A stretch of 64,000 bases of DNA from Arcanobacterium phocisimile (GCF_016904675.1 NZ_CP070228.1:620001-684000); one strand, 5' to 3'. Positions 1-64,000 are shown, counted from the first letter of the stretch. Program-made: numbers and translations. The notes: a model not told the origin generated them from the letters alone.

Positions 1-1007
1 CGGCCATCCTTGCCAAGCACCGAACGCATCGGCAAATCAAGCTCACGCCACCACACCACGTCGGTCACATCACCGAACGTACAGCACATAGCGATACCCG
101 CGCCCTTATCCATCTCCGCCTGCGGGTGAGCCAAAACAGGGATCTCAACACCGAAAACCGGAGACTTCACCGTCGTACCAAACAACGCCTGGTAACGCTC
201 ATCATCCGGGTGGGCAATCAACGCCACACACGCCGGCAACAATTCTGGACGAGTCGTTTCGATAATGACGTCGTCGCCGTCGGCACGATGGAACGCGAGC
301 GAATGGTAAGCACCCGGATACTCGCGAGCCTCAAGCTCAGCCTGGGCAACCGCCGTCTGGAACGTAATATCCCACAAGCCAGGAGCCTGCGCCTGGTAAG
401 CCTCGCCGCGCTGAAGATTCTTAATAAACGCAGCTTGGGCAACCTTCTGTGCCTTCGCGCCAATCGTCTGGTAGTTCTGCTCCCAGTCAACCGACAAGCC
501 CAAATGACGCCACAACGCCTCAAACTGCTGTTCGTCTTCCTGGGTTAGCTTCCAACACAACTCAATAAAGTTCGGGCGAGAAATAGGCATCTGATCAGCA
601 AACTTGATCGACTTGCCGTCGCCACCATCATGCGGTGGCACAAAATCTGGAACATACGGCAACGACGGATCTACACGCACGCCGTAGTAGTTCTGTACAC
701 GGCGTTCAGTCGGTAGGCCGTTGTCATCCCAACCCATCGGGTAAAAAACATTCATTCCCTGCATACGCTTGTAACGCGCAACCGTATCGGTATGGGTGTA
801 GCTGAACACGTGGCCAACGTGTAGTGAACCAGAGACGGTAGGAGGTGGGGTGTCAATCGAATAGACCTGAGCGCGCTCAGTGTCACGGTCGAAGCGGTAG
901 GTGCCGTTCTCGGCCCAAGCCTTGCCCCAGCGGTCCTCGAGACCCTCGAGCGATACCTTGTCCGGAACCTCGGTGTTATCGAGCAATGCGGAATTATTTT
1001 CAGTCAT
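1..1007 (-). CDS. valS: valine--tRNA ligase, N-terminal part (gene cut by window edge)
   Basis: Reading leftward from the ATG at 1005-1007, the frame stays open to base 1, giving about 335 residues of a class I aminoacyl-tRNA synthetase. It should charge tRNA-Val in the cytoplasm. The N-terminal half carries the ValS-type nucleotide-binding motif PPPTVSGSLHVGHVFSYTHT (HIGH-type HVGH) followed by a GMNVFYPMGWDDNGLPTERR segment, both characteristic of ValS rather than IleS or LeuS. The KMSKS loop, anticodon-binding domain and C-terminal coiled coil lie outside the window. The gene to its right, proC, reads the same way and ends 81 bp before this start. Confidence 0.95.
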   Translation of the reverse strand, partial: MTENNSALLDNTEVPDKVSLEGLEDRWGKAWAENGTYRFDRDTERAQVYSIDTPPPTVSGSLHVGHVFSYTHTDTVARYKRMQGMNVFYPMGWDDNGLPTERRVQNYYGVRVDPSLPYVPDFVPPHDGGDGKSIKFADQMPISRPNFIELCWKLTQEDEQQFEALWRHLGLSVDWEQNYQTIGAKAQKVAQAAFIKNLQRGEAYQAQAPGLWDITFQTAVAQAELEAREYPGAYHSLAFHRADGDDVIIETTRPELLPACVALIAHPDDERYQALFGTTVKSPVFGVEIPVLAHPQAEMDKGAGIAMCCTFGDVTDVVWWRELDLPMRSVLGKDG

Positions 1008-1088
1008 GGCTCTATTCTTCCATGTTTTCCAGCATTCATGCGCCGGTGGGTAAGGTGGTAGCTGTCACGTTGGGAGGTGAATTTGAGG

Positions 1089-1886
1089 CTAACCCTGATT
1101 GCGCGCCACCGCAGCTCGAACCCCGGCAACAACCGCAGGGGAGAACCCGGCGTCTTCCATCGCCAACAAGCCTGCAATCGTGGTGCCGCCCGGCGACGTT
1201 ACGCGATCGACCAGCTCGGCGGGGACAGCCGTATCGATCGAATCCACAACCATCTGCGCCGAACCCAGCACTGCCTGGGCGGCAACACGCACAGCTTCAC
1301 GCTTCGTCATGCCTTCCGCGAGCGCGCCACGAGCAAGGGCATCAATATAGGTATACGTCCACGCCGGAGAACAACCCGCAATCGCGGAAAATGCGGAGAA
1401 AAGATGCTCCGGCACAGTGGCTACCTCACCCACCGCACCGAACAGCTCTTCAACCGCAGCGAACTGTTCTGGCGCTACATGATCGTTGGCGCACAAGCCC
1501 GTCATACCCATACCGATGTGTGAATTGACGTTCGGCATTGCACGCACAATCGGCTGATTGGCCGGGGCGTGGCTGGCAATATCTGCGAGCGACACCCCAG
1601 CAGCTACCGAGACCAGAAGCGTGTTAGGGGACAGGTGTGGGCTGATCTCATCGAGCATACTGCCAATGAGGTACGGCTTGACTGCGAGAACGACAATCTG
1701 GCTGGCCGCCGCCACCTCAGTGTTGTCAGTGGTGAAGCGGGCGCGGAGTTCGGTGGCAAGCTGGGTGCCGGCGTCGGTGTTGCGACGCGAAAAAATAATC
1801 TGCTCGCCAGGCGTGCCGGAAGAAATAAGGCCGTGGATGATCGCGCTGGCCATCGAACCAGCGCCAATAAAACCAAGAGTCGTCAT
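1089..1886 (-). CDS. proC: pyrroline-5-carboxylate reductase
   Basis: A 265-residue protein of normal ProC length that catalyses the last step of proline synthesis, NAD(P)H-dependent reduction of pyrroline-5-carboxylate. The N terminus has the Rossmann motif GFIGAGSMASAI. The conserved C-terminal dimer domain includes VRAMPNVNSHIGMGMTGLC and a VTSPGGTTIAGL segment, which are ProC hallmarks. The ATG lies only 4 bp downstream of the stop of the DUF1643 gene on the same strand, so the two may be co-transcribed. No strong Shine-Dalgarno sequence is visible. Confidence 0.95.
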   Translation of the reverse strand: MTTLGFIGAGSMASAIIHGLISSGTPGEQIIFSRRNTDAGTQLATELRARFTTDNTEVAAASQIVVLAVKPYLIGSMLDEISPHLSPNTLLVSVAAGVSLADIASHAPANQPIVRAMPNVNSHIGMGMTGLCANDHVAPEQFAAVEELFGAVGEVATVPEHLFSAFSAIAGCSPAWTYTYIDALARGALAEGMTKREAVRVAAQAVLGSAQMVVDSIDTAVPAELVDRVTSPGGTTIAGLLAMEDAGFSPAVVAGVRAAVARNQG

Positions 1887-1890
1887 GGGG

Positions 1891-2619
1891 TTACCGCTGA
1901 GATTTTCTGTCAGGATTCTCCAGAGGCATTCCGATTAGCTCATTACCGTTTTGTAAGCCAACAGAGCCTCGCGGGTGAGGCGGATAATCTGTTGGGGACC
2001 CTAGAGATTTAGATCTTAGCCTTTGGATATTCTCTCGAGGTATTTCTTTGTTGGCATTTAGATAATCGTAGAACCATGCTTGTCCGTCTCGAACCCACCG
2101 TTTATTGCTTGATGAACCCCATGCGCAGATCAAGAGCGTGTGTTCGAGATCGTATTTTTCGGTTCGAAGCAGTGCGTCGAGCGTCCTGTGAAAGACCTCT
2201 CTATAGTTATCCGTAGTCTGATCAAGAAGATTAGATACCTCTAAGCTATCTGTTTCGATAATCGGTAGAAGATTCACCATGGTCAGTCGCTCATAGCCCT
2301 CAAGAGCAGAAGCTCCTGCGAACCAATTGTAGACTTGCCTTGCAGTATTGTCTGCCTTTTCTCCTTGGAAAGCGGAAGCTGTCGAAGGATTCATTCCAAT
2401 AACTACACAGTGTTTGCTGGTATTTCGTTCGGCAGCTTTATGCGTCAGGAGTAAACGAAGTTTTATTGGATCAGTCAGATCCGAAACGTCATCGTATAGC
2501 TCTATATCGGCAAGCTTGTTGCCGGGTAGCTTAGCAAATACGGCATGGCCGATGTTGTTGCCATTTACTGGATCTGGTGCCTGGACTACTTTTTGGAGAA
2601 TATTTTGCCAACTATGCAT
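1891..2619 (-). CDS. DUF1643 domain protein of unknown function
   Basis: This 242-residue cytosolic protein has no signal peptide or membrane segment. The central VVIGMNPSTASAFQGEKADNT stretch (about residues 72-92) fits the DUF1643 family, whose members carry an (I/V)G(L/M)NPSTA motif followed by an acidic or Asn/Asp-rich stretch. A later segment LLICAWGSSSNKRW is also typical. The family's biochemical activity is not known to me. The gene and the 465 bp upstream are visibly richer in A+T than proC and the ABC genes, and use more ATA and TTA codons, which hints at acquisition. It sits 4 bp upstream of proC in the same direction. Confidence 0.75.
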   Translation of the reverse strand: MHSWQNILQKVVQAPDPVNGNNIGHAVFAKLPGNKLADIELYDDVSDLTDPIKLRLLLTHKAAERNTSKHCVVIGMNPSTASAFQGEKADNTARQVYNWFAGASALEGYERLTMVNLLPIIETDSLEVSNLLDQTTDNYREVFHRTLDALLRTEKYDLEHTLLICAWGSSSNKRWVRDGQAWFYDYLNANKEIPRENIQRLRSKSLGSPTDYPPHPRGSVGLQNGNELIGMPLENPDRKSQR

Positions 2620-2824
2620 AGTAAAACATTAGCATTCGGTTTGATTTTAGTGCGTCTTTTTCGAGCTTTATTTCTGAGCGCGTATCGACATCTAGGTTCT
2701 TTATGAATAGTTGGTGGGGAACTTGGAAATAACTGGAGAACAGGTACTGTCTGGTTGTTCTACTGGCCCTGCCTGTGCAGATGTTTAACGTCGAATGAGG
2801 GAAGTGATCTGCAGTGAATGGGGC

Positions 2825-2867
2825 AATAGCGCAAACCTCGTTCATATACGTCGCAGTTTGCGCTATT
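2825..2867. repeat. palindromic repeat, copy 1
   Basis: Perfect 12-bp arms AATAGCGCAAAC (2825-2836) and GTTTGCGCTATT (2856-2867) flank a 19-nt spacer. Arms, spacer and the following TTTACTGC are shared with the copy at 59123-59163, in the same orientation. This is a dispersed intergenic element of REP or MITE type; which of these is not decided by the sequence. Confidence 0.65.
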
Positions 2868-2980
2868 CCCTGTTTTACTGCTGCTCGGCAGAAGCAGATA
2901 GGTAGATGGATGACAGATGGATAGGTAGATTCTCCCCGCGCAAGTCTAGACATAGGGCGCCGGTATATGACCTGCATGTT

Positions 2981-3048
2981 CCAAATCGGCGGCATAGCAC
3001 ATGGCGGGGCGCTATAGAGCGCCAGCGTGCACTATGCCACCGATCTGG
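2981..3048. repeat. long nested inverted repeat downstream of the ABC operon
   Basis: Arms starting CCAAATCGGCGGCATAG (2981-2997) and ending CTATGCCACCGATCTGG (3032-3048) pair with two mismatches. The stem then continues with a small bulge to an inner stem GGCGCT/AGCGCC (3008-3013 and 3018-3023) around ATAG. It lies 37 bp past the stop of the second ABC gene, so it could act as a terminator or 3' mRNA stabiliser for that operon. No T tract follows on either strand. Confidence 0.55.
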
Positions 3049-3084
3049 GTGGGTAACTGATGACGTGATGCGGAGTGGGACAGT

Positions 3085-4827
3085 TCAGAGGCTGATTGCT
3101 GACTCGATTGGTCGAACCGTTCCGCGTTCGAAGGAGTAGACCTGATCCGCGTGTTCGGTGTGTGCCAGCCGGTGGGTGACCTCAATAATTGTCACGCCGG
3201 GCAGTTCGCGGGCGAGGCGCTCGCGGATGCGTGCATCGAGTTCAACATTCAAATTCGCCGAAAACTCGTCAAGTACCAGCACTTCTGGCTTCATGATCAG
3301 CGCGCGTGCCAACCCGAGTCGCTGTGCCTGACCGCCCGACAGCTGTGTGCCGTCTTGACCGGTACGCGTCTGCAAACCATCTGGCATTGCATAAACTTCG
3401 TCAGCCAATTCCGCCATTTCGAGCGCCGCCCACACGTCCTCCTCAGAGGCATTCGGTGCGCCGAGTCGAACGTTGTCGGCGATGGTGGTGTCAAGAATCT
3501 GATTCTTTTGAGTCACGAGCACCACGTGGGAGCGCAGCTCCTCGAGGCGAATATCGCGCGCATTGACGCCGTTGACCAGGATTTCCCCAGTGCTCGGATC
3601 GTCGAAGCGCAAGAGCAGCTGGGCGGCGGTTGTTTTTCCAGAACCTGAATGCCCGACGAAAACTGTGTGGGATCCGCGCGGAATGACGATGTTTGCGTCG
3701 CGAAGCGCGGGCTGGGAATCGTCGCCAGTCAGCGGGTAGTGGTAGGTGACGTTGCGCCATTCGATCGCCGGGGTAGTAGGTGAGGCCGGGATACTGGACG
3801 ACGCGGAATCAGCAGGTGAGCCAGCCGGATAGTCCAGTTCACCGTCGACAACCCCGTAATCGCTATGGGCAATGGTCCAGATGCGACGCGCGGAGGCGAA
3901 GGACGCATCGAGCGCACCCACCGCGTCTTCAACTCCCTTCGGCCCTTCGAAAATCCGCAACATGCCGGCAGATAGTGCGATAACCAGCGCCGGATCGACA
4001 CCGGAAGCCTGCCCGGCAAACGCAAGACCGACAACCGAGAGTGCAGCCAACGAAATGTTCAGGCCGCGGCGCAGACCACGGAAGAGTGCCGGACGGCGAG
4101 TGTCGGCAGCGACGATTGTTCCAAGTTCTTCCATCCGGTCCAGGCGTTCATGTTCTAAACCGTAGCCAACAACTTCTTCGGCGCCGAACACTGAGTCGGT
4201 GACGTGAGAGACAAGGTCGGCGCGATGTGCCAACTGGGTTGTGGTGGCTTCGAATGAATCACGAGCGCCTAACCATGGCACCAGGGTCATGGCCAACAGG
4301 TAGCATACTGCCGGCGGTAGCACGACCAACCATCCAATATTCATCCCGATTGCCAAGAAGATAATGGGCGGGACGACGATCGCGGATATGACTGGCGCGA
4401 ACGTGTGCGCGTAGACCACTTCGATGCGGTCAACGTCGCGGGTCAAAGAAGCCAAGAGGTCGCCGGAGCGGGTGCGGGTGGTGATCATCGGTGCTTGCGG
4501 CCAGAGTTTGGAAAACGCGTATCCGCGGAGCAGTTCGAGCGCTTTGAATGCCACGAAATGCCCGAGGAACTGTTCCAAATAATAGGCGAGTGCCTTGATC
4601 GCGGCCACGATGACGATCGCAATGAGGTGTGAGCCGATGGGCTGGCCGGCGAGCGCGTTGACGACTGTCCATGCGGCCCACGCGAAGAGCACCACGTCCA
4701 TGGTGAGGTTGATGAACCGGAAGCAGGTAGAAAGCAGGAGTGGTGCGTGTACCGGGCGGGTGATGCCGGTGAGCCAGGTGAGCAGTTCACGGTTGGTGGG
4801 TTGGATTGGTGTGGTTGCTTCACTCAT
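3085..4827 (-). CDS. ABC transporter, fused permease/ATPase (second subunit of iron-box pair)
   Basis: A 580-residue half-transporter. Residues 1-310 hold about six membrane helices of the type IV (exporter-fold) ABC domain. Residues 345-575 hold the nucleotide-binding domain, with Walker A VGHSGSGKTTAAQ, signature TQLSGGQAQRLGLARALI and Walker B EVLVLDEFSAN. Its ATG overlaps the stop of the upstream subunit by 4 bp, so the two almost certainly form a heterodimer. The iron-box match ahead of the operon suggests a siderophore or haem substrate, as in IrtAB or YbtPQ, which are exporter-fold importers. CydDC-like or drug export remains possible because fold alone does not give substrate or direction. 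Confidence 0.85.
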   Translation of the reverse strand: MSEATTPIQPTNRELLTWLTGITRPVHAPLLLSTCFRFINLTMDVVLFAWAAWTVVNALAGQPIGSHLIAIVIVAAIKALAYYLEQFLGHFVAFKALELLRGYAFSKLWPQAPMITTRTRSGDLLASLTRDVDRIEVVYAHTFAPVISAIVVPPIIFLAIGMNIGWLVVLPPAVCYLLAMTLVPWLGARDSFEATTTQLAHRADLVSHVTDSVFGAEEVVGYGLEHERLDRMEELGTIVAADTRRPALFRGLRRGLNISLAALSVVGLAFAGQASGVDPALVIALSAGMLRIFEGPKGVEDAVGALDASFASARRIWTIAHSDYGVVDGELDYPAGSPADSASSSIPASPTTPAIEWRNVTYHYPLTGDDSQPALRDANIVIPRGSHTVFVGHSGSGKTTAAQLLLRFDDPSTGEILVNGVNARDIRLEELRSHVVLVTQKNQILDTTIADNVRLGAPNASEEDVWAALEMAELADEVYAMPDGLQTRTGQDGTQLSGGQAQRLGLARALIMKPEVLVLDEFSANLNVELDARIRERLARELPGVTIIEVTHRLAHTEHADQVYSFERGTVRPIESAISL

Positions 4828-6536
4828 GAGCGTGCTCCTTCGGTGACAGTGCCGTCGGTGACTGTGTAGAGTTTGTCGGCGATACGTAGCAGTGCGTCGC
4901 GGTGGGTGACCATGACGACGGTGAGTTCTTCACCGATCTGCTCGATGGCGTCGATAATGTGGGCTTCGGATTCGACGTCGACGTGGGAGGTTGGTTCGTC
5001 TAGGAACACGATGTCGCGTCCGGATAGGAAGGCACGGGCGAGCGAAATGCGTTGTGCTTGGCCACCGGATAGGCGTGAGCCGCGTTCTCCAACATCAGTG
5101 TTTAAGCCCTCGGGCATGCGTCGGATGTCGTGGGCGACGTGGGCGCGTTCGAGTGCTGCCCACATGTCCTCTTCGGTGGCGTTTTTGTGTACCAGGCGTA
5201 GGTTGTCGGCGATTGTGCCGGTGAAGAGCCAGGTGGTTTGGGATACGGATGCGGCGAGTTTGCGAATCTCGGCAGGGGATAGGTTCGCGAGTGCTTTGCC
5301 GGAGATCGTTATTGAGCCCTCTTGCATGGGCAGTGAGCCTTTGAGCAGTCCGAGGAGGGTCGATTTTCCGGCGCCAGATGGTCCCATGACGGCGACTTTT
5401 TCGCCGGCGTCGACGTGGAGGCGAGCGTTGTGGAGCACTTCGCCGCGTCCGTAGTCGTAGGTGACGTCATGGACGTCGATGAGGTGAGTATCGGCGGGGT
5501 CGATGGCGGCGTGCGAGGTATCGGCGGCGCTCTCAACCCCAGCCTGTGCTTCGGGCAATGGGTGTTGTTCGAGGTAGCGTTTGATTGCCCGCTGGGCGGC
5601 GATCCCGCCCATGCCGATGTAGAAGAATCCGGCGACCTGGTTCAACGGTTCGAGAAGCAAAACGAGCAAGAACAGTGCTGTGAGGGCTTCGGTGATGTCG
5701 ATTCGGCCAGCGTCGATCCCCCAGGAAATGAGCAAGACTGACCAGCAGATAAAGACCAGTGAGAATACGCCGTCGAGAACAATAATGACGATCTGGTTGC
5801 CGGCCAAGATCCGCATGATTGCGCGACGGTTCTTTTCGCCTTGGGCACGCAGCGTGGTTTCAAGGCGCGGGCCGGCGCCGAAGAGGCGGACGGCGGTGAG
5901 GTTGCGGATCGCGTCGAGGTATTGGGTGGTGAGTTTGGCGCGTTCGGCGCGTGAGCGTGCGGAGACTCCACGGAAGACGCGCATGAAACCGCCGACGAGT
6001 AGCGGCACGAGCGGAATGCTGATCGCCATGCCGAGCCCCAACCACAAGTCGACTCCAACGGCGATGTAACCCACAAGCAGGACCGGGGTGAGTAGCGCTG
6101 CCAGGGTGGAGCCGAGGTATTGCTGCCGGAAGTCGGTGAGCCGTTCGGCGTTGTCAGTCATGAGCTGGATGAGTTTTGCTGAGGAGAACTGGTCGGAATC
6201 GTTTTTGGGTAGCGATTCTGAGGTGAAGATGTGGGTGAGTATGCGGCGGCGGATGCGTTTTTCTTCGGCGCGGGCGTGGGAGACACCTGAGACGATTTCG
6301 AGTATTCCGAAAACGCCAGCGACCAGTGCGGCGACGACGGCGAAGATCCATCCGCTGGTCGCGGGTGTGCCCGCAGCTAGGTAGGTGCCGAGTTGGTGTG
6401 CGGTGGCGGTAAGTGCTACTGCGATTGCTAGTTCGACGAAAACCCGCATCGTTGCGGTGTAGCGGGTGCCGCGAGATCCGGCCGGAGAGATGACTCGGAT
6501 TTTGGAGCGCGGATCGCGTCGTGGCGTGTGTGACAC
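4824..6536 (-). CDS. ABC transporter, fused permease/ATPase (first subunit of iron-box pair)
   Basis: About 570 residues with a six-helix exporter-fold membrane domain, then an ATPase domain with Walker A VMGPSGAGKSTLLGLLKG, signature SRLSGGQAQRISLARAF and Walker B DIVFLDEPTSHVD. The frame extends upstream to 6653, but I place the start at the GTG 6534-6536. That GTG is preceded by GGGAG at normal spacing, and the extra upstream codons read through the iron box. It is the first gene of a two-gene operon with a 4-bp overlap to the second subunit. Iron-dependent repression is inferred from the operator-like sequence at 6573-6591. Substrate is unproven. Confidence 0.85.
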   Translation of the reverse strand: MSHTPRRDPRSKIRVISPAGSRGTRYTATMRVFVELAIAVALTATAHQLGTYLAAGTPATSGWIFAVVAALVAGVFGILEIVSGVSHARAEEKRIRRRILTHIFTSESLPKNDSDQFSSAKLIQLMTDNAERLTDFRQQYLGSTLAALLTPVLLVGYIAVGVDLWLGLGMAISIPLVPLLVGGFMRVFRGVSARSRAERAKLTTQYLDAIRNLTAVRLFGAGPRLETTLRAQGEKNRRAIMRILAGNQIVIIVLDGVFSLVFICWSVLLISWGIDAGRIDITEALTALFLLVLLLEPLNQVAGFFYIGMGGIAAQRAIKRYLEQHPLPEAQAGVESAADTSHAAIDPADTHLIDVHDVTYDYGRGEVLHNARLHVDAGEKVAVMGPSGAGKSTLLGLLKGSLPMQEGSITISGKALANLSPAEIRKLAASVSQTTWLFTGTIADNLRLVHKNATEEDMWAALERAHVAHDIRRMPEGLNTDVGERGSRLSGGQAQRISLARAFLSGRDIVFLDEPTSHVDVESEAHIIDAIEQIGEELTVVMVTHRDALLRIADKLYTVTDGTVTEGARS

Positions 6537-6572
6537 GGTGTTCTCCCAGAGTAGACAGTAATTTCTGGTTAC

Positions 6573-6591
6573 TAAGGGTAGCCTAACTGAT
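6573..6591 (-). promoter_or_regulatory. DtxR/IdeR-like iron box upstream of the ABC pair
   Basis: TAAGGGTAGCCTAACTGAT matches the 19-bp DtxR/IdeR consensus TTAGGTTAGSCTAACCTAA at 14 positions, including the whole TAGCCTAAC core. It ends 37 bp upstream of the GTG start of the first ABC gene, a normal place for a repressor site. The inference is repression by an iron-loaded DtxR-family regulator encoded outside the window. Confidence 0.7.
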
Positions 6592-6766
6592 AAGTTGGAG
6601 GTAGCGATGTTGGACCTAGTATATGTGCTAATCTCGTTTCGGTTTCGCGACACCCGTATGTGGGGATGGGAGGTTGAAAAGAGTTATCGGCGATTCCTAA
6701 CCCTGAAAAAGATAGCGACATTAATTGCGTCCTATGTATAGTATCGTTGAAAAATGTGACGAGTAT

Positions 6767-6772
6767 TATAAT
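6767..6772 (+). promoter_or_regulatory. possible -10 element for the ileS transcript
   Basis: A consensus TATAAT lies about 350 bp upstream of ileS, ahead of the T-box leader. No good -35 sits at 16-18 bp (a TTGAAA lies 14 bp away), so this is tentative. Confidence 0.35.
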
Positions 6773-6889
6773 GGCGGCGAGCATGCTATCACTGCCGGAG
6801 TGCTGGCGGTGAACATCACGTTGAGAAATCCGTATCCGCTATAGAAAAACCGCCATATATTTACTAAACTCTGGAACTGCAGAGATCCG

Positions 6890-7113
6890 GCTATCACCGG
6901 GGAGCATTCGGAAGAACGGCGTTGCGCTTTCCTAGGCACTCACAGCGCTTACTAGAACCGAACGGATGGGCTCGTCATCGCCCATAACGAGCGGCCACGC
7001 CGAGGCTCCGCCCACCACCCCTGGTGAGCGATCGCGGTTTGGCAAGCGAGGTGGTACCGCGCAAACGCCCCAAGGTGGCTATGCGTCCTCGCCTGACCGA
7101 ACCAAACGAGGAG
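6890..7113 (+). ncRNA. T-box riboswitch controlling ileS translation
   Basis: The diagnostic T-box sequence GGTGGTACCGCG is at 7050-7061. ACCGCG (7056-7061) pairs with CGCGGT (7033-7038), and the TGGT bulge suits the ACCA end of tRNA-Ile. Upstream, the stem GCTCGT/ACGAGC (6970-6975 and 6987-6992) encloses a loop with ATC at 6977-6979, a candidate isoleucine specifier. Downstream, TCCTCG (7086-7091) can pair with CGAGGA (7107-7112), which contains the ileS Shine-Dalgarno sequence. This is the actinobacterial translational design: uncharged tRNA-Ile would free the ribosome-binding site. The 5' boundary is approximate and the specifier choice is an inference. Confidence 0.85.
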
Positions 7114-7120
7114 TTCTTTC

Positions 7121-10100
7121 ATGGGCGAGCAGTCTACATCTAGCCGCTATCCGCTCCACCGCAACGATGATGTGGTGGCATCCCCTAATTTCCCGCGCAT
7201 AGAAGAAGACATTCTGGCCTACTGGGAACAAGATGAAACGTTCCAGGCGTCCATTGACCAGCGGGAAGGCCGTGAATTCGTCTTCTACGATGGTCCTCCT
7301 TTTGCTAACGGTCTGCCGCACTACGGCCACCTGCTTACCGGCTACGTCAAGGACCTCGTAGCTCGCTACCAAACCCAGCGGGGCAACCGCGTTGAGCGCG
7401 TTTTTGGTTGGGATACCCACGGTCTACCAGCAGAACTTGAAGCAGAACGCATCCTTGGCATTGAAGATAAGTCTGAGATCGAAAAAATCGGTATCGAAAA
7501 GTTTAATGATGCCTGCCGTAGCTCGGTGATGAAATACGCCGCCGAATGGAAAGAATATGTCACCCGTCAAGCCCGCTGGGTGAATTTCGACGGCGGTTAC
7601 AAGACCCTCGATCCAACCTTTATGGAATCGGTCATCTGGTCCTTCAAGTCGCTCTATGACAAGGGCCTAGTCTACGAAGGCTACCGCGTCCTGCCATACT
7701 GCTGGAACGATCAAACCCCGTTGTCCAACCACGAATTGAAGATGGACGACGACGTCTACCAAGACCGTCAAGACCAAACCGTCACCGTCGGCTTGCGCAT
7801 GGAAACCGGTGAACTGGCCCTGATCTGGACCACCACACCATGGACCTTGCCATCCAACCTCGCCATCACCGTCGGCCCAGACATCGACTACGTCGTCGTC
7901 GAACCAACCGAAGGTGAACTCGCCGGTGAAAAAGTCATCATCGGAAAAGAACGCCTTGGCGCATACACCAAGGAACTCGGCGAAGAACCACGCATCGTCA
8001 AAGAAGTCAAAGGCCGCGACCTCGAAGGTCTACGCTACGAACCAATCTTCGACTACTACACGCGCGATTCGGAAGCCCCCGGACCAAACGCATGGAAGAT
8101 CTGCCTCGCAGACTACGTCACCACCGAAGACGGAACCGGACTCGTCCACACCGCACCATACGGTGAAGACGACATGTTCGTCCTCTCCGCAGCTGGCGTG
8201 AAGGTGATCGAAACCGTGGACGCAGGCGGTAAGTTCTTCGACGTCGTCTCGGACTATGCCGGCATGCACGTGTTTGACGCCAACCGGCCAATTATCAACG
8301 ACCTGCGGGACGCCACCGGCCCAATTGCCCGCCGGGATCCATCCGTGCGCGCCGTACTCGTTCAAGAAAAGTCCTATGTTCACTCCTACCCACACTGCTG
8401 GCGTTGCCGTAAACCACTGATCTACAAGCCAGTAACTTCTTGGTTCGTTGCCGTCACCAAATTCCGTGACCGCATGGTTGAACTTAACCAAGAAATCACC
8501 TGGCAGCCAGAACACATCAAGGACGGCATTTTCGGACACTGGCTCAAAGGTGCACGCGACTGGTCAATCTCGCGTAACCGTTACTGGGGAACCCCAATCC
8601 CAGTGTGGAAGTCTGACGATCCAGCCTACCCGCGTATCGACGTCTACGGATCCTTTGAAGAAATCGAACGTGACTTCGGCCGCCTGCCACGCGGACGCGA
8701 CGGCGAACCAAACCTGCATCGTCCATTCATCGATGATCTGACCCGACCAAACCCAGACGATCCAACCGGAAAGTCCACCATGCGTCGCGTCACCGACATC
8801 CTCGACGTCTGGTTCGACTCCGGCTCGATGTCCTACGCCCAGGTGCATTACCCGTTCAACAACGGTGACTGGTTCGAGTCTCACTTCCCAGGTGATTTCA
8901 TTGTTGAATACATCGGTCAGACCCGCGGCTGGTTCTACGTCATGCACGCGCTTTCGACCGCACTGTTTGACAAGCCAGCATTCACCTCGTGTATCTCACA
9001 CGGCATCGTGCTCGGAAACGACGGCCGCAAAGCCTCCAAGTCGTTGCGCAACTATCCAGACCCGATGGAAATGTTCAACGCCTACGGTTCAGATGCGGTG
9101 CGCTGGATGCTCATGAGCTCGCCAGTACTTCGCGGTGGAAACCTCGTTGTTGACGAAGCAGGTATCCGTGAAGCAATGCGTCACGTGATCTTGCCACTGT
9201 GGAACACCTGGTACTTCTATGCGCTCTACGCCGGCACGGTTGATGGCGGTAAGGGATACGTTTCGCAGGGCTTGACCAGCGAACCAACCGACGTGATGGA
9301 TCGCTACTTGCTTTCCCGCACCTCGATGCTGGCCCAAGAAGTCCGCGAATCCCTCGACGGCCTCGACATCCCAGCAGCAACCCAGGCAATCCGCGCCTAC
9401 CTCGATCTGCTCACCAACTGGTATGTGCGCACCTCGCGTGATCGTTTCTGGAACGAGGACAAGGCAGCCTTCGATACGCTCTACACGGTTTTGGAAACGT
9501 TGATGCGGATCGTTGCTCCGATGCTGCCGCTGATTTCGGAAGAGATCTGGCGTGGTTTGACTGGCGGACGTTCGGTTCACTTGACCGACTACCCAGAAGT
9601 GGGCGAGATCGACGCCGATCTGGTTGCCGTAATGGACGAAGTGCGTAACGTGGTCTCGGCTGCGCATTCGCTGCGTAAGGCTCACAAGCTGCGTGTCCGT
9701 CAGCCGTTGCGCACGTTGAGCGTGGTGACCAGCCTCGATTTGGCGCCATACGCTGAGCTGATCAAGAGCGAAGTGAACGTTAAGGATGTTCAGATCCAGT
9801 CCGCCTCCGAATCTGGTTTGGAAGTATCGACTGACCTGGCAGTTTTGCCTCGCGAGCTCGATCCGTCCGTCCGTAAGTTCACCTCGGCGCTGTTTAAGGC
9901 TGCTAAGAGTGGACAGTGGGAAGAGGTCGACGGTGGCGTCAAGATGCTTATTGACCCAGAAATCGTTCTCGAACCACACCAGTACGAATTGACGACGTCG
10001 GTAAGCGCCGAAGAAGGTTCGGTTGCAACCGTGTTGGCTTCCGGTGCGTTCGTGGTGCTCGATACGGTTCTCGACGCCGAACTTGAAGCTGAAGGTTATG

Positions 10101-10306
10101 CTCGTGACGTGATTCGTGCAATCCAAGATCAGCGCAAGGCGGAAGATCTTCACGTTGCCGATCGCATTCGACTAACCTTGACTGTTCCACAAGAGCGCAT
10201 CGATGCTGTTAAGACGCATGAAGAAATGATTTGTGCAGAAACTCTTGCAGTAGAATGCGAAGTTCTCAGTGGTGAATTCCAAGTTGCAGTAGAAAAGGTG
10301 AACTAA
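7121..10306 (+). CDS. ileS: isoleucine--tRNA ligase, eukaryote-like (IleS2) class
   Basis: A 1061-residue class I synthetase charging tRNA-Ile. The HIGH motif is in [20 protein letters not shown] (about residues 53-72), the form seen in eukaryotic-like and MupA-like IleS. The WWxFD-like segment of the class appears as [20 protein letters not shown], and the KMSKS loop reads [18 protein letters not shown], with Ala replacing Met. The central editing (CP1) domain and C-terminal anticodon-binding region are both present, so the length is normal for this class. The ATG at 7121 is preceded by GAGGAG, which the T-box leader can sequester. folC begins immediately after the stop. Confidence 0.97.
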
Positions 10307-11827
10307 ATGAATGACGCTATGGATTCGGCTCCTACGCCGGACGAGGTCGATGACAACAGTGAAGCGTTGGCTGCGCTTTTTGCCTCCCCGCTGTTTGCGG
10401 GGCCGGATCCTAGCGTCGTTTCTGATGTGCAGAGCCATGAGGAAGCCGAAGCTACCCAATGGGTAGAAGACGCTGAAGTGTATGCGCGTGTGCAGCAGAT
10501 TTACACCGCTATCGTCTCGCGTGCTCCCGAACACAAGGTTCAGCCTTCGCTTGATCGGGTGCGCCGCGCTCTAGATCTGATGGGTAACCCACAAGAGTCA
10601 TTCCGGACCATTCACATCACCGGAACAAACGGTAAGACGTCGACTGCACGTATCGTTGAAGCATTGTTGCGCGAACGCGGTTTGCGTACCGGGCGTTTTA
10701 CCTCCCCGCATTTGAGTTCGGTTCGGGAACGTATCTCGATTGACGGTCAAGCTATTTCGGCTACCGATTTCGTACAAACCTGGGATGATGTTGAACCGTT
10801 CATCGACATGGTGGATACGGAGTCCCAGGCGGCTGGCGGTCCGCGGATGTCGTTCTTCGAAGTGTTCACGGTGATGGCCTATTCGGCGTTCGCAATGGCA
10901 CCTGTTGACGTGGCTGTTGTGGAAGTAGGCATGGGCGGACGTTGGGATGCTACCAACGTGATCGACGCCGATGTTGCCATGATTATGCCGATCTCGCACG
11001 ATCATGAAAAGTGGCTTGGCCATGAATTGACCGATATCGCCTTTGAGAAGGTTGGTATCGTTAAGCCTGGTTCGACGCTTATTTTGGCGCCGCAAGATCC
11101 AGAAGTGCGCGCAATGGCATACGAGCAAGCCCACCGTGTCCAGGCCAATATCGTGGACAACTTCGAGGTATTGAGCCGCGAGGCTGCAGTTGGTGGTCAG
11201 CTCATTTCGTTGCGCACTCCGGCAGCCGTTTATGAAGACATCCCGTTGGCGATGCTCGGCGCCTACCAGGCTCAAAACGCGGCAGCTGCGTTGAGCGCAG
11301 TTGAAGCGTTCTTTGGTGGAGCCGCGCTACCGGCAAACGTGGTTGAACATGCGCTGATGTCTACCTCCTCGCCGGGCCGACTCGAAGTGGTGAAGTCTTC
11401 GCCACTGGTCATCGTTGATGCAGCCCATAATCCGGCTGGCGCGCGCGTGACTCGTGAGGGGCTCGAAGAGTATTTCCCTGGCCCGCGAGTAGCTGTGTTT
11501 AGCGCCATGGCAGATAAAGACGTAGCCGGTATTCTCACTGAGCTCGAACCTGCCTTCCATTCGATTGTGCTGACCGAAATGGTTGGGGATCGGGCCATGG
11601 ATATTGACGAACTACAGGAGATCGCCGTCGATATTTTCGGTGAAGATCGGGTTCGTGTCGAAACTGAACTGCTCGACGCGGTTGCGGCAGCAGTCGATAT
11701 TGCGGAAACTGTGGACCCGGATGCGATCGCTCCGGCCTCAGTCACCGTTCTTGGTTCTATAATGTTAGCCGGACACGCTCGTGAGCTTTTAGGAGCGAGC
11801 ATAGTTGATATGGAGTCCCACGCATGA
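10307..11827 (+). CDS. folC: bifunctional dihydrofolate/folylpolyglutamate synthase
   Basis: A 506-residue Mur-ligase-fold enzyme that adds glutamate to dihydropteroate or folate. The ATP loop HITGTNGKTSTARIVEALLR is near residue 105. It is followed by TSPHLSSVRERISIDG, the VVEVGMGGRWDATNVI segment and DAAHNPAGARV in the C-terminal domain, all FolC signatures. About 60 acidic residues precede the conserved domain, so the protein is somewhat longer than typical. The ATG directly abuts the ileS stop, and the 3' end overlaps ndk by 4 bp (ATGA), so ileS-folC-ndk probably form one transcript. Confidence 0.95.
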   Translation: MNDAMDSAPTPDEVDDNSEALAALFASPLFAGPDPSVVSDVQSHEEAEATQWVEDAEVYARVQQIYTAIVSRAPEHKVQPSLDRVRRALDLMGNPQESFRTIHITGTNGKTSTARIVEALLRERGLRTGRFTSPHLSSVRERISIDGQAISATDFVQTWDDVEPFIDMVDTESQAAGGPRMSFFEVFTVMAYSAFAMAPVDVAVVEVGMGGRWDATNVIDADVAMIMPISHDHEKWLGHELTDIAFEKVGIVKPGSTLILAPQDPEVRAMAYEQAHRVQANIVDNFEVLSREAAVGGQLISLRTPAAVYEDIPLAMLGAYQAQNAAAALSAVEAFFGGAALPANVVEHALMSTSSPGRLEVVKSSPLVIVDAAHNPAGARVTREGLEEYFPGPRVAVFSAMADKDVAGILTELEPAFHSIVLTEMVGDRAMDIDELQEIAVDIFGEDRVRVETELLDAVAAAVDIAETVDPDAIAPASVTVLGSIMLAGHARELLGASIVDMESHA

Positions 11828-12240
11828 GTGAGAAACAAACAACGCTAGTTCTGATCAAACCTGACGGTGTGCGACGCGGTCTGGTGGGCCAAATCTTGGC
11901 GCGTATCGAAACCAAAGGATACCTCCTTGACGATATTCGTATGGTGCAGGCGAGCGAAGAGCAGCTTGCTACGCACTACCACGAACTGGTTAATAAGCCG
12001 TTCTATCCAGGAATCGTGCGCTACATGACGTCCGGGCCACTGGTGGCGTTGCGCGTGAGTGGCCACCGGGTAATTGAGGGCGTGCGAGCACTGAGTGGAG
12101 CAACAGATCCTACCACCGCAGCTGCCGGTACGATTCGTGGCGATTACGGCTACGATACCGGCTCTGACGCTATCGAAAATCTCATTCATTCGTCGGATTC
12201 GCCGCAGTCTGCGGAACACGAGTTAGCCGTGTGGTTCTGA
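11824..12240 (+). CDS. ndk: nucleoside diphosphate kinase
   Basis: A 138-residue enzyme that transfers the gamma phosphate between nucleoside triphosphates and diphosphates. It begins with TTLVLIKPDGVRRGLVGQIL. The phospho-histidine is in ENLIHSSDSPQSAEHE, the usual N(V/L)IHGSDS site with Ser for Gly. Its length matches the family. It overlaps folC by 4 bp at its 5' end and dhaL by one base (TGATG) at its 3' end, indicating translational coupling. Confidence 0.96.
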   Translation: MSEKQTTLVLIKPDGVRRGLVGQILARIETKGYLLDDIRMVQASEEQLATHYHELVNKPFYPGIVRYMTSGPLVALRVSGHRVIEGVRALSGATDPTTAAAGTIRGDYGYDTGSDAIENLIHSSDSPQSAEHELAVWF

Positions 12241-12848
12241 TGTGGATCAACCAATGGATGCGTCTTGCCGCTGAACGTATCACCGACAACCGTGAATATC
12301 TCATTGGACTTGATCGCACTATCGGCGACGCCGATCACGGCGAGAACCTCGATCGTGGTTTCCGAGCAGTGGTTGACTATGTGGAGACGGCGAACGAAAC
12401 TGATGTGGCCGAACTTTTCCGCGGTATTGGATATACGTTGATTGCGCACGTTGGCGGCGCATCGGGTCCGTTGTTTGGTTCTGCTTATACTCGCATGGGC
12501 GAAGTGGCAACTAAAGAGCTGACCCCAACCATTATTGCCGCGATGCTCGATCGTGCTGTTGGTGGAATCCAAAAGCGCGGACATGTGGTTGCTGGCGAAA
12601 AAACTATGTTCGATGTGTGGCTTTCGGTCGCTGATGCGGTAAACCATGCTGTTGATGAAGGTGCTGATATCGATCAGTTGCGCGATGTTATCAGTGAAAG
12701 CGCTGAAGTAGCCGCCCAGGCAACCGTCGATATGGTTGCCACTAAGGGGCGGGCAGCTTATTTAGGGGAACGCACCATTGGACATATGGATCCAGGTGCG
12801 GCATCTTCACAACTCATCCTCCAAGCATTCTCGGAGTGTGTAAACTAG
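12240..12848 (+). CDS. dhaL: DhaL-type dihydroxyacetone kinase ADP-binding subunit
   Basis: About 202 residues matching the DhaL nucleotide-binding subunit. The Mg-ADP site is LDRTIGDADHGENLDRGF. It is followed by the GGASGPLFGSAYTRMG helix and the C-terminal GRAAYLGERTIGHMDPGAAS. In PTS-dependent dihydroxyacetone kinase, DhaL works with DhaK, which holds the substrate covalently, and DhaM, which delivers phosphate; neither is in this window. I choose the ATG at 12240, which overlaps the ndk stop as TGATG; an in-frame GTG at 12231 is the alternative. A lone DhaL between ndk and smc is unusual, and its partner may be elsewhere. Confidence 0.88.
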   Translation: MWINQWMRLAAERITDNREYLIGLDRTIGDADHGENLDRGFRAVVDYVETANETDVAELFRGIGYTLIAHVGGASGPLFGSAYTRMGEVATKELTPTIIAAMLDRAVGGIQKRGHVVAGEKTMFDVWLSVADAVNHAVDEGADIDQLRDVISESAEVAAQATVDMVATKGRAAYLGERTIGHMDPGAASSQLILQAFSECVN

Positions 12849-12852
12849 ACTC

Positions 12853-15800
12853 GTGCACCTCAAAACCCTCACTCTGCGTGGTTTTAAGTCGTTCGCATCG
12901 GCAACCACACTGCATTTTGAACCAGGGATAAACTGCGTTGTGGGTCCCAATGGATCCGGAAAATCGAACGTTGTTGACGCCCTGGCCTGGGTGATGGGCG
13001 AACAAGGCGCAAAGAATCTGCGCGGCGGCAATATGGCGGATGTTATTTTCGCTGGAACTGCCTCCCGGCAGGCGTTAGGACGCGCAGAAGTTTCGCTCAC
13101 AATCGATAACACTGACGGGGCGTTACCTATCGACTATTCTGAGGTGACCATTTCGCGCACCTTGTTTCGTGCCGGTGGTTCAGAATATGCGATTAACGGC
13201 ACGGCATGCCGATTGCTTGATATCCAAGAGCTACTGTCAGATACTGGCATGGGTCGGCAGATGCACGTCATTATTGGCCAAGGAAAACTCGACCAAGTCC
13301 TCACCGCCACTCCTGAAGATCGGCGTTCCTTCATCGAAGAAGCCGCCGGAGTGCTCAAGCATCGCCGTCGTAAAGAAAAAGCTTTGCACAAGCTGGACGC
13401 GATGCAAGCAAACCTGACGCGTATTGAAGATTTAGCAACCGAATTGCGCCGGCAACTGGGCCCGCTGGCCCGTCAAGCCTCCACTGCACGGCGAGCCCAA
13501 GCTATTCAGCAGCATGTTTTTGATGCGCGCGCCCGCCTGCTCGCCGACGATCTAGCCCAAGCCCAAGCGCGGCTAGCTAGCCACACCACTAACGAGGAAG
13601 TGCTGGCCGCTCGGCGAGCTGAAACCGATCAAGCCGTGGCGCGTGCCCGCGCTACGGTCAACGAGCTCGAAGCTGAACTTGCGCAAGAAATGCCCAAACT
13701 TGAGCAGCTCACTGACACCTGGCAGCGTGCCACCTCGCTCACCGAACGTTTCTCGTCGCTGCGCGCCTTGGCAATGGAACGTCAACGTTCGCTTACCCAC
13801 GCCAGTCCGCAAATTCACCGTGGTGAATCACCCGAGTCGATTCGGGAACGAGCTCAGGCTGCACGCAAGGAAGAAGAGGAGTTGCGGGCTGCAGTCCAGA
13901 AAGCCCACGACAACCTCACCGTCGTCGTCGCCAACCGGGAAAAAGCGGAAAGCGCCGAACGAGAAATCGATATCGAACTGTCCACCCTTAACCGGTCAAT
14001 TGCTGACCGACGTGAAGCCCTAGCGCGCCTCAACGGTCAACTCGCCACTGTTTCGTCGAAACTCGAAGCACTGAACGCTGAACGCGAGCGTGTCGTGAGC
14101 GCCGCAGCTGACGCCCAACGTCGTGCCCACGAAGCAGCCCAGCAGGTAGCCCAACTCGAACAAGACGTCGTGGCACATACCGACGGCGACGACACCCTCG
14201 CAATCGAACACGAAGAAGCAGCGAAGGATTTAGCGCACGCTCAAGAAAAACTTGAAGCTGCACGGGCCACCCTCACTCACGCCCAAGGCCAAACAGTTGC
14301 CTGGCAGACCAAAGCCGATACCCTCAAACTCTCCCTCGCCCCAGAAGATGCCACCGCCTGGGCACTCGAGACCTACCGTAGCGGCATCACCGGGCTCGTG
14401 CGCGACGCCATCAGTATCGACAGCGGATGGGAAGCCGGAATCGAAGCCGCCCTGCGCGGAATTGCCGAAGGCGTCGTGGTTGGCAGTATCGATGAGGCAA
14501 TCGACGCCTTGCGTGCCGCCCGCCATGCCAACGCCGGACACGTCGAACTGTTGGTCTCCGGAGCCCACACTGACCGCGACGAAGCGCTCGCCGTCGTCGA
14601 AAAAACAGGTATCGCAACCAACCAGGTACGCTCGGCAGCCTCGCTTATTCACGGTGACGACGACGTCGCACACGCCTTGCGTTACGCGCTCAACGACACG
14701 ATCGTGGCAGTAGATTTAGCGACTGCACGCGAACTCATGCATGCCGGAGCCCAGCGCGTAGCCACCCTCGCCGGCGACCTGCTCACCCCAACTACCGCCA
14801 GTGGTGGCGAAGTCGAGCACAGTGCAACACTGGCCCGCCAAGCCCTCTACGACGACGCCGTCACCCAAGCTCAGGTAGCACGCGAACACGAAGCGCAAGC
14901 TCAAGAAGAAATCGAGCAAGCCCATACAGAAGTGGCAGATAAGCAAAACAACTTCGACATCTTACAAAGCCAGCTCACCAGCCGCGACTCGCATATGGCT
15001 GCCGTGAGCGCCCAGCTCGGCGTACTGCGGCAAACCTTGGCCGCTGCCCAAAGCGAAGACGAACGATACGCCCAACGTATGGAACGTATCGATGCTGATA
15101 TTGCTGCCCGTACAGCGGAGCATGAAGAACTTGCACAACGTCATCAACATGCAACAACTGATCCGGATGACGGCTCTGACCTGCTTAACCAGCTCACCGC
15201 CAAACGCGAACACGCACACCGCACCACCGTTGAACTACGCACCAGCGAAACCGAAGCTCGGCTGGCGTTGCGCACTCGCGAAGAACGACTGCGAGCCATT
15301 GCTGGACGTGCCGATAGTTTAGAAAACACGGCAGAATCGGTGGCGGCCCGGATAGCTCAGGAAGAACGCGCCGCGCAGCGCCGTGCCCAAGCAGCCGCGG
15401 TTGCCCGCTCTATATACGACTATGCCGACCAAGCCTTGATTATTGCCCAACGCATTGTTGAAACGGCAAGTGCCGAGCGCACTGACTTCCAAGAAGCGCA
15501 CGCGTTGCGCGAAACCGAATTGGGTGCGGCACGTAAAGCTCTTGACACGGCGTTGGCTGATCAACGCCAGCTCGCCGATAACCACCACCAACACGAGCTT
15601 GTCTTGGCCGAGTTAACGCTGACGTACCGCCAGTTAGCTGAACGTGCGATCGCGGAGGCTGGTATGGAAGCTGAGACATTGATCGACGAATACGGGCCAC
15701 ACCAGCTCATTGAAGAAATTGAGCCGGAGGGCAGGGCCAAGTCTGGTGCGGGCGACGGTGGCGACGCGGGGGAGAACGACGGCCGGGCAATTCACCGCTA

Positions 15801-16467
15801 TCCGTATGTGCGCGCCGAGCAAGAAAAGCGGTTGGCGCGCGCCGAACGTGACCTGGCCAAGCTTGGAAAGATCAATCCGCTGGCGTTGGAAGAACATGCT
15901 GCGCTCGAAGAACGCCACACGTATCTTTCCGAACAACTCGCCGACCTGCGTCAATCACGCACCGACTTGCTACAGATCGTTGCCGACATCGACCAGCGCG
16001 TCCACGACGTGATGGCTGGGGCATTTGAGGACGTCGCCCGCGAATTCGCTGACATTTTCGGCCGGCTTTTCCCTGGGGGAGAAGGGCGGTTAGTATTGAC
16101 CGATCCGGAGTCAATTTTGACGACCGGAATCGATATCGAAGCACGCCCGCCAGGCAAACGTGTCAAGCGGTTGTCGTTGCTTTCTGGTGGTGAACGTTCG
16201 TTGACGGCGGTGGCTTTCTTGGTGGCGATTTTTAAGGCTCGCCCGTCCCCGTTCTATGTGATGGACGAAGTTGAGGCCGCGCTCGACGACGTGAATCTGT
16301 CGCGCTTGCTCGATATTTTTAACGAGTTGAAGAATAACTCGCAGTTGTTGGTGATTACGCACCACAAGCGCACGATGGAAATTGCGGATGCACTTTACGG
16401 TGTGGCGATGCGCGAAGGCGGAGTGACGTCGGTTATTTCGCAACGGCTCAAAGACGTCAGTCCGTAA
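12853..16467 (+). CDS. smc: chromosome segregation ATPase SMC
   Basis: This 1204-residue protein has the full SMC layout. The N-terminal ATPase half has Walker A VGPNGSGKSNVVDALAWVMG at residues 30-49. Long Ala/Glu/Gln-rich coiled coils (about 170-480 and 680-1010) flank the hinge near 500-650. The C-terminal half has signature LSLLSGGERSLTAVAFLV and Walker B FYVMDEVEAALDD. It compacts and helps segregate the chromosome, normally with ScpA and ScpB, which are not in this window. The start is a GTG 4 bp after the dhaL stop. A Gly-rich insertion near residue 960 is low-complexity. Confidence 0.97.
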   Translation: MHLKTLTLRGFKSFASATTLHFEPGINCVVGPNGSGKSNVVDALAWVMGEQGAKNLRGGNMADVIFAGTASRQALGRAEVSLTIDNTDGALPIDYSEVTISRTLFRAGGSEYAINGTACRLLDIQELLSDTGMGRQMHVIIGQGKLDQVLTATPEDRRSFIEEAAGVLKHRRRKEKALHKLDAMQANLTRIEDLATELRRQLGPLARQASTARRAQAIQQHVFDARARLLADDLAQAQARLASHTTNEEVLAARRAETDQAVARARATVNELEAELAQEMPKLEQLTDTWQRATSLTERFSSLRALAMERQRSLTHASPQIHRGESPESIRERAQAARKEEEELRAAVQKAHDNLTVVVANREKAESAEREIDIELSTLNRSIADRREALARLNGQLATVSSKLEALNAERERVVSAAADAQRRAHEAAQQVAQLEQDVVAHTDGDDTLAIEHEEAAKDLAHAQEKLEAARATLTHAQGQTVAWQTKADTLKLSLAPEDATAWALETYRSGITGLVRDAISIDSGWEAGIEAALRGIAEGVVVGSIDEAIDALRAARHANAGHVELLVSGAHTDRDEALAVVEKTGIATNQVRSAASLIHGDDDVAHALRYALNDTIVAVDLATARELMHAGAQRVATLAGDLLTPTTASGGEVEHSATLARQALYDDAVTQAQVAREHEAQAQEEIEQAHTEVADKQNNFDILQSQLTSRDSHMAAVSAQLGVLRQTLAAAQSEDERYAQRMERIDADIAARTAEHEELAQRHQHATTDPDDGSDLLNQLTAKREHAHRTTVELRTSETEARLALRTREERLRAIAGRADSLENTAESVAARIAQEERAAQRRAQAAAVARSIYDYADQALIIAQRIVETASAERTDFQEAHALRETELGAARKALDTALADQRQLADNHHQHELVLAELTLTYRQLAERAIAEAGMEAETLIDEYGPHQLIEEIEPEGRAKSGAGDGGDAGENDGRAIHRYPYVRAEQEKRLARAERDLAKLGKINPLALEEHAALEERHTYLSEQLADLRQSRTDLLQIVADIDQRVHDVMAGAFEDVAREFADIFGRLFPGGEGRLVLTDPESILTTGIDIEARPPGKRVKRLSLLSGGERSLTAVAFLVAIFKARPSPFYVMDEVEAALDDVNLSRLLDIFNELKNNSQLLVITHHKRTMEIADALYGVAMREGGVTSVISQRLKDVSP

Positions 16468-16542
16468 AAGTAGGCCTTGAGCATGGACGTGAACATGCGC
16501 CATCAGCACGACGTACCTAAAATGTGAGCGACTATATAGCGT

Positions 16543-16926
16543 TTGTTCGTTTCTTTTGGCGAATTTTCCGGGCACACTATAGGTGTGTGGTTCGCGTTGA
16601 GTGTAGTCGTTTTTGTTTTTCTTTGTGCAATGGGCGTTATCGGGCTCAGTGCATATAAGCGTCGTCCGCAACAAGGATTTGTTGAGGCATATCTGGATTC
16701 CGTCAAAGCTATTCGGCATCATGACGATGAAGCAGAACACATTGCTGTTGAGCATCAAGATGTTGCTGTCGCTGATGTTTTTTCTGCCTTCCCACAGTAC
16801 GAGGGAGATGCTTATATGAGTCCACGTGAACTCAATGATGCAGTTAGTGAGATCACGTCGGCAACTGGTGTGGATAAGGTCAAGAAAGTCGCAGATCAGT
16901 TCAAGAAGGAAGATCACGTCGCTTAA
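16543..16926 (+). CDS. small single-pass membrane protein of unknown function
   Basis: An ORF of up to 127 residues with one N-terminal hydrophobic helix (WFALSVVVFVFLCAMGVIGL) followed by a charged cytosolic tail rich in His, Asp and Glu. The start is uncertain. TTG at 16543 gives the longest frame, while GTG at 16585 places the helix at the very N terminus; neither has a clear ribosome-binding site. It lies between smc and ftsY on the same strand, and its stop is 38 bp before ftsY. I recognise no domain. Confidence 0.55.
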   Translation: MFVSFGEFSGHTIGVWFALSVVVFVFLCAMGVIGLSAYKRRPQQGFVEAYLDSVKAIRHHDDEAEHIAVEHQDVAVADVFSAFPQYEGDAYMSPRELNDAVSEITSATGVDKVKKVADQFKKEDHVA

Positions 16927-16933
16927 AGTTTAT

Positions 16934-16956
16934 TTTTCTCCCGTTCTGGGAGAAAA
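16934..16956 (+). promoter_or_regulatory. hairpin that includes the ftsY ribosome-binding site
   Basis: TTTTCTCCC (16934-16942) and GGGAGAAAA (16948-16956) are perfect 9-bp arms around GTTCT. The right arm holds GGGAG, the Shine-Dalgarno sequence for the ftsY GTG at 16964. The fold would mask it. It could also be a weak terminator, but only ATTAATA follows, not a T tract. Confidence 0.55.
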
Positions 16957-16963
16957 TTAATAC

Positions 16964-18121
16964 GTGAATACTTTTACTCTTCTCCTCATCGTTGGCCCGC
17001 TCCTAGCTCTACTCATTGTTGGTGGAGCTATTGCTTACGTTAAAACTCGGAATAATAAGCAACTACCGCCGGTACACCGGGAAAGTCTGCCAACTGGCTA
17101 CGGTGCTGAAGATAGCACGCCTGATGGCGAGTGGGCAGAAGTAGGCGAAGAAGTCTCGCCCGAACTGCCAGCCGGCGGCGAAGCAATTGCGGGCCACCCT
17201 GGCGTGGATGTGCCCGAGTCAGTACCGTCGCGTATGCAGCGGCTACGTGCTCGCTTGGCTAATTCTGGCGGACTAGGCAAAGCACTTTTGGGTATTCTTT
17301 CGCGTGGCGATCTTTCACCCGCTGATTGGGAAGAGCTTGAAGATACTCTGCTGATGGCCGATGTTGGCCTCGATGCCACCACCGAAATCTTGGAAAACTT
17401 GCGCACTGCAGTTAAAGTTGCTGGACCTGATGCAGACTTGCGCGAGTTATTGCGTTCTGAGCTTCTTGCTGCGGTCTCGATTGATAAAGATCGTTCGTTG
17501 AACCTTACCGGCAAGCCCAGCACGATTCTGATGGTTGGCGTGAATGGTACCGGTAAAACCACCACCACTGGAAAGCTTGCTCGGTTGCTCGTTGCTGAAG
17601 AAAACACTGTGCTCTTAGGTGCGGCTGATACATTCCGTGCGGCCGCTGCAGATCAGCTCGGTACGTGGGGTGAGCGAGTTGGCGTTGAGGTTGTGCGTTC
17701 GGATCGTGAAGGCGCAGATCCAGCCTCGGTTGCTTTTGAGGCAGTTAAGCAAGGCTCTGATAACGGTGTCGATGTGGTTATTGTTGATACTGCGGGGCGT
17801 TTGCAAAACAAAGCTGGTTTGATGGACGAGCTTGGCAAGATCAAGCGCGTTATGGAAAAAACTGTTCCTACCAGCGAAGTTTTGCTGGTCCTGGATGCCA
17901 CTACCGGCCAAAATGGTATGACTCAAGCAAAGGTCTTCGCTGAAGCTGCTGGGATCACCGGAATTGTGCTCTCCAAGCTTGACGGCACTGCTAAGGGCGG
18001 AATCGTTATTTCGGTACAGCGTGAACTGGGCGTTCCAGTGAAGTTCGTTGGTCTTGGCGAAGGCGCCGATGATTTCGCACCGTTCGATCCAGAAAACTTC
18101 GTCGATTCGTTGCTCTCCTAG
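16964..18121 (+). CDS. ftsY: signal recognition particle receptor FtsY
   Basis: A 385-residue SRP receptor GTPase that docks the SRP-ribosome complex at the membrane. Residues 4-25 are a hydrophobic membrane-targeting segment, and an acidic A-like region follows to about residue 85. The NG domain carries G1 [16 protein letters not shown], the insertion-box region [15 protein letters not shown]3 [17 protein letters not shown] and G4-type [12 protein letters not shown]. The start is GTG behind a GGGAG that can be trapped in a hairpin. Its partner Ffh is encoded directly downstream, and a perfect palindrome separates the two genes. Confidence 0.97.
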
Positions 18122-18125
18122 TGAC

Positions 18126-18154
18126 TTGCGTAGTGTGCTAAGCACACTACGCAA
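18126..18154 (+). terminator. perfect palindrome between ftsY and ffh, probable terminator
   Basis: TTGCGTAGTGTGCT (18126-18139) and AGCACACTACGCAA (18141-18154) are perfect 14-bp arms 4 bp after the ftsY stop. No T tract follows, as is common for actinobacterial terminator-like hairpins. Confidence 0.6.
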
Positions 18155-18165
18155 TACCGCTACTG

Positions 18166-18194
18166 TTGATAACCTTGTAGTCTGTGAATAATTA
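18166..18194 (+). promoter_or_regulatory. probable ffh promoter
   Basis: TTGATA (18166-18171) and TAATTA (18189-18194) are separated by exactly 17 bp. They place a start point about 10 bp upstream of the ffh ATG region, close to its GAAAGG ribosome-binding site. Confidence 0.6.
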
Positions 18195-18212
18195 ACCGTT
18201 GAAAGGTAACTT

Positions 18213-19766
18213 ATGTTCAACTCCCTGTCTGATCGCATAACTGGCTCATTACGTAATCTACGTAAGCGGGGCCGGCTATCTGAGCAGGATGTCGAAGCGG
18301 TTATCTCTGATATTCGCCGGGCACTACTTGATGCGGACGTCGCTCTTCCAGTGGTTCGCATGTTCACCGCAGCTGTCCGTGAGAAAGCTGTGGGAGCTGT
18401 AGCATCCCAAGCCCTGAACCCGGCCCAACAGGTTGTTAAGATCGTTAACGAAGAACTGATTTCGGTTCTTGGCGGGGAAACTCGTGAGCTGAACTGGGCA
18501 ACCGGCACTGCTCCAACAGTGATCATGCTTGCTGGTCTTCAAGGTGCTGGAAAGACCACCCTTGCCGGAAAACTTGGTCGCTGGTTGCGTGAAAGCGGAA
18601 AGCGTCCATTGTTGGTTGCTTCGGACTTGCAGCGTCCAAACGCTGTTCAGCAGCTCTCGGTTGTTGCCGAGCAAGCTGGGGTAGCGGTCTGGGCGCCAGA
18701 ACCAGGTAACGGTATTGGTGATCCGGTTCAGGTTGCTCGCACGGGTGTGGCACACGCACGTGAGAATGGTTTCGACGTCGTGGTGGTTGATACCGCGGGG
18801 CGTTTGGGTATTGACGAAGAGATGATGGAACAAGCTCGCCAGATTCGCGATGCGGTTGTTCCAGACGAAATTTTATTCGTCCTCGATGCGATGGTTGGTC
18901 AAGACGCTGTCAATACCTCACTCGCGTTCCGCGATGGGGTTGGATTTACCGGCGTTGTGCTCTCGAAGCTCGACGGCGATGCTCGCGGTGGTGCGGCGCT
19001 TTCAGTTCGTGGGGTTACTGGTCAGCCAGTGCTCTTTGCCTCCACAGGTGAGAAGCTCGATGCCTTTGAGCGCTTCCATGCTGATCGTATGGCATCGCGT
19101 ATTCTCGATATGGGTGACATCCTCACCCTGATCGAACAGGCAGAGCGTACCTGGAATGAAGAAGAAGCTGCCGATTTGGCAACGAAGATGGCCGGCGGTA
19201 CCTTCACGCTGGAAGATTTCTTGGCTCAGCTCAATCAGATGCGCAAGATGGGCTCGATGAAGAAGCTCATGGGTATGCTCCCGGGCATGGGACAATTCCG
19301 TGATGCGATTGAAAACTTTGATGAGCGCGAGATCGATCGCCAAGAAGCCATCGTTTTGTCGATGACGAAGAAAGAACGTGAAAACCCGAAGATTCTTAAC
19401 GGTTCGCGCCGGCAGCGTATCGCTAAGGGTTCGGGAACCACTGTTCAAGAAGTTAATTCTTTGATGGAACGCTTCGAACAAGCGAAGAAGATGATGACGT
19501 CCATGGCCCGCGGTGGCGGTATGCCAGGCATACCAGGGATGCCCGGACTGCCTGGAGCTGGTGGCGGCTTCACTAAGAAGCAAAACAAGAAGGCGAAGAA
19601 GAAGTCTGGTTCGAAGAAGGGACGCTCGGGTAATCCAGCAAAGCGTCGCCAGCAGGAACTCGAATCAGCCCGGAAGAAGGAACAGAACAAGAGTGGAGCA
19701 TTCGGCGCTGCAGATGCCGGGCAGCCAGAGGTAGATATCGATAGCCTCGCGAAGTTCCTACGGTAA
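18213..19766 (+). CDS. ffh: signal recognition particle protein Ffh
   Basis: A 517-residue SRP54-family GTPase that binds signal sequences and 4.5S RNA and hands ribosomes to FtsY. The G domain shows G1 LAGLQGAGKTTLAGKLGRWL, DLQRPNAVQQL, G3 VVDTAGRLGIDEEMM and VLSKLDGDARGGAALS. The C-terminal M domain holds the RNA-binding region with LNGSRRQRIAKGSG, then a flexible tail with GGMPGIPGMPGLPGAGGG and Lys-rich stretches. ATG 18213 has GAAAGG upstream. The length is typical of actinobacterial Ffh. Confidence 0.97.
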   Translation: MFNSLSDRITGSLRNLRKRGRLSEQDVEAVISDIRRALLDADVALPVVRMFTAAVREKAVGAVASQALNPAQQVVKIVNEELISVLGGETRELNWATGTAPTVIMLAGLQGAGKTTLAGKLGRWLRESGKRPLLVASDLQRPNAVQQLSVVAEQAGVAVWAPEPGNGIGDPVQVARTGVAHARENGFDVVVVDTAGRLGIDEEMMEQARQIRDAVVPDEILFVLDAMVGQDAVNTSLAFRDGVGFTGVVLSKLDGDARGGAALSVRGVTGQPVLFASTGEKLDAFERFHADRMASRILDMGDILTLIEQAERTWNEEEAADLATKMAGGTFTLEDFLAQLNQMRKMGSMKKLMGMLPGMGQFRDAIENFDEREIDRQEAIVLSMTKKERENPKILNGSRRQRIAKGSGTTVQEVNSLMERFEQAKKMMTSMARGGGMPGIPGMPGLPGAGGGFTKKQNKKAKKKSGSKKGRSGNPAKRRQQELESARKKEQNKSGAFGAADAGQPEVDIDSLAKFLR

Positions 19767-19774
19767 GTACCCGC

Positions 19775-20848
19775 ATGGCAAACTATCGCCTCAGCGGCAC
19801 GTTACGCGGAACCCAACGTCACGAAGTATGGATCGTGGACGGGGTGATCTCGTATCGGGCGCCGCAAGGGCGAGTCATTGACATGCGCGGGTACGTCTAT
19901 CCGGGCCTGCTTGATGCTCATACCCATCCCGGCCTGAACCGGGACGGTAACCTGTTATCACGCCAGGAGGTGCGTCGGCGTTTAGAGGCGTTGCGCAGCT
20001 GGGGTGTTACTGCGGTACGTGACAGTGGTGGCCAACAAAACCCGAGCCATGACCGTGCCGTTGGGCTTCCCCGAATTATTCACTGTGGCCAGCATATTTC
20101 GCGTCCACGCCGCTACACCCGGTATTTGGCGGTAGAAGTCGAACCAGAAGACCTCGTAGCACAAGCATTGTTTGAATACGAAAAGTCTGATGGTTGGATC
20201 AAACTTGTTGGCGATTGGATCGATCGTGAAGCAGGGGACAACCTTCCGGTCTGGCCACGTCAAGCACTCGTTGAGGCAGTCGCTGCTGTGCATGAGCGCG
20301 GCGGAAAAGTGACCGTGCATTCGTTTTGTGCTGAAACCATCGACGATCTGCTCGAAGCCGGAGTCGATGGCATTGAACACGGCACTGGAATGACCGCCGA
20401 ACATCTACAAGAAGTCGCCCGCCGCGAAATTTTGATTACCCCAACTGTCCATCAAATCCGCCGATTCCCGGAATTTGCGCACGCCGGGGCACGCTTCCCG
20501 AAGTATGCGCAACGGATGTTACGCATGGATGAGCATCGCCGCGAACACCTGCAGCTGATGATCGATTCTGGGGTTCCGATGCTGATGGGAACAGACACGG
20601 CAGAGAACGTCACCGAGGTTGCTATGCCGCATGAGCTTATAGCCGCCGTCGAGGACGGCTTCTCGCCAGCACTAGCCATGGCGAACGCTAGTTACGCTGG
20701 CCGGCGCAGGCTCGGTTTCCCTACCTGGGAAGAAGGAATGCCAGCCGACTTCGTCGTCTACGGCAACGATCCAGAAGTCGACATTCGGCAAACTCTCACC
20801 CCAGCATCAGTCTTCATTGACGGTATTCGGTTCCCAGGGAAGAATTGA
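19775..20848 (+). CDS. amidohydrolase-superfamily metal-dependent hydrolase
   Basis: A 357-residue protein with the subtype I amidohydrolase layout. An N-terminal beta-sandwich is followed by the metal site PGLLDAHTHPGL (HxH, about residues 47-58), a probable carboxylated-lysine strand near WIKLVGDW, HSFCAET and IEHGTGMT histidines, and the LMGTDTAENV Asp. The imidazolonepropionase-like and imidazolone/prolidase-like groups are nearest in pattern, but the substrate cannot be read from the sequence. It begins 8 bp after ffh, is probably on the same transcript, and is closed by the strong terminator at 20862. Confidence 0.85.
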   Translation: MANYRLSGTLRGTQRHEVWIVDGVISYRAPQGRVIDMRGYVYPGLLDAHTHPGLNRDGNLLSRQEVRRRLEALRSWGVTAVRDSGGQQNPSHDRAVGLPRIIHCGQHISRPRRYTRYLAVEVEPEDLVAQALFEYEKSDGWIKLVGDWIDREAGDNLPVWPRQALVEAVAAVHERGGKVTVHSFCAETIDDLLEAGVDGIEHGTGMTAEHLQEVARREILITPTVHQIRRFPEFAHAGARFPKYAQRMLRMDEHRREHLQLMIDSGVPMLMGTDTAENVTEVAMPHELIAAVEDGFSPALAMANASYAGRRRLGFPTWEEGMPADFVVYGNDPEVDIRQTLTPASVFIDGIRFPGKN

Positions 20849-20861
20849 TCGATCGTATAGC

Positions 20862-20905
20862 TCGAGGCTCAATCTACATCTGAGTAGATTGAGCCTCGAA
20901 TTTTT
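20862..20905. terminator. bidirectional rho-independent terminator
   Basis: Arms TCGAGGCTCAATCTAC (20862-20877) and GTAGATTGAGCCTCGA (20884-20899) are 16-bp perfect complements followed by ATTTTT. The hairpin lies between the convergent amidohydrolase and the membrane protein at 20949, so it can serve both. Confidence 0.88.
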
Positions 20906-20948
20906 AGCATCATACAGCTTCAGCTGCAGACTTTTCGTTCCACTAGCA

Positions 20949-21338
20949 TTAGCGAGAACGCTGGGTGTACAAGCCCAATGTGCCTAGCCAGACCGTGATC
21001 CCCGCAATGCTCAGAACTGCCGACAGTGGCGTGCCTGCAAGATAGTTCAGCATCGACGGATATTTTTCAATATTCACAACACCGTTGTAGAGTGCGAGGA
21101 ACAACAAGAATTCGCCGAGCAAAAACGCGATGGTGAGATTACGTGACTCAGAATTCCAGGTGGACGTCACCAATAGAGCATCCAGCGCCGCAATGCCGAC
21201 GAGAGTCAACAAGAATGCGATGATCATCGGCAGGAATGGAAAACCGGTTCCTGATACTAGCGGAGAAGCGAAGACCACGTAGATCATCGCCGCCAATAGC
21301 AAGCTACCGAATGACATCAAGGTCAGTGCTTTCGTCAT
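20949..21338 (-). CDS. four-helix membrane protein of unknown function
   Basis: A 129-residue protein with four hydrophobic segments: about residues 5-27, 34-57, 68-88 and 103-123. There are only short loops and a basic C terminus (YTQRSR), so it is an integral membrane protein with no large extracytoplasmic domain. I recognise no family motif. The ATG is followed by a Lys, consistent with a simple inner-membrane protein. It faces the CDF transporter gene on the same strand, 131 bp further right, and ends at the shared terminator. Confidence 0.65.
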   Translation of the reverse strand: MTKALTLMSFGSLLLAAMIYVVFASPLVSGTGFPFLPMIIAFLLTLVGIAALDALLVTSTWNSESRNLTIAFLLGEFLLFLALYNGVVNIEKYPSMLNYLAGTPLSAVLSIAGITVWLGTLGLYTQRSR

Positions 21339-21469
21339 AATTACTCCAATGCACTAGTGCGAGTACATTACTGCACTTCCACGCGGATGTGTCCCCTCAG
21401 TGATAAAAGCACGCCACGCAAAAGTTGATACATATAGTATATTGGAGATTTCACCTGAAAGTGTTCGAA

Positions 21470-22402
21470 TCAATCTCCCAACGGAATGAAGCCTTGCGGA
21501 ATATCTTTATACGATTCCGGATCGTTAATCGGCTCGACGTGGACGGTCACGACGGCGTCGTCAAGCACCTCTTTGATCTGGGTCACGAGCATCTCGGCAA
21601 AATCGTGGCCCTTCTTCACCGTCCAGGAATCAGGAACCAAGGCGTCGAACTTAATGAACCGCTGATGGCCAGAAACGCGAGTCTGTAACCCGTGAAAGGC
21701 GATCATTCGCGGATGCGAATGCGCCGCGAGAATCGCCACGATCGTCTGATTCTCACTATCTGGCAACGCCACATCCATCAGTCCAGCTAAGGCGTCGCGC
21801 ATCAGCCCAATGCCCACGTAGATAATGTTGAGCGCCACGATAATAGCAACAATCGGATCGAGATAGACCCAATGCGTCAGCGCCACCAAACCAACACCGA
21901 GAATAACGCCTAGAGAAGTGACGATATCGGTGAAGAGGTGATGAGCATCGGCAGTTAACGACGGGGAGTGGTAGCGTCTGCCTGCGCGGAGCAACACAAA
22001 TCCGGTTGCGGCGTTGATCAAACCGGCAATCAGCGAGATTGCGATACCTAGCCCAATCGACTCCACCGGAACCGGGCGTAAAATCCGGCCGATAGCCGAG
22101 AAAATGATTAACGCGGCCGCCCCGAAGATCATTGCGCCTTCCACGGCTGCGGAAAAGTATTCGGCCTTTGCGCGGCCGAACGTGTAGCGTGCATTAGCTG
22201 GCTGTGCGGCAAGTTTGAGCGAAATAACTGCCACGATCGCCGCCACCAGATTCACCACAGACTCCATTGCGTCCGAAAGCAACGATACGGAACCGGTGAT
22301 CTCGTAGGCGATATACTTCAAGGCAATGGTAGCAATTGCGGCCCCCACAGAAAGCCAGGCGTACTTGGAGATATCGCGCGGTGAACTGGACGATGAATGC
22401 AT
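21470..22402 (-). CDS. cation diffusion facilitator (CDF) divalent metal transporter
   Basis: About 310 residues from the ATG at 22400-22402; the frame is open 35 codons further upstream, without similarity. Six membrane helices carry the paired metal-binding motifs of CDF proteins: SLLSDAMESVVN in helix 2 (the usual HxxxD His is replaced by Ser, as LxSDAxES) and ADAHHLFTDIVTSLGV in helix 5 (HxxxD present). A C-terminal cytoplasmic metal-binding domain with VSGHQRFIKFDALV and VTVHVEPI follows. It would export Zn, Mn, Fe or similar ions by proton antiport. Ion identity cannot be read with confidence. Confidence 0.88.
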   Translation of the reverse strand: MHSSSSSPRDISKYAWLSVGAAIATIALKYIAYEITGSVSLLSDAMESVVNLVAAIVAVISLKLAAQPANARYTFGRAKAEYFSAAVEGAMIFGAAALIIFSAIGRILRPVPVESIGLGIAISLIAGLINAATGFVLLRAGRRYHSPSLTADAHHLFTDIVTSLGVILGVGLVALTHWVYLDPIVAIIVALNIIYVGIGLMRDALAGLMDVALPDSENQTIVAILAAHSHPRMIAFHGLQTRVSGHQRFIKFDALVPDSWTVKKGHDFAEMLVTQIKEVLDDAVVTVHVEPINDPESYKDIPQGFIPLGD

Positions 22403-22648
22403 ACCTCTATTGTGCCCATGTTTATGGGCATCTCCACAATGTGAGGTGAGGGATGCCACCTTCGAGCTTTTCGTCAAAGAATAGCGAAGTAGTGCGAATT
22501 CTGGCACAATAGATCGTTGTACTCAGGTTGCAATTCGGGCCTCTCACCGAGTGAATACCTCAGTTAGGAATGATGAGATTTTACGTGTATTTCCCACCGG
22601 AAAATCTTGGAATTCCGCCCAACTATAGAACCAGGAGTGACCACAAAA

Positions 22649-23113
22649 GTGGCAGTCAAGATTCGTTTAAAGCGCATGGGTAAGATCCGTGAAGCGCACT
22701 ACCGTGTTGTTGTCGTCGATTCTCGTAAGAAGCGTGACGGTCGCGTCATCGAAGAGATCGGTTACTACAACCCAAACACCAACCCGTCAGTTATCGACAT
22801 CAACTCTGAGCGTGCTCAGTACTGGATCGGCGTTGGCGCACAGCCATCCGAAGCAGTACTTGCTCAGCTGAAGATCACCGGTGATTGGCAAGCAGCTAAG
22901 GGTCTCGAAGGTGGTTCCACCCTCAAGACTCTCGAGAAGGTCGATCCAGAGAAGGCTCGCGAAGAAGCTATCGCGGCTGTCCAGGACGAAGCTGAGAAGC
23001 GTCGTGCTGCACAGGCAAAGGCTCGTGAAGAAGCTGAAGCTAAGGCTGCCGCCGAAGCTGCTGAAGCAGAAACCGAAGCTGAGACCCCAGCTGAAGAGAC
23101 TGAGGAAGCCTGA
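22649..23113 (+). CDS. rpsP: 30S ribosomal protein S16 with long Glu/Ala-rich tail
   Basis: S16 core [19 protein letters not shown] through residue ~85, with the conserved [19 protein letters not shown]. The start is the GTG at 22649, behind AGGAG, because the extra upstream codons to 22607 have no similarity. At 154 residues it is far longer than the usual 80-90. The last 60 residues are a highly charged Ala/Glu/Lys helix-forming tail. It is the first gene of rpsP-khpA-rimM-trmD-rplS and overlaps khpA as TGATG. Confidence 0.96.
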
Positions 23114-23349
23114 TGTTAGCCGAAGCCTTGGAACACCTCGTCCGTGGAATCGTGGACAACCCCGACGACGTCGAGGTTTCATCACGAACCAACCGCCGCG
23201 GTGAACTTCTTGAAGTTCGCGTAAACCCGGAGGACTTGGGCCGCGTGATTGGTCGTAATGGCCGCACGGCCAAGGCATTGCGTTCCGTTATGGGCGCACT
23301 GGCTACGAACGGTTCCGTTCGCGTTGATGTGATCGAAACAGATCGCTGA
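23113..23349 (+). CDS. khpA: KH-domain RNA-binding protein KhpA
   Basis: A 78-residue protein made of one KH domain. The GxxG loop is in GRVIGRNGRTAKALRSVMGA, and the N-terminal LAEALEHLVRGIVDNPDDV is typical of the KhpA (YlqC) family. Members bind RNA, often paired with KhpB. It is translationally coupled to rpsP by a TGATG overlap, in the position usual for this gene. Confidence 0.93.
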   Translation: MLAEALEHLVRGIVDNPDDVEVSSRTNRRGELLEVRVNPEDLGRVIGRNGRTAKALRSVMGALATNGSVRVDVIETDR

Positions 23350-23360
23350 ATTTACGTGTC

Positions 23361-23395
23361 ATAGACCCGCCCTTGGATACCGAGGGCGGGTCTAT
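23361..23395 (+). terminator. hairpin between khpA and rimM, attenuator or terminator
   Basis: ATAGACCCGCCCT (23361-23373) and AGGGCGGGTCTAT (23383-23395) form a 13-bp stem followed by CTCTTAG. Genes continue in the same direction 19 bp later, so it may only lower transcription into rimM-trmD. Confidence 0.65.
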
Positions 23396-23413
23396 CTCTT
23401 AGAAAGGCTATTC

Positions 23414-23935
23414 ATGCTGTTAACTGTTGCGATTGTCGGAGCGCCACACGGGCTTAAAGGCGATGTGAAACTCAACGTGCGCACGGACTCTCCAGAGCGC
23501 CGCCTCGTCGTCGGAAAAATGTATGAAACCGAACCAGCAGAACTCGGGCCAGTAACTATCGCCTCGGTACGTTCACATAAAGGTTCCACCTATGTTACGT
23601 TCGTTGAGTATGCTGACCGCACCGGTGCGGAAGCACTACGCGGCGTCAAACTCGTCGTCGAAACCGACGAAGACGAAATCGAAGAAGATGCCTGGTATGC
23701 CCACGAACTCGTTGGCCTCGAAGCACTCGATCCCGAAGGCTACGAACTCGGCGAAGTCACCGGCCTTGAACCCGGACCAGCCCACGATTACCTGATCGTG
23801 CGCGAACCCGACGGGATCCTCACCAAAGTTCCATTCGTCAAAGCAATCGTGACCGAGGTCGATCTCGATGACAACTGCGTCATCATCGACGCCCCAGCAG
23901 GATTATTCTCCGACGCAGAGCTGGAGATCGACTAA
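23414..23935 (+). CDS. rimM: ribosome maturation factor RimM
   Basis: A 173-residue 16S processing factor that helps assemble the 30S head and binds S19. The N-terminal beta-barrel begins [19 protein letters not shown], and the C-terminal PRC-barrel domain includes [18 protein letters not shown] and the closing [20 protein letters not shown]. The ATG has AGAAAGG upstream. Its TAA overlaps the trmD ATG by one base (TAATG). Confidence 0.95.
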
Positions 23936-25278
23936 TGCGTATCGACATCATGACGGTTTTCCCGGAGTTCTTCTCGGTACTTGACGTCTCCCTCGTGGGC
24001 AAAGCCCGCCAGCGCGGACTGTTAAGTATCGACGTCCATGACGTTCGCGACTGGACCACAGACGTACACCGGACCGTTGACGATACGCCATTTGGTGGCG
24101 GTGCCGGCATGGTGATGAAACCGGACGTGTGGGGGCGTGCTATCGATGACGTGCGCAGCTACACCGACGCGCAAGCAACATGCGTTCTTGCAATTCCCAC
24201 CCCCTCAGGTGAGCCGCTGACGCAACAAAAATGCTACGAGCTCGCCCAAGCAGACCACATGATCATCGCCTGTGGCCGGTACGAGGGAATTGACTCACGT
24301 GTCGCGCAGTATTACGCTGAACAACCCAACGTCGTCGTCTATGAATATTCGCTCGGCGACTACGTCCTCAACGGTGGGGAAGTTGCGGCCACCGCGCTCG
24401 TCGAAGCAGTCGGCCGCCTCGTGCCTGGTATGGTGGGCAACCCGCAGTCTCTCGTTGAAGAATCCCACGGTGCAGCCGGTCTGCTCGAATACCCGGTCTA
24501 TACGCGTCCGGCAGAGTTTCGCGGAATTGAGGTTCCGGAGGTTTTAACGTCGGGAAACCACGGAGCAGTAGACCGTTGGCGACGCGACCGCGCGCTCGAA
24601 CGCACCGCGCAACGCCGCCCAGACATGATTGCGCGCCTGACCGACCTCGATAAAAAAGACTGCGCTGTCTTGGTGCGCTACGGCTGGATTCGGCCAGCGA
24701 AAACCACCGCTCCGGTACGTCAGGTAACGTTACGAACCGCAACGGACAACGACGTCGAACGCCTCGTTGCGCTCGCGGCAGCGACGTTCCCAGATGCTTG
24801 TCCGCGATACTTACCTGAAGAAGCTATCGCTGAGCATGTAAGGATGTATTTGTCACCGGAACAATTCCGAGACTGGTTGCGTGACCCGCACGCCGTCGTC
24901 GTGGTTGCTGAGATGGACTACGAACTTATTGGGTACAGCGTGACGCTCACCGGTGCCGACGCAGCGCGAGAACCAGGAGCTCCGCAGGTGAGCGAAACTG
25001 AGTCACTTGCTTACTTGTCAAAGTTTTATCTCGAGCGCAGTTGGCGCGGGAGTGGACTTGCTAGGCTACTCATGAACGCCACGATCACCCATACCACCGA
25101 GATTGCGCCTAATGATCGTGAAACATTGCTGTGGGTCGGCACTAGCGAAACCAACCGTCGGGCTATCAAAGCCTACAAAAAAGCAGGATTTACCACGTAC
25201 GGCAAACGCATCTTCGTCGTAGGTGACGTGGATAATACCGATGTCACTTTAGTGCGTTCCCTAAATCTGGCAGAATAA
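23935..25278 (+). CDS. trmD: tRNA (guanine37-N1)-methyltransferase fused to a GNAT acetyltransferase domain
   Basis: Residues 1 to about 255 are a complete TrmD with [13 protein letters not shown], the [14 protein letters not shown] segment, the trefoil-knot SAM site [14 protein letters not shown] and [14 protein letters not shown]. TrmD methylates G37 next to the anticodon and prevents frameshifting. From about residue 262 an uninterrupted GNAT fold follows: [17 protein letters not shown], then the acetyl-CoA loop [16 protein letters not shown] and [20 protein letters not shown]. The protein is 447 residues instead of about 240-270. No stop or start separates the halves. Whether the second domain acts on the tRNA, a protein or an unrelated small molecule is unknown. 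Confidence 0.93.
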
Positions 25279-25409
25279 GAACGCTTGCTGTAAAAAGATA
25301 TACACACGCCTGCCGCAGGGGGCCGTATATGGAGCAAGAATAATGCACATACGAACGGGGCTTGCCCCGGAAAGCATTCTGGCCTGCGTGCAGAATGGTA
25401 GAGAGAATC
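25279..25409 (+). other. leader region of rplS with GC hairpin
   Basis: This 131-bp gap holds a compact hairpin CGGGGCTTGCCCCG just upstream of rplS. It may act in autoregulation of L19 or in mRNA processing. I see no match to a named leader motif. Confidence 0.35.
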
Positions 25410-25754
25410 ATGGATTTTCTAAAGAAGATTACTGAGTCCCAGCTCACCGAGCGTCCATCCTTCCGCCCTGGCGATACCGTTAAGGTCAACGTCAAGGTTG
25501 TTGAAGGTAACCGCCACCGTATCCAGGTCTTCCAGGGCCTCGTTATCGCCCGCAAGGGTGGCAACGGTGTCAACGGTACCTTCACAGTTCGTAAGGCATC
25601 GTTCGGCGTTGGAGTGGAGCGTACGTTCCCATTGCACTCTCCAAATGTTGACTCGATCGAGGTCGTTACCCGCGGTGACGTCCGTCGTGCAAAGCTATAC
25701 TACTTGCGTAACGTACGTGGTAAGGCTGCAAAGATTAAGGAAAAGCGCAACTAA
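25410..25754 (+). CDS. rplS: 50S ribosomal protein L19
   Basis: 114 residues from the ATG at 25410; in-frame codons upstream to 25362 have no family similarity. The [20 protein letters not shown] and [19 protein letters not shown] stretches and the C-terminal [19 protein letters not shown] identify L19, which sits at the 30S-50S interface. It ends the rpsP-trmD-rplS cluster and is followed by a clear terminator. Confidence 0.96.
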
Positions 25755-25775
25755 GCTCGCTGATCACAATCGTCG

Positions 25776-25808
25776 AAATGCCCTGGTTAGACCAGGGCAT
25801 TTTGTTTT
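25776..25808 (+). terminator. rho-independent terminator after rplS
   Basis: AAATGCCCTGGT (25776-25787) and ACCAGGGCATTT (25791-25802) form a 12-bp stem with TAG loop bases, followed by TGTTTTG. Confidence 0.9.
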
Positions 25809-25907
25809 GTGATAGAACTGATACCTGACTCGCCCGCCGGCAGTGCACGAAATCCCAGCTGTTTATGTAATCTTAAGAAGAAGAAAAATTATAGGTCAGG
25901 GAGCACG

Positions 25908-26741
25908 ATGTCATCGCACGACGATGCAGAATTTGATGCCGAACGTTACGCGCCGGCTCCAGCAGAGATGCCGCCGATTTTTGAGCCGGAATCTCTTGAA
26001 GAAGCGCGCGCCCAACGGCTACGTATCGTGCTGCCAGATACAACGGAAAAAAATATTCCGCTGTGGCGCAAGATCTTCTCCTCCCTGCTCGAAATTGCTA
26101 CGGTTCTCGCAATCGCATTACTGTTCTCAGTTGTGCTTAAAACCTTCTTCTTGCAGGCTTTCGAGATTCCGTCAGGGTCTATGGAAGATACGATTATTAA
26201 AGACGACCGCGTAATCGTAAACAAAATGGCCGATACCGCAGGTGAACTCAACCGTGGCGATATCATCGTCTTCCTCGATCCAGGGCAATGGTTAGCTAAC
26301 GCTCCAAAGGAAGAACTCTCCGGTTTCCAATCCGGGATGCGTAACGTGGGAGAAGCTCTCGGGTTGCTCCCACGGAATGCCGGAAGCCATTTGATTAAAC
26401 GCCTGATTGGATTACCAGGTGATCATGTTGCCTGCTGTGATGATAAAGGCCGAGTAACGGTTAATGATACGCCGATTGACGAAACCTATATCAAGCCAGG
26501 TGTAACTCCGTCCAATGAGCCCTTCGACGTGACTGTACCGCGCGGCCACCTGTGGGTGATGGGCGATAACCGTTCCGACTCCAGCGATTCGCGTTACCAC
26601 CAGCGGGTTGAAGGATCAGGATTTGTGCCGATCCGTAATGTTGAAGGCCGGGCATGGTTGCGTATCTTGCCACTGTCGCGCTTTGGCGAACTCCCGGATG
26701 TCTCCGAAGTGTTTGAGGGCGTGCCAGCTCCCAAACAGTGA
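25908..26741 (+). CDS. lepB: signal peptidase I
   Basis: 277 residues from the ATG at 25908, which follows GGGAG at 5 bp; the longer frame from 25809 crosses the rplS terminator side and is not used. A long cytosolic N terminus (1-55) precedes one membrane helix (about 58-82). The catalytic Ser91 is in [12 protein letters not shown] and Lys164 in [14 protein letters not shown]. The box [19 protein letters not shown] is also present. It cleaves signal peptides on the outer face of the membrane and would process the secreted proteins at the right end of this window, except for the lipoproteins. Confidence 0.95.
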
Positions 26742-26754
26742 AAGGCTGGAGTGA

Positions 26755-27423
26755 GTGTTACTTCCAGATCGCGTCATTGAACGAGAACTATTGGCCACAA
26801 TTCCTGCTGGCACATTTCTCGCTGGAGTCGATGAGGTGGGCCGTGGTGCGCTTGCCGGGCCAGCTTCGGTGGGAATCGCTGTGATTGATGCCCAAACAAG
26901 TGATGAATTTCCGGATGGTTTGCGTGATTCCAAAATGCTTTCGGCACGGGCACGCGAAAATCTGGTCGAACCGGTGCGTGGCTGGGTATGTGGCTATGCG
27001 GTGGGCCATGCCAGCCCGGAGGATGTGAACCAGTTCGGCATTATGGGCGCGTTGCGGATTGCCGCTAGTCGGGCAGTCGCACAGCTGAGCGATTTTCCAA
27101 TCGGTGCAGTGTTGCTTGATGGTAGCCATGACTGGTGGTCTTCGGAAGGACTGTTCGATCCGGGAGCATCGCTGCCTGATGTTCCGGTACGGATGGAAGT
27201 TAAAGGTGACGCGCGCTGTGCAGTCATTGCTGCGGCTAGTGTGCTTGCCAAGGTTGAACGTGACACAATGATGATTGACGCTGCTAGCCGTTTCCCAGGT
27301 TATGGTTTCGAACGAAACAAGGGATATTCTTCAGCCGCTCACATCGAAGCACTACGGGAACGCGGGCCATCGAGTTTCCATCGCACTGCGTGGAAACTCC
27401 CTGGGGTGGCGCAAGGAAAGTAA
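26755..27423 (+). CDS. rnhB: ribonuclease HII
   Basis: A 222-residue enzyme that cuts RNA in RNA-DNA hybrids and at single ribonucleotides in DNA. Catalytic acids are visible in AGVDEVGRGALAGPASVG (D26, E27), in VLLDGSHDW and in the KGDARCAVIAAASVLAKVERD segment. It starts with GTG at 26755 behind GGAG. It lies 13 bp after lepB and is followed 15 bp later by the DUF2469 gene, the usual actinobacterial arrangement. Confidence 0.94.
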   Translation: MLLPDRVIERELLATIPAGTFLAGVDEVGRGALAGPASVGIAVIDAQTSDEFPDGLRDSKMLSARARENLVEPVRGWVCGYAVGHASPEDVNQFGIMGALRIAASRAVAQLSDFPIGAVLLDGSHDWWSSEGLFDPGASLPDVPVRMEVKGDARCAVIAAASVLAKVERDTMMIDAASRFPGYGFERNKGYSSAAHIEALRERGPSSFHRTAWKLPGVAQGK

Positions 27424-27438
27424 CGAACGGGAGTAATA

Positions 27439-27750
27439 ATGAGTGAGTTGGAAAATTTTGAAGCCGACGCCGAACTCGCACTGTATCGCGAGTACCGTGA
27501 CGTTGTTAGTCTATTCCGGTTCGTTGTCGAAACTGAGCGTCGTTTCTATTTAGCGAACGACGTCGATGTGAAGGTCCGTGCCTCAGCTTCTGGCGATATT
27601 TTCTTCGAAGTGATGCTTAAAGATGCCTGGGTGTGGGATATTTACCGGCCTTCGCGTTTCATTCGTGAGGCGCGCGTAGTGACGTTCAAGGACGTCAACG
27701 TTGAAGAGTTGAACAAGCCAGATTTTTCCAATGAACTTCAGATGCGCTAG
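27439..27750 (+). CDS. DUF2469 family protein
   Basis: A 103-residue acidic cytosolic protein beginning MSELENFEADAELALYREYR, with WVWDIYRPSRFIREARVVTF. It is a close match to the small DUF2469 family conserved in actinobacteria next to rnhB. Function is unknown. Its stop codon lies inside the first copy of a degenerate 15-bp tandem repeat (27741-27800). Confidence 0.9.
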   Translation: MSELENFEADAELALYREYRDVVSLFRFVVETERRFYLANDVDVKVRASASGDIFFEVMLKDAWVWDIYRPSRFIREARVVTFKDVNVEELNKPDFSNELQMR

Positions 27751-27800
27751 GTGAAGCTGCGCTAGTTGCGGCTGCGCTGGTGGCGGTGGCGCTGGGTGCA
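27741..27800. repeat. four degenerate 15-bp tandem repeats at the DUF2469 stop
   Basis: Four consecutive units start at 27741, 27756, 27771 and 27786. They share the core TGCGCTRGKTGSNG or TGGCGCTGGGTGCA and are 70-85 percent alike by eye. The first unit holds the last codons and stop of the DUF2469 gene. Confidence 0.6.
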
Positions 27801-27896
27801 GCTAACTTAATCCACAGCAGTGGGCGCTGGGATGCTTGTCCACATCTTTTTATTTTAGGCTACGGGCCGATAGTATGATTTGGTCTCATTGACTGT

Positions 27897-28268
27897 ATGG
27901 AACACGTTAATGATTCACAAGCTATCGGTGTGTGGGGCGAAGAAACCGCCTCACGATATTTGCAATCTCACGGATGGACGATACTAGATCGCAACTGGCG
28001 GTGTGCCAGCGGCGAGATTGATATTCTTGGGTTCGATCCGCACCGTGATGCGCTTGTTGCCGTCGAAGTAAAGACTCGGCGTTCGCAACGTTTTGGGATT
28101 CCAGAAGAGTCAGTCACAGAAGAAAAAATCACCAAGATTCGCAAGACGTTTACGGCGTGGCTTTATAGCCACCACCGTCGGGCTTCAACGATGGCGATCG
28201 ATGTTATTGCCTTAACGTGCCATTCGGTTGATGATTTTCGTCTCCGCCACCTCAAAGGTATCTCATGA
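27897..28268 (+). CDS. YraN family (UPF0102) endonuclease-like protein
   Basis: A 123-residue protein of the restriction-endonuclease-like fold. GVWGEETASRYLQSHGWTIL is followed by NWRCASGEIDILGFD and VAVEVKTRRSQRFG, which holds the E/D...ExK catalytic pattern of the family. Function is unproven; neighbours suggest DNA processing. The ATG has no clear Shine-Dalgarno sequence, and a TATGAT -10-like sequence sits about 20 bp upstream, so the mRNA leader may be very short. It overlaps comM by 4 bp. Confidence 0.9.
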   Translation: MEHVNDSQAIGVWGEETASRYLQSHGWTILDRNWRCASGEIDILGFDPHRDALVAVEVKTRRSQRFGIPEESVTEEKITKIRKTFTAWLYSHHRRASTMAIDVIALTCHSVDDFRLRHLKGIS

Positions 28269-29788
28269 GTATCGGTATCGTCGGGCGTGCAACGGGCATG
28301 ACACTCGTCGGAATCCAAGCCCATCCAGTCTTTATCGAAGCCGTCGTGTTACCCGGCCTACCGAATTGGTCCATGGTGGGTTTGGCGGACGCCGCAGTGA
28401 ATGAAGCCCGCGAACGCTTGCGAGCAAGTTTTTCACACGTAGGCTTGCGCTGGCCCAACGAACGCGTCACGATTAATCTCTCACCAGCGTCCTTGCCCAA
28501 AACTGGCACCGCTTTGGACCTCGGGGTCGCCGTCGCTCTTCTGGCAGCGCAAGGATACCAGCCGTTAAGCGACACAACGATTGTCATTGGTGAACTAGGG
28601 TTAGACGGAACTATTCGATCTACCCGCGGTATTTTGCCCAGTATTGTTGCAGCTAGAGACCACGGATATACGCACGCGCTAGTACCGTCAACCAATGTCG
28701 ACGAAGCACGTTTAGTTGAAGACATAGAAATTATCCCGGTCAGCCATATTGCCCAGGTAGCTCAATGGATGGGCAGCGATATACCCGTACCGCAATCAAT
28801 CATCTCTTACCCGATAAGTGAGAACCCTACTGCGATCATGCAGGCGGCCGACGACTACGCAGATATGGCTGACGTGCGCGGGCAAGAAGCCGCTATGACC
28901 GGGGTAGAAGTGGCAGCTGCCGGTGGGCACCATATTTTGATGGTTGGCCCGCCGGGAGTTGGAAAATCAATGATCGCCTACCGCATGCCGTCGATCCTGC
29001 CAGACCTCTCCCACGAACAAGCAGTCGAAGTAGCTGCGATCGATTCCATCCAAGGTAAACGTATTACTCGTCTGCGTCAACGCCCACCTATTGCCGCCCC
29101 ACACCACACGATTTCGGCAACCTCGCTCATCGGCGGTGGTAGCGGAATACCGCAACCTGGAGCTGTCACTCAGGCGCATCACGGCATCTTGTTCTGCGAC
29201 GAGTTCGCGGAATTTGGGGTGCGCACGATCCAAGCCTTGCGAGAACCTTTGGAAAATGGGCACATCGATATTGCCCGGTCGCGTGCAACTGTACGCTTCC
29301 CGGCACAATTCCAACTTGTTGCAGCAGCCAACCCGTGTGCCTGCGGAAAAATACTCGACGGCCCAGGGGCTTGCACTTGCTCATCTCGCGAACTACGAAC
29401 CTATCAGTCCAAACTCGGTGGCCCAGTTCGCGACCGGATCGACGTCGTCGTCGAACTTATCCGCCCAACACGCAGCGATCTGCATATTGCGGCACCCTCG
29501 TCGGCCACGCTACGCGAACGAGTAACGTGTGCTCGGACTCGCCAATACGCCCGTGCCAGAATGTTGAACTCGCGCCTTCCTGGCTCGTGGCTGCGGGAAA
29601 ACACGGCGTTGAGCCCAGCTATTTCGGCGTTGTTCGATACCCGGTTGCGTACCGGGCAGTTGTCGATGCGCGGAATGGACCGGGTGTTGCGTATGGCCTG
29701 GAGTGTGGCTGATCTTGCTGGTCACGATCAGCCGAGCGACGACGATATTGCGCTGGCTTTTTCACTACGTACTGCATTGGAGGGATAA
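28265..29788 (+). CDS. comM: YifB/ComM family magnesium-chelatase-like AAA+ ATPase
   Basis: A 507-residue protein. The N-terminal Lon-like or ChlI-type domain (residues 1-175) includes WSMVGLADAAVNEARERLRA. The AAA+ core has Walker A MVGPPGVGKSMIAYRMPSIL and Walker B GILFCDEFAEF. A C-terminal Mg-chelatase domain follows with AANPCACG, a zinc-ribbon-like CACGKILDGPGACTCSS and FSLRTALEG. Homologues act as helicases for branch migration in natural transformation. It is coupled to yraN (4-bp overlap) and to dprA (1-bp overlap), forming a DNA-uptake cluster. Confidence 0.93.
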   Translation: MSIGIVGRATGMTLVGIQAHPVFIEAVVLPGLPNWSMVGLADAAVNEARERLRASFSHVGLRWPNERVTINLSPASLPKTGTALDLGVAVALLAAQGYQPLSDTTIVIGELGLDGTIRSTRGILPSIVAARDHGYTHALVPSTNVDEARLVEDIEIIPVSHIAQVAQWMGSDIPVPQSIISYPISENPTAIMQAADDYADMADVRGQEAAMTGVEVAAAGGHHILMVGPPGVGKSMIAYRMPSILPDLSHEQAVEVAAIDSIQGKRITRLRQRPPIAAPHHTISATSLIGGGSGIPQPGAVTQAHHGILFCDEFAEFGVRTIQALREPLENGHIDIARSRATVRFPAQFQLVAAANPCACGKILDGPGACTCSSRELRTYQSKLGGPVRDRIDVVVELIRPTRSDLHIAAPSSATLRERVTCARTRQYARARMLNSRLPGSWLRENTALSPAISALFDTRLRTGQLSMRGMDRVLRMAWSVADLAGHDQPSDDDIALAFSLRTALEG

Positions 29789-30963
29789 TGATTGACGCCG
29801 AACATCGAGCAGCTCAGGCGTGGACATATATCGCTGAGGGTGGGAACCAATTAGCGCACGCCCTCATCACCGCCAGCTCCTACGAACAGGCTCTAGCATG
29901 GGTGCGACAATACGGAACCGGAAGTGTGCTTGCCCAAGAATTTGACGACGTCGTGGCGCGATTGCGTACGAGTAAATCCTTTGTAGAGCGAACGATTCGC
30001 GCTTGGCAGCTACGCCTGGAACACTATAGTGAAATATCGGAGGTGTCGCTTGGCAGGTTGGGAGCGCAGTGCCTTATTCCGGCAGATTCGTGCTGGCCGG
30101 GCATTCTCAACGATATGTTTGCGCCGCCACTAGCGTTGTGGATACGTGGAGATGCGGAAGTGTTGAACAAGCCCGGGATAGCGATTGTTGGCTCGCGTGC
30201 TGCAAGTACTTACGGGCAGCGGCTGGCGCGTAACCTCGCCTACGAAATATCTGAGAGTCACGTGGTGGTTTCTGGAGGCGCATTTGGTATTGATGCGCAG
30301 GTACACGTCGGTGCGCTACAGCATGGGCAGGCTACCAATAGCAGGCAGTCGACGATCATCGTCTCGGCAGGTGGAGTGGATCGCCCTTATCCGGCCTCGC
30401 ATGCAGACCTGTTTACCCAGGCTATCGCGCACGGGGCGGTCATCTCAGAATCTGCGCTTGGTTCGGCTCCGCAACGTCACCGATTCTTGTCACGCAATCG
30501 TATTATTGCTGGTTTAGCGGCTGGCACGGTTGTTGTTGAAGCGCCGATGAGGTCGGGTGCGCTCTCAACAGCTCGTCACGCGATTGATTGCGGGCGGCCG
30601 GTTGGCGCATGCCCGGGTCAGGTGGATTCTCCAGGTTCGCAAGGTTCGCATGCGTTGATTCGCGATGGCGCCACGCTGATTCGCCACGCTGACGATGTGC
30701 GGGAAATGGTTTCTTGGCAGCAGCTCCAACTAGGAGACGGTATGGGTGAAGATATTTTTTCCATGCCCGACGACGGTTTCGATCCGGTGTTAGAAAAAGT
30801 GTGGGAGGCGATACCGGTGCGTTCGTGTGCTGATGCGCAAGCCGTCGCTCGTGTAGCCGGAGTAAGCGTGCAAGAAGCGCAAGCAAAACTCGCGTTGCTC
30901 GAACTTACTGGCCGGGTGAGCCGTTCGGTTCGTGGATGGAAACGCGCTAAGATCAAACAGTGA
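29788..30963 (+). CDS. dprA: DNA processing protein DprA
   Basis: A 391-residue protein that loads RecA on incoming single-stranded DNA. The Rossmann core shows AIVGSRAASTYGQRLARNLA, VVSGGAFGIDAQVHVGAL, SAGGVDRPYPASHADLF and SRNRIIAGLAAGTVVVEAPM, the defining SMF/DprA box. The C-terminal winged helix ends near the stop. It overlaps comM by one base and xerC by 4 bp, so yraN-comM-dprA-xerC read as one unit. Confidence 0.95.
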   Translation: MIDAEHRAAQAWTYIAEGGNQLAHALITASSYEQALAWVRQYGTGSVLAQEFDDVVARLRTSKSFVERTIRAWQLRLEHYSEISEVSLGRLGAQCLIPADSCWPGILNDMFAPPLALWIRGDAEVLNKPGIAIVGSRAASTYGQRLARNLAYEISESHVVVSGGAFGIDAQVHVGALQHGQATNSRQSTIIVSAGGVDRPYPASHADLFTQAIAHGAVISESALGSAPQRHRFLSRNRIIAGLAAGTVVVEAPMRSGALSTARHAIDCGRPVGACPGQVDSPGSQGSHALIRDGATLIRHADDVREMVSWQQLQLGDGMGEDIFSMPDDGFDPVLEKVWEAIPVRSCADAQAVARVAGVSVQEAQAKLALLELTGRVSRSVRGWKRAKIKQ

Positions 30964-31895
30964 GCAATGAGCTAGCTAAAGAACTCGAAACCATCCTCGA
31001 TGACTACCGCCGTGAATTAGAAGTCCGGCGAGGCCTGTCGGCACACACCTGCCGGGCCTATGTTAGCGAGGCGCGCTCACTGCTGGCATTCTTGACGGAA
31101 CGAAGTGACGACGCGAGCCAAGCATTGGCCTACATCGATATTCGAGACCTGCGTGCCTGGCTCGCCCAACGCCAACAATCAGGCCATGCTCGAGCCTCCA
31201 TTGCCCGTCATTCGGCAGCTATCCGTACCTTCACCTCGTGGATGTATAAAAACTCCATCATCGAAACAGATCCCGGTATCTCACTCAGAGCACCCCGCGC
31301 CGCAAACGAACTACCGCACGTACTCTCTGTAGAACAAGCCCGTACGCTGCTTGCCGCCGCCCGTGAACGAGCCGAATCAGCAGACCCGCTCATGATTCGC
31401 GACCGAGCAATTTTTGAACTGCTGTATGCCACGGCGATCCGCGTCAGCGAACTCACCGGAGCTAACGTATCCGATATTTCTCCCGAAGGAACCCTGCGTG
31501 TGATCGGAAAAGGCAACAAAGAACGCATCGTGCCATTTGGCAGGCCCGCACGCGAAACACTCATGGCCTGGCTACCTGTCCGTGCCCAGCTCCTAGCCCA
31601 AGAAGGCGCCGACGCTACCGAGCAGGCACTCTTTATCGGCGCTCGCGGAAAAAGGCTAGATCAGCGCATCGTGCGCGCTGCACTGAGCAAGCTCACCGCT
31701 TACGCCAAACTGCCCGATATTACCCCGCACGATTTACGCCACTCAGCAGCCACCCATCTTCTCGATGGCGGATCTGACTTACGTACCGTGCAAGAAATTC
31801 TCGGGCACGCTTCCATCGGCACCACTCAGCGTTACACCCACGTCAGCGCCGAACGCCTGCGGGCCGCATTCGGACAAGCCCACCCGCGAGCCTGA
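30960..31895 (+). CDS. xerC: tyrosine site-specific recombinase XerC
   Basis: A 311-residue recombinase that resolves chromosome dimers at dif together with XerD. The SAM-like N-terminal domain spans residues 1-105, and the catalytic domain carries R161 (ATAIRVSEL), K187 (GKGNKERI), H257 and R260 (HDLRHS), H283 (LGHAS) and nucleophile Y292 (QRYTHVS). All six residues are present, so it should be active. Length and position after dprA argue for housekeeping XerC rather than a phage integrase. It starts with GTG overlapping the dprA stop. Confidence 0.93.
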   Translation: MSNELAKELETILDDYRRELEVRRGLSAHTCRAYVSEARSLLAFLTERSDDASQALAYIDIRDLRAWLAQRQQSGHARASIARHSAAIRTFTSWMYKNSIIETDPGISLRAPRAANELPHVLSVEQARTLLAAARERAESADPLMIRDRAIFELLYATAIRVSELTGANVSDISPEGTLRVIGKGNKERIVPFGRPARETLMAWLPVRAQLLAQEGADATEQALFIGARGKRLDQRIVRAALSKLTAYAKLPDITPHDLRHSAATHLLDGGSDLRTVQEILGHASIGTTQRYTHVSAERLRAAFGQAHPRA

Positions 31896-31964
31896 AAAGG
31901 AGAGGCGGGGCAAGCTACGCAGATTCCAGGCTCCTGGCTTGTGGCTTCCGGCATCGGGCGTCAC

Positions 31965-32597
31965 TTACTCCAATAAAATGATGTCACCCTCGATGAGATA
32001 TAGCGGATTGAGGTAACGATCTGGCGGGCGTTTGGCTCCCCAATGCAGGCAGGTCTCCACACCACAATGACCTAGTTGAACGGTTGCGATGAGTTCGCCT
32101 TGTGACACTCGTTGTCCCTTGGTTACCAGCGGGGACACCGGCTCGTAGGTAGTGCGAATGCCGTCAGGATGTTCGATAGAAATCACCATGCGATCATTAA
32201 TCTGCCCGGCGTACACCACCACGCCGTCGGCTGGAGCAAAAATCGGGCTATCGACGTCGACCTCCAGATCGACGCCACGATGCCCGCGGTTCCAGTTATG
32301 CTCCCCAATGCGAAACGGGGTACGGATTTCGGCCGGAGCTCCCGTGGGCCACTGATACCTCACCTTCTGGTGATGTGTATGCAACGTCGCAGTCGACGAT
32401 GGCGGCGGCACCGGAACGCTTGGAGCAACGCGCGGCACGTGGAAAGAGGAGTCGCTGGGCGTGGGCATTTTATGCGGTGCGGAAACAGTATCGGGTGCCG
32501 GGTTTAGGGGCAGGGAAGCCAGCGTGCCGATCGCCGCTAAACCAGCTACGAGTGGAAGAAATTTTACTAAACGAACCATATAGCTAGTATTCGCCAT
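31965..32597 (-). CDS. secreted M23 family metallopeptidase
   Basis: About 210 residues with an N-terminal hydrophobic signal segment (VRLVKFLPLVAGLAAIGTLASL), a Pro/Ser-rich linker and a C-terminal LytM-type domain with RGHRGVDLEVDVDSPIFAPA and CGVETCLHWGAKRPP. M23 enzymes usually show HxxxD and HxH; here HRGVD is intact, but the first His of HxH is Cys (CLH). The zinc ligand is thus kept, and the assisting His is changed. It may be an active cell-wall endopeptidase or only a binder. The start is uncertain: ATG at 32597, 32579 or 32639, none with a clear ribosome-binding site. It is convergent with xerC. Confidence 0.82.
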   Translation of the reverse strand: MANTSYMVRLVKFLPLVAGLAAIGTLASLPLNPAPDTVSAPHKMPTPSDSSFHVPRVAPSVPVPPPSSTATLHTHHQKVRYQWPTGAPAEIRTPFRIGEHNWNRGHRGVDLEVDVDSPIFAPADGVVVYAGQINDRMVISIEHPDGIRTTYEPVSPLVTKGQRVSQGELIATVQLGHCGVETCLHWGAKRPPDRYLNPLYLIEGDIILLE

Positions 32598-32726
32598 GCG
32601 ATAGGTGCGCCGAGGGCTTGAACATAAAATGGTGGACATCTGGTTAGCAGGGGATAGGTGTGGACAATGTTGTCAAGACCACGCCGAGAAAAACCCCTGT
32701 TAGTCGCACAAACTCGCGCTTTCAGC

Positions 32727-32899
32727 TAGAATGAACAGGCTATGAAAATAGCAAATACACGCGCGTGTATGCCGAAAGGTCTCCAGTGCTTCGGTGCTTA
32801 TGTTGTACTGGATGGCGCGCTAGAGTTTATTAGCAATCCCGCTAGTAAGCAGTAACCGTAAACAATGCGCAAAATTTCTGCGCCTGAGAAAGGACGACC
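32727..32899 (+). promoter_or_regulatory. probable rpsB promoter -10 and structured leader
   Basis: A -10-like TAGAAT sits at 32727-32732 without a clear -35. The downstream leader of about 160 nt holds a perfect palindrome ATACACGCGCGTGTAT (32755-32770) and a small stem with GCGCA/TGCGC near 32867-32883, just before the AGAAAGGA ribosome-binding site. A leader of this length ahead of rpsB could carry S2 autoregulation, as in other bacteria; I see no motif to prove it. Confidence 0.4.
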
Positions 32900-33724
32900 A
32901 TGGCAGTCGTTACTATGCGCCAGCTGCTTGAAGCTGGTGTCCACTTTGGTCATCAGACCCGTCGTTGGAACCCAAAGATGAAGCGTTTCATCTTGACCGA
33001 ACGCAACGGCATTTACATCATTGACCTCCGCAAGACCGTCGAGGACATCAACGCCACCTACGATTTCGTCAAGGAAACCGTTGCTCACGGTGGAAACATC
33101 CTTTTCGTTGGTACCAAGCGCCAGGCACAGCAGCCAATCCGCGAACTCGCTGAGCGCGTTGGTATGCCATACGTCAACGAGCGTTGGTTGGGCGGTATGC
33201 TTACCAACTTCTCCACCGTGGCTTCCCGTATCCAGCGTCTAAAGGAACTCGAACTTATCGATTTCGACGATGTCGCAGGCTCAAAGTTCACCAAGAAGGA
33301 ACTTTTGATGATGCGCCGCGAGAAGGAAAAGCTTGAGCGTACCCTTGGTGGTATTCGCGATATGGGCAAGGTTCCTTCCGCAATCTGGATCGTTGACACC
33401 AACAAGGAGCACCTCGCGGTTGCTGAAGCTAAGAAGCTCAACATCCCAGTCGTTGCTATTCTTGACACCAACTGTGATCCAGACACCGTCGATTACGGCA
33501 TCCCAGGAAACGATGACGCTATCCGCTCCATCGAAATCCTCACCAACGTTGTTGCTGACGCAGTAGCAGAGGGCTTGCTCGCACGTGGTGGCGGCAAGAA
33601 CACTGAAGAAGAGCCAATGCCTGAATGGGAGCGCGAGATGCTCGCATCCGAGAAGGCTGAGGAAGAAACTCCAGAGGCTCCAGCTGCAGAAGCTGAGTCA
33701 GCTGAAGAAAAGACTGAAGCCTGA
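32900..33724 (+). CDS. rpsB: 30S ribosomal protein S2
   Basis: A 274-residue S2 with [20 protein letters not shown] at the N terminus, [16 protein letters not shown] and [20 protein letters not shown]. The last 40 residues are an acidic Glu/Ala tail ([18 protein letters not shown]) beyond the conserved fold. The gene has a strong AAGGA site and is followed 27 bp later by tsf, the standard pair. Confidence 0.97.
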
Positions 33725-33751
33725 TCTTAGGCATACTGGAAGGTAAATTCT

Positions 33752-34624
33752 ATGGCAAACTACACTGTTGCTGATATTAAGGCTCTTCGCGAGAAGACCG
33801 GCGCCGGCATGCTCGACGTAAAGAAGGCTTTGGCTGACGCTGAAGGCGATACCGCAAAGGCTGAAGAGCTGCTTCGCCTCAAGGGTCTCAAGGTTGCTGC
33901 AAAGCGCGAAGGCCGTACCGCAAGTGCAGGTCTCGTTCTTTCCAAGATCGTGGACTCCGCTGAAGGTCAGACCGGCTACATTCTCGAAGCTAACTCCGAG
34001 ACCGACTTCGTTGCAAAGAACGAAAAGTTCATTGCTTTCGCTGAGGAAATCCTTGAAGCTGCTGTTAACTCCAAGTCCACCTCCGTTGAGGAACTTCTTG
34101 GCGTTGAACTAGCTGACGGCACCGTTAAGGACCGCATCGACACCTTCACCGGTGTTATCGGCGAAAAGCTTGCAATTAGCTCCCTCGAAGTTCTCTCCGG
34201 TGCTCACGTTGAGTCTTACATGCACCGCACTGCAACCGATCTTCCTCCACAGGTCGCTGTTCTCGTCGCTACCGACGAAGCAGGCACCAAGGTGGCTCAC
34301 GATGTTGCAGTTCACGTTGCAGCTATGAACCCACAGTACTTGAACGAGGAAGAAATTCCAGCAGACGTTATCGAGAACGAGCGTCGCATTGCAACCGAAA
34401 TCACCGTTGCTGAAGGCAAGCCTGAAGCAGCTGTGGCCAAGATTGTTGAAGGCCGTCTCAAGGGCTTCTTCAAGCAGATCGCTCTTGTTGATCAGGCATT
34501 CGCCCGTGATCCAAAGATGTCTGTTGGCCAGGTTGTTGAAGCTGCTGGCGGTAAGGTCACCGGTTTCAAGCGCGTTCGCGTTGGTGAAGCTGCTGCTGCA
34601 GCCGCCGAGGCTGAGGCTGAGTGA
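33752..34624 (+). CDS. tsf: elongation factor Ts
   Basis: A 290-residue nucleotide exchange factor for EF-Tu. The N-terminal helical domain has VADIKALREKTGAGMLDVKK and the TDFVAKNEKF core motif. The two dimerisation subdomains follow, including HVAAMNPQYL. A good ribosome-binding site (GGAAGG) precedes it. A strong terminator closes the rpsB-tsf operon. Confidence 0.97.
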   Translation: MANYTVADIKALREKTGAGMLDVKKALADAEGDTAKAEELLRLKGLKVAAKREGRTASAGLVLSKIVDSAEGQTGYILEANSETDFVAKNEKFIAFAEEILEAAVNSKSTSVEELLGVELADGTVKDRIDTFTGVIGEKLAISSLEVLSGAHVESYMHRTATDLPPQVAVLVATDEAGTKVAHDVAVHVAAMNPQYLNEEEIPADVIENERRIATEITVAEGKPEAAVAKIVEGRLKGFFKQIALVDQAFARDPKMSVGQVVEAAGGKVTGFKRVRVGEAAAAAAEAEAE

Positions 34625-34683
34625 GCTAGAAGCTCGATGGACTCTTCGGAGTTCACGCTAGCTTATAGCTAGATACTTACTCT

Positions 34684-34724
34684 CAATAATGGCGAGGTTG
34701 AAAAACCTCGCCATTATTGTTTTT
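34684..34724 (+). terminator. rho-independent terminator after tsf
   Basis: CAATAATGGCGAGGTT (34684-34699) and AACCTCGCCATTATTG (34704-34719) are 16-bp perfect arms with a GAAA loop, followed by TTTTT. Confidence 0.93.
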
Positions 34725-34937
34725 ACCTGAAGAAATTTACGCGAACCCGTCAAAGTTCCCGACCATCACGGCACCTGCCCGCCCAAGGTTTAGCGACTAA
34801 TGCCACCGTAGTCCCCTGCCTACTACCTGCCGCGACCCGGTAGAATAGTTCTAGTTTTAAGCGGTACTCGGCGCTGAACCGGCGTCGTTATCGGGAACGC
34901 ATAGCATATCTAGTCCGCGATACTAAGGAGCACATTC
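34725..34937 (+). promoter_or_regulatory. upstream region of fixABCX with possible -10
   Basis: A TAGAAT at 34841-34846 is a plausible -10 for the fixA operon, leaving a leader of about 90 nt. I see no convincing -35 and no recognisable operator. AAGGAG precedes the fixA ATG. Confidence 0.35.
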
Positions 34938-35714
34938 ATGAGCGTGGTTGTTGCATACAAGTACACCACGAACCCGCAAGATGCTCGGGTGAGTGACGAT
35001 GGAACAGTTGATTGGTCACGTGCAAAACCAGCAATGAGTGATTACGATCCGGTAGCGGCACAAGTCGGCAAGGAGCTCGCTGCGAAGCTCGGCACTGAAT
35101 CTATCGGGATAAGCGTCGGGCCAGCTGTTATCGGCAGTTCGATGGCACGCAAGAACGCAATGTCTAAAGGCTTTAGCCGCGGATTGATTTTGGCTGATGA
35201 TGAAGCCACCGATCTCAACCCAACCCAATACGCACAGTTGCTCTCCCAGCTCATTGCCCGAGTTGACGATGCCACCATTGTTATCACCGGCGATGCCTCT
35301 ATCGATAATGGCGCCGCTATGACTTCCGCGATCCTCGGTGGTTACCTTGGTTGGCCAACCTTCCAGCAGGTGGAAAAGATTGAGCCACAAGGCGATGGAT
35401 TTGTCCTTACCCAGCAGGTTCCCAGCGGTAGTCGTAGGGTGGAAGTTGCTGGCCCGGTTGTTGTAGCAGTAACCTCTGATGCGGCCCGCGTCCCAGCGCC
35501 GTCGATGAAAGAAATTCTCGCCGCCGGAAAGACGCCAGTTGAGGTTGTGTCGATGGCCGACGTCGAATCAGCACCTGCAGGTGTAACGATCACCGGTCAT
35601 GCCAAGCCAGCTGAGCGTGAACGCAAGCGCGTCATTTTTGCTGGACCAGACGCTGTTAATGAACTCGTCCAAGCCCTGCGCACAGACGGCGTACTCGACG
35701 GAAAGGAAGCCTGA
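34938..35714 (+). CDS. fixA: electron transfer flavoprotein beta subunit (FixA/EtfB)
   Basis: 258 residues of the ETF beta / FixA family, the AMP- or FAD-binding small subunit of an electron transfer flavoprotein. VVAYKYTTNPQDARVSDDGT, SKGFSRGLILADDEATDLNP and ILGGYLGWPTFQQVEKIE match the family layout. It overlaps fixB by one base (TGATG) and is followed by fixC and fixX, so the set is a FixABCX-type complex rather than a simple ETF for fatty-acid oxidation. AAGGAG precedes the ATG. Confidence 0.9.
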   Translation: MSVVVAYKYTTNPQDARVSDDGTVDWSRAKPAMSDYDPVAAQVGKELAAKLGTESIGISVGPAVIGSSMARKNAMSKGFSRGLILADDEATDLNPTQYAQLLSQLIARVDDATIVITGDASIDNGAAMTSAILGGYLGWPTFQQVEKIEPQGDGFVLTQQVPSGSRRVEVAGPVVVAVTSDAARVPAPSMKEILAAGKTPVEVVSMADVESAPAGVTITGHAKPAERERKRVIFAGPDAVNELVQALRTDGVLDGKEA

Positions 35715-36586
35715 TGGCAACCACTTGGATTCTTAGCTCCACTGGAGAAATCGCTGACCTGGTTGAACTTGGCCGTCAGCGCGCTGACGGCATCACAGCC
35801 GTCGTCGTTGGTGACGCAGACGTTGCGGGCGTAGATTCAGCGATCACTATTGCTCTCGACGCCGATATGCCGGTTGAAGCGTTAGCACCAGTTGTTGCGC
35901 AAACTGTTAGCGCAGGTGCCGACGACGTCGTGCTCGTTGCAGATACGCCAACAGATCGCGTTTTGGGTGGGGCAGTGGCTGCCAAGCTTAATGCGCCCGT
36001 CCTCGTTGGGGTGCGTTCCTTAGGCGAGCACACCGCCGAAGTTTCTCGATTCGGTGCTATCACCTTGCAAACAGTGCACTTCGACGGTCCAGTCGTTGCT
36101 GTTCACGCCGGCGGTTCAGCGGTCGAGGGTGAAGCAGTTGCGCCGCAAAGCGCTACCGGTCAGCCGCATGCTGCTCGAGTTTCTTCCTATGACGTCAGCG
36201 AAACCCCAGATATTGATATTGCACATGCTCAGCGTGTTATCTGCGCTGGTCGCGGTTTCGAAAACAAAGAAGATCTGCAGCTCGCTCACGATCTAGCAGA
36301 CGCCTTGGGTGCCGAGCTCGGCGTATCGCGTCCATTGGCAGAAGGCTATGGTTGGATGCCGCGTGAAAGCTACATTGGCGTATCGGGTCAGATTGTTGCA
36401 CCGGAACTTTATATCGCTATCGGTATTTCTGGCCAGATTCACCACACTGCTGGCGTGACTGATTCGCAAACAATCGTGGCAATCAACAACGACGAGCTCG
36501 CAACGATTTTCGATTTCGCTGATTACGGCATTGTTGGCGATCTTTATGCGGTCTTGCCAGAGCTCACTGCCGCACTAGCTAACTAG
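35714..36586 (+). CDS. fixB: electron transfer flavoprotein alpha subunit (FixB/EtfA)
   Basis: A 290-residue alpha subunit. The C-terminal FAD-binding signature is clear: YIGVSGQIVAPELYIAIGIS followed by GQIHHTAGV and VAINNDELATIFDFADYGIV. The N-terminal domain is the variable ETF alpha half. It would pass electrons with FixA to FixC. It is translationally coupled to fixA and separated by 80 bp from fixC. Confidence 0.92.
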   Translation: MATTWILSSTGEIADLVELGRQRADGITAVVVGDADVAGVDSAITIALDADMPVEALAPVVAQTVSAGADDVVLVADTPTDRVLGGAVAAKLNAPVLVGVRSLGEHTAEVSRFGAITLQTVHFDGPVVAVHAGGSAVEGEAVAPQSATGQPHAARVSSYDVSETPDIDIAHAQRVICAGRGFENKEDLQLAHDLADALGAELGVSRPLAEGYGWMPRESYIGVSGQIVAPELYIAIGISGQIHHTAGVTDSQTIVAINNDELATIFDFADYGIVGDLYAVLPELTAALAN

Positions 36587-36666
36587 GTTGCGGCTTTTGG
36601 GCCCGGTACTGACTCCGCTAACATCGAATAGCTAGTTCTACGCCGGCACTATGTGAAAGAAGCTTG

Positions 36667-37968
36667 ATGGATATCGAATACGATTTTGACGTTATCGTTG
36701 TGGGAGCTGGCATTGCCGGTTTAACGACCGCGTATTTGTTGGCAAAAGATGGCCATGAAGTATTGCTGGCCGAACGCGGTAATGAGCCGGGGGAGAAGAA
36801 CCTTTCCGGCGGAGTTTTCTATTCGCGTGTGATGGATGAGATCTTCGAAGGATTCTCCACCCAAGCACCAGTTGAGCGTTCGATTACCCGCAACGTCTTG
36901 ACCTTGCTGAACGCCGAGTCGGCTGTATCAGTGGACTATTGGGATGCCTCGCTTTCCGAGCCAACCAATGCGGTGACAGTATTGCGTGCGAGGCTTGATC
37001 CGTGGCTTGCCGAGCAAGCAGAAGAAGCCGGTGTGACGCTGATGAGCGGGGTCAAGGTCGATGAGCTTGTAAAGAGTGAGTCGGGTGCCGTGTGCGGGAT
37101 TCGTGCCGGCGAAGATGTGTTGCATGCGAAGATCGTGGTTTTGGCAGATGGCGTGAATTCTTTCCTCGCCCGGGCTGCCGGGCTGCGTGCGGCGCCAGCA
37201 CCATCTCACGTTGGGGTGGGCGTGAAGTCGGTTATTCGTATCGGTGAAGACGCAGTGAACCAGCGTTTCGGCGTCGGCGGCGACGACGGCGCGGCATATG
37301 CGCTCGTTGGCGATGCTACCCGCGGGGTACCAGGCGGCGCCTTCTTGTATACGAACAAGGATTCGATCAGTTTAGGTATCGTGGTCAACGTTGCTGACCT
37401 AGCAAAGTCCGGGCACGACGTCGTCGATCTCCACGATCATTTCCTGGCCCACCCGTTCATCCAGCCACTCATTGCAGACGGCGAGTTGCTCGAATACGGC
37501 ACCCATATGGTTGCCGAAGGCGGGCAAGCAATGGTTGGGCGCCTCGCATTCGATGGCGCAGTGATTGTTGGCGATGCTGCCGGGTTCACGATCAACAACG
37601 GTTTCGCTATTCGTGGCATGGATTTGGCGGCGGAATCGGGACGTTGCGCTGCCCAAGCAATCCATTTGGCGTTGAGCACTGGCGATTATTCGGCATCGGC
37701 GTTGGCCTCATATGAAGAAAACATTGCCCAGTCCTGGCTAGGCAAAGACATGGTCACGTTCAAGAAAGCTCCAGAGCTACTTGCTAACACGCCAGAACTA
37801 TACGGTCAGCTCGGCGAATACGCGGCTAATGTGTTGCGCGGGGTATATCGCATGGATCAAACTCCACGCACCAAGATCGCCTCGCTCGTTGTGAAGAAAA
37901 TGAAGACGTCCGGATTGAACGTGTGGAAGCTCGTCAAGATTATCCGCAAGATTCGAGGAGGGCTGTGA
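36667..37968 (+). CDS. fixC: FixC-type FAD-dependent ETF:quinone oxidoreductase-like protein
   Basis: About 433 residues. FAD dinucleotide motif DVIVVGAGIAGLTTAYLLAK is followed by GGVFYSRVMDEI and the second FAD-contacting segment GAVIVGDAAGFTINNGFAIR. In FixABCX, FixC delivers electrons to the quinone pool, and the whole complex can bifurcate electrons from NADH to quinone and a low-potential acceptor. The ATG at 36667 follows AAAGAAG; a TTG one codon upstream is not preferred. Its stop overlaps the fixX ATG (TGATG). Confidence 0.9.
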   Translation: MDIEYDFDVIVVGAGIAGLTTAYLLAKDGHEVLLAERGNEPGEKNLSGGVFYSRVMDEIFEGFSTQAPVERSITRNVLTLLNAESAVSVDYWDASLSEPTNAVTVLRARLDPWLAEQAEEAGVTLMSGVKVDELVKSESGAVCGIRAGEDVLHAKIVVLADGVNSFLARAAGLRAAPAPSHVGVGVKSVIRIGEDAVNQRFGVGGDDGAAYALVGDATRGVPGGAFLYTNKDSISLGIVVNVADLAKSGHDVVDLHDHFLAHPFIQPLIADGELLEYGTHMVAEGGQAMVGRLAFDGAVIVGDAAGFTINNGFAIRGMDLAAESGRCAAQAIHLALSTGDYSASALASYEENIAQSWLGKDMVTFKKAPELLANTPELYGQLGEYAANVLRGVYRMDQTPRTKIASLVVKKMKTSGLNVWKLVKIIRKIRGGL

Positions 37969-38270
37969 TGGCTAAGAGTGAGTTCTCACTTCCACCACTT
38001 AATCGCCGACTAGCTGGTAATTCTTATGAAACCGACGACGGCAACTCGCATATCGAGGTTCATCAAGAAGCCCTCGCAGCCAGTGGTTTTGCCGATACGT
38101 TGATCCGTATCTGCCCGGCGAAGGTGTATTCGAAGAACCCTGATGGCACGGTTGCCGCCGAATACGCAGCCTGCCTCGAGTGCGGCACGTGTTTAGCAGC
38201 AGCTCCTGCGGGAACGTTGAGCTGGCATTATCCAGATTCCGGTATGGGTATCAGCTACCGCGAAGGCTGA
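37968..38270 (+). CDS. fixX: FixX ferredoxin-like protein
   Basis: A 100-residue iron-sulfur protein. Cysteines lie in RICPAKVYSKNPDG and in AACLECGTCLAAAP, giving four in total, the same set as in E. coli FixX. The C terminus ends in LSWHYPDSGMGISYREG, also FixX-like. It would accept low-potential electrons from the FixAB-FixC complex. Translationally coupled to fixC. Confidence 0.92.
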   Translation: MAKSEFSLPPLNRRLAGNSYETDDGNSHIEVHQEALAASGFADTLIRICPAKVYSKNPDGTVAAEYAACLECGTCLAAAPAGTLSWHYPDSGMGISYREG

Positions 38271-38416
38271 GCTTTCTTACGCTGCGCGATTCGCAGAACA
38301 ATGGAGACGATAACACGGTCTTCAGCCGGACCATCCCCGAAACTCAATCCGTTAAGAAACTTTCACGACTATACTGTCAAACAAGATGTAGTGGTACACA
38401 TTAACGGAGGTGCGGC

Positions 38417-38812
38417 ATGGTCGAAACAATCGCATTAGCTTTTTGCGCAATAGTCTTGGTCGCGTGTGGGATACTCATAGTCGTTGTAGGATCACGGATG
38501 ACATCTGGAAAGCTTCCTCCCAACGAGACAGCGGGCACTAGAACATCATTTGCCCTAGAATCAGATGAAAACTGGTACTTTGTACAGCGTTTAACCGGAC
38601 CACCAACAAAATGGTTGGGATACGCCCAGTTTTTATGGGTTCCAGCTTTCGTCGCCTTAGAGTTCACTGACAACGTTGGCTTTTTATATGCAACCGTAGC
38701 TGTGCAGATATTCCTCTTTATCCTGTTGTGGATTATTTACTTTAGGGGAATCAGACGCCGTAAAGAGCGCTTAGGCGCGTTTGCGCTCAATACGCCACAT
38801 GACCAGGGCTGA
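38417..38812 (+). CDS. SdpI-like three-helix membrane protein
   Basis: A 131-residue protein with an N-terminal helix (about 6-27) and two more in the C-terminal half (about 74-92 and 96-115). Between helix 1 and 2 lies NETAGTRTSFALESDENWYF, which resembles the SdpI/YfhL pattern N..xGxRTxxTLxSdexW. SdpI confers immunity to a killing factor in Bacillus; here only the fold similarity is claimed. ATG follows GGAGG. Its 3' end overlaps the convergent MFS gene by 42 bp. Confidence 0.6.
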   Translation: MVETIALAFCAIVLVACGILIVVVGSRMTSGKLPPNETAGTRTSFALESDENWYFVQRLTGPPTKWLGYAQFLWVPAFVALEFTDNVGFLYATVAVQIFLFILLWIIYFRGIRRRKERLGAFALNTPHDQG

Positions 38813-40252
38813 TGTTGTGGTGAGTGCGGCAAGGAAGACGACAACGCCGAGTGCCAGAAGCATTCCGGCGAGCCAGTTTGAGCCGCTAGAGCCGAGCGAC
38901 TGACCAGCAAAGAACACGCCAGTGACGATGGCGATGCTGATCGCGGTTGCCATGCGCTGACCGGTTTGTAAGAAGCCGCCAGCAATTCCGCCATGTGTGC
39001 GAGGCACGTCCATCATAGTCAGAGTTTGGTTTGCTGCACCGAAGGCGCCGAATGCGAAGCCCTGCAAGACGAGGGGAATGGCAGCCCACCAGTAGCTTGC
39101 GCCATTTTCAATTTCCCAGACTGCGAATGCCAAAGCTGCCGAGCTGACAACGATGAGGATCGTACTTAGTACCTGGATTGCTGCGCCGTGTACATAGGAG
39201 TGGCGACCACTCCACATGGCGCCGAAACCAGATGAGATCGCATTGGGTAGTGTAAGAAGTCCGACACTTAGGGCACTGACTCCCACGCCGTTTTGAAGAT
39301 AGATAGCAACGATTGCCATGATTGCTGGCCCGGCCATAAAGAATAGCGAACCGGTTAACGTTCCCAGGCCATATGTTGGTAGTTTAAGGAGATCGAGATC
39401 CATCATCGGGAATCGTCCGCGGGCTTTGTAGCGTTTCTCCCACACCACCCATACAGTACCTCCAAGAATTCCCAACGGAAGTAATCCCCACACCCACGGC
39501 GAGGTGCGGGACATGAACGGCAGCATGATGAAAAGAACAGTTAACACAAGCAGTAATGAACCGACCGGGTCAAGATCGATTTTTTCGCGACGGACAACGA
39601 CGGGCTGTCCGGTAGTTGCGTGATCTAAGCCGAGAGCGCGTCGTTCTTTGCCGAAAGGGAGCCAGCGCGCGCCGAGAATGAGTCCGAGAGCGCCCAAAGG
39701 GAGGTTAACTGCGAATCCACCGCGCCAGCCGAGGTCGTTTCCGAACCAGCCAATGAGCAATCCGGAAAGAATAGGGCCGATTGCTACTGAGATAGCAACG
39801 GCTAATCCGAATAACGCAAATGCTCGGGTCCGGGCTTTGCCTTCAAAATATTGCACAATTAAGCCGGTGGTTTGTGGGGAGAGTACGCCTGCACCGATAC
39901 CCTGAAAGACGCGCAAAATGTTAAGTACAAGAGTGGTTGGTGCCAGACCAGCAGCAAGGGATGCAAGTGTGAAGATGGTGAGGCCAATCATGAACAATGA
40001 TGACCGTCCGAAAATGTCTCCTAATCGCCCGGCTGGGACAAGAACAACACCGATTGCCAGGGTGTATCCCGAGAGCACCCATTGCACTTCAGATGGGGAA
40101 GAACCAAGTGCTTCGGTTAATGCTGGTAGTGCATTGTTCACTGAGCTTACTTGCACGAGGGCCATCATGAGCGGAATGAGGAGTACAACGAGCAGTTGCC
40201 GTCGGTCATAAACTCGCGATGATCCGGGCACCGTGAATTCGTGTGCTGTCAT
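38771..40252 (-). CDS. MFS multidrug exporter, DHA2 (14-helix) type
   Basis: A 493-residue transporter with about 14 membrane helices. Motif A-like PAGRLGDIFGRSSLF follows helix 2, and the motif C-like region is in FQGIGAGVLSPQTTGLI. The length and ALPALTEALGSSPSEVQWVLSGYTLA region are typical of EmrB/QacA-type proton-driven drug exporters. Substrate is unknown. It has GAGGAG upstream and a dyad-rich region (40297-40313) that may be a repressor site. No regulator gene is adjacent. Confidence 0.88.
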   Translation of the reverse strand: MTAHEFTVPGSSRVYDRRQLLVVLLIPLMMALVQVSSVNNALPALTEALGSSPSEVQWVLSGYTLAIGVVLVPAGRLGDIFGRSSLFMIGLTIFTLASLAAGLAPTTLVLNILRVFQGIGAGVLSPQTTGLIVQYFEGKARTRAFALFGLAVAISVAIGPILSGLLIGWFGNDLGWRGGFAVNLPLGALGLILGARWLPFGKERRALGLDHATTGQPVVVRREKIDLDPVGSLLLVLTVLFIMLPFMSRTSPWVWGLLPLGILGGTVWVVWEKRYKARGRFPMMDLDLLKLPTYGLGTLTGSLFFMAGPAIMAIVAIYLQNGVGVSALSVGLLTLPNAISSGFGAMWSGRHSYVHGAAIQVLSTILIVVSSAALAFAVWEIENGASYWWAAIPLVLQGFAFGAFGAANQTLTMMDVPRTHGGIAGGFLQTGQRMATAISIAIVTGVFFAGQSLGSSGSNWLAGMLLALGVVVFLAALTTTSALVMWRIERKRA

Positions 40253-40296
40253 GTTGTGTGCTCCTCTAAGTGCCGTGACGTAGCTGCGTATTTAGT

Positions 40297-40313
40297 CAAT
40301 AGTATTGTTCAAT
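40297..40313 (-). promoter_or_regulatory. overlapping CAAT/ATTG palindromes upstream of the MFS gene
   Basis: CAATAGTATTG (40297-40307) and ATTGTTCAAT (40304-40313) are interleaved palindromes 45-60 bp before the MFS start. They could be a TetR- or MarR-type operator, or overlap the promoter. Pattern evidence only. Confidence 0.35.
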
Positions 40314-40406
40314 GTAATTATTCGAGTTTAGTCTATTTAGATTTCAACTAACATGGCCGGCGGCACAATTTTGTGGTGATTTTCCTGACCATTTAGGCTA
40401 GAGGGT

Positions 40407-40790
40407 ATGAGTGAAACGGTTCGAATAGATGTCTGGTTGTGGTCAGTGCGCCAAACTAAAACGCGCAGCCTTGCCACAAACGAATGCAAAGCAGGCCACG
40501 TGCGGATCAACGGCAACGTTGCCAAACCCTCGTCGCCAGTGAAAATCGGCGACGAAGTACGCTACCGATTCCAAGGATTTGACCGGATTTTGCAGGTCAC
40601 CAGATTGTTAACTAAGCGCTCGAGCGCTACCCAAGCCCAAGCCTGTTATATCGACAAGAGCCCGCAACGCCCCAAAGTTTATATCCCGGTTTTCACTCGC
40701 GAACGTGGAGCGGGCCGGCCCACGAAAAAAGAACGACGCGAACTAGATCGAATCCTTGGACGTAATTCTAACTATGGCCACATGGGGTAG
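40407..40790 (+). CDS. S4-domain RNA-binding protein (Hsp15/HslR-like)
   Basis: A 127-residue protein whose first 60 residues are an S4 domain: VRIDVWLWSVRQTKTRSLAT, HVRINGNVAKPSSPVKIGDEV. A basic C-terminal tail GRPTKKERRELDRILGR follows, as in heat-shock protein 15, which binds 50S subunits carrying stalled nascent chains. That role is by homology only. ATG has GAGGG upstream. It is divergent from the MFS gene and 35 bp upstream of pyrH. Confidence 0.85.
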   Translation: MSETVRIDVWLWSVRQTKTRSLATNECKAGHVRINGNVAKPSSPVKIGDEVRYRFQGFDRILQVTRLLTKRSSATQAQACYIDKSPQRPKVYIPVFTRERGAGRPTKKERRELDRILGRNSNYGHMG

Positions 40791-40825
40791 ACTTTATTTA
40801 GCGTGAACTAGATGAAAGGTGCTCT

Positions 40826-41566
40826 ATGTCTTCTCAACCAGCTTCACACGGCACTCGCCGTGTTTTACTCAAACTATCCGGAGAAGTCTTTGGTGGTGGA
40901 GGCATCGGCCTCGATACCAAAGTGCTGCGCCGAACTGCCGAAGAAATCGCCGAAGCTGTGCAGGCCGGGGTACAGGTCGCCGTCGTCGTCGGCGGTGGAA
41001 ACTTCTTCCGTGGTATCGAACTTCAAGAAAACGGAATGGATCGGGCACGAGCTGATTACATGGGCATGCTCGGCACTGTCATTAACGCAGTCGCCTTACA
41101 AGACTTCCTCGAGAACTCTGGTATTCCGTCGCGCGTTCAAACCGCAATCACCATGAGTCAAGTTGCCGAAGCTTATATCCCGTTGCGTGCTATCCGCCAC
41201 CTAGAAAAGGGCCGCGTCGTTATTTTTGGCGCTGGTGCCGGAATGCCATACTTCTCCACCGATACCGTCTCCGCCCAACGTGCGCTTGAACTTCGCTGCA
41301 ACGAATTGCTGGTAGGTAAGAACGGAGTAGACGGCGTCTACACTGCTGATCCACGCAAGGATCCACAAGCTGTCATGTTAGAAGAACTCACCTACGAGCA
41401 AGCTTTGCGTGACCACCTGAAAGTCGTTGACGCAGCAGCATTCTCGCTGTGTCAAGATAATGGCATGACTATGCGCGTTTTTGGAATGGGTACACCAGGA
41501 AACGTGTCTCGTGCACTCCGCGGCGAAAAGATCGGTACCCTAGTGACAACAACCCCCAACAATTGA
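40826..41566 (+). CDS. pyrH: UMP kinase
   Basis: A 246-residue amino-acid-kinase-fold enzyme that phosphorylates UMP to [51 protein letters not shown] and [15 protein letters not shown] are PyrH landmarks. The ATG follows GAAAGG. It heads pyrH-frr-cdsA-rlmN, with frr 9 bp downstream. Confidence 0.97.
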
Positions 41567-41575
41567 GGAACAACA

Positions 41576-42133
41576 ATGATTGACGAAACACTGCTCGAAG
41601 CTGAAGAGAAGATGGGTAAGGCGATCGACGTCGCCCACAATGACTTTTCCAAGATCCGCTCGGGTCGAGCAAACCCAGAACTCTTTACCTCGCTGGTCGT
41701 AGACTACTACGGAGCACCAACCCCGCTCCAGCAGCTGGCAACTGTGTCTGTTCCAGAAGCACGCACCGTTCTCATCTCTCCGTACGATCGTTCCGCAATG
41801 AAGGATATTGAGCGCGCAATTCAAGAATCAGATCTGGGCCTCAACCCAACTGACGACGGTCAAGTGTTGCGGATTAACCTTCCAGCTTTGACTGAAGAGC
41901 GCCGCCGTGAATACGTCAAATTGGCGAAGACCAAGGGCGAAGACGCCCGCATTTCGATCCGCGCTATCCGCCGCAAGGCAAAGGAAACTCTTGACAAGAT
42001 CAAGAAGGACGGCGATGCCGGTGAAGACGATGTCGAGCGCGCTGAAAAAGAACTCGAAACCCTTACCAAGAAGTACGTCGACAAGATCGATGCTCTTCTT
42101 GAAGCTAAGGAAAAGGAATTAATGGAGATCTGA
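41576..42133 (+). CDS. frr: ribosome recycling factor
   Basis: A 185-residue, tRNA-mimic protein that splits post-termination ribosomes with EF-G. It has the RRF pattern KIRSGRANPELF, YYGAPTPLQQLATVSVPEAR and INLPALTEERRREYVKLAK, and a long C-terminal helix region. Length is exact for the family. GAGG precedes the ATG. Confidence 0.97.
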   Translation: MIDETLLEAEEKMGKAIDVAHNDFSKIRSGRANPELFTSLVVDYYGAPTPLQQLATVSVPEARTVLISPYDRSAMKDIERAIQESDLGLNPTDDGQVLRINLPALTEERRREYVKLAKTKGEDARISIRAIRRKAKETLDKIKKDGDAGEDDVERAEKELETLTKKYVDKIDALLEAKEKELMEI

Positions 42134-42135
42134 TT

Positions 42136-43029
42136 TTGACCAGTCCAAGCCCAACAAAAAACGCTACGTTTTTAAGCCGTCTCGTACCGCATCCGCCACG
42201 TCCACCACAGGAGGTGACATCGCGTGCGGGACGGAACGTTCCGGCAGCAGTAGCTACCGGTCTGGGATTGTTGGGCTTGGTCGGTCTATCCTTGGCCTAC
42301 AAGATGGAAATCTTTGTGGCGCTTGCGATTGCTTTTTTGGTCGTAGGTATATGGGAGATTGCGGGAGCGTTCTTAGCACGTAATATCCGTATACCTTTCA
42401 TTCCGTTGATCATTGGCGGAGTTGGCATGATGCTAGCGACGTGGTCGGGCGGATTGCGCGATGGACTCATTGTGTTCTTCTTCGCCGCTGGCGTTGCGAT
42501 GTTGTGGCGTACCTATATGGCAGAAGATCATGTTTTAACTGACGGGATCGCTGGTGTTTTTGCACTGGCATGGATCGGTATTTTTTCCATGTTCGCCGTG
42601 GCGCTAGCTGCCCTATCGCAGGGCGCTTTTGCCGTTATTGCCTTCGTTCTGCTTCCGGTCGCTTCCGATACGGGTGGTTGGCTTGCCGGTATTAATTTCG
42701 GCAAACATCCGATCGCGCCGTCGATTTCGCCCAAAAAATCGTGGGAAGGATATATCGGCTCCACAATTGGTGCGTTACTTGCTGCGCTTGTCACCGTGTG
42801 GCTCGGTCTCGGATTGCCCTGGTATGCGGCAGTGATTATTGGGCTAACGATCCCCATCTTTGCAACCGCCGGGGATTTTTCGGAATCGTTGCTCAAACGT
42901 GATCTTGGCGTTAAAGATATGGGATCTATCTTCCCAGGTCACGGCGGTGTGCTCGATAGGGTAGATTCGTTGTTGTTTTGCGCGCCGATTCTCTACGTTA
43001 TTCTTACCTACGGATTCGGATTAAACTAG
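42136..43029 (+). CDS. cdsA: phosphatidate cytidylyltransferase
   Basis: A 297-residue membrane enzyme that makes CDP-diacylglycerol for phospholipid synthesis. About eight hydrophobic helices are visible. The family signature is SPKKSWEGYIGS and, at the C terminus, FSESLLKRDLGVKDMGSIFP with GHGGVLDRVDSLLF. The start is a TTG at 42136 with GGAG upstream, next to the frr stop; a Pro-rich N-terminal tail of about 35 residues precedes the first helix. Confidence 0.94.
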   Translation: MTSPSPTKNATFLSRLVPHPPRPPQEVTSRAGRNVPAAVATGLGLLGLVGLSLAYKMEIFVALAIAFLVVGIWEIAGAFLARNIRIPFIPLIIGGVGMMLATWSGGLRDGLIVFFFAAGVAMLWRTYMAEDHVLTDGIAGVFALAWIGIFSMFAVALAALSQGAFAVIAFVLLPVASDTGGWLAGINFGKHPIAPSISPKKSWEGYIGSTIGALLAALVTVWLGLGLPWYAAVIIGLTIPIFATAGDFSESLLKRDLGVKDMGSIFPGHGGVLDRVDSLLFCAPILYVILTYGFGLN

Positions 43030-43064
43030 CCAGACGCATTGTGACGTGGTTGTGAAGGACTGGA

Positions 43065-44354
43065 ATGAAGAAAACGAAACAGGTTTTGCCTCGAGTAGAG
43101 CAGGGGCCGCGCCCGTCGCTGTCATTCACTGCTCAACGACATGGCAAACCCCCGCGCCATCTAGCTGATCTGTCGCGCACCGAGCGCCGCGAGTTAGTTG
43201 CTGATCTGGGATATCCGCAGTTCCGTGCAGATCAGTTGTCCAAGCATTATTTTGAACATAACTGCATCGATCCGTTGCAGATGAGTGATCTGCCGCAAGC
43301 CCAACGTGAGAAACTCGTTGATATGCTGTTGCCGCCCCTGATCACTAAAGTTCGCGACCAAGTCGCCGATCAAGGTAAAACGATCAAAACTCTGTGGAAA
43401 CTGTTCGATGGGGCAGTAGTTGAGTCCGTTTTGATGAAGTACCCGGACCGAGCTACGTTATGTATTTCTTCCCAAGCGGGTTGTGGCATGGCGTGCCCAT
43501 TTTGTGCCACCGGCCAGGCGGGATTGACGCGTAACCTCACTACTGCTGAGATTATCGAACAGTTGCGCTATGCCCGCCAAGCAGCTGCTGATGGTGTTTT
43601 CGGCGAACCGGTTCGCGTGTCAAACGTCGTGTTTATGGGGATGGGTGAGCCGTTGGCTAACTATCCAGCAGTACGCGATGCGCTCCATCGTATGATTGAT
43701 CCAGCTCCTGAAGGTTTTGGCATGTCGGCACGCAATGTCACAGTTTCGACTGTGGGCATGGTGCCGGTCATCAACAAGCTTGCTGACGAAGGCCTGCCAG
43801 TGACGTTGGCTGTGTCGTTGCATGCTCCTGACGACGAATTGCGTGACGATCTCATCCCGATTAATTCTCGCTATAAAGTTGGTGAATTATTGGATGCTGC
43901 GCGACGCTATTTCGTGCGCACTGGGCGCCGCGTCTCGATTGAGTATGCGTTAATTAAAGATATGAACGACCACGAGTGGCGTGCCGAACTGCTAGCTGCT
44001 GAGCTTAATTCGCGCGGTCGCGGCTGGGTGCATATTAATCCGATTCCGTTGAACCCTACACCTGGTTCGATTTGGACTGCCTCAACTGCCCACGCTACTG
44101 ATACGTTTGTTAAAACATTGTCACGCGCTGGAATTTCGACGACGATTCGCGACACTCGCGGTTCCGATATCGATGGTGCCTGTGGTCAGTTGGCGGCCGA
44201 GGTTGTGGATCGTGAGCATGTTTCTCGGCGCGCAGCAAAAGCCCAAGCTGCGGTAGACGCACGTATCGATGCGCACCGTAGCGAACCTCAAGATTTTGAT
44301 TCAACACTGGCAGCAATTGCTGCTTCGCATAATGGAGATAACGACGATGAGTGA
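43065..44354 (+). CDS. rlmN: 23S rRNA (adenine2503-C2)-methyltransferase
   Basis: A 429-residue radical-SAM enzyme methylating A2503 of 23S rRNA and A37 of some tRNAs. The cluster motif is GCGMACPFCATGQAGL (CxxxCxxC). Also present are the VVFMGMGEPLANYPAVRDAL box and, near the C terminus, TIRDTRGSDIDGACGQLA, which holds the methyl-carrying Cys. It runs about 40 residues beyond the core. ATG follows AAGGA. It overlaps the DivIVA-domain gene by 8 bp. Confidence 0.95.
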   Translation: MKKTKQVLPRVEQGPRPSLSFTAQRHGKPPRHLADLSRTERRELVADLGYPQFRADQLSKHYFEHNCIDPLQMSDLPQAQREKLVDMLLPPLITKVRDQVADQGKTIKTLWKLFDGAVVESVLMKYPDRATLCISSQAGCGMACPFCATGQAGLTRNLTTAEIIEQLRYARQAAADGVFGEPVRVSNVVFMGMGEPLANYPAVRDALHRMIDPAPEGFGMSARNVTVSTVGMVPVINKLADEGLPVTLAVSLHAPDDELRDDLIPINSRYKVGELLDAARRYFVRTGRRVSIEYALIKDMNDHEWRAELLAAELNSRGRGWVHINPIPLNPTPGSIWTASTAHATDTFVKTLSRAGISTTIRDTRGSDIDGACGQLAAEVVDREHVSRRAAKAQAAVDARIDAHRSEPQDFDSTLAAIAASHNGDNDDE

Positions 44355-44898
44355 TACTTTCTCACGGGTTGGTTGGCTACATTCTGGATACAGTCCGGCC
44401 GACGTGGATTCGTTTTTTGCCCGGGCTAAAGATGCCTACGATATGAGTGGCGAAGAAGCTAACGATTTTTCTGAAGCGACTGTGCGCGATGTGTCTTTCC
44501 CATGGGTACGCAACGGCTACCATGCTCAGCTTGTTGATGCGGCACTTGACCGTCTCGAGCAGGCGTTCGTACAACGCCGTCGCGCTAACTGTGTGCGTGA
44601 CAAGGGCGAAGAAGAGTGGGTGCGCACAATCTATGATCGAGCTACCAGCTTGTATCCGCGATTGCGTCGCCCGCAAGGCCAACGGTTCGCTCATCCGGAC
44701 ACGCACGGCTACTCGGTGACCGAAGTAGATCAGCTCATCGAACGCGTTATTGCGTTCTTCGACAAGGCTGAACCGTTAACGTCCGTTGAGGTTCGGAACA
44801 CGACGTTCTCGCAGGCAAAGGGTGAAAGTGCCTATGATGAAGGCGTAGTGGATGTCTTCCTTGATCGGGTTGTGTCAGTACTGATGAGTGTTGAATAA
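44347..44898 (+). CDS. DivIVA-domain protein of unknown role
   Basis: About 183 residues from the ATG at 44347, which overlaps the 3' end of rlmN; the longer frame upstream is within rlmN. Two similar units are visible: GYSPADVDSFFARA...VRDVSFPWVRNGYHAQLVDAAL, and GYSVTEVDQLIERV...VRNTTFSQAKGESAYDEGVV. Each fits the short DivIVA motif (F...kGY...eVD.fldrv). DivIVA-type proteins mark poles or division sites; this one lacks the long coiled coil and may be a cell-cycle adaptor. It overlaps dxr as TAATG. Confidence 0.75.
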   Translation: MSDTFSRVGWLHSGYSPADVDSFFARAKDAYDMSGEEANDFSEATVRDVSFPWVRNGYHAQLVDAALDRLEQAFVQRRRANCVRDKGEEEWVRTIYDRATSLYPRLRRPQGQRFAHPDTHGYSVTEVDQLIERVIAFFDKAEPLTSVEVRNTTFSQAKGESAYDEGVVDVFLDRVVSVLMSVE

Positions 44899-46127
44899 TG
44901 CGTGATGTGATTGTTCTTGGGTCTACCGGTTCTATTGGTACCCAGACGCTTGATGTTATTTCACGCCATCGTGACCAATTCCGGGTTCGTGCGCTTGGTG
45001 CCGGTGGCAGTCAGCTAGAACTTTTAGCTGAGCAAGCCGCGGTGTTCCAACCTGTAGTTGTGGGGATTGCGGTTGAGGAAAAACTCGCCGAGTTCAGCCG
45101 GATCTGGGAAGATCGCTATAGCGAACAACCTATGCCGCACCTGGTTGGCGGTGAACAGGCAATGTCTGAGCTGGCAGGGCTAGGCTCCGGGCGTAGCATC
45201 ACTGATTCTGACGTCGTCGTTAACGGCATGACCGGATCGGTTGGGCTGTTGCCCACGCTCGCCGCACTGCATTCTGGTGCGACGCTCGCTTTAGCAAACA
45301 AAGAATCTCTCGTGGTTGGCGGTGGGCTTATCGCTGACGCGATGGTGTGGCCCGGCCAGATAGTGCCGGTAGATTCCGAACATTCCGCTATTGCGCAGGC
45401 CTTGCGTTCGGGGCGGCACCGCAAAGGTTTAACCTCGCCAGTAGTGGATGGCACGAGTGAAGTCTCACGTATTATCCTTACCGCGTCCGGCGGCCCATTC
45501 CGCGGTATGAGCCGCAGCGATTTAGGTAACGTCACCGCCGAGCAGGCGTTGAACCATCCGACGTGGTCAATGGGGCCGGTGGTCACGATTAACTCCTCGA
45601 CGTTGATGAACAAAGGCCTGGAGCTCATTGAAGCTGCCTACCTGTTCGACGTTGACCCAACCGATATTGTTCCGGTTGTCCATCCGCAATCCATCATTCA
45701 TTCGATGGTGGAGTTCCGTGACGGTTCGACTCTTGCCCAAGCATCGCCGCCAGATATGCGGCTACCGATCGCGCTCGGTATTTCCTGGCCGAACCGGTTG
45801 CCGGATGTTGCTCGCGCGAACGCGTGGGATCAGCCGGTGGCGTGGACATTTGAACCCCTCGACCACGACGTCTTCCCAGCCGTGCGCCTGGCACAAAGTG
45901 CGGTGGCGGCTTCCAGCCTGCACCCAGCTGTACTCAACGCAGCAAATGAAGAATGCGTTGCGGCGTTTTTGGCTGGAAAGTTGCCGTATTTGGGCATTAT
46001 TGACACGGTACGTGACGTCATAGAAACGATAGATTTTCCGAACGGTAACGACGTCGAAACTGTACTTGATATCGAACGTCGTGCCCGCGAACGTGCCCAC
46101 GAGCTGATGGCTCGTCGCGCAAACTAA
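44898..46127 (+). CDS. dxr: 1-deoxy-D-xylulose 5-phosphate reductoisomerase
   Basis: A 409-residue enzyme for the second step of the MEP isoprenoid pathway. NADPH-binding VIVLGSTGSIGTQTLDVI is at the N terminus, with ALANKESLVVGG, PVDSEHSAIAQAL and the ILTASGGPFRGMS catalytic loop. The C terminus carries AANEECVAAFLAGKLPYLGI. It is followed by rseP and ispG, another MEP gene, in the arrangement usual for actinobacteria. Confidence 0.96.
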   Translation: MRDVIVLGSTGSIGTQTLDVISRHRDQFRVRALGAGGSQLELLAEQAAVFQPVVVGIAVEEKLAEFSRIWEDRYSEQPMPHLVGGEQAMSELAGLGSGRSITDSDVVVNGMTGSVGLLPTLAALHSGATLALANKESLVVGGGLIADAMVWPGQIVPVDSEHSAIAQALRSGRHRKGLTSPVVDGTSEVSRIILTASGGPFRGMSRSDLGNVTAEQALNHPTWSMGPVVTINSSTLMNKGLELIEAAYLFDVDPTDIVPVVHPQSIIHSMVEFRDGSTLAQASPPDMRLPIALGISWPNRLPDVARANAWDQPVAWTFEPLDHDVFPAVRLAQSAVAASSLHPAVLNAANEECVAAFLAGKLPYLGIIDTVRDVIETIDFPNGNDVETVLDIERRARERAHELMARRAN

Positions 46128-46142
46128 GGACGAAAATTAGCT

Positions 46143-47384
46143 ATGCTTCCTGGAATACTTTTTATGGTTGTGGGTCTCGTCTTGTCGGTAGCGATCCACG
46201 AGTTAGGTCATTTGATTCCGGCGAAAAAGTTCGGTGCCAAAGTGAGCCGATACTTTGTGGGATTTGGTCCGACCGTGTGGTCGACGCATAAAGGCGGAAC
46301 CGAATGGGGAATCAAAGCGATCCCGCTGGGCGGATTCGTTTCCATTGCAGGCATGTTGCCGCCGGCTGGACCTAGTACAGTAACGACAAAGGCTGACGGT
46401 TCGCTCACGCTAGCTCAAGAAGCTCGCCTCCAATCAGCTGAAGAATTTGACGATCCGGCGCAACCTGGTGCGTTTTGGCGGTTACCCGCCCGCCTGAAGC
46501 TGATCGTTATGTTTGGCGGCCCATTCACAAACCTGATTATCAGCGTTGTGCTACTTGCCGCAGTGACGCTAGGAATCGGATTGCCGCATGCGTCGACGAC
46601 GATTGCGCAAGTTGCGGACTGCGTCGACTCTTCGCTTTCATGTACGCCGGCGCCGGCGCGCGACGTCATTAAACCAGGCGATACGATCACCATGTGGGGC
46701 TCGACCCCAGTGGAGTCCTGGCCGCAAATCCAGCAGGCGATCGCTGATGGCGGAACCGAACCAACCGACGTCGTCGTCGAACGTGCGGGGAAGAAAGAAA
46801 CCCTCCAGGTGACCCCGGTGATGCGCGAAACCACTGACGGCTCTGGAAGTACAGTCACGCGGCCTTATGTGGGAATCGGCCCGATTATTGAGCGACGCTC
46901 CGGCCAGCTAGCCGATGTGCCACGCCAAGCCTGGCAGATGGCGGTCGGAACAACAAAGATTCTTGCCCAGCTACCGGTGAAACTTTGGGATGCTGCATCG
47001 ACGCTGGTCACAGGCGAAAAGCGTAGCCCAGACTCGGTTGTGGGACTCGTCGGGATTGCCGACGTGGCTGGATCCATCAGTGCCGCACAGGCACAAAACT
47101 ATGGGTTCCTTGATCGGCTTGCCGATTTAACCATGCTACTCGCAGGGCTGAACATGACCTTGTTCATCTTCAACCTCATCCCATTACTCCCTCTCGATGG
47201 TGGCCACATTCTTGGGTCAATCATTGAAGGTACCCGCCGGAAAATCGCATTTGCTCAAGGGAAACCCGATCCTGGAGCGTTCGATACTGCCCGGCTTTTG
47301 CCGGTGAGCTATGCCATGATTATGTTCTTTGTTTTCATGACTGTTTTGCTTATTGTGGTAGATATTGTTAATCCCATCGTGTGA
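46143..47384 (+). CDS. rseP: RseP-family membrane zinc protease (site-2 protease)
   Basis: A 413-residue M50 protease. The zinc motif VAIHELGHLIPAKKFG is in the first helix, a PDZ domain occupies roughly residues 165-250, and the third zinc ligand is in NLIPLLPLDGGHILGSIIE. A last membrane helix lies near the C terminus. It cuts transmembrane proteins such as anti-sigma factors within the membrane; the substrate here is unknown. Confidence 0.93.
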   Translation: MLPGILFMVVGLVLSVAIHELGHLIPAKKFGAKVSRYFVGFGPTVWSTHKGGTEWGIKAIPLGGFVSIAGMLPPAGPSTVTTKADGSLTLAQEARLQSAEEFDDPAQPGAFWRLPARLKLIVMFGGPFTNLIISVVLLAAVTLGIGLPHASTTIAQVADCVDSSLSCTPAPARDVIKPGDTITMWGSTPVESWPQIQQAIADGGTEPTDVVVERAGKKETLQVTPVMRETTDGSGSTVTRPYVGIGPIIERRSGQLADVPRQAWQMAVGTTKILAQLPVKLWDAASTLVTGEKRSPDSVVGLVGIADVAGSISAAQAQNYGFLDRLADLTMLLAGLNMTLFIFNLIPLLPLDGGHILGSIIEGTRRKIAFAQGKPDPGAFDTARLLPVSYAMIMFFVFMTVLLIVVDIVNPIV

Positions 47385-47414
47385 GAACTGAATAAGAGTG
47401 GAATAATACTGATC

Positions 47415-48575
47415 GTGAATACGCCAGTTGCTTTAGGAATACCAACAGTAAAAGAACCAGCTCCCGTACTTTCTCCGCGCCGGAAGACGCATAAGATCCG
47501 CGTGGGCGATGTTTTCGTCGGCGGTGATGCTCCGGTCTCGGTTCAATCAATGACGACGACGAAAACCCACGACATCGGCGCAACCTTGCAGCAGATTGCA
47601 GAATTAACAACTGCTGGTTGCGATATTGTGCGTGTGGCTTGCCCAACGGATAAAGATGCCGAAGCGTTGCCAATCATCACAACGAAGTCGCAAATCCCAG
47701 TGGTTGCCGATATCCATTTCCAGCCACGCTACGTTTTTGCAGCTATCGATGCCGGCTGTGGTGTGCGTGTGAATCCGGGAAACATCAAAAAGTTTGACGA
47801 TAAAATCCCGGAGATTGCGGCTGCTGCGAACGCCAACGGTACCGCAATGCGTATCGGTATCAATGCCGGTTCCCTCGATCCGCGTCTACTGCAAAAGTAC
47901 GGTAAAGCTACTCCGGAGGCTCTCGTGGAGTCGGCAGTGAATGAAGCTCGGTTGTTTGAAGATGCCGGATTCTATGATTTCGCTATTTCGGTTAAGCACC
48001 ACGATCCAGTGACGATGGTTCGCGCTTATGAGTTGCTCTCCGAGGCCGGGGATTGGCCGTTACACCTCGGTGTGACCGAAGCTGGCCCCGCCTTCCAGGG
48101 AACGATTAAGTCTTCGGTGGCTTTCGGTGCGTTGCTTGCCCAAGGTATTGGCGATACGATTCGGGTCTCGCTTTCTGCGCCACCGGTCGAAGAGGTCAAG
48201 GTTGGCGAAGCGATTTTGCGTTCGATGAATTTGCGCCCGAAGAAGCTCGAGATTGTTTCTTGCCCATCGTGTGGCCGTGCACAAGTTGATGTTTACACGT
48301 TGGCCGAGCAGGTTTCCGAAGGCTTGAAGGATATTTCCTTCCCGCTGCGAGTAGCTGTGATGGGTTGTGTTGTTAACGGTCCAGGTGAGGCTCGTGAAGC
48401 TGACCTGGGTGTTGCTTCAGGTAACGGCAAGGGGCAGATCTTTGTGCGTGGTGAGGTTGTCGATACTGTTCCAGAAGCAGATATTGTGCCAACTCTTATT
48501 GCGCGTGCTCGCATTGTTGCGCAAGAACTCGGATTGAAAGAGGATGCGGACGCATCACCTGAAGTGATCGTGTGA
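47415..48575 (+). CDS. ispG: 4-hydroxy-3-methylbut-2-en-1-yl diphosphate synthase
   Basis: A 386-residue iron-sulfur enzyme of the MEP pathway (GcpE). [19 protein letters not shown], the TIM-barrel motif [16 protein letters not shown] and the C-terminal cluster cysteines in [16 protein letters not shown] and [16 protein letters not shown] are all present. It starts with GTG at 47415. One base separates its stop from the GNAT gene. Confidence 0.96.
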
Positions 48576-48576
48576 C

Positions 48577-49425
48577 ATGCGTTGGCTGTTACGGCGCGAG
48601 CCTCGTGTCCGCCGGCTAGGATCGGCGGACTTGGGCCAAGTTCGCGATTTTCTTTCGCGCGATCCGGTAGCTTCGGTGTTGGCGCGCGTTCCGGTGGAAA
48701 CTGAGGCGCCGCGCATGACCCACATGGTCACCAGCGATCTTGGGCCAGAGCTGAGCGCCGTGTGCCATGTTGGTGCCAACATTGTTCCGATTGGTTTCGA
48801 TGAAGCCGGGCTGGATCTTTTGGCGCGCTATATTGTGCGCCACGGACGGCAGGCAAACTCGATTGTTGGGCCAGCAGACCAAGTTCTTGGCTTGTGGGAG
48901 CGTATTGCGCGCTGGTATCCCGAACCGCGCGATATTCGCCCGCATCAGTTGTCGATGGTGTGGAGCGGGGCGGGGCAGTGCGTGCCGGATCCGGATGTGC
49001 GGCAAGCGCATTTGGGTGAAGGAGCGTTAGTGATGCCAGCCTCTGTGGCGATGTTTATTGAAGAGGTCGGCTATGATCCGACCGCTTACGGTCCGGGCTA
49101 TGAGCATCGGGTGCATTCGCTGGTGCGTAATGGTCATACGTTTGTTCGTATGGGCACCCAGGCAGGATACCCGTATGTTGAGTTTAAAGCCGATATTGGG
49201 GCGTTAGCTGGTGGGGTTGCTCAGATCCAGGGAGTGTGGGTTCATCCGGATTTGCGTGGCCGCGGAATTGCTGCTCCGGCAATGGTGAGCGTGGCGCGTT
49301 TCGCTGCGGCGACCATCGCACCGACAGTCTCGCTCTATGTGAACGACTACAACTACGCGGCAATACGTTCCTACGAAAAAGCGGGCTTCGACGTCGTCGG
49401 CGAATATGCAACCGTGATGCTCTAA
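48577..49425 (+). CDS. GNAT N-acetyltransferase with DUF4081-type N-terminal domain
   Basis: A 282-residue protein. The first 130 residues resemble the DUF4081 domain that precedes GNAT domains in actinobacteria (RRLGSADLGQVRDFLSRDPV). The C-terminal GNAT fold has the acetyl-CoA loop GVWVHPDLRGRGIAAPAMVS and SLYVNDYNYAAIRSYEKAGF. The acceptor is unknown. It is linked to ispG by a one-base gap. Confidence 0.85.
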   Translation: MRWLLRREPRVRRLGSADLGQVRDFLSRDPVASVLARVPVETEAPRMTHMVTSDLGPELSAVCHVGANIVPIGFDEAGLDLLARYIVRHGRQANSIVGPADQVLGLWERIARWYPEPRDIRPHQLSMVWSGAGQCVPDPDVRQAHLGEGALVMPASVAMFIEEVGYDPTAYGPGYEHRVHSLVRNGHTFVRMGTQAGYPYVEFKADIGALAGGVAQIQGVWVHPDLRGRGIAAPAMVSVARFAAATIAPTVSLYVNDYNYAAIRSYEKAGFDVVGEYATVML

Positions 49426-49579
49426 ACCGTCCGTGTGGGTGGAAGACTGCCCACGCAGGGCGGAAAACCGACGTCGAACACGGACTTAACTGAGCCAATG
49501 CGTATCAGATGTTGCCAACGCCACGCCCCAGTAACGGAGGCGAATAGGGTCAAGGCGCGGAAAAGGTTAAACTAGTAAC

Positions 49580-51376
49580 GTGTTGAAAATGTCTGAACTC
49601 TTTGTCCGAACCCTCCGCGACGATCCGGCCGACGCAGAGGTCCGTTCGCATAAACTCCTCGTGCGTGCCGGATACGTACGTCGCGCCGCACCAGGAATCT
49701 ACACCTGGCTGCCACTCGGGCTTAAAGTCCTTCGCAAAGTCGAAGCCGTAGTCCGCGAAGAAATGGATGCTGCTGGCTCCCAGGAGATGCACTTCCCAGC
49801 CCTGCTCCCACGCGAGCCTTACGAGGCAACAAACCGCTGGGAAGAATACGGCCCGAACCTCTTCCGGTTGAAGGATCGCCGCGATAACGATTACTTGCTG
49901 GCGCCTACCCACGAAGAAATGTTCACGCTCGCGGTGAAGGACATGTACTCCTCGTACAAGGATCTTCCAGTGTCGCTGTACCAGATCCAGCACAAGTATC
50001 GTGACGAGGCGCGTCCGCGTGCAGGTATTATTCGTACCCGCGAATTTATCATGAAGGACGCCTACTCTTTTGATATTGACGACGCCGGTCTGGATCGTTC
50101 CTATGAAACCATGCGTAGCGCATATCAGCGGATTTTTGAGCGTCTGGGCGTTCCGTTCGTTATTTGTTCTGCGCAGTCGGGAGCGATGGGCGGTTCGCGC
50201 TCGGAAGAGTTCCTCGCTCCGTGCGCTATCGGTGAAGATACCTTCGTGATGTCTGCCGGTGGATACGCAGCAAATACTGAAGCTGTAACCACTCCACCCC
50301 AGTCAGAGCAGGATTTCTCGGACGTCCCACAGTCACATGTTGTGCCAACACCAGGTGCTACCACGATTGCTTCGCTCGTCGAGATGGCCAACGAGGTTGC
50401 GCCACGTGCCGATCGCCCATGGGAGGCAACCGATACGTTGAAGAACGTTGTCGTGGCTTTCGTACATCCAGATGGCGAACGCGAAGTTGTTGTTTTGGGT
50501 GTTCCAGGTGATCGCGAAGTCGATTTGAAGCGTGTGGAAGCTAGTGTTTCCCCAGCTGAAGTTGAGATGGCTATGCCAGAAGATTTAGCCAAGCATCCAG
50601 AACTCGTTGCTGGCTACATCGGCCCACAGGTGATCGGCCCGAATTCTGCTAACCGTCAAGTCACTGATGAGGGTGAGATTTCTGGCTCGGTACGCTACTT
50701 ACTCGATCCGCATATTGCTCGTGGTTCGCGCTGGATTTCTGGTGCGAACGCGGTCGATGAACACGTTTTCGATTTGGTTTATGGCCGTGACTTTGAAGCT
50801 GATGGCACTATCGAAGCTGTTGAAGTTCGCGAAGGTGATGAAGCGCCAGATGGTTCTGGTCCGCTCACCATCGAACGCGGTATCGAAATCGGCCACATCT
50901 TCCAGCTGGGTCGCAAGTACGCTGAGGCTCTCGGTCTGACCGTCTTGGATCAAAACGGCAAGACTTCCGTGGTGACAATGGGCTCTTACGGTATTGGTGT
51001 TTCGCGTGTGATGGCGGCGCTTGCCGAGCTCAATTCTGACGATCTCGGTTTGAAGTGGCCACGCCACTTGGCTCCAGCTCAGGTTCACGTGATTGCTACC
51101 GGTAAGGGCGAAGATATCTTCGGCACTGCTGCAGATTTCGCTCAGCAGGTTTCTGATCGTGGCCTTGAAGTTCTTTACGATGACCGCGTGAAGGTTTCGG
51201 CTGGCGTGAAGTTTGCTGACTACGAACTCATCGGTGTTCCGTTCGCTATCGTGGTTGGTCGCGGTTTGAAGGACGGCAAGGTTGAAGTTCGTGATCGCCG
51301 TAGTGGCGAGAGCTTCGAAGTTCCTGTCGAAGAAGCAATGGCAAAGCTCGATGAAGTGATGGCCAACGCTCAGTAG
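49580..51376 (+). CDS. proS: proline--tRNA ligase with editing domain
   Basis: A 598-residue class II synthetase of the bacterial type. Motif 2 region is in [20 protein letters not shown], and motif 3 is in [20 protein letters not shown]. An insertion (INS) editing domain lies between them, about residues 225-400, with [17 protein letters not shown]-like features near its end. The C-terminal anticodon-binding domain ends at the stop. The start is either GTG 49580 or ATG 49589. It charges tRNA-Pro and should clear Ala-tRNA-Pro. Confidence 0.96.
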
Positions 51377-51426
51377 TCTGTTAGGCGCATGCGCGTCGTT
51401 GTGCATGGATGATAACGCCTATGATC

Positions 51427-51458
51427 GTGGGGAGCTACCGATAACGGTAGCTCCCCAC
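51427..51458 (+). terminator. strong hairpin after proS, probable terminator
   Basis: GTGGGGAGCTACCG (51427-51440) and CGGTAGCTCCCCAC (51445-51458) form a perfect 14-bp stem with an ATAA loop. No T tract follows. It lies between convergent proS and the minus-strand gene at 51547. Confidence 0.75.
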
Positions 51459-51546
51459 AAACATGTTTAACGGGTCTGTTTGGCTTAGAGTGGCGGCCCT
51501 AGGCGTCGGCCGCGCTGGGCGTTGGCTGGTGTCGTGCTGACCGCGC

Positions 51547-52458
51547 CTATTCCGCGCCCGGTAAACCGGCAACCGAAGCTTGCGTGTTTAACGTACAGAG
51601 CAACGCAACAGTTGCAGTGCGCTGTGGCTGATCGAGTTGCGCTGCGTGGCTCAAAAGCTCATGTTCTACCAACGAGCTGACCGCCGAATCCGTATCTTCG
51701 GTTTGTGGAAGCGGAGCTATCGGATGGCGCGCGTCCTTTCCGCCACTATCGAGCGCACTGTTGGTTAGCTCGGTCAGAAGAGTGATCTTGTATTCCTCGT
51801 CGCCGCGATTTTCAGGTTCGCGCAACGCAGCGTCATGCTCGAGCCATTGGCGGGCAGTATCAAAAGTGACAATGGCCGGAGCCGAATTTACTGCGCTAGC
51901 CAACACAGAAATATCGGGGGAGGAGCAGACCTGCGCACGCTCTGCCGCAGGTGCAAAATGGGCAGCGAAGGTGCGGGCACTCGTTGCGATTGATAACGAC
52001 AGCTCCGGATCGACGTCGGTAGCAGCCGAGAGTTTGTCCGAGATAGCCGCGAGCTGGCTTTGCAAGGCGGAGATGCTCACCTCAGGTGCGGACAAGTCAA
52101 GCTCGGGATTCTCATATCCTTCTGGTGCGCCTTGTGGCCACGGAATCCATACGCCACCGACGTGATCTAGCCAGGTTTCAGATGCCGATACGAGCTCGCC
52201 TAAGAGTGGTTGCAGTGCCGGGTCTTGGTTGGCTGCTTGTAGTTCTTGCGCAGTTGCACGCGTTTGCGCGATGCTCACGGCAATGTCTTGCCGTTCGATT
52301 TCGCTTGCACTTGGCGGTTTAGGTGCCACGGACTGATTTTCAAGCCGGGTTCCCATAACAACCAGTGTCAGAACGAAAATGGCGCAAGCAGTAATGGCGA
52401 TAGAAACGAACAAGAGCCACGATGCGAAACGAGATCGAATATGCGGTGTATCGGTCAT
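51547..52458 (-). CDS. membrane-anchored extracytoplasmic protein of unknown function
   Basis: About 303 residues from the ATG at 52456-52458; the frame is open 28 codons more upstream. One N-terminal helix (WLLFVSIAITACAIFVLTLVV, about residues 14-36) anchors a long soluble domain that is Ala/Ser/Glu-rich and partly helical. Two Cys occur in the domain (QVCSSPD and LLCTLN), which could form a disulfide outside the cell. No family recognised. It is divergent from rimP, 119 bp away, and resembles actinobacterial proteins of the same position only in general layout. Confidence 0.7.
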   Translation of the reverse strand: MTDTPHIRSRFASWLLFVSIAITACAIFVLTLVVMGTRLENQSVAPKPPSASEIERQDIAVSIAQTRATAQELQAANQDPALQPLLGELVSASETWLDHVGGVWIPWPQGAPEGYENPELDLSAPEVSISALQSQLAAISDKLSAATDVDPELSLSIATSARTFAAHFAPAAERAQVCSSPDISVLASAVNSAPAIVTFDTARQWLEHDAALREPENRGDEEYKITLLTELTNSALDSGGKDARHPIAPLPQTEDTDSAVSSLVEHELLSHAAQLDQPQRTATVALLCTLNTQASVAGLPGAE

Positions 52459-52577
52459 AGCTCTACTGTGCCATAGGTTCACCTGCGAGTGGGCGAACCG
52501 GCGACAAGGTATGACAAAGAACGTGATTTTTCTAGGTATCATGGCATGCCTAGGTGGAAACCGGTACTCTTGAGCTT

Positions 52578-53048
52578 ATGGTAGACAATGTTTCGGCGCA
52601 TATCGCGCAACTTCTTGATCCGGTCGTGAAGGATGCTGGCCTATGGCTGGAAACCGTACGTGTCGTGGGTGCTGGAAAGCATACTGTGGTGCGAGTGACT
52701 GTAGATTTACCTGCAGGTCCTGGCGGTGTAGATTCCACGCAGCTTACGGATGTTTCGCGTGCGATTTCCGCTGTGCTTGACGAGCACGATCCGGTGCGTG
52801 GCGCCTATACCCTTGAAGTATCGACGCCGGGTGCTACTCGTGAACTTTCCGAGGAGCGTCATTTTTCCCGTGCGATTGGCCGGAAGGTTGAATTCCAGCG
52901 TCAGGATTCGGTGAAGTTTATCCAACGTGTGGTAGATGTTGCCGATGGCATCATCACTCTCGATGGTGATCCGGGTACAATTGCTGTTGCAGACGTTGCA
53001 CGTGCTCACGTTGTTATTGAATTGAATCGGGCTGAGGGAGAGAACTAA
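52578..53048 (+). CDS. rimP: ribosome maturation factor RimP
   Basis: About 156 residues, needed for 30S maturation. LLDPVVKDAGLWLETVRVV, HTVVRVTVDLPAGPGG, YTLEVSTPGATRELSEERHF and the Sm-like C-terminal domain match RimP. ATG 52578 is chosen over GTG 52554. A -10-like TACTCT lies 8 bp upstream (52565-52570), so the mRNA may be leaderless. It overlaps nusA by one base. Confidence 0.93.
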   Translation: MVDNVSAHIAQLLDPVVKDAGLWLETVRVVGAGKHTVVRVTVDLPAGPGGVDSTQLTDVSRAISAVLDEHDPVRGAYTLEVSTPGATRELSEERHFSRAIGRKVEFQRQDSVKFIQRVVDVADGIITLDGDPGTIAVADVARAHVVIELNRAEGEN

Positions 53049-54025
53049 TGGAACTATCGATGAATGAACTCCGAATTGTTGAATCGGAGTTAGGTATTGA
53101 CCTTAATGTTCTGCTCAATGCTATTGAAGAAGCCCTCGTGCACGCCTATAACCGGGTTCCGGGCGCAGTGCGTGGAGCTCGCGTGGAGCTTGATCGCACA
53201 ACTGGCAAGGTCACTGTGTGGGCTCCAGAAGTTGATGAGAACGATGAAGTCATCGGGGAGTTCGATGATACGCCGAATGATTTTGGTCGTATTGCTACTT
53301 CGACTGCCCGTTCGATTATTGCTCAGCGTCTGCGTGATGCTGAAACTGAGCGCGTTCTGGGTACTTTCCAAGGTAAGAAGGGCGAACTTATTTCCGGTGT
53401 TGTTGAAGGCAACATTGGTTCTAATCCGCTTTCGCGAGATATTTTTGTTGAGCTTGGCGAAAACCGTGGCTTGTTGCGGTCTGATGAGCAGGTCGCTTCG
53501 GAACATTTCAAGCATGGTGATTTGATTCGTGCGCTGATCCTCGATATTTCTGTCGGTACTAAGGGCGCATCTATTCGCTTGTCACGTTCCCATCCAGATT
53601 TCGTTCGCCAGTTGTTCGAGACTGAAGTTCCAGAGATCGCAGATGGCACTGTCGAGATTGTTTCGTTGGCTCGTGAGGCTGGCCACCGTACGAAGGTTGC
53701 GGTGTGGAGTAATGACGATACGGTTGGGGCTAAGGGCGCGTTGATTGGTCACAACGGCCAGCGTGTTCGCGCGGTAACCCAAGAGCTTCATGGCGAAAAG
53801 ATTGATGTTGTTGATTACGACGACGATATTGCGGTCTTCATTGCAGCAGCACTTTCGCCGGCGAAGGTTACTGAGGTTGAGATTCTTAACTATGATTTGC
53901 GTCAAGCGCGTGCAGTGGTCCCTGATGATCAGGCGTCGTTGGCTATTGGTAAGGAAGCGCAGAATGTGCGTCTTGCTGCGAAACTGACCGGTTGGTCGAT
54001 TGATATCCGTAAGGAATCTGAATAA
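53048..54025 (+). CDS. nusA: transcription termination/antitermination factor NusA
   Basis: A 325-residue NusA of actinobacterial length. The N-terminal RNA polymerase-binding domain (1-~105) is followed by an S1 domain (SGVVEGNIGSNPLSRDIFVE) and two KH domains with GAKGALIGHNGQRVRAV and LAIGKEAQNVRLAAKLTGW. It lacks the C-terminal acidic repeats of E. coli NusA, as expected. It is coupled to rimP, and a strong hairpin follows the stop. Confidence 0.96.
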   Translation: MELSMNELRIVESELGIDLNVLLNAIEEALVHAYNRVPGAVRGARVELDRTTGKVTVWAPEVDENDEVIGEFDDTPNDFGRIATSTARSIIAQRLRDAETERVLGTFQGKKGELISGVVEGNIGSNPLSRDIFVELGENRGLLRSDEQVASEHFKHGDLIRALILDISVGTKGASIRLSRSHPDFVRQLFETEVPEIADGTVEIVSLAREAGHRTKVAVWSNDDTVGAKGALIGHNGQRVRAVTQELHGEKIDVVDYDDDIAVFIAAALSPAKVTEVEILNYDLRQARAVVPDDQASLAIGKEAQNVRLAAKLTGWSIDIRKESE

Positions 54026-54066
54026 GCCTTAACAGCTACCATAATCGCTGATTATTCTGAGCGTTC

Positions 54067-54110
54067 CGGGCCGTGCCAGCACACTGTGTGCAGTGGCACG
54101 GCCCGATTCG
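54067..54110 (+). terminator. hairpin after nusA, terminator or attenuator
   Basis: CGGGCCGTGCCA (54067-54078) and TGGCACGGCCCG (54094-54105) form a 12-bp stem with a further inner dyad GCACACTGTGTGC, followed by ATTCGTTT. The downstream ylxR gene has its own -10-like TACAAT. Confidence 0.75.
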
Positions 54111-54111
54111 T

Positions 54112-54140
54112 TTAGCGATATGGGGTATGTGCAGTACAAT
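54112..54140 (+). promoter_or_regulatory. probable ylxR-infB promoter
   Basis: TACAAT (54135-54140) with TTAGCG 17 bp upstream (54112-54117). The predicted start point falls within a few bases of the ATG at 54150. Confidence 0.45.
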
Positions 54141-54149
54141 AGATTACGT

Positions 54150-54515
54150 ATGTCTATGTCAATACCAACAATCGGTGAGAAGATGGTCGCTCCGCAGGGG
54201 CAGATCATGATTCGTACATGCGTTGGTTGCCGGCAAAAGGCTTACAGGAACGAGCTTTTGCGCGTTGTTGCTGATAGTGAGGGTTGTGTTCAACCCGATC
54301 CCCACGCGACGATGCCAGGGCGTGGAGCGTGGATCCATCCGCGTTCCGAATGCATAGCACAGGCAATCAAAACCTCTCAGTTTGCGCGGGCGTTTCGTCG
54401 CCCAGTGCGCGTATCTGATGAACTTGAGCCCTCTGCTAGTAATTTTGTTCGATCAGCACGATTTCGTGCGAATAACCCAATGAAAGCGGGTAGAGAGCCG
54501 ATGGGCACCCGATGA
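54150..54515 (+). CDS. YlxR family (DUF448) RNA-binding protein
   Basis: About 121 residues. The conserved YlxR box IRTCVGCRQKAYRNELLRVV and the PGRGAWIHPRSECIAQAI segment are intact. YlxR proteins are small nucleic-acid-binding factors in the nusA-infB operon. The start is uncertain: ATG 54150 follows the promoter closely, while ATG 54183 has GGTGAG upstream. The C-terminal extension beyond residue 90 is low-similarity. Confidence 0.88.
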   Translation: MSMSIPTIGEKMVAPQGQIMIRTCVGCRQKAYRNELLRVVADSEGCVQPDPHATMPGRGAWIHPRSECIAQAIKTSQFARAFRRPVRVSDELEPSASNFVRSARFRANNPMKAGREPMGTR

Positions 54516-54585
54516 GTACCCAGCGATGAGCTGCCAAACAGGGGCCTGACGCACAGATTGCGCGGGCCAAGACATAAGGAGAAAT

Positions 54586-57486
54586 GTGGCTAAGGTCCGC
54601 GTCCATGAACTTGCTAAAGAGATTGGTGTGACAAGCAAGAAGTTGCTTGAAGTACTAACGTCAGAAGGCGAATTCGTCAAATCTGCGTCCTCGTCTATCG
54701 AGGCACCAGTCGTGCGAAAAGCACGTGAATATTTTGAATCGCACCCAGAAGAGGTCGATTCCAAGAAGGCTACTAAAAAGAAGCCAGCTGCTAAGTCAAA
54801 GGTCGCCCCAGCAGAATCTGCTGAGAGTGCGAAACCAGCTGAAGCCGAAAAGCCAGCAGTGCCAGCTCCTTCCGAACCACAACCAGTGGTCAAGAAGGCA
54901 ACAGCTAAAACAGCTGCAACTACACCAGCAGCAAAGCCTGGTGCCAAGCCAGCTGCAAAGCCTGCATCCAAGCCAGCTGCAAAGAAGCCAGCTGGAGATG
55001 CTAAGTCTGCTACACCAAAGACTCCAGCCGCAGCCAAGCCTGCATCAAAGTCAGGCGCAACTCCGCGTCCAGCTGGCCGTGGCGTAACCCCAGGGTCAGC
55101 ACATGCTTCTGCGGAAGCTGCTCGTGAGTCGGCTCCACCGCGTCCAAGCGCAGGTCGTGGACCGCGCCCAGGCGCACCACGTCCAGGAGCACCGCGCCCA
55201 GGAAATTCACCATTTGCACCAAAGCAGGGAATGGGTGGCCGTAATGGCCAAGGCGGTGGCCGAGGCCCACGTCCAAACGGTGCTTCCTTCGGAAACAAGC
55301 CTCAAGGCGGCGGCCGTGGCGGTCAAGCCCAAGGCGCTCCAGGTCGCGCTCCACGCACTGAAGGCGCACCACGCCCACAGCGCGGATCAGGTAACCGTCC
55401 AAGTCCAAACATGATGCCAGAGCAGATGCCGGCACCAACACCAGCACGCGGCGGCGGTCGCGGTCGCGGTGGTAATAGCGGCGGCGGCAACGGCGGCTTC
55501 GGCGGCGGACGTCCCGGTTTCACCCGTTCGGGTGGAAAAGCACGCGGCGGTTCAACTGCAGGTGCATTCGGACGCCAAGGTGGCGGCCGTGGCAACCGCA
55601 AGTCCAAGCGGGCAAAGCGTCAAGAGTGGGAAGAGCAGCAATCACCGATGCTCCAGGGCGTCCAGATTCCACGTGGCGATGGTTCCACTGTGGTTCGTGT
55701 ACGCGCCGGTGCATCCCTAGCTGACTTCGCAGAACGTATCGAAGCAGATCCAGCAGCATTGGTTACTGTCTTGTTCCGTATGGGCGAGATGGCAACAGCT
55801 AATCAGTCCTTGGACGAAGATACCTTCGCACTCCTTGGTGCCGAACTTGGTTACGACATCAAGATCATGAGCGCAGAGGATGAGGATCGTGAAATCCTCG
55901 AATCCTTCGATATTGATATCGACGCCGAGCACGCTGACGAATCTGAAGAAGATCGGGTGCCACGTCCACCAGTCGTGACCGTTATGGGCCACGTCGACCA
56001 CGGTAAAACCAAGCTCCTCGACGCGATCCGTAACGCCGACGTCGTCGAAGGCGAAGCCGGTGGCATTACCCAGTCCATCGGTGCATACCAGACCCACGTC
56101 AAGGTTGAAGACGGCGAACGCGCCATCACCTTCATTGACACCCCAGGTCACGAAGCCTTCACGCAGATGCGTGCCCGTGGTGCTGACATCACTGACGTTG
56201 CCATTTTGGTTGTTGCCGCAAACGACGGCGTCATGCCGCAAACCGTTGAAGCAATTAACCACGCACAGGCAGCAAACGTGCCGATCGTCGTCGCTGTGAA
56301 CAAGATCGATGTTGATGGGGCAAACCCAGACAAGGTTCGTGCCCAGCTCACCGAATACAACTTGGTTGCAGAAGAATACGGCGGTGACGTCGCGTTCGTC
56401 GATATTTCGGCAAAGCAGCAGATCAACATTCCAGCATTGCTTGAAACCGTGTTGACCACCTCCGATATTTTGGTAACGCCAACGGCGAACCCAGATAAGC
56501 CGGCTCGTGGTGTAGCGATTGAAGCAAAGCTCGATCAGGGTCGCGGTTCGGTTATTACTGCGCTCGTTCAAGAAGGAACGTTGCGTATCGGTGATCCGAT
56601 CGTTGTTGGTACCGCATACGGTCGTGTGCGTGCCATGATTGACGAGCATGGAAACCGTCTCGATGAAGCCGGTCCGGCACGTCCGGTCCAGGTTCTCGGT
56701 TTGACGTCGGTTCCAGGTGCAGGCGATCAACTCATCGTCGCTGAAGATGATCGTACTGCCCGTCAAATTGCCGAACGTCGTGAGGCTGCTAAGCGTGCAG
56801 CTACCTTGGCTAAGCGCCGCAAGCGCGTCTCGCTTGAGGACCTCAACGCCGCTATCGAAGAAGGCAAGATCGAAAACCTCAACCTCATTATCAAGGGAGA
56901 CTCCTCTGGTTCGGTTGAAGCACTCGAAGCATCCTTGCTTGATATCGAGATCGGTGGCGACGAAGTCCAACTCAACGTTATCCATCGCGGTGTCGGCGCG
57001 ATTACGCAGTCTGACGTCGATTTGGCAACCGTTGACAACGCAATCATTATCGGCTTCAACGTTCGCCCAGCAGAGCGAGTAACTGAATTGGCTGATGCTG
57101 AAGGCGTGGAGATGAAGTTCTACTCGGTCATCTACGCTGCGATCGACGAAGTTGAAGCTGCTATGAAGGGCAAGCTCAAGCCGATCTATGAAGAAGTCCA
57201 AGTGGCAACTGCTGAGATTCGCCAGGTATTTAAGTCCGGTAAGGCCGGTCTTATCGCTGGTTCGATCGTTCGCTCCGGTTCGATCCGTCGTGGTCACAAG
57301 GCGCGCCTGATCCGCAACGGAAAGACGATTGCTGAGAACCTCGAGATCGTATCGTTGCGTCGTGAAAAAGATGATGTGACCGAAGTTCGCGAAGGCTACG
57401 AGTGTGGTATCACCCTCGGCTACAAGGACATCGCCGAAGGCGACATCATCGAAACGTACGAGATGCGTGAAAAGCCACGCGACTGA
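54586..57486 (+). CDS. infB: translation initiation factor IF-2
   Basis: A 966-residue GTPase that places initiator tRNA on the 30S subunit. An N-terminal IF2_N helix ([20 protein letters not shown]) precedes a very long Ala/Pro/Lys-, then Gly/Arg-rich linker (about 50-345). A second IF2_N region follows, then the G domain with [20 protein letters not shown] (G1 near residue 468), [15 protein letters not shown] and [11 protein letters not shown]. Domains II-IV complete the protein. Start is GTG behind AAGGAG. The linker is encoded by repeated GCA/CCA/GGC triplets, so it is prone to slippage. Confidence 0.96.
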
Positions 57487-57518
57487 TCGTTACGTGACAA
57501 CACGCGAAGTGAGGAAAC

Positions 57519-57974
57519 ATGGTTAATCCACGAGCAGCTAAAGTTGCTGAACGTATTCAGCAAGTAGTTGCCTCCATGCTCGATAAGCAGATCAAGGATC
57601 CGCGTCTGGGCATGGTGACAATTACTGATGTGCGAGTTACTGGAGATCTCCAGCATGCTGACGTGTTCTACACCGTTTTCGGTGACGAGCACGATGCGAA
57701 GAACACCGCAGCCGCATTGCGTTCCGCCACTGGAGTTATTCGCTCCAATGTTGGAAAGCAACTCGGATTGCGCTTGACTCCATCGTTGGCTTTCCATCTC
57801 GACGCCCTGCCAGAGTCAGCAAAGTCTATTGAAGACTTGCTGGTTGCTGCCCGGTATCGTGATGAGCAGATCCGCAAGATGGCTGAAGAAGCACAGTATG
57901 CGGGGGATCCTGATCCCTACCGTCGTCCAGAAGACGACGAGCAGGACGAACCTGTCGAGGATTCAGCACAGTAG
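57519..57974 (+). CDS. rbfA: 30S ribosome-binding factor RbfA
   Basis: A 151-residue cold-adaptation and 16S maturation factor with a single KH-type fold: VAERIQQVVASMLDKQIKDP, RLGMVTITDVRVTGDLQHADV and RLTPSLAFHLDALPESAKSI. The last 35 residues are an acidic tail. ATG follows GAGG. It overlaps truB by one base. Confidence 0.95.
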   Translation: MVNPRAAKVAERIQQVVASMLDKQIKDPRLGMVTITDVRVTGDLQHADVFYTVFGDEHDAKNTAAALRSATGVIRSNVGKQLGLRLTPSLAFHLDALPESAKSIEDLLVAARYRDEQIRKMAEEAQYAGDPDPYRRPEDDEQDEPVEDSAQ

Positions 57975-58999
57975 TGGCGCGAAATCGTAAACAGATGCCA
58001 GATCGCCCCCGGCGCATAATGCCGTGGGGCGATCTGCCGCGTGGTGGACATGAAGCTGCCGATGGGTTAATTTTGATTGACAAACCGCAAGGTGTGACCT
58101 CGCACGATATTGTGGGTGCGATGCGCCGGTTGGGTGCGACTCGTAAAGTCGGGCACACCGGCACTCTTGATCCGATGGCTACCGGGTTATTGACGGTAGC
58201 GTTTGGGCGGGCCACGAAACTCGTCCAGTATCTTACCGGTGCAGATAAAACCTATCTTGCACGCATTGTTATTGGTGTTGGTACGGATTCGGATGATGCT
58301 GACGGTACTGCGATAGTGCCAAGTGCCGAGCAGAGCGCCCGCGTTGGTCAGATTACGGCAGCAGATATTGATAGTGTGATGGCTGAACTTACGGGCCCAA
58401 TTCAGCAGGTTCCGGCAACAGTCTCGGCGAAGAAGATCGGTGGCAAGCGCGCCCATGATCTGGTTCGTGACGGGCATGATGTGGAGCTTGCTGCACAGTC
58501 AGTAACGATCCACAGTTTTGACCGTACCAGCGATGTTGTTGCACAAACGCACCAGATGGACGGGTTGAGCTTCCCGGTGTTGACGTTCGATGTGAGTGTG
58601 GCAGTTTCTTCGGGAACCTATATTCGTGCGTTGGCTCGCGATCTTGGTGAAAAACTGGGGGTGGGTGCGCATTTGACGATGTTGCGCCGCACCCAGGTTG
58701 GCAAGTGGGATATTGGGGATGCGTATACGGTCGAGGCCTTGCGTGAGCTGATAGTGGGCGAGCAGTCGTTGCCGATCGTGGGCATTGATGCTGTGTGTGC
58801 TCAGACGTTCTCCCGGATTTCGGTGACGGCCCAGGAAGCTGAACGTCTCGGGCGCGGTCTCTTTATTGAGCGGCGTGATCCGGAACGTATTGCGGGCGCA
58901 AATAAATGGCCGGCATGTGCATTCTTAGGTGAGCAGGCGGTTGCTATCGTTTCGCCGCGCTCCAAACAGTTGAAACCGGATTTGCAGATTCGGATCTAG
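57974..58999 (+). CDS. truB: tRNA pseudouridine(55) synthase
   Basis: A 341-residue enzyme that makes pseudouridine 55 in the T loop of tRNAs. The catalytic Asp is in VGHTGTLDPMATGLLTVAFG, and LILIDKPQGVTSHDIV and VSVAVSSGTYIRALARDLGE are TruB landmarks. About 30 basic residues extend the N terminus. GTG start overlaps the rbfA stop. It is the last gene of the rimP-truB block, and a noncoding stretch follows. Confidence 0.95.
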   Translation: MARNRKQMPDRPRRIMPWGDLPRGGHEAADGLILIDKPQGVTSHDIVGAMRRLGATRKVGHTGTLDPMATGLLTVAFGRATKLVQYLTGADKTYLARIVIGVGTDSDDADGTAIVPSAEQSARVGQITAADIDSVMAELTGPIQQVPATVSAKKIGGKRAHDLVRDGHDVELAAQSVTIHSFDRTSDVVAQTHQMDGLSFPVLTFDVSVAVSSGTYIRALARDLGEKLGVGAHLTMLRRTQVGKWDIGDAYTVEALRELIVGEQSLPIVGIDAVCAQTFSRISVTAQEAERLGRGLFIERRDPERIAGANKWPACAFLGEQAVAIVSPRSKQLKPDLQIRI

Positions 59000-59386
59000 G
59001 CGTTGTTTGTGCACTGCTGTCAGGCGCGGCAGGGTTGCGGGCTACTGCCGAGGTTGCGGGTTACTGCTAAGTCCCACAGGCTCCGGCCCGTTCTTTCTGA
59101 GCAGTGTGTACTGATTCGGGTTATAGCGCAAACCTCGTCATATATGGACGCAGTTTGCGTTATGACCATATTTACTGCAGTAGTTTGTGGGAGATCAGCT
59201 CCGTGTTGAGCATAATTGAGCGCCACCCAACTTGATGATAGGGAAAATAATATAGGCGGTTGTGTCAACTATCAGGTAGCTTTGATGCATCTTTGAACAC
59301 GCAGGAAAATGCTTTTACAAAGAGCTCTTTTTCGTTAATATGTGGAGATGAAAAGCTCAACGGTGAGAAATTTTCGGGAGGAAAAT
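59000..59386. other. 387-bp noncoding region between truB and the lipoprotein array
   Basis: No credible ORF. It contains two tandem copies of a ~19-bp sequence around GGTTGCGGGYTACTGC (59033-59051 and 59052-59070), the second copy of the palindromic repeat, and an A+T-rich promoter region with GGGAGG just before the lipoprotein ATG. No terminator for truB is obvious. Confidence 0.5.
59123..59163. repeat. palindromic repeat, copy 2
   Basis: Arms ATAGCGCAAAC (59123-59133) and GTTTGCGTTAT (59153-59163) match copy 1 at 2825-2867. The spacer CTCGTCATATATGGACGCA is nearly the same, and TTTACTGC follows in both. One arm base differs from perfect dyad symmetry. Confidence 0.65.
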
Positions 59387-60348
59387 ATGCGACAGTTTTC
59401 GCGAGTTGTAGTTGCCATGATGTTGACCGGCAGTATCCTAAGCGCCTGTAGCGAAGAACCGTCTCCACCGCAAAGTTTAGTGGACGATGTTGATGTTACT
59501 GGTTGAACTTGAAGCCAGATATCGATCGTGACTCATGGATGATTACTTTGCCGGCAGATCGTTTTGGTATTTCTCGAGATGAAGAAGATATAATTTCTTC
59601 GGCGTATATGGGAGCCAGTATGACGTGCTACAAGAAATATGCGCCTGATCAAATTTGGGTAGATTTACCTCCTCTTTCTGGCTTAAATACGATGAATCCT
59701 CCTGTTTTCTCGGAATTTGGCGTGTGGCGAGTAGGTATGGCGCAGCAATTTGGTTTTGATGTTCCTGCGACTGCTCGTATTCCTATTGCAGGGCGTTCTG
59801 ATGTTCGCACACCTATTTCCAGAGAAGTAGTTGCGAAAGTTTACAAAGATCGAGGGGCGATCCCTACGGATGTTTTCGAAAAAGCAGTTGCTTCGTGCGA
59901 GAATGATCCAGATATTCAAAAGTTCAAAAACCCTTACGAGTTAGTTATTGCGCCGTGGTGGGATGAGATTAATCAGGCGCGAGCCAAGCTATTTGACGAC
60001 GATGCGGCTCGCCAAATTTATAACGACGTTGCTAGTTGTTTCGAATCCGAGGGTTTGAAAATGGCAGAGGAAGGGTTTGGGGGAGTTGAGAACTTCGATT
60101 TTCGGCGTAAAAAGAATAATCCTTATCCTGCTAAAGAAGAGATAGATATAGCACTGAAAGTAGCTCAATGCCAGGAGAAATTCGATGCTACACCGAAGCT
60201 TGCTGAGATTTTAGCGGAGAAACAAGCCGACATTATAAAGAAATATCCGAATGAATTTGTTTCGGGCCGCCAAAAGATCGATGCTCTCGTTGCAGATGCG
60301 AAGCAATACATACAAGAACATCCCGATGTTTACGTTAAAACGGACTAG
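59387..60348 (+). pseudogene. lipoprotein A of the array, disrupted by a one-base frameshift
   Basis: ATG 59387 with GGGAGGAAA upstream opens a signal peptide RQFSRVVVAMMLTGSILSAC with lipobox LSAC. The frame stops at TGA 59504-59506 after 39 codons. The mature domain continues from 59503 in the next frame (281 codons, beginning with TTG) and aligns with the paralogues: GLNL...DRDSWMITLP, PVFSEFGVW, MAQQFGF, CQEKFDATPKLAEI, IDALVADAKQYIQEHP. Restoring one T (GGTTTGAAC) joins them exactly. As read, lipidation and domain are uncoupled. A sequencing error or phase variation is possible. Four Cys of the mature family are kept. Confidence 0.75.
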
Positions 60349-60439
60349 TTCTTATGTGCAGTCGGTCTCTTCATCACGGATATAGAGTCGTGAGTTGTCT
60401 GCGTTTCGAACGAAGATGGTGAGGATAGGGGGTTTAAGT

Positions 60440-61387
60440 ATGTTCATTAAGAAATATGGAGTATTCCTTGTTTCTCTCATGATGGTTGTGAGCGCCTGTT
60501 CTTCTGTTGATTCTGGGGTAGACGTAGACTCGTCTGAATCTTCTAGCATGGGTCTGAATCTTAGTGCGGAAGTTGATAAAGAGTCATGGACAGTGACGTT
60601 GCCTTGGAATCGTTACCTTATTTCGGACGAAGAGAAAAATATTTTACTCTCTGCCAGTTCAATGGCACTAGCACAATGCACCCGAGAGAAGAATATGGCA
60701 AAGCAATGGACCGGTACTAATGCGGATTTCATTAGCCAAGTAAATCCACATGTCTATTCAGAATTTGGTCCGTGGCGAAAAGCGATGGCGCAACAATATG
60801 GGTTTTCATCACCTTATCTATCTAATGATCCAATCGTCGGCCGAGATATTAAGCCACCAACAGAAACAGAAATTCTAAAACTTCGCCGTGGGTTTGATGC
60901 GAATAGCTTGTTTTCTGAAGCAGATATGGAATTGATGCGTAAGGAATGTGACGAGTATCCCGCGGTCGAAAAATTCAACCGGGAAAAGATAGCTCCATCA
61001 GCTCCATGGGTTGATGAGCTTGGCGAGACGCGTATGCTGTTGTTTGATGATCCGCGGGCGCAGGAGATTGTGGGTGAGTTGGAGGCGTGTTTTGATAAGC
61101 AGGGGATGAAGATGAGCTCTGAAATTCCTGGATTTGTGGAAGGTGTTAATGGTTTTATTGATCCGACTGAGGAGAGTATTGCTCTTGCGTTGAAGGCGGC
61201 GCAGTGTCAAGAAGAAACTGATGCGACGCCGCGGTTGGCGCAGGTGTGGGCTGATTTGCAGGCTCCGATTGTGAAGAAGTATGCCAAAGAGTTGATAGCG
61301 CAGCGCCAGTTGATCGATGAGCGAGTAGCAGAAGCTAAACAATATATTCAAGAACACCCTGAGCTACTTGAACTACCGGCTCAGTGA
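60440..61387 (+). CDS. lipoprotein B of the array, unknown family
   Basis: 315 residues from the ATG at 60440, behind AGGGGG; upstream in-frame codons are not used. A lipoprotein signal peptide (FIKKYGVFLVSLMMVVSAC, lipobox VSAC) is followed by a Ser/Asp/Val-rich linker and a mostly helical, charged domain. Family marks are VTLPWNRYLISDEE, NPHVYSEFGPW, MAQQYGF, CQEETDATPRLAQVWADLQ and ERVAEAKQYIQEHPE. Four conserved Cys (in QCTRE, ECDEYP, ACFDKQ and QCQEE) suggest two disulfides outside the cell. The last 70 codons are richer in G+C than the first part and nearly identical to lipoprotein C, as if exchanged by recombination. Function unknown. Confidence 0.85.
   Translation: MFIKKYGVFLVSLMMVVSACSSVDSGVDVDSSESSSMGLNLSAEVDKESWTVTLPWNRYLISDEEKNILLSASSMALAQCTREKNMAKQWTGTNADFISQVNPHVYSEFGPWRKAMAQQYGFSSPYLSNDPIVGRDIKPPTETEILKLRRGFDANSLFSEADMELMRKECDEYPAVEKFNREKIAPSAPWVDELGETRMLLFDDPRAQEIVGELEACFDKQGMKMSSEIPGFVEGVNGFIDPTEESIALALKAAQCQEETDATPRLAQVWADLQAPIVKKYAKELIAQRQLIDERVAEAKQYIQEHPELLELPAQ
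61221..61299 (+). repeat. 79-nt perfect repeat in lipoprotein B, shared with lipoprotein C
   Basis: Bases 61221-61299 are identical to 62736-62814. They encode the DATPRLAQVWADLQAPIVKK region and adjoining codons. Flanking sequence on both sides is similar but not identical, and the upstream middle of the genes is much more diverged. Confidence 0.85.
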
Positions 61388-61437
61388 TGTAGCGGGAGTG
61401 GTTGATTTTTTTAGGGGGCGTTTTATCCTTTAAGTGG

Positions 61438-61454
61438 TAAGTGGTACTGCTTAC
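61438..61454 (+). promoter_or_regulatory. 17-bp motif upstream of the first I36-like gene
   Basis: TAAGTGGTACTGCTTAC, an imperfect dyad ending 29 bp before the start codon at 61484. The second I36-like gene has TAAGTGATAATGCTTGC (62941-62957) at almost the same distance. It may be a promoter -10 region or a regulator site. Confidence 0.45.
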
Positions 61455-61483
61455 TATTGAACCATGTTCAAAGGAGAACAATG

Positions 61484-61914
61484 ATGAATATCAAGAAAGT
61501 TTTAAGTTCCATGGTAGCTGTTTTGGCTCTCGGTGCCACCAGTTTTATTACCATAGTTCCGACAGCTAGTGCTGGAAATCCGTTTTGTCCACGCGGAAAA
61601 GCATGTTTATGGAGTCAGACTCGTATGACGGCTGGCGGGCTACTAACGAAGATCCAAGTTCAGCGGTTTATCCTGCAATGAATAATAATTCGGAATCTAT
61701 CGCTGCGAATGGTGGGACATGTGGACTAACTCGATTTTTCGATGAAGATCGAGGGCCGTTTGGTAAGTATATTTATCTTTTTAGTCAAACTCTAGCAGGG
61801 TATAACTATCGCGATCCTAATTTGTATAACGGAGCTGGGTATGGTGCGTATTCTCATGAAAATTGGGCTAATCGGATTGGGTGGGTTGAATTTGGTGGCA
61901 GTGGTTGTGACTAG
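61484..61914 (+). pseudogene. secreted I36/crystallin-like protein 1, frameshifted
   Basis: The frame from ATG 61484 (AAAGGAG upstream; ATG 61481 is adjacent) encodes a signal peptide NIKKVLSSMVAVLALGATSF...ASA and the start of the mature protein, FCPRGKACLWS. After 61615 that frame degenerates and soon stops. The rest of the domain continues in another frame: DSYDGWRATNEDPSSAVYP, SIAANGGTCGLTRFF, YSHENWANRIGWVEF. One base missing near 61616-61618 explains it. The intact paralogue is at 62985-63407. Cys and the CLWx...YxG pattern recall I36 peptidase inhibitors with a crystallin-like fold. Confidence 0.7.
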
Positions 61915-61951
61915 TACCGCAGCGTGAAGGTGGAAATGGAAAGGAAGGAAT

Positions 61952-62902
61952 GTGGTTCGTTCTGTTTTTCGGCAAAGTTGCTGTGTATTGCTTTTGGCGA
62001 CAGTAGGTGCATGTTCTTCTGTTGATCCTGGGGCAGATGTAGACTCATCTGCGTCTTCCAGCATGGGTCTGAATCTGAGCGCGGAAGTTGATAAAGAGTT
62101 ATGGACGGTAACGTTGCCATGGGATCGTTACACGATGACGGATGAACAGCGCATTATCCTTGTTTCTGCAGAATCTTTTGGACTTGCCGAGTGTACACGT
62201 GAGAATATGCAAGACGTTGCATGGACTGCAACATTGCCGGAAGCCCTCAAGGGTGTTAACCCGCATGTTTTTATGGAATTTGGGCCGTGGGTTGAAGAAA
62301 TGGCACAGCAATATGGTTTTTCGTCAGCCGAATTCTCAGATGTACCGATCAATGGTCGCGATCTTGTGGCTAAGAGCAAAGAACAACGTGATCGAGAAAG
62401 AAAAGGGATGCAGAGCAATGCTACGTTTTCAGAGCGAGACATAGAGCTTATGCATGAAACGTGTGATTCGTATCCCCAAGTTAAGAGATTTCAGTTAAAA
62501 GAACTCGATGTGCAGGGTCCATGGACAAAATTACTGGCTGATACTCGCGATCAAATTTTCGAGGATAGTCGCGGTAAAGCAGTTGTGGAAGAATTGGCTC
62601 AATGTTTCATAAGTAAGGGGCTTAAACCAATTGAGGGCGTTCCCGGATATGTAGAAGGAGTTAGCCCACAACGTAACCCGACTTCAGAGAGTATTGCTCT
62701 TGCTTTGAAGGCTGTGGAGTGTCAAGAAGAAACTAATGCGACGCCGCGGTTGGCGCAGGTGTGGGCTGATTTGCAGGCTCCGATTGTGAAGAAGTATGCC
62801 AAAGAGTTGATAGCCCAGCGTGAGTTGATTGACGAGCGGGTAGCAGAAGCAAAACAGTATATGCAAGAACATCCTGAGTTCTTGGAACCTCCGGCTCACT
62901 GA
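61952..62902 (+). CDS. lipoprotein C of the array, unknown family
   Basis: 316 residues from the GTG at 61952, which has AAGGAAGGA upstream. Signal peptide VRSVFRQSCCVLLLATVGAC carries lipobox VGAC. The mature part follows the plan of lipoprotein B: GLNLSAEVDKELWTVTLP, NPHVFMEFGPW, MAQQYGFSS, CDSYPQVKRFQ, CFISKG, CQEETNATPRLAQVWADLQ, EAKQYMQEHPE. The middle third (about residues 115-235) is clearly different from B, while the last 85 residues are nearly the same, with a 79-nt identical run. It sits between the two I36-like genes, 37 bp after the first. Confidence 0.85.
   Translation: MVRSVFRQSCCVLLLATVGACSSVDPGADVDSSASSSMGLNLSAEVDKELWTVTLPWDRYTMTDEQRIILVSAESFGLAECTRENMQDVAWTATLPEALKGVNPHVFMEFGPWVEEMAQQYGFSSAEFSDVPINGRDLVAKSKEQRDRERKGMQSNATFSERDIELMHETCDSYPQVKRFQLKELDVQGPWTKLLADTRDQIFEDSRGKAVVEELAQCFISKGLKPIEGVPGYVEGVSPQRNPTSESIALALKAVECQEETNATPRLAQVWADLQAPIVKKYAKELIAQRELIDERVAEAKQYMQEHPEFLEPPAH
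62736..62814 (+). repeat. 79-nt perfect repeat in lipoprotein C
   Basis: Identical to 61221-61299 in lipoprotein B; see that entry for what it encodes. Confidence 0.85.
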
Positions 62903-62940
62903 TTGGGGACCGATATTGTTTTGGGGTATTCAGCACGTAG

Positions 62941-62957
62941 TAAGTGATAATGCTTGC
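62941..62957 (+). promoter_or_regulatory. 17-bp motif upstream of the second I36-like gene
   Basis: TAAGTGATAATGCTTGC, ending 27 bp before the ATG at 62985. It is the partner of the motif at 61438-61454. Both are followed by GTTCAAAGGAGAA, the ribosome-binding region. Confidence 0.45.
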
Positions 62958-62984
62958 AAATAACAGTGTTCAAAGGAGAATACA

Positions 62985-63407
62985 ATGAAAATCAGGAAAG
63001 TTCTAAGTTCCATGGTAGCTGTTTTAGCTCTCGGTGCAACAGGTTTTGTCGCCACGATTCCTGTTGCTGAGGCTGTGGGAAGTAACTGTCCTCCTAGCGC
63101 GTCTTGTGTGTGGACCGGTAGTTATTATACTCAGATTAGGGGAGAAAATTATGATAATTCATCCCCAGTACATCCAAGTATTAATAATCGAGGAAATTCT
63201 GCTGCCGCAAATGGCGCATCGTGTTGGGCTACGCGATTTTATGATAACACGTGGGCTAGTTCAGGAAGTTATTTCACTTTATATAGTGAAAGAATAGTAG
63301 GAACCAATTACCGGGATTCTTCTTTGGGTGATGGAGCAGGAACGGGTCCATATGCTCATGAGAATTGGGCTAATCGTATAAGCCGGATTACCTATATTTG
63401 TGGCTAA
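62985..63407 (+). CDS. secreted I36/crystallin-like protein 2
   Basis: A 140-residue exported protein, intact. The signal peptide KIRKVLSSMVAVLALGATGF ends near IPVAEA, and its coding sequence is almost the same as in copy 1. The mature protein of about 108 residues has NCPPSASCVWTGSYYTQ, NNRGNSAAANGASCWATRFY, FTLYSERIVGTNYRDSS and YAHENWANRISRITYICG. Four Cys match those of copy 1, suggesting two disulfides. The short C..x..CVW...Y start and NWANRIS end resemble the I36 (Streptomyces metalloproteinase inhibitor) group, but similarity is modest. RBS is AAAGGAG. It lies between lipoproteins C and D. Confidence 0.7.
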   Translation: MKIRKVLSSMVAVLALGATGFVATIPVAEAVGSNCPPSASCVWTGSYYTQIRGENYDNSSPVHPSINNRGNSAAANGASCWATRFYDNTWASSGSYFTLYSERIVGTNYRDSSLGDGAGTGPYAHENWANRISRITYICG

Positions 63408-63439
63408 TTGATCGAGAGTAGTAGCAGGAGAATAGTTCT

Positions 63440-64000
63440 GTGAAAAAACATGTAATTTCGATGATTGCGCTGTCAAGTGTTTTGTTTTTGAGTGGAGCGT
63501 GTTCTCCTGATACTTCAGCTGGCGAGGTGGATGATTCTGCTTCCGCCGTTGCGGCGGATGATTCTGTCTCGCCAGTTGGGGTAGATGTTTCGGCGAAGGT
63601 TGATCGTGATTCATGGATTATCGAACTTCCAGTCCATAGGTATACGCTTTCCAGCGAAGATCAAGCCTATTTGCTGTCTGCGGGCTCGGTGGCAATGGCG
63701 GAGTGCACGCGTACGAAGTTAGATGGGGTGGCGTGGACTGGCTTCCCGCCAGAGATATTTATGCCGGTTAATCCGCCGGTGTTTAGTGAGTTTGGTCCGT
63801 GGAATAAGGATATGGCTGCGCAGTTTGGGTTTACCCGGGTTGAGACTTCGAAAACGCCGATCGCTAATCGTGGATTGAGCGCGCAAAGCGCGGAAATTAA
63901 AGCTGGTTGGACGAGCCGGTCAGATTCGAACGGAAAAATGCTGGAGAAGGCTGAGGCGAAGATGAGTGAAGCATGCGATTCATATCCAATGTTGAAGAAG
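63440..64000 (+). CDS. lipoprotein D of the array, cut by the window edge
   Basis: GTG 63440 with AGGAG nine bases upstream opens a frame still running at base 64000 (187 codons). Signal peptide KKHVISMIALSSVLFLSGAC has lipobox SGAC. A longer Asp/Ser/Ala linker follows, then the family domain: VDRDSWIIELPVHRYTLSSE, ECTRTK, NPPVFSEFGPWNKDMAAQFGF and CDSYPMLKK. It is the most diverged of the four, and its codons are richer in G+C than those of copies A-C. Whether a further I36-like gene follows is not visible. Confidence 0.85.
   Translation, partial: MKKHVISMIALSSVLFLSGACSPDTSAGEVDDSASAVAADDSVSPVGVDVSAKVDRDSWIIELPVHRYTLSSEDQAYLLSAGSVAMAECTRTKLDGVAWTGFPPEIFMPVNPPVFSEFGPWNKDMAAQFGFTRVETSKTPIANRGLSAQSAEIKAGWTSRSDSNGKMLEKAEAKMSEACDSYPMLKK

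Follow-up and report, generated by a model that had tools for sequence, protein, structure and literature searches.

What is the function of a run of lipoprotein genes interspersed with genes for small secreted proteins that lies between truB and ribF in Arcanobacterium phocisimile? The window, that is, the whole stretch of 64,000 nucleotides that we analyzed (G000:C1:620001-684000), is part of the complete 1,988,065-base chromosome of this seal-associated bacterium, and the run occupies its right end. The gene order between truB and ribF is A, B, I36-1, C, I36-2, D, adaptor, ABC ATPase and permease, where A to D are lipoproteins and the two I36 genes encode small I36-like proteins. The features are as follows, with L003 coordinates for genes outside the window:

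59387-59506, + strand: lipoprotein A, signal peptide and lipobox part; the frame stops at 59506
59503-60348, + strand: lipoprotein A, mature domain, second frame of the frameshifted gene; 97% identity to the A. pinnipediorum ortholog
60440-61387, + strand: lipoprotein B, intact, with four Cys in the ectodomain; not directly preceded by an I36-like gene
61484-61681, + strand: I36-1, first frame of the frameshifted gene, with the signal peptide and the N-terminal part
61585-61914, + strand: I36-1, remainder of the beta-gamma-crystallin-like domain, frame 2
61952-62902, + strand: lipoprotein C, intact; the broken I36-1 is its immediate 5′ neighbor
62985-63407, + strand: I36-2, intact, small and secreted, predicted beta-gamma-crystallin fold
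63440-64000, + strand: lipoprotein D, an intact gene that runs past the window edge, immediately 3′ of I36-2
L003:8469-9740, outside the window: adaptor, directly after D
L003:9737-10402, outside the window: ATPase
L003:10395-11654, outside the window: FtsX permease

The reading frames were found in the order A, B, I36-1, C, I36-2, D that a first-pass annotation had given. All six of its genes are present, but it missed the frameshifts in A and I36-1 as well as the transporter outside the window. It had also proposed that the array continues past the window, which holds only for the last gene: D runs 414 bases further to a stop at window-equivalent position 64414 (L003:7441-8415), where the array ends and the transporter genes begin. 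The ends of the transporter genes overlap, and ribF comes after the permease.

Lipoprotein A is split across two frames, and intact orthologs are present in two sister species (A. pinnipediorum and Arcanobacterium sp. 2701). Since the published assembly of A. phocisimile DSM 26142 combined short reads with Nanopore reads (PMC8281070), the frame breaks in A and I36-1 may be real; sequencing error may be the alternative. The repetition within the array was directly visible as direct repeats (300, 197 and 77 nt) spaced ~1.5 kb apart, and these show that an I36-lipoprotein unit has been duplicated. The anchored and secreted products had been described as alternating, but strict alternation is not conserved: A and B lack a preceding I36-like gene, and in the sister species six or three lipoproteins are accompanied by one I36-like gene or none. 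The lower G+C content of the array was also evident (43-48% compared with 52-57% upstream). A 69-nt palindromic repeat flanks the island on both sides and was considered as an integration boundary; it occurs in at least nine copies scattered in the genome and is therefore no evidence of integration. In a promoter and terminator scan, promoters were no more numerous than in shuffles.

All four lipoproteins carry a lipobox (SACS/GACS) after a hydrophobic stretch, as bacterial lipoproteins do. C and D are each 58% identical to B, and A is 39% identical to it. The shared motifs that were reported for the family (NPxVxxEFGPW, MAxQxGF, CQExxxATPxLA and AKQYxQEHP) and the four cysteines of the mature domain proved invariant across the four copies. 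The same four cysteines (C43, C133, C180 and C219 in the numbering of the modeled C ectodomain) are invariant in 16 diverse homologs, in which the lipobox cysteine column is near-invariant. No Pfam or NCBIfam family matched the lipoproteins above its cut-off, in agreement with the view that they belong to no named family. The model of the C ectodomain, built on a 15-sequence alignment, is mainly helical (pLDDT 92, pTM 0.87) and matched no fold in the PDB (best E 0.75, TM 0.14). A viral fold search with the lipoprotein model gave no match, sequence searches of solved structures returned chance matches only, and a plasmid search yielded no lipoprotein homolog. Scanning genome contigs with the four window lipoproteins also gave no match, the near relatives having probably been left out of that set.

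The small proteins have signal peptides of the usual Sec type. By itself, I36-2 scored 14.9 bits against PF03995, below the cut-off of 21.1; this profile nevertheless matches 13 of the 14 members of the I36-like family (E up to 1, best E 2.2e-9), and distant members exceed the cut-off. Judged from these profile matches, the small proteins belong with Pfam I36 at the family level, so the I36 affiliation first proposed stands for the family rather than for I36-2 taken singly. I36-2 is also predicted to fold as a beta-gamma-crystallin, as the top Foldseek matches of its AlphaFold2 model (pLDDT 82.8) are beta-gamma-crystallins (probability 1.00, TM ~0.6, best E 3.5e-3). Searching I36-2 and the 14-member family against Pfam and NCBIfam gave no match to the lactococcin 972 family.

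The adaptor has 423 residues and was identified by its PG_binding_1 domain and its architecture alone, with no membrane-fusion Pfam match. The ATPase matches ABC_tran (E 3.6e-33), and the permease matches MacB_PCD (E 2.3e-12) and FtsX (E 1.1e-11). By domain content, the three genes encode the components of a MacAB/YknXYZ-type transporter. Lipoprotein release by LolCDE was considered as well, but the ATPase reached 209.2 bits against a LolD equivalog cut-off of 307.75. Against TIGR03608, which describes lactococcin-972-type bacteriocin export, it scored 201.7 bits, under the cut-off of 254.85. No ORF for a Yip1-family YknW partner was found beside the three transporter genes, and PADLOC returned generic ATPase and permease matches only.

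We compared the locus with those of Arcanobacterium sp. 2701 (G005; PMC7498426), A. pinnipediorum DSM 28752 (G008; PMC9872578) and A. haemolyticum (G006; PMC3035375). Among nine genomes of the genus, four encode the lipoproteins and exactly the same four encode the adaptor, with neither in the other five. A. pinnipediorum has six lipoproteins and one I36-like gene, Arcanobacterium sp. 2701 has three and none, and A. haemolyticum has three (one broken) and two; all three arrays end at the adaptor upstream of ribF. C-type lipoproteins are kept where the I36-like gene is frameshifted (A. phocisimile) or missing before them (A. pinnipediorum and Arcanobacterium sp. 2701), and the D-type copies do not pair off cleanly with the I36 types. 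The permease is 99% and the adaptor 98% identical between A. phocisimile and A. pinnipediorum, while A, B and TruB reach 95-97% and C reaches 91%. The lowest values are those of D (82-86%) and I36-2 (74%), and this intact pair is therefore the fastest-changing part of the operon.

Beyond the genus, 396 genomes of the order were surveyed. The lipoprotein is present in 41, an I36-like protein in 39 and both in 20, compared with 4.0 expected if they were independent, a statistic that ignores shared ancestry. The I36-like gene lies directly 5′ of the lipoprotein gene on the same strand in at least 13 of these 20 genomes (the arrangement is seen in G000, G006, G008, G024, G036, G056, G126, G143, G147, G192, G213, G234, G235, G258, G263, G274, G345 and G354). 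Four more I36 loci that had been scored lipoprotein-negative contain the lipoprotein on reading (G101, G328, G162 and the apparently truncated G034), and further classes of the phylum have the pair too (G574, G595, G505 and G664). Exceptions to the fixed order are rare: it is reversed on one contig of G665, and the third I36 copy in G664 is divergent. The two genes are 1.1 kb apart in G088, the matches lie on different contigs in four genomes, and Actinotalea sp. C106 has an I36-like gene without an adjoining lipoprotein. This comparison for conserved pairing, with the same I36-then-lipoprotein order across many actinobacterial families, strongly supports the suggestion of the first-pass annotation that the two products work together.

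Five-gene or near-complete operons were found in Cellulomonas biazotea, Actinotalea subterranea, Luteimicrobium xylanilyticum, Ancrocorticia populi and an Arcanobacterium MAG. The adaptor match lies within ~0.7 kb of the lipoprotein match in 29 of the 41 lipoprotein-positive genomes. About half of these 41 have no detected I36-like gene; therefore, the link of the lipoprotein to the transporter is broader than its link to I36. Lipoproteins found regularly without an I36-like neighbor would weaken the case for a partnership, and this holds only in part: many do lack one, but most of these belong to arrays of this kind or adjoin the same type of transporter.

Several of these loci bear on what the lipoprotein does. 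Five lipoproteins without a detected I36-like gene are encoded in G119, and a frameshifted I36-like gene stands beside an intact lipoprotein gene in G352, as I36-1 and C do in A. phocisimile. The I36 slot is filled in G085 by a secreted protein that matches PG_binding_1 (E 2.5e-11) and whose gene follows those of a histidine kinase and a response regulator; in G111 by a weakly SH3-like secreted protein (E 0.02, below the cut-off); and in G098 by another small secreted protein without a family assignment. Additionally, a SigE-family ECF sigma gene in G318 is followed immediately by the gene for an apparent single-TM protein that bears a four-Cys lipoprotein-type domain. In G228, the lipoprotein and adaptor genes come after genes for an ECF sigma factor and a TM protein. 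Taken together, the surplus lipoproteins, the frameshifted I36-like genes, the swapped proteins in the I36 slot and the two sigma-linked cases point to an extracellular ligand-binding domain, the ligand of which is probably a secreted, wall-directed protein.

Overall, the module itself is well supported: computation shows which genes it contains, how they are paired and ordered, their signals for secretion and lipid anchoring (lipobox), the I36 fold and the close linkage to the transporter. As for its function, we lean, with slightly better than even confidence, toward a secreted cell-wall-directed antibacterial protein, a lipoprotein that serves as its immunity protein or receptor, and a protective transporter. 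The small I36-like protein, which carries a Sec signal peptide, would be exported by Sec, fold as a beta-gamma-crystallin and act on the cell envelope of related bacteria. The lipoprotein that follows, with its four invariant cysteines, would be anchored outside the membrane by the lipobox cysteine and would capture or sense its cognate I36-like protein. Together with the peptidoglycan-binding adaptor, the ATPase and the FtsX/MacB-type permease, it may keep this protein off the envelope of the producer, by analogy with YknWXYZ. Extra lipoproteins without an I36 partner may be retained immunity genes against the variants of neighbors. Three roles had been offered at the outset, namely an inhibitor with a surface receptor, defense against host proteases, and an effector with its immunity protein; the last fits best because of the orphan lipoproteins, the broken I36-like genes and the swapped secreted cargo. 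Counting against antagonism are the broken lipoproteins (A here, one copy in A. haemolyticum and one in A. ihumii), the missing I36 in about half of the lipoprotein genomes, the imperfect correspondence between D-type copies and I36 types, and the peptidase-inhibitor label in Pfam.

Since the lipoprotein and the transporter travel together more often than the lipoprotein and I36, the main rival is a module for envelope homeostasis, in which the lipoprotein would be a sensor or substrate-receiving subunit of the MacAB-like transporter and the small protein a non-antagonistic wall-binding partner or regulator. The more common lipoprotein-adaptor adjacency is consistent with this explanation, as are the nearby ECF sigma or two-component genes, the one lipoprotein-type domain that resembles an anti-sigma receptor, and the one alternative cargo that shares a peptidoglycan-binding domain with the adaptor. 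However, patchy presence in one genus, tandem expansion and loss, and frameshifts would be unusual for a housekeeping machine, and so would a pair that changes faster than its transporter. We consider this explanation rather unlikely.

Alternatively, the I36-like proteins could be metalloprotease inhibitors that the lipoprotein tethers or receives to protect the cell surface. This idea is suggested mainly by the Pfam name, together with the PF03995 matches of the family and the beta-gamma-crystallin fold, although I36-2 falls under the Pfam cut-off. Moreover, it leaves unexplained the MacAB-type transporter, the orphan lipoprotein arrays and the presence of a peptidoglycan-binding protein where I36 would be expected. 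Defense against host proteases in particular received no specific support, as the pair is common in the free-living genera Cellulomonas, Actinotalea and Luteimicrobium. We regard protease defense as improbable.

It is more doubtful still that the transporter and lipoprotein serve to export or release a small protein whose role is something else. The score of the ATPase with TIGR03608, though under the cut-off, would favor such a machine, but the small proteins have standard Sec signal peptides, and certain pairs are separate from the transporter (in Ancrocorticia the third one, and in A. pluranimalium the pair at 275 kb). A chance neighborhood of two unrelated duplicated families, for which nothing more than the incomplete overlap of the two distributions speaks, is refuted by the co-occurrence and by an order and strand that many families of the phylum share, and we give it almost no weight.

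In the open-access literature that we searched, we found no description of an I36/crystallin-lipoprotein pair or module. Extending the antagonism reading, we tentatively speculate, a little short of even confidence, that these loci represent a previously unrecognized antagonism system found across the actinobacterial phylum. It would combine interchangeable small wall-directed secreted proteins (beta-gamma-crystallin I36-like, peptidoglycan-binding and others), a dedicated four-Cys lipoprotein receptor or immunity protein whose fold is absent from the PDB, and a peptidoglycan-binding MacAB-type transporter. The lipoprotein arrays would serve as a reserve of immunity genes and, in certain lineages, as receptors for ECF sigma pathways. 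If so, many actinobacterial "peptidase inhibitor I36" proteins would be antibacterial effectors, and a lipoprotein family without annotation or solved fold would be their immunity or receptor. The loci would then provide a list of new antibacterial proteins, together with the resistance genes that match them, from commensals and opportunists (Arcanobacterium and Mobiluncus) and from soil actinobacteria, and they would assign a definite role to a common peptidoglycan-binding MacAB-type transporter. If the speculation is wrong, the conserved operon would still be an uncharacterized envelope module missed by current annotation.

Known systems resemble parts of this arrangement. In lantibiotic immunity, the LanI lipoprotein acts alongside the LanFEG ABC transporter. 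Compared by description alone, our locus likewise joins a putative immunity lipoprotein to an ABC transporter, but its cargo would be a folded protein and not a lanthipeptide. In Bacillus, YknWXYZ gives protection against the SDP toxin that the cell itself makes (PMC4887032); like MacAB, it shares with our locus a membrane-fusion adaptor, a separate ATPase and an FtsX/MacB_PCD permease; in contrast, the adaptor here has a PG_binding_1 domain, a four-Cys lipoprotein and a secreted I36-like protein are linked to it, YknW is absent, and transport is predicted. Lactococcin 972 loci encode a Sec-secreted beta-rich bacteriocin with ABC-type immunity genes, the function of which is not fully verified (PMC4055356, PMC11796350). 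Our locus is similar in its small Sec-secreted beta-rich protein and linked ABC-type immunity/transport genes, but it differs in having no lactococcin 972 family match, an ATPase under the TIGR03608 cut-off, and a lipoprotein with a peptidoglycan-binding adaptor. Finally, the small proteins resemble I36 (SMPI) of Streptomyces by family-level profile match and predicted beta-gamma-crystallin fold, whereas their genetic partnership with a lipoprotein and a MacAB-type transporter sets them apart from it.

A palindromic repeat of approximately 69 nt occurs once on each side of the A. phocisimile island, and a small gene lies between the island's permease gene and ribF (L003 numbering continues past the right edge of the window):

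window 59105-59173 and L003:11690-11758, the two copies of the palindromic repeat
L003:11757-12116, small Cys-, Gly- and His-rich protein

The flanking position of the repeat might be read as marking the island boundary. However, its core is present in at least nine copies across the A. phocisimile genome, and we therefore rejected this reading; the repeat is a dispersed REP-like element. The small protein carries repeated KGCGCGG motifs, matched no family in Pfam or NCBIfam, and is also kept in the sister species A. pinnipediorum and Arcanobacterium sp. 2701.

Further secreted or membrane-associated products were encoded in other genomes, most of them near pairs of I36-like and four-Cys lipoprotein genes:

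L085:2498-2830 (-), additional small Cys-containing protein, secreted and encoded 5' of the Oerskovia merdavium pair
L119:8529-9797 (-), predicted secreted protein, about 420 residues long, near the A. pluranimalium locus
L123:8823-10136 (-), predicted secreted protein, about 420 residues long, near the A. ihumii locus
L128:8389-9432 (-), second lipoprotein, adjoining the Mobiluncus mulieris pair on the opposite strand
L064:1495-2490 (-), in genome G318, fusion of a four-Cys domain of the lipoprotein type with what looks like one TM segment; an ECF sigma gene of the SigE family immediately precedes it

The Oerskovia protein had no family in a Pfam search. The G318 fusion is possibly an anti-sigma receptor. 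In M. mulieris, the second lipoprotein gene is followed by a kinase/response-regulator pair and a transporter adaptor gene.
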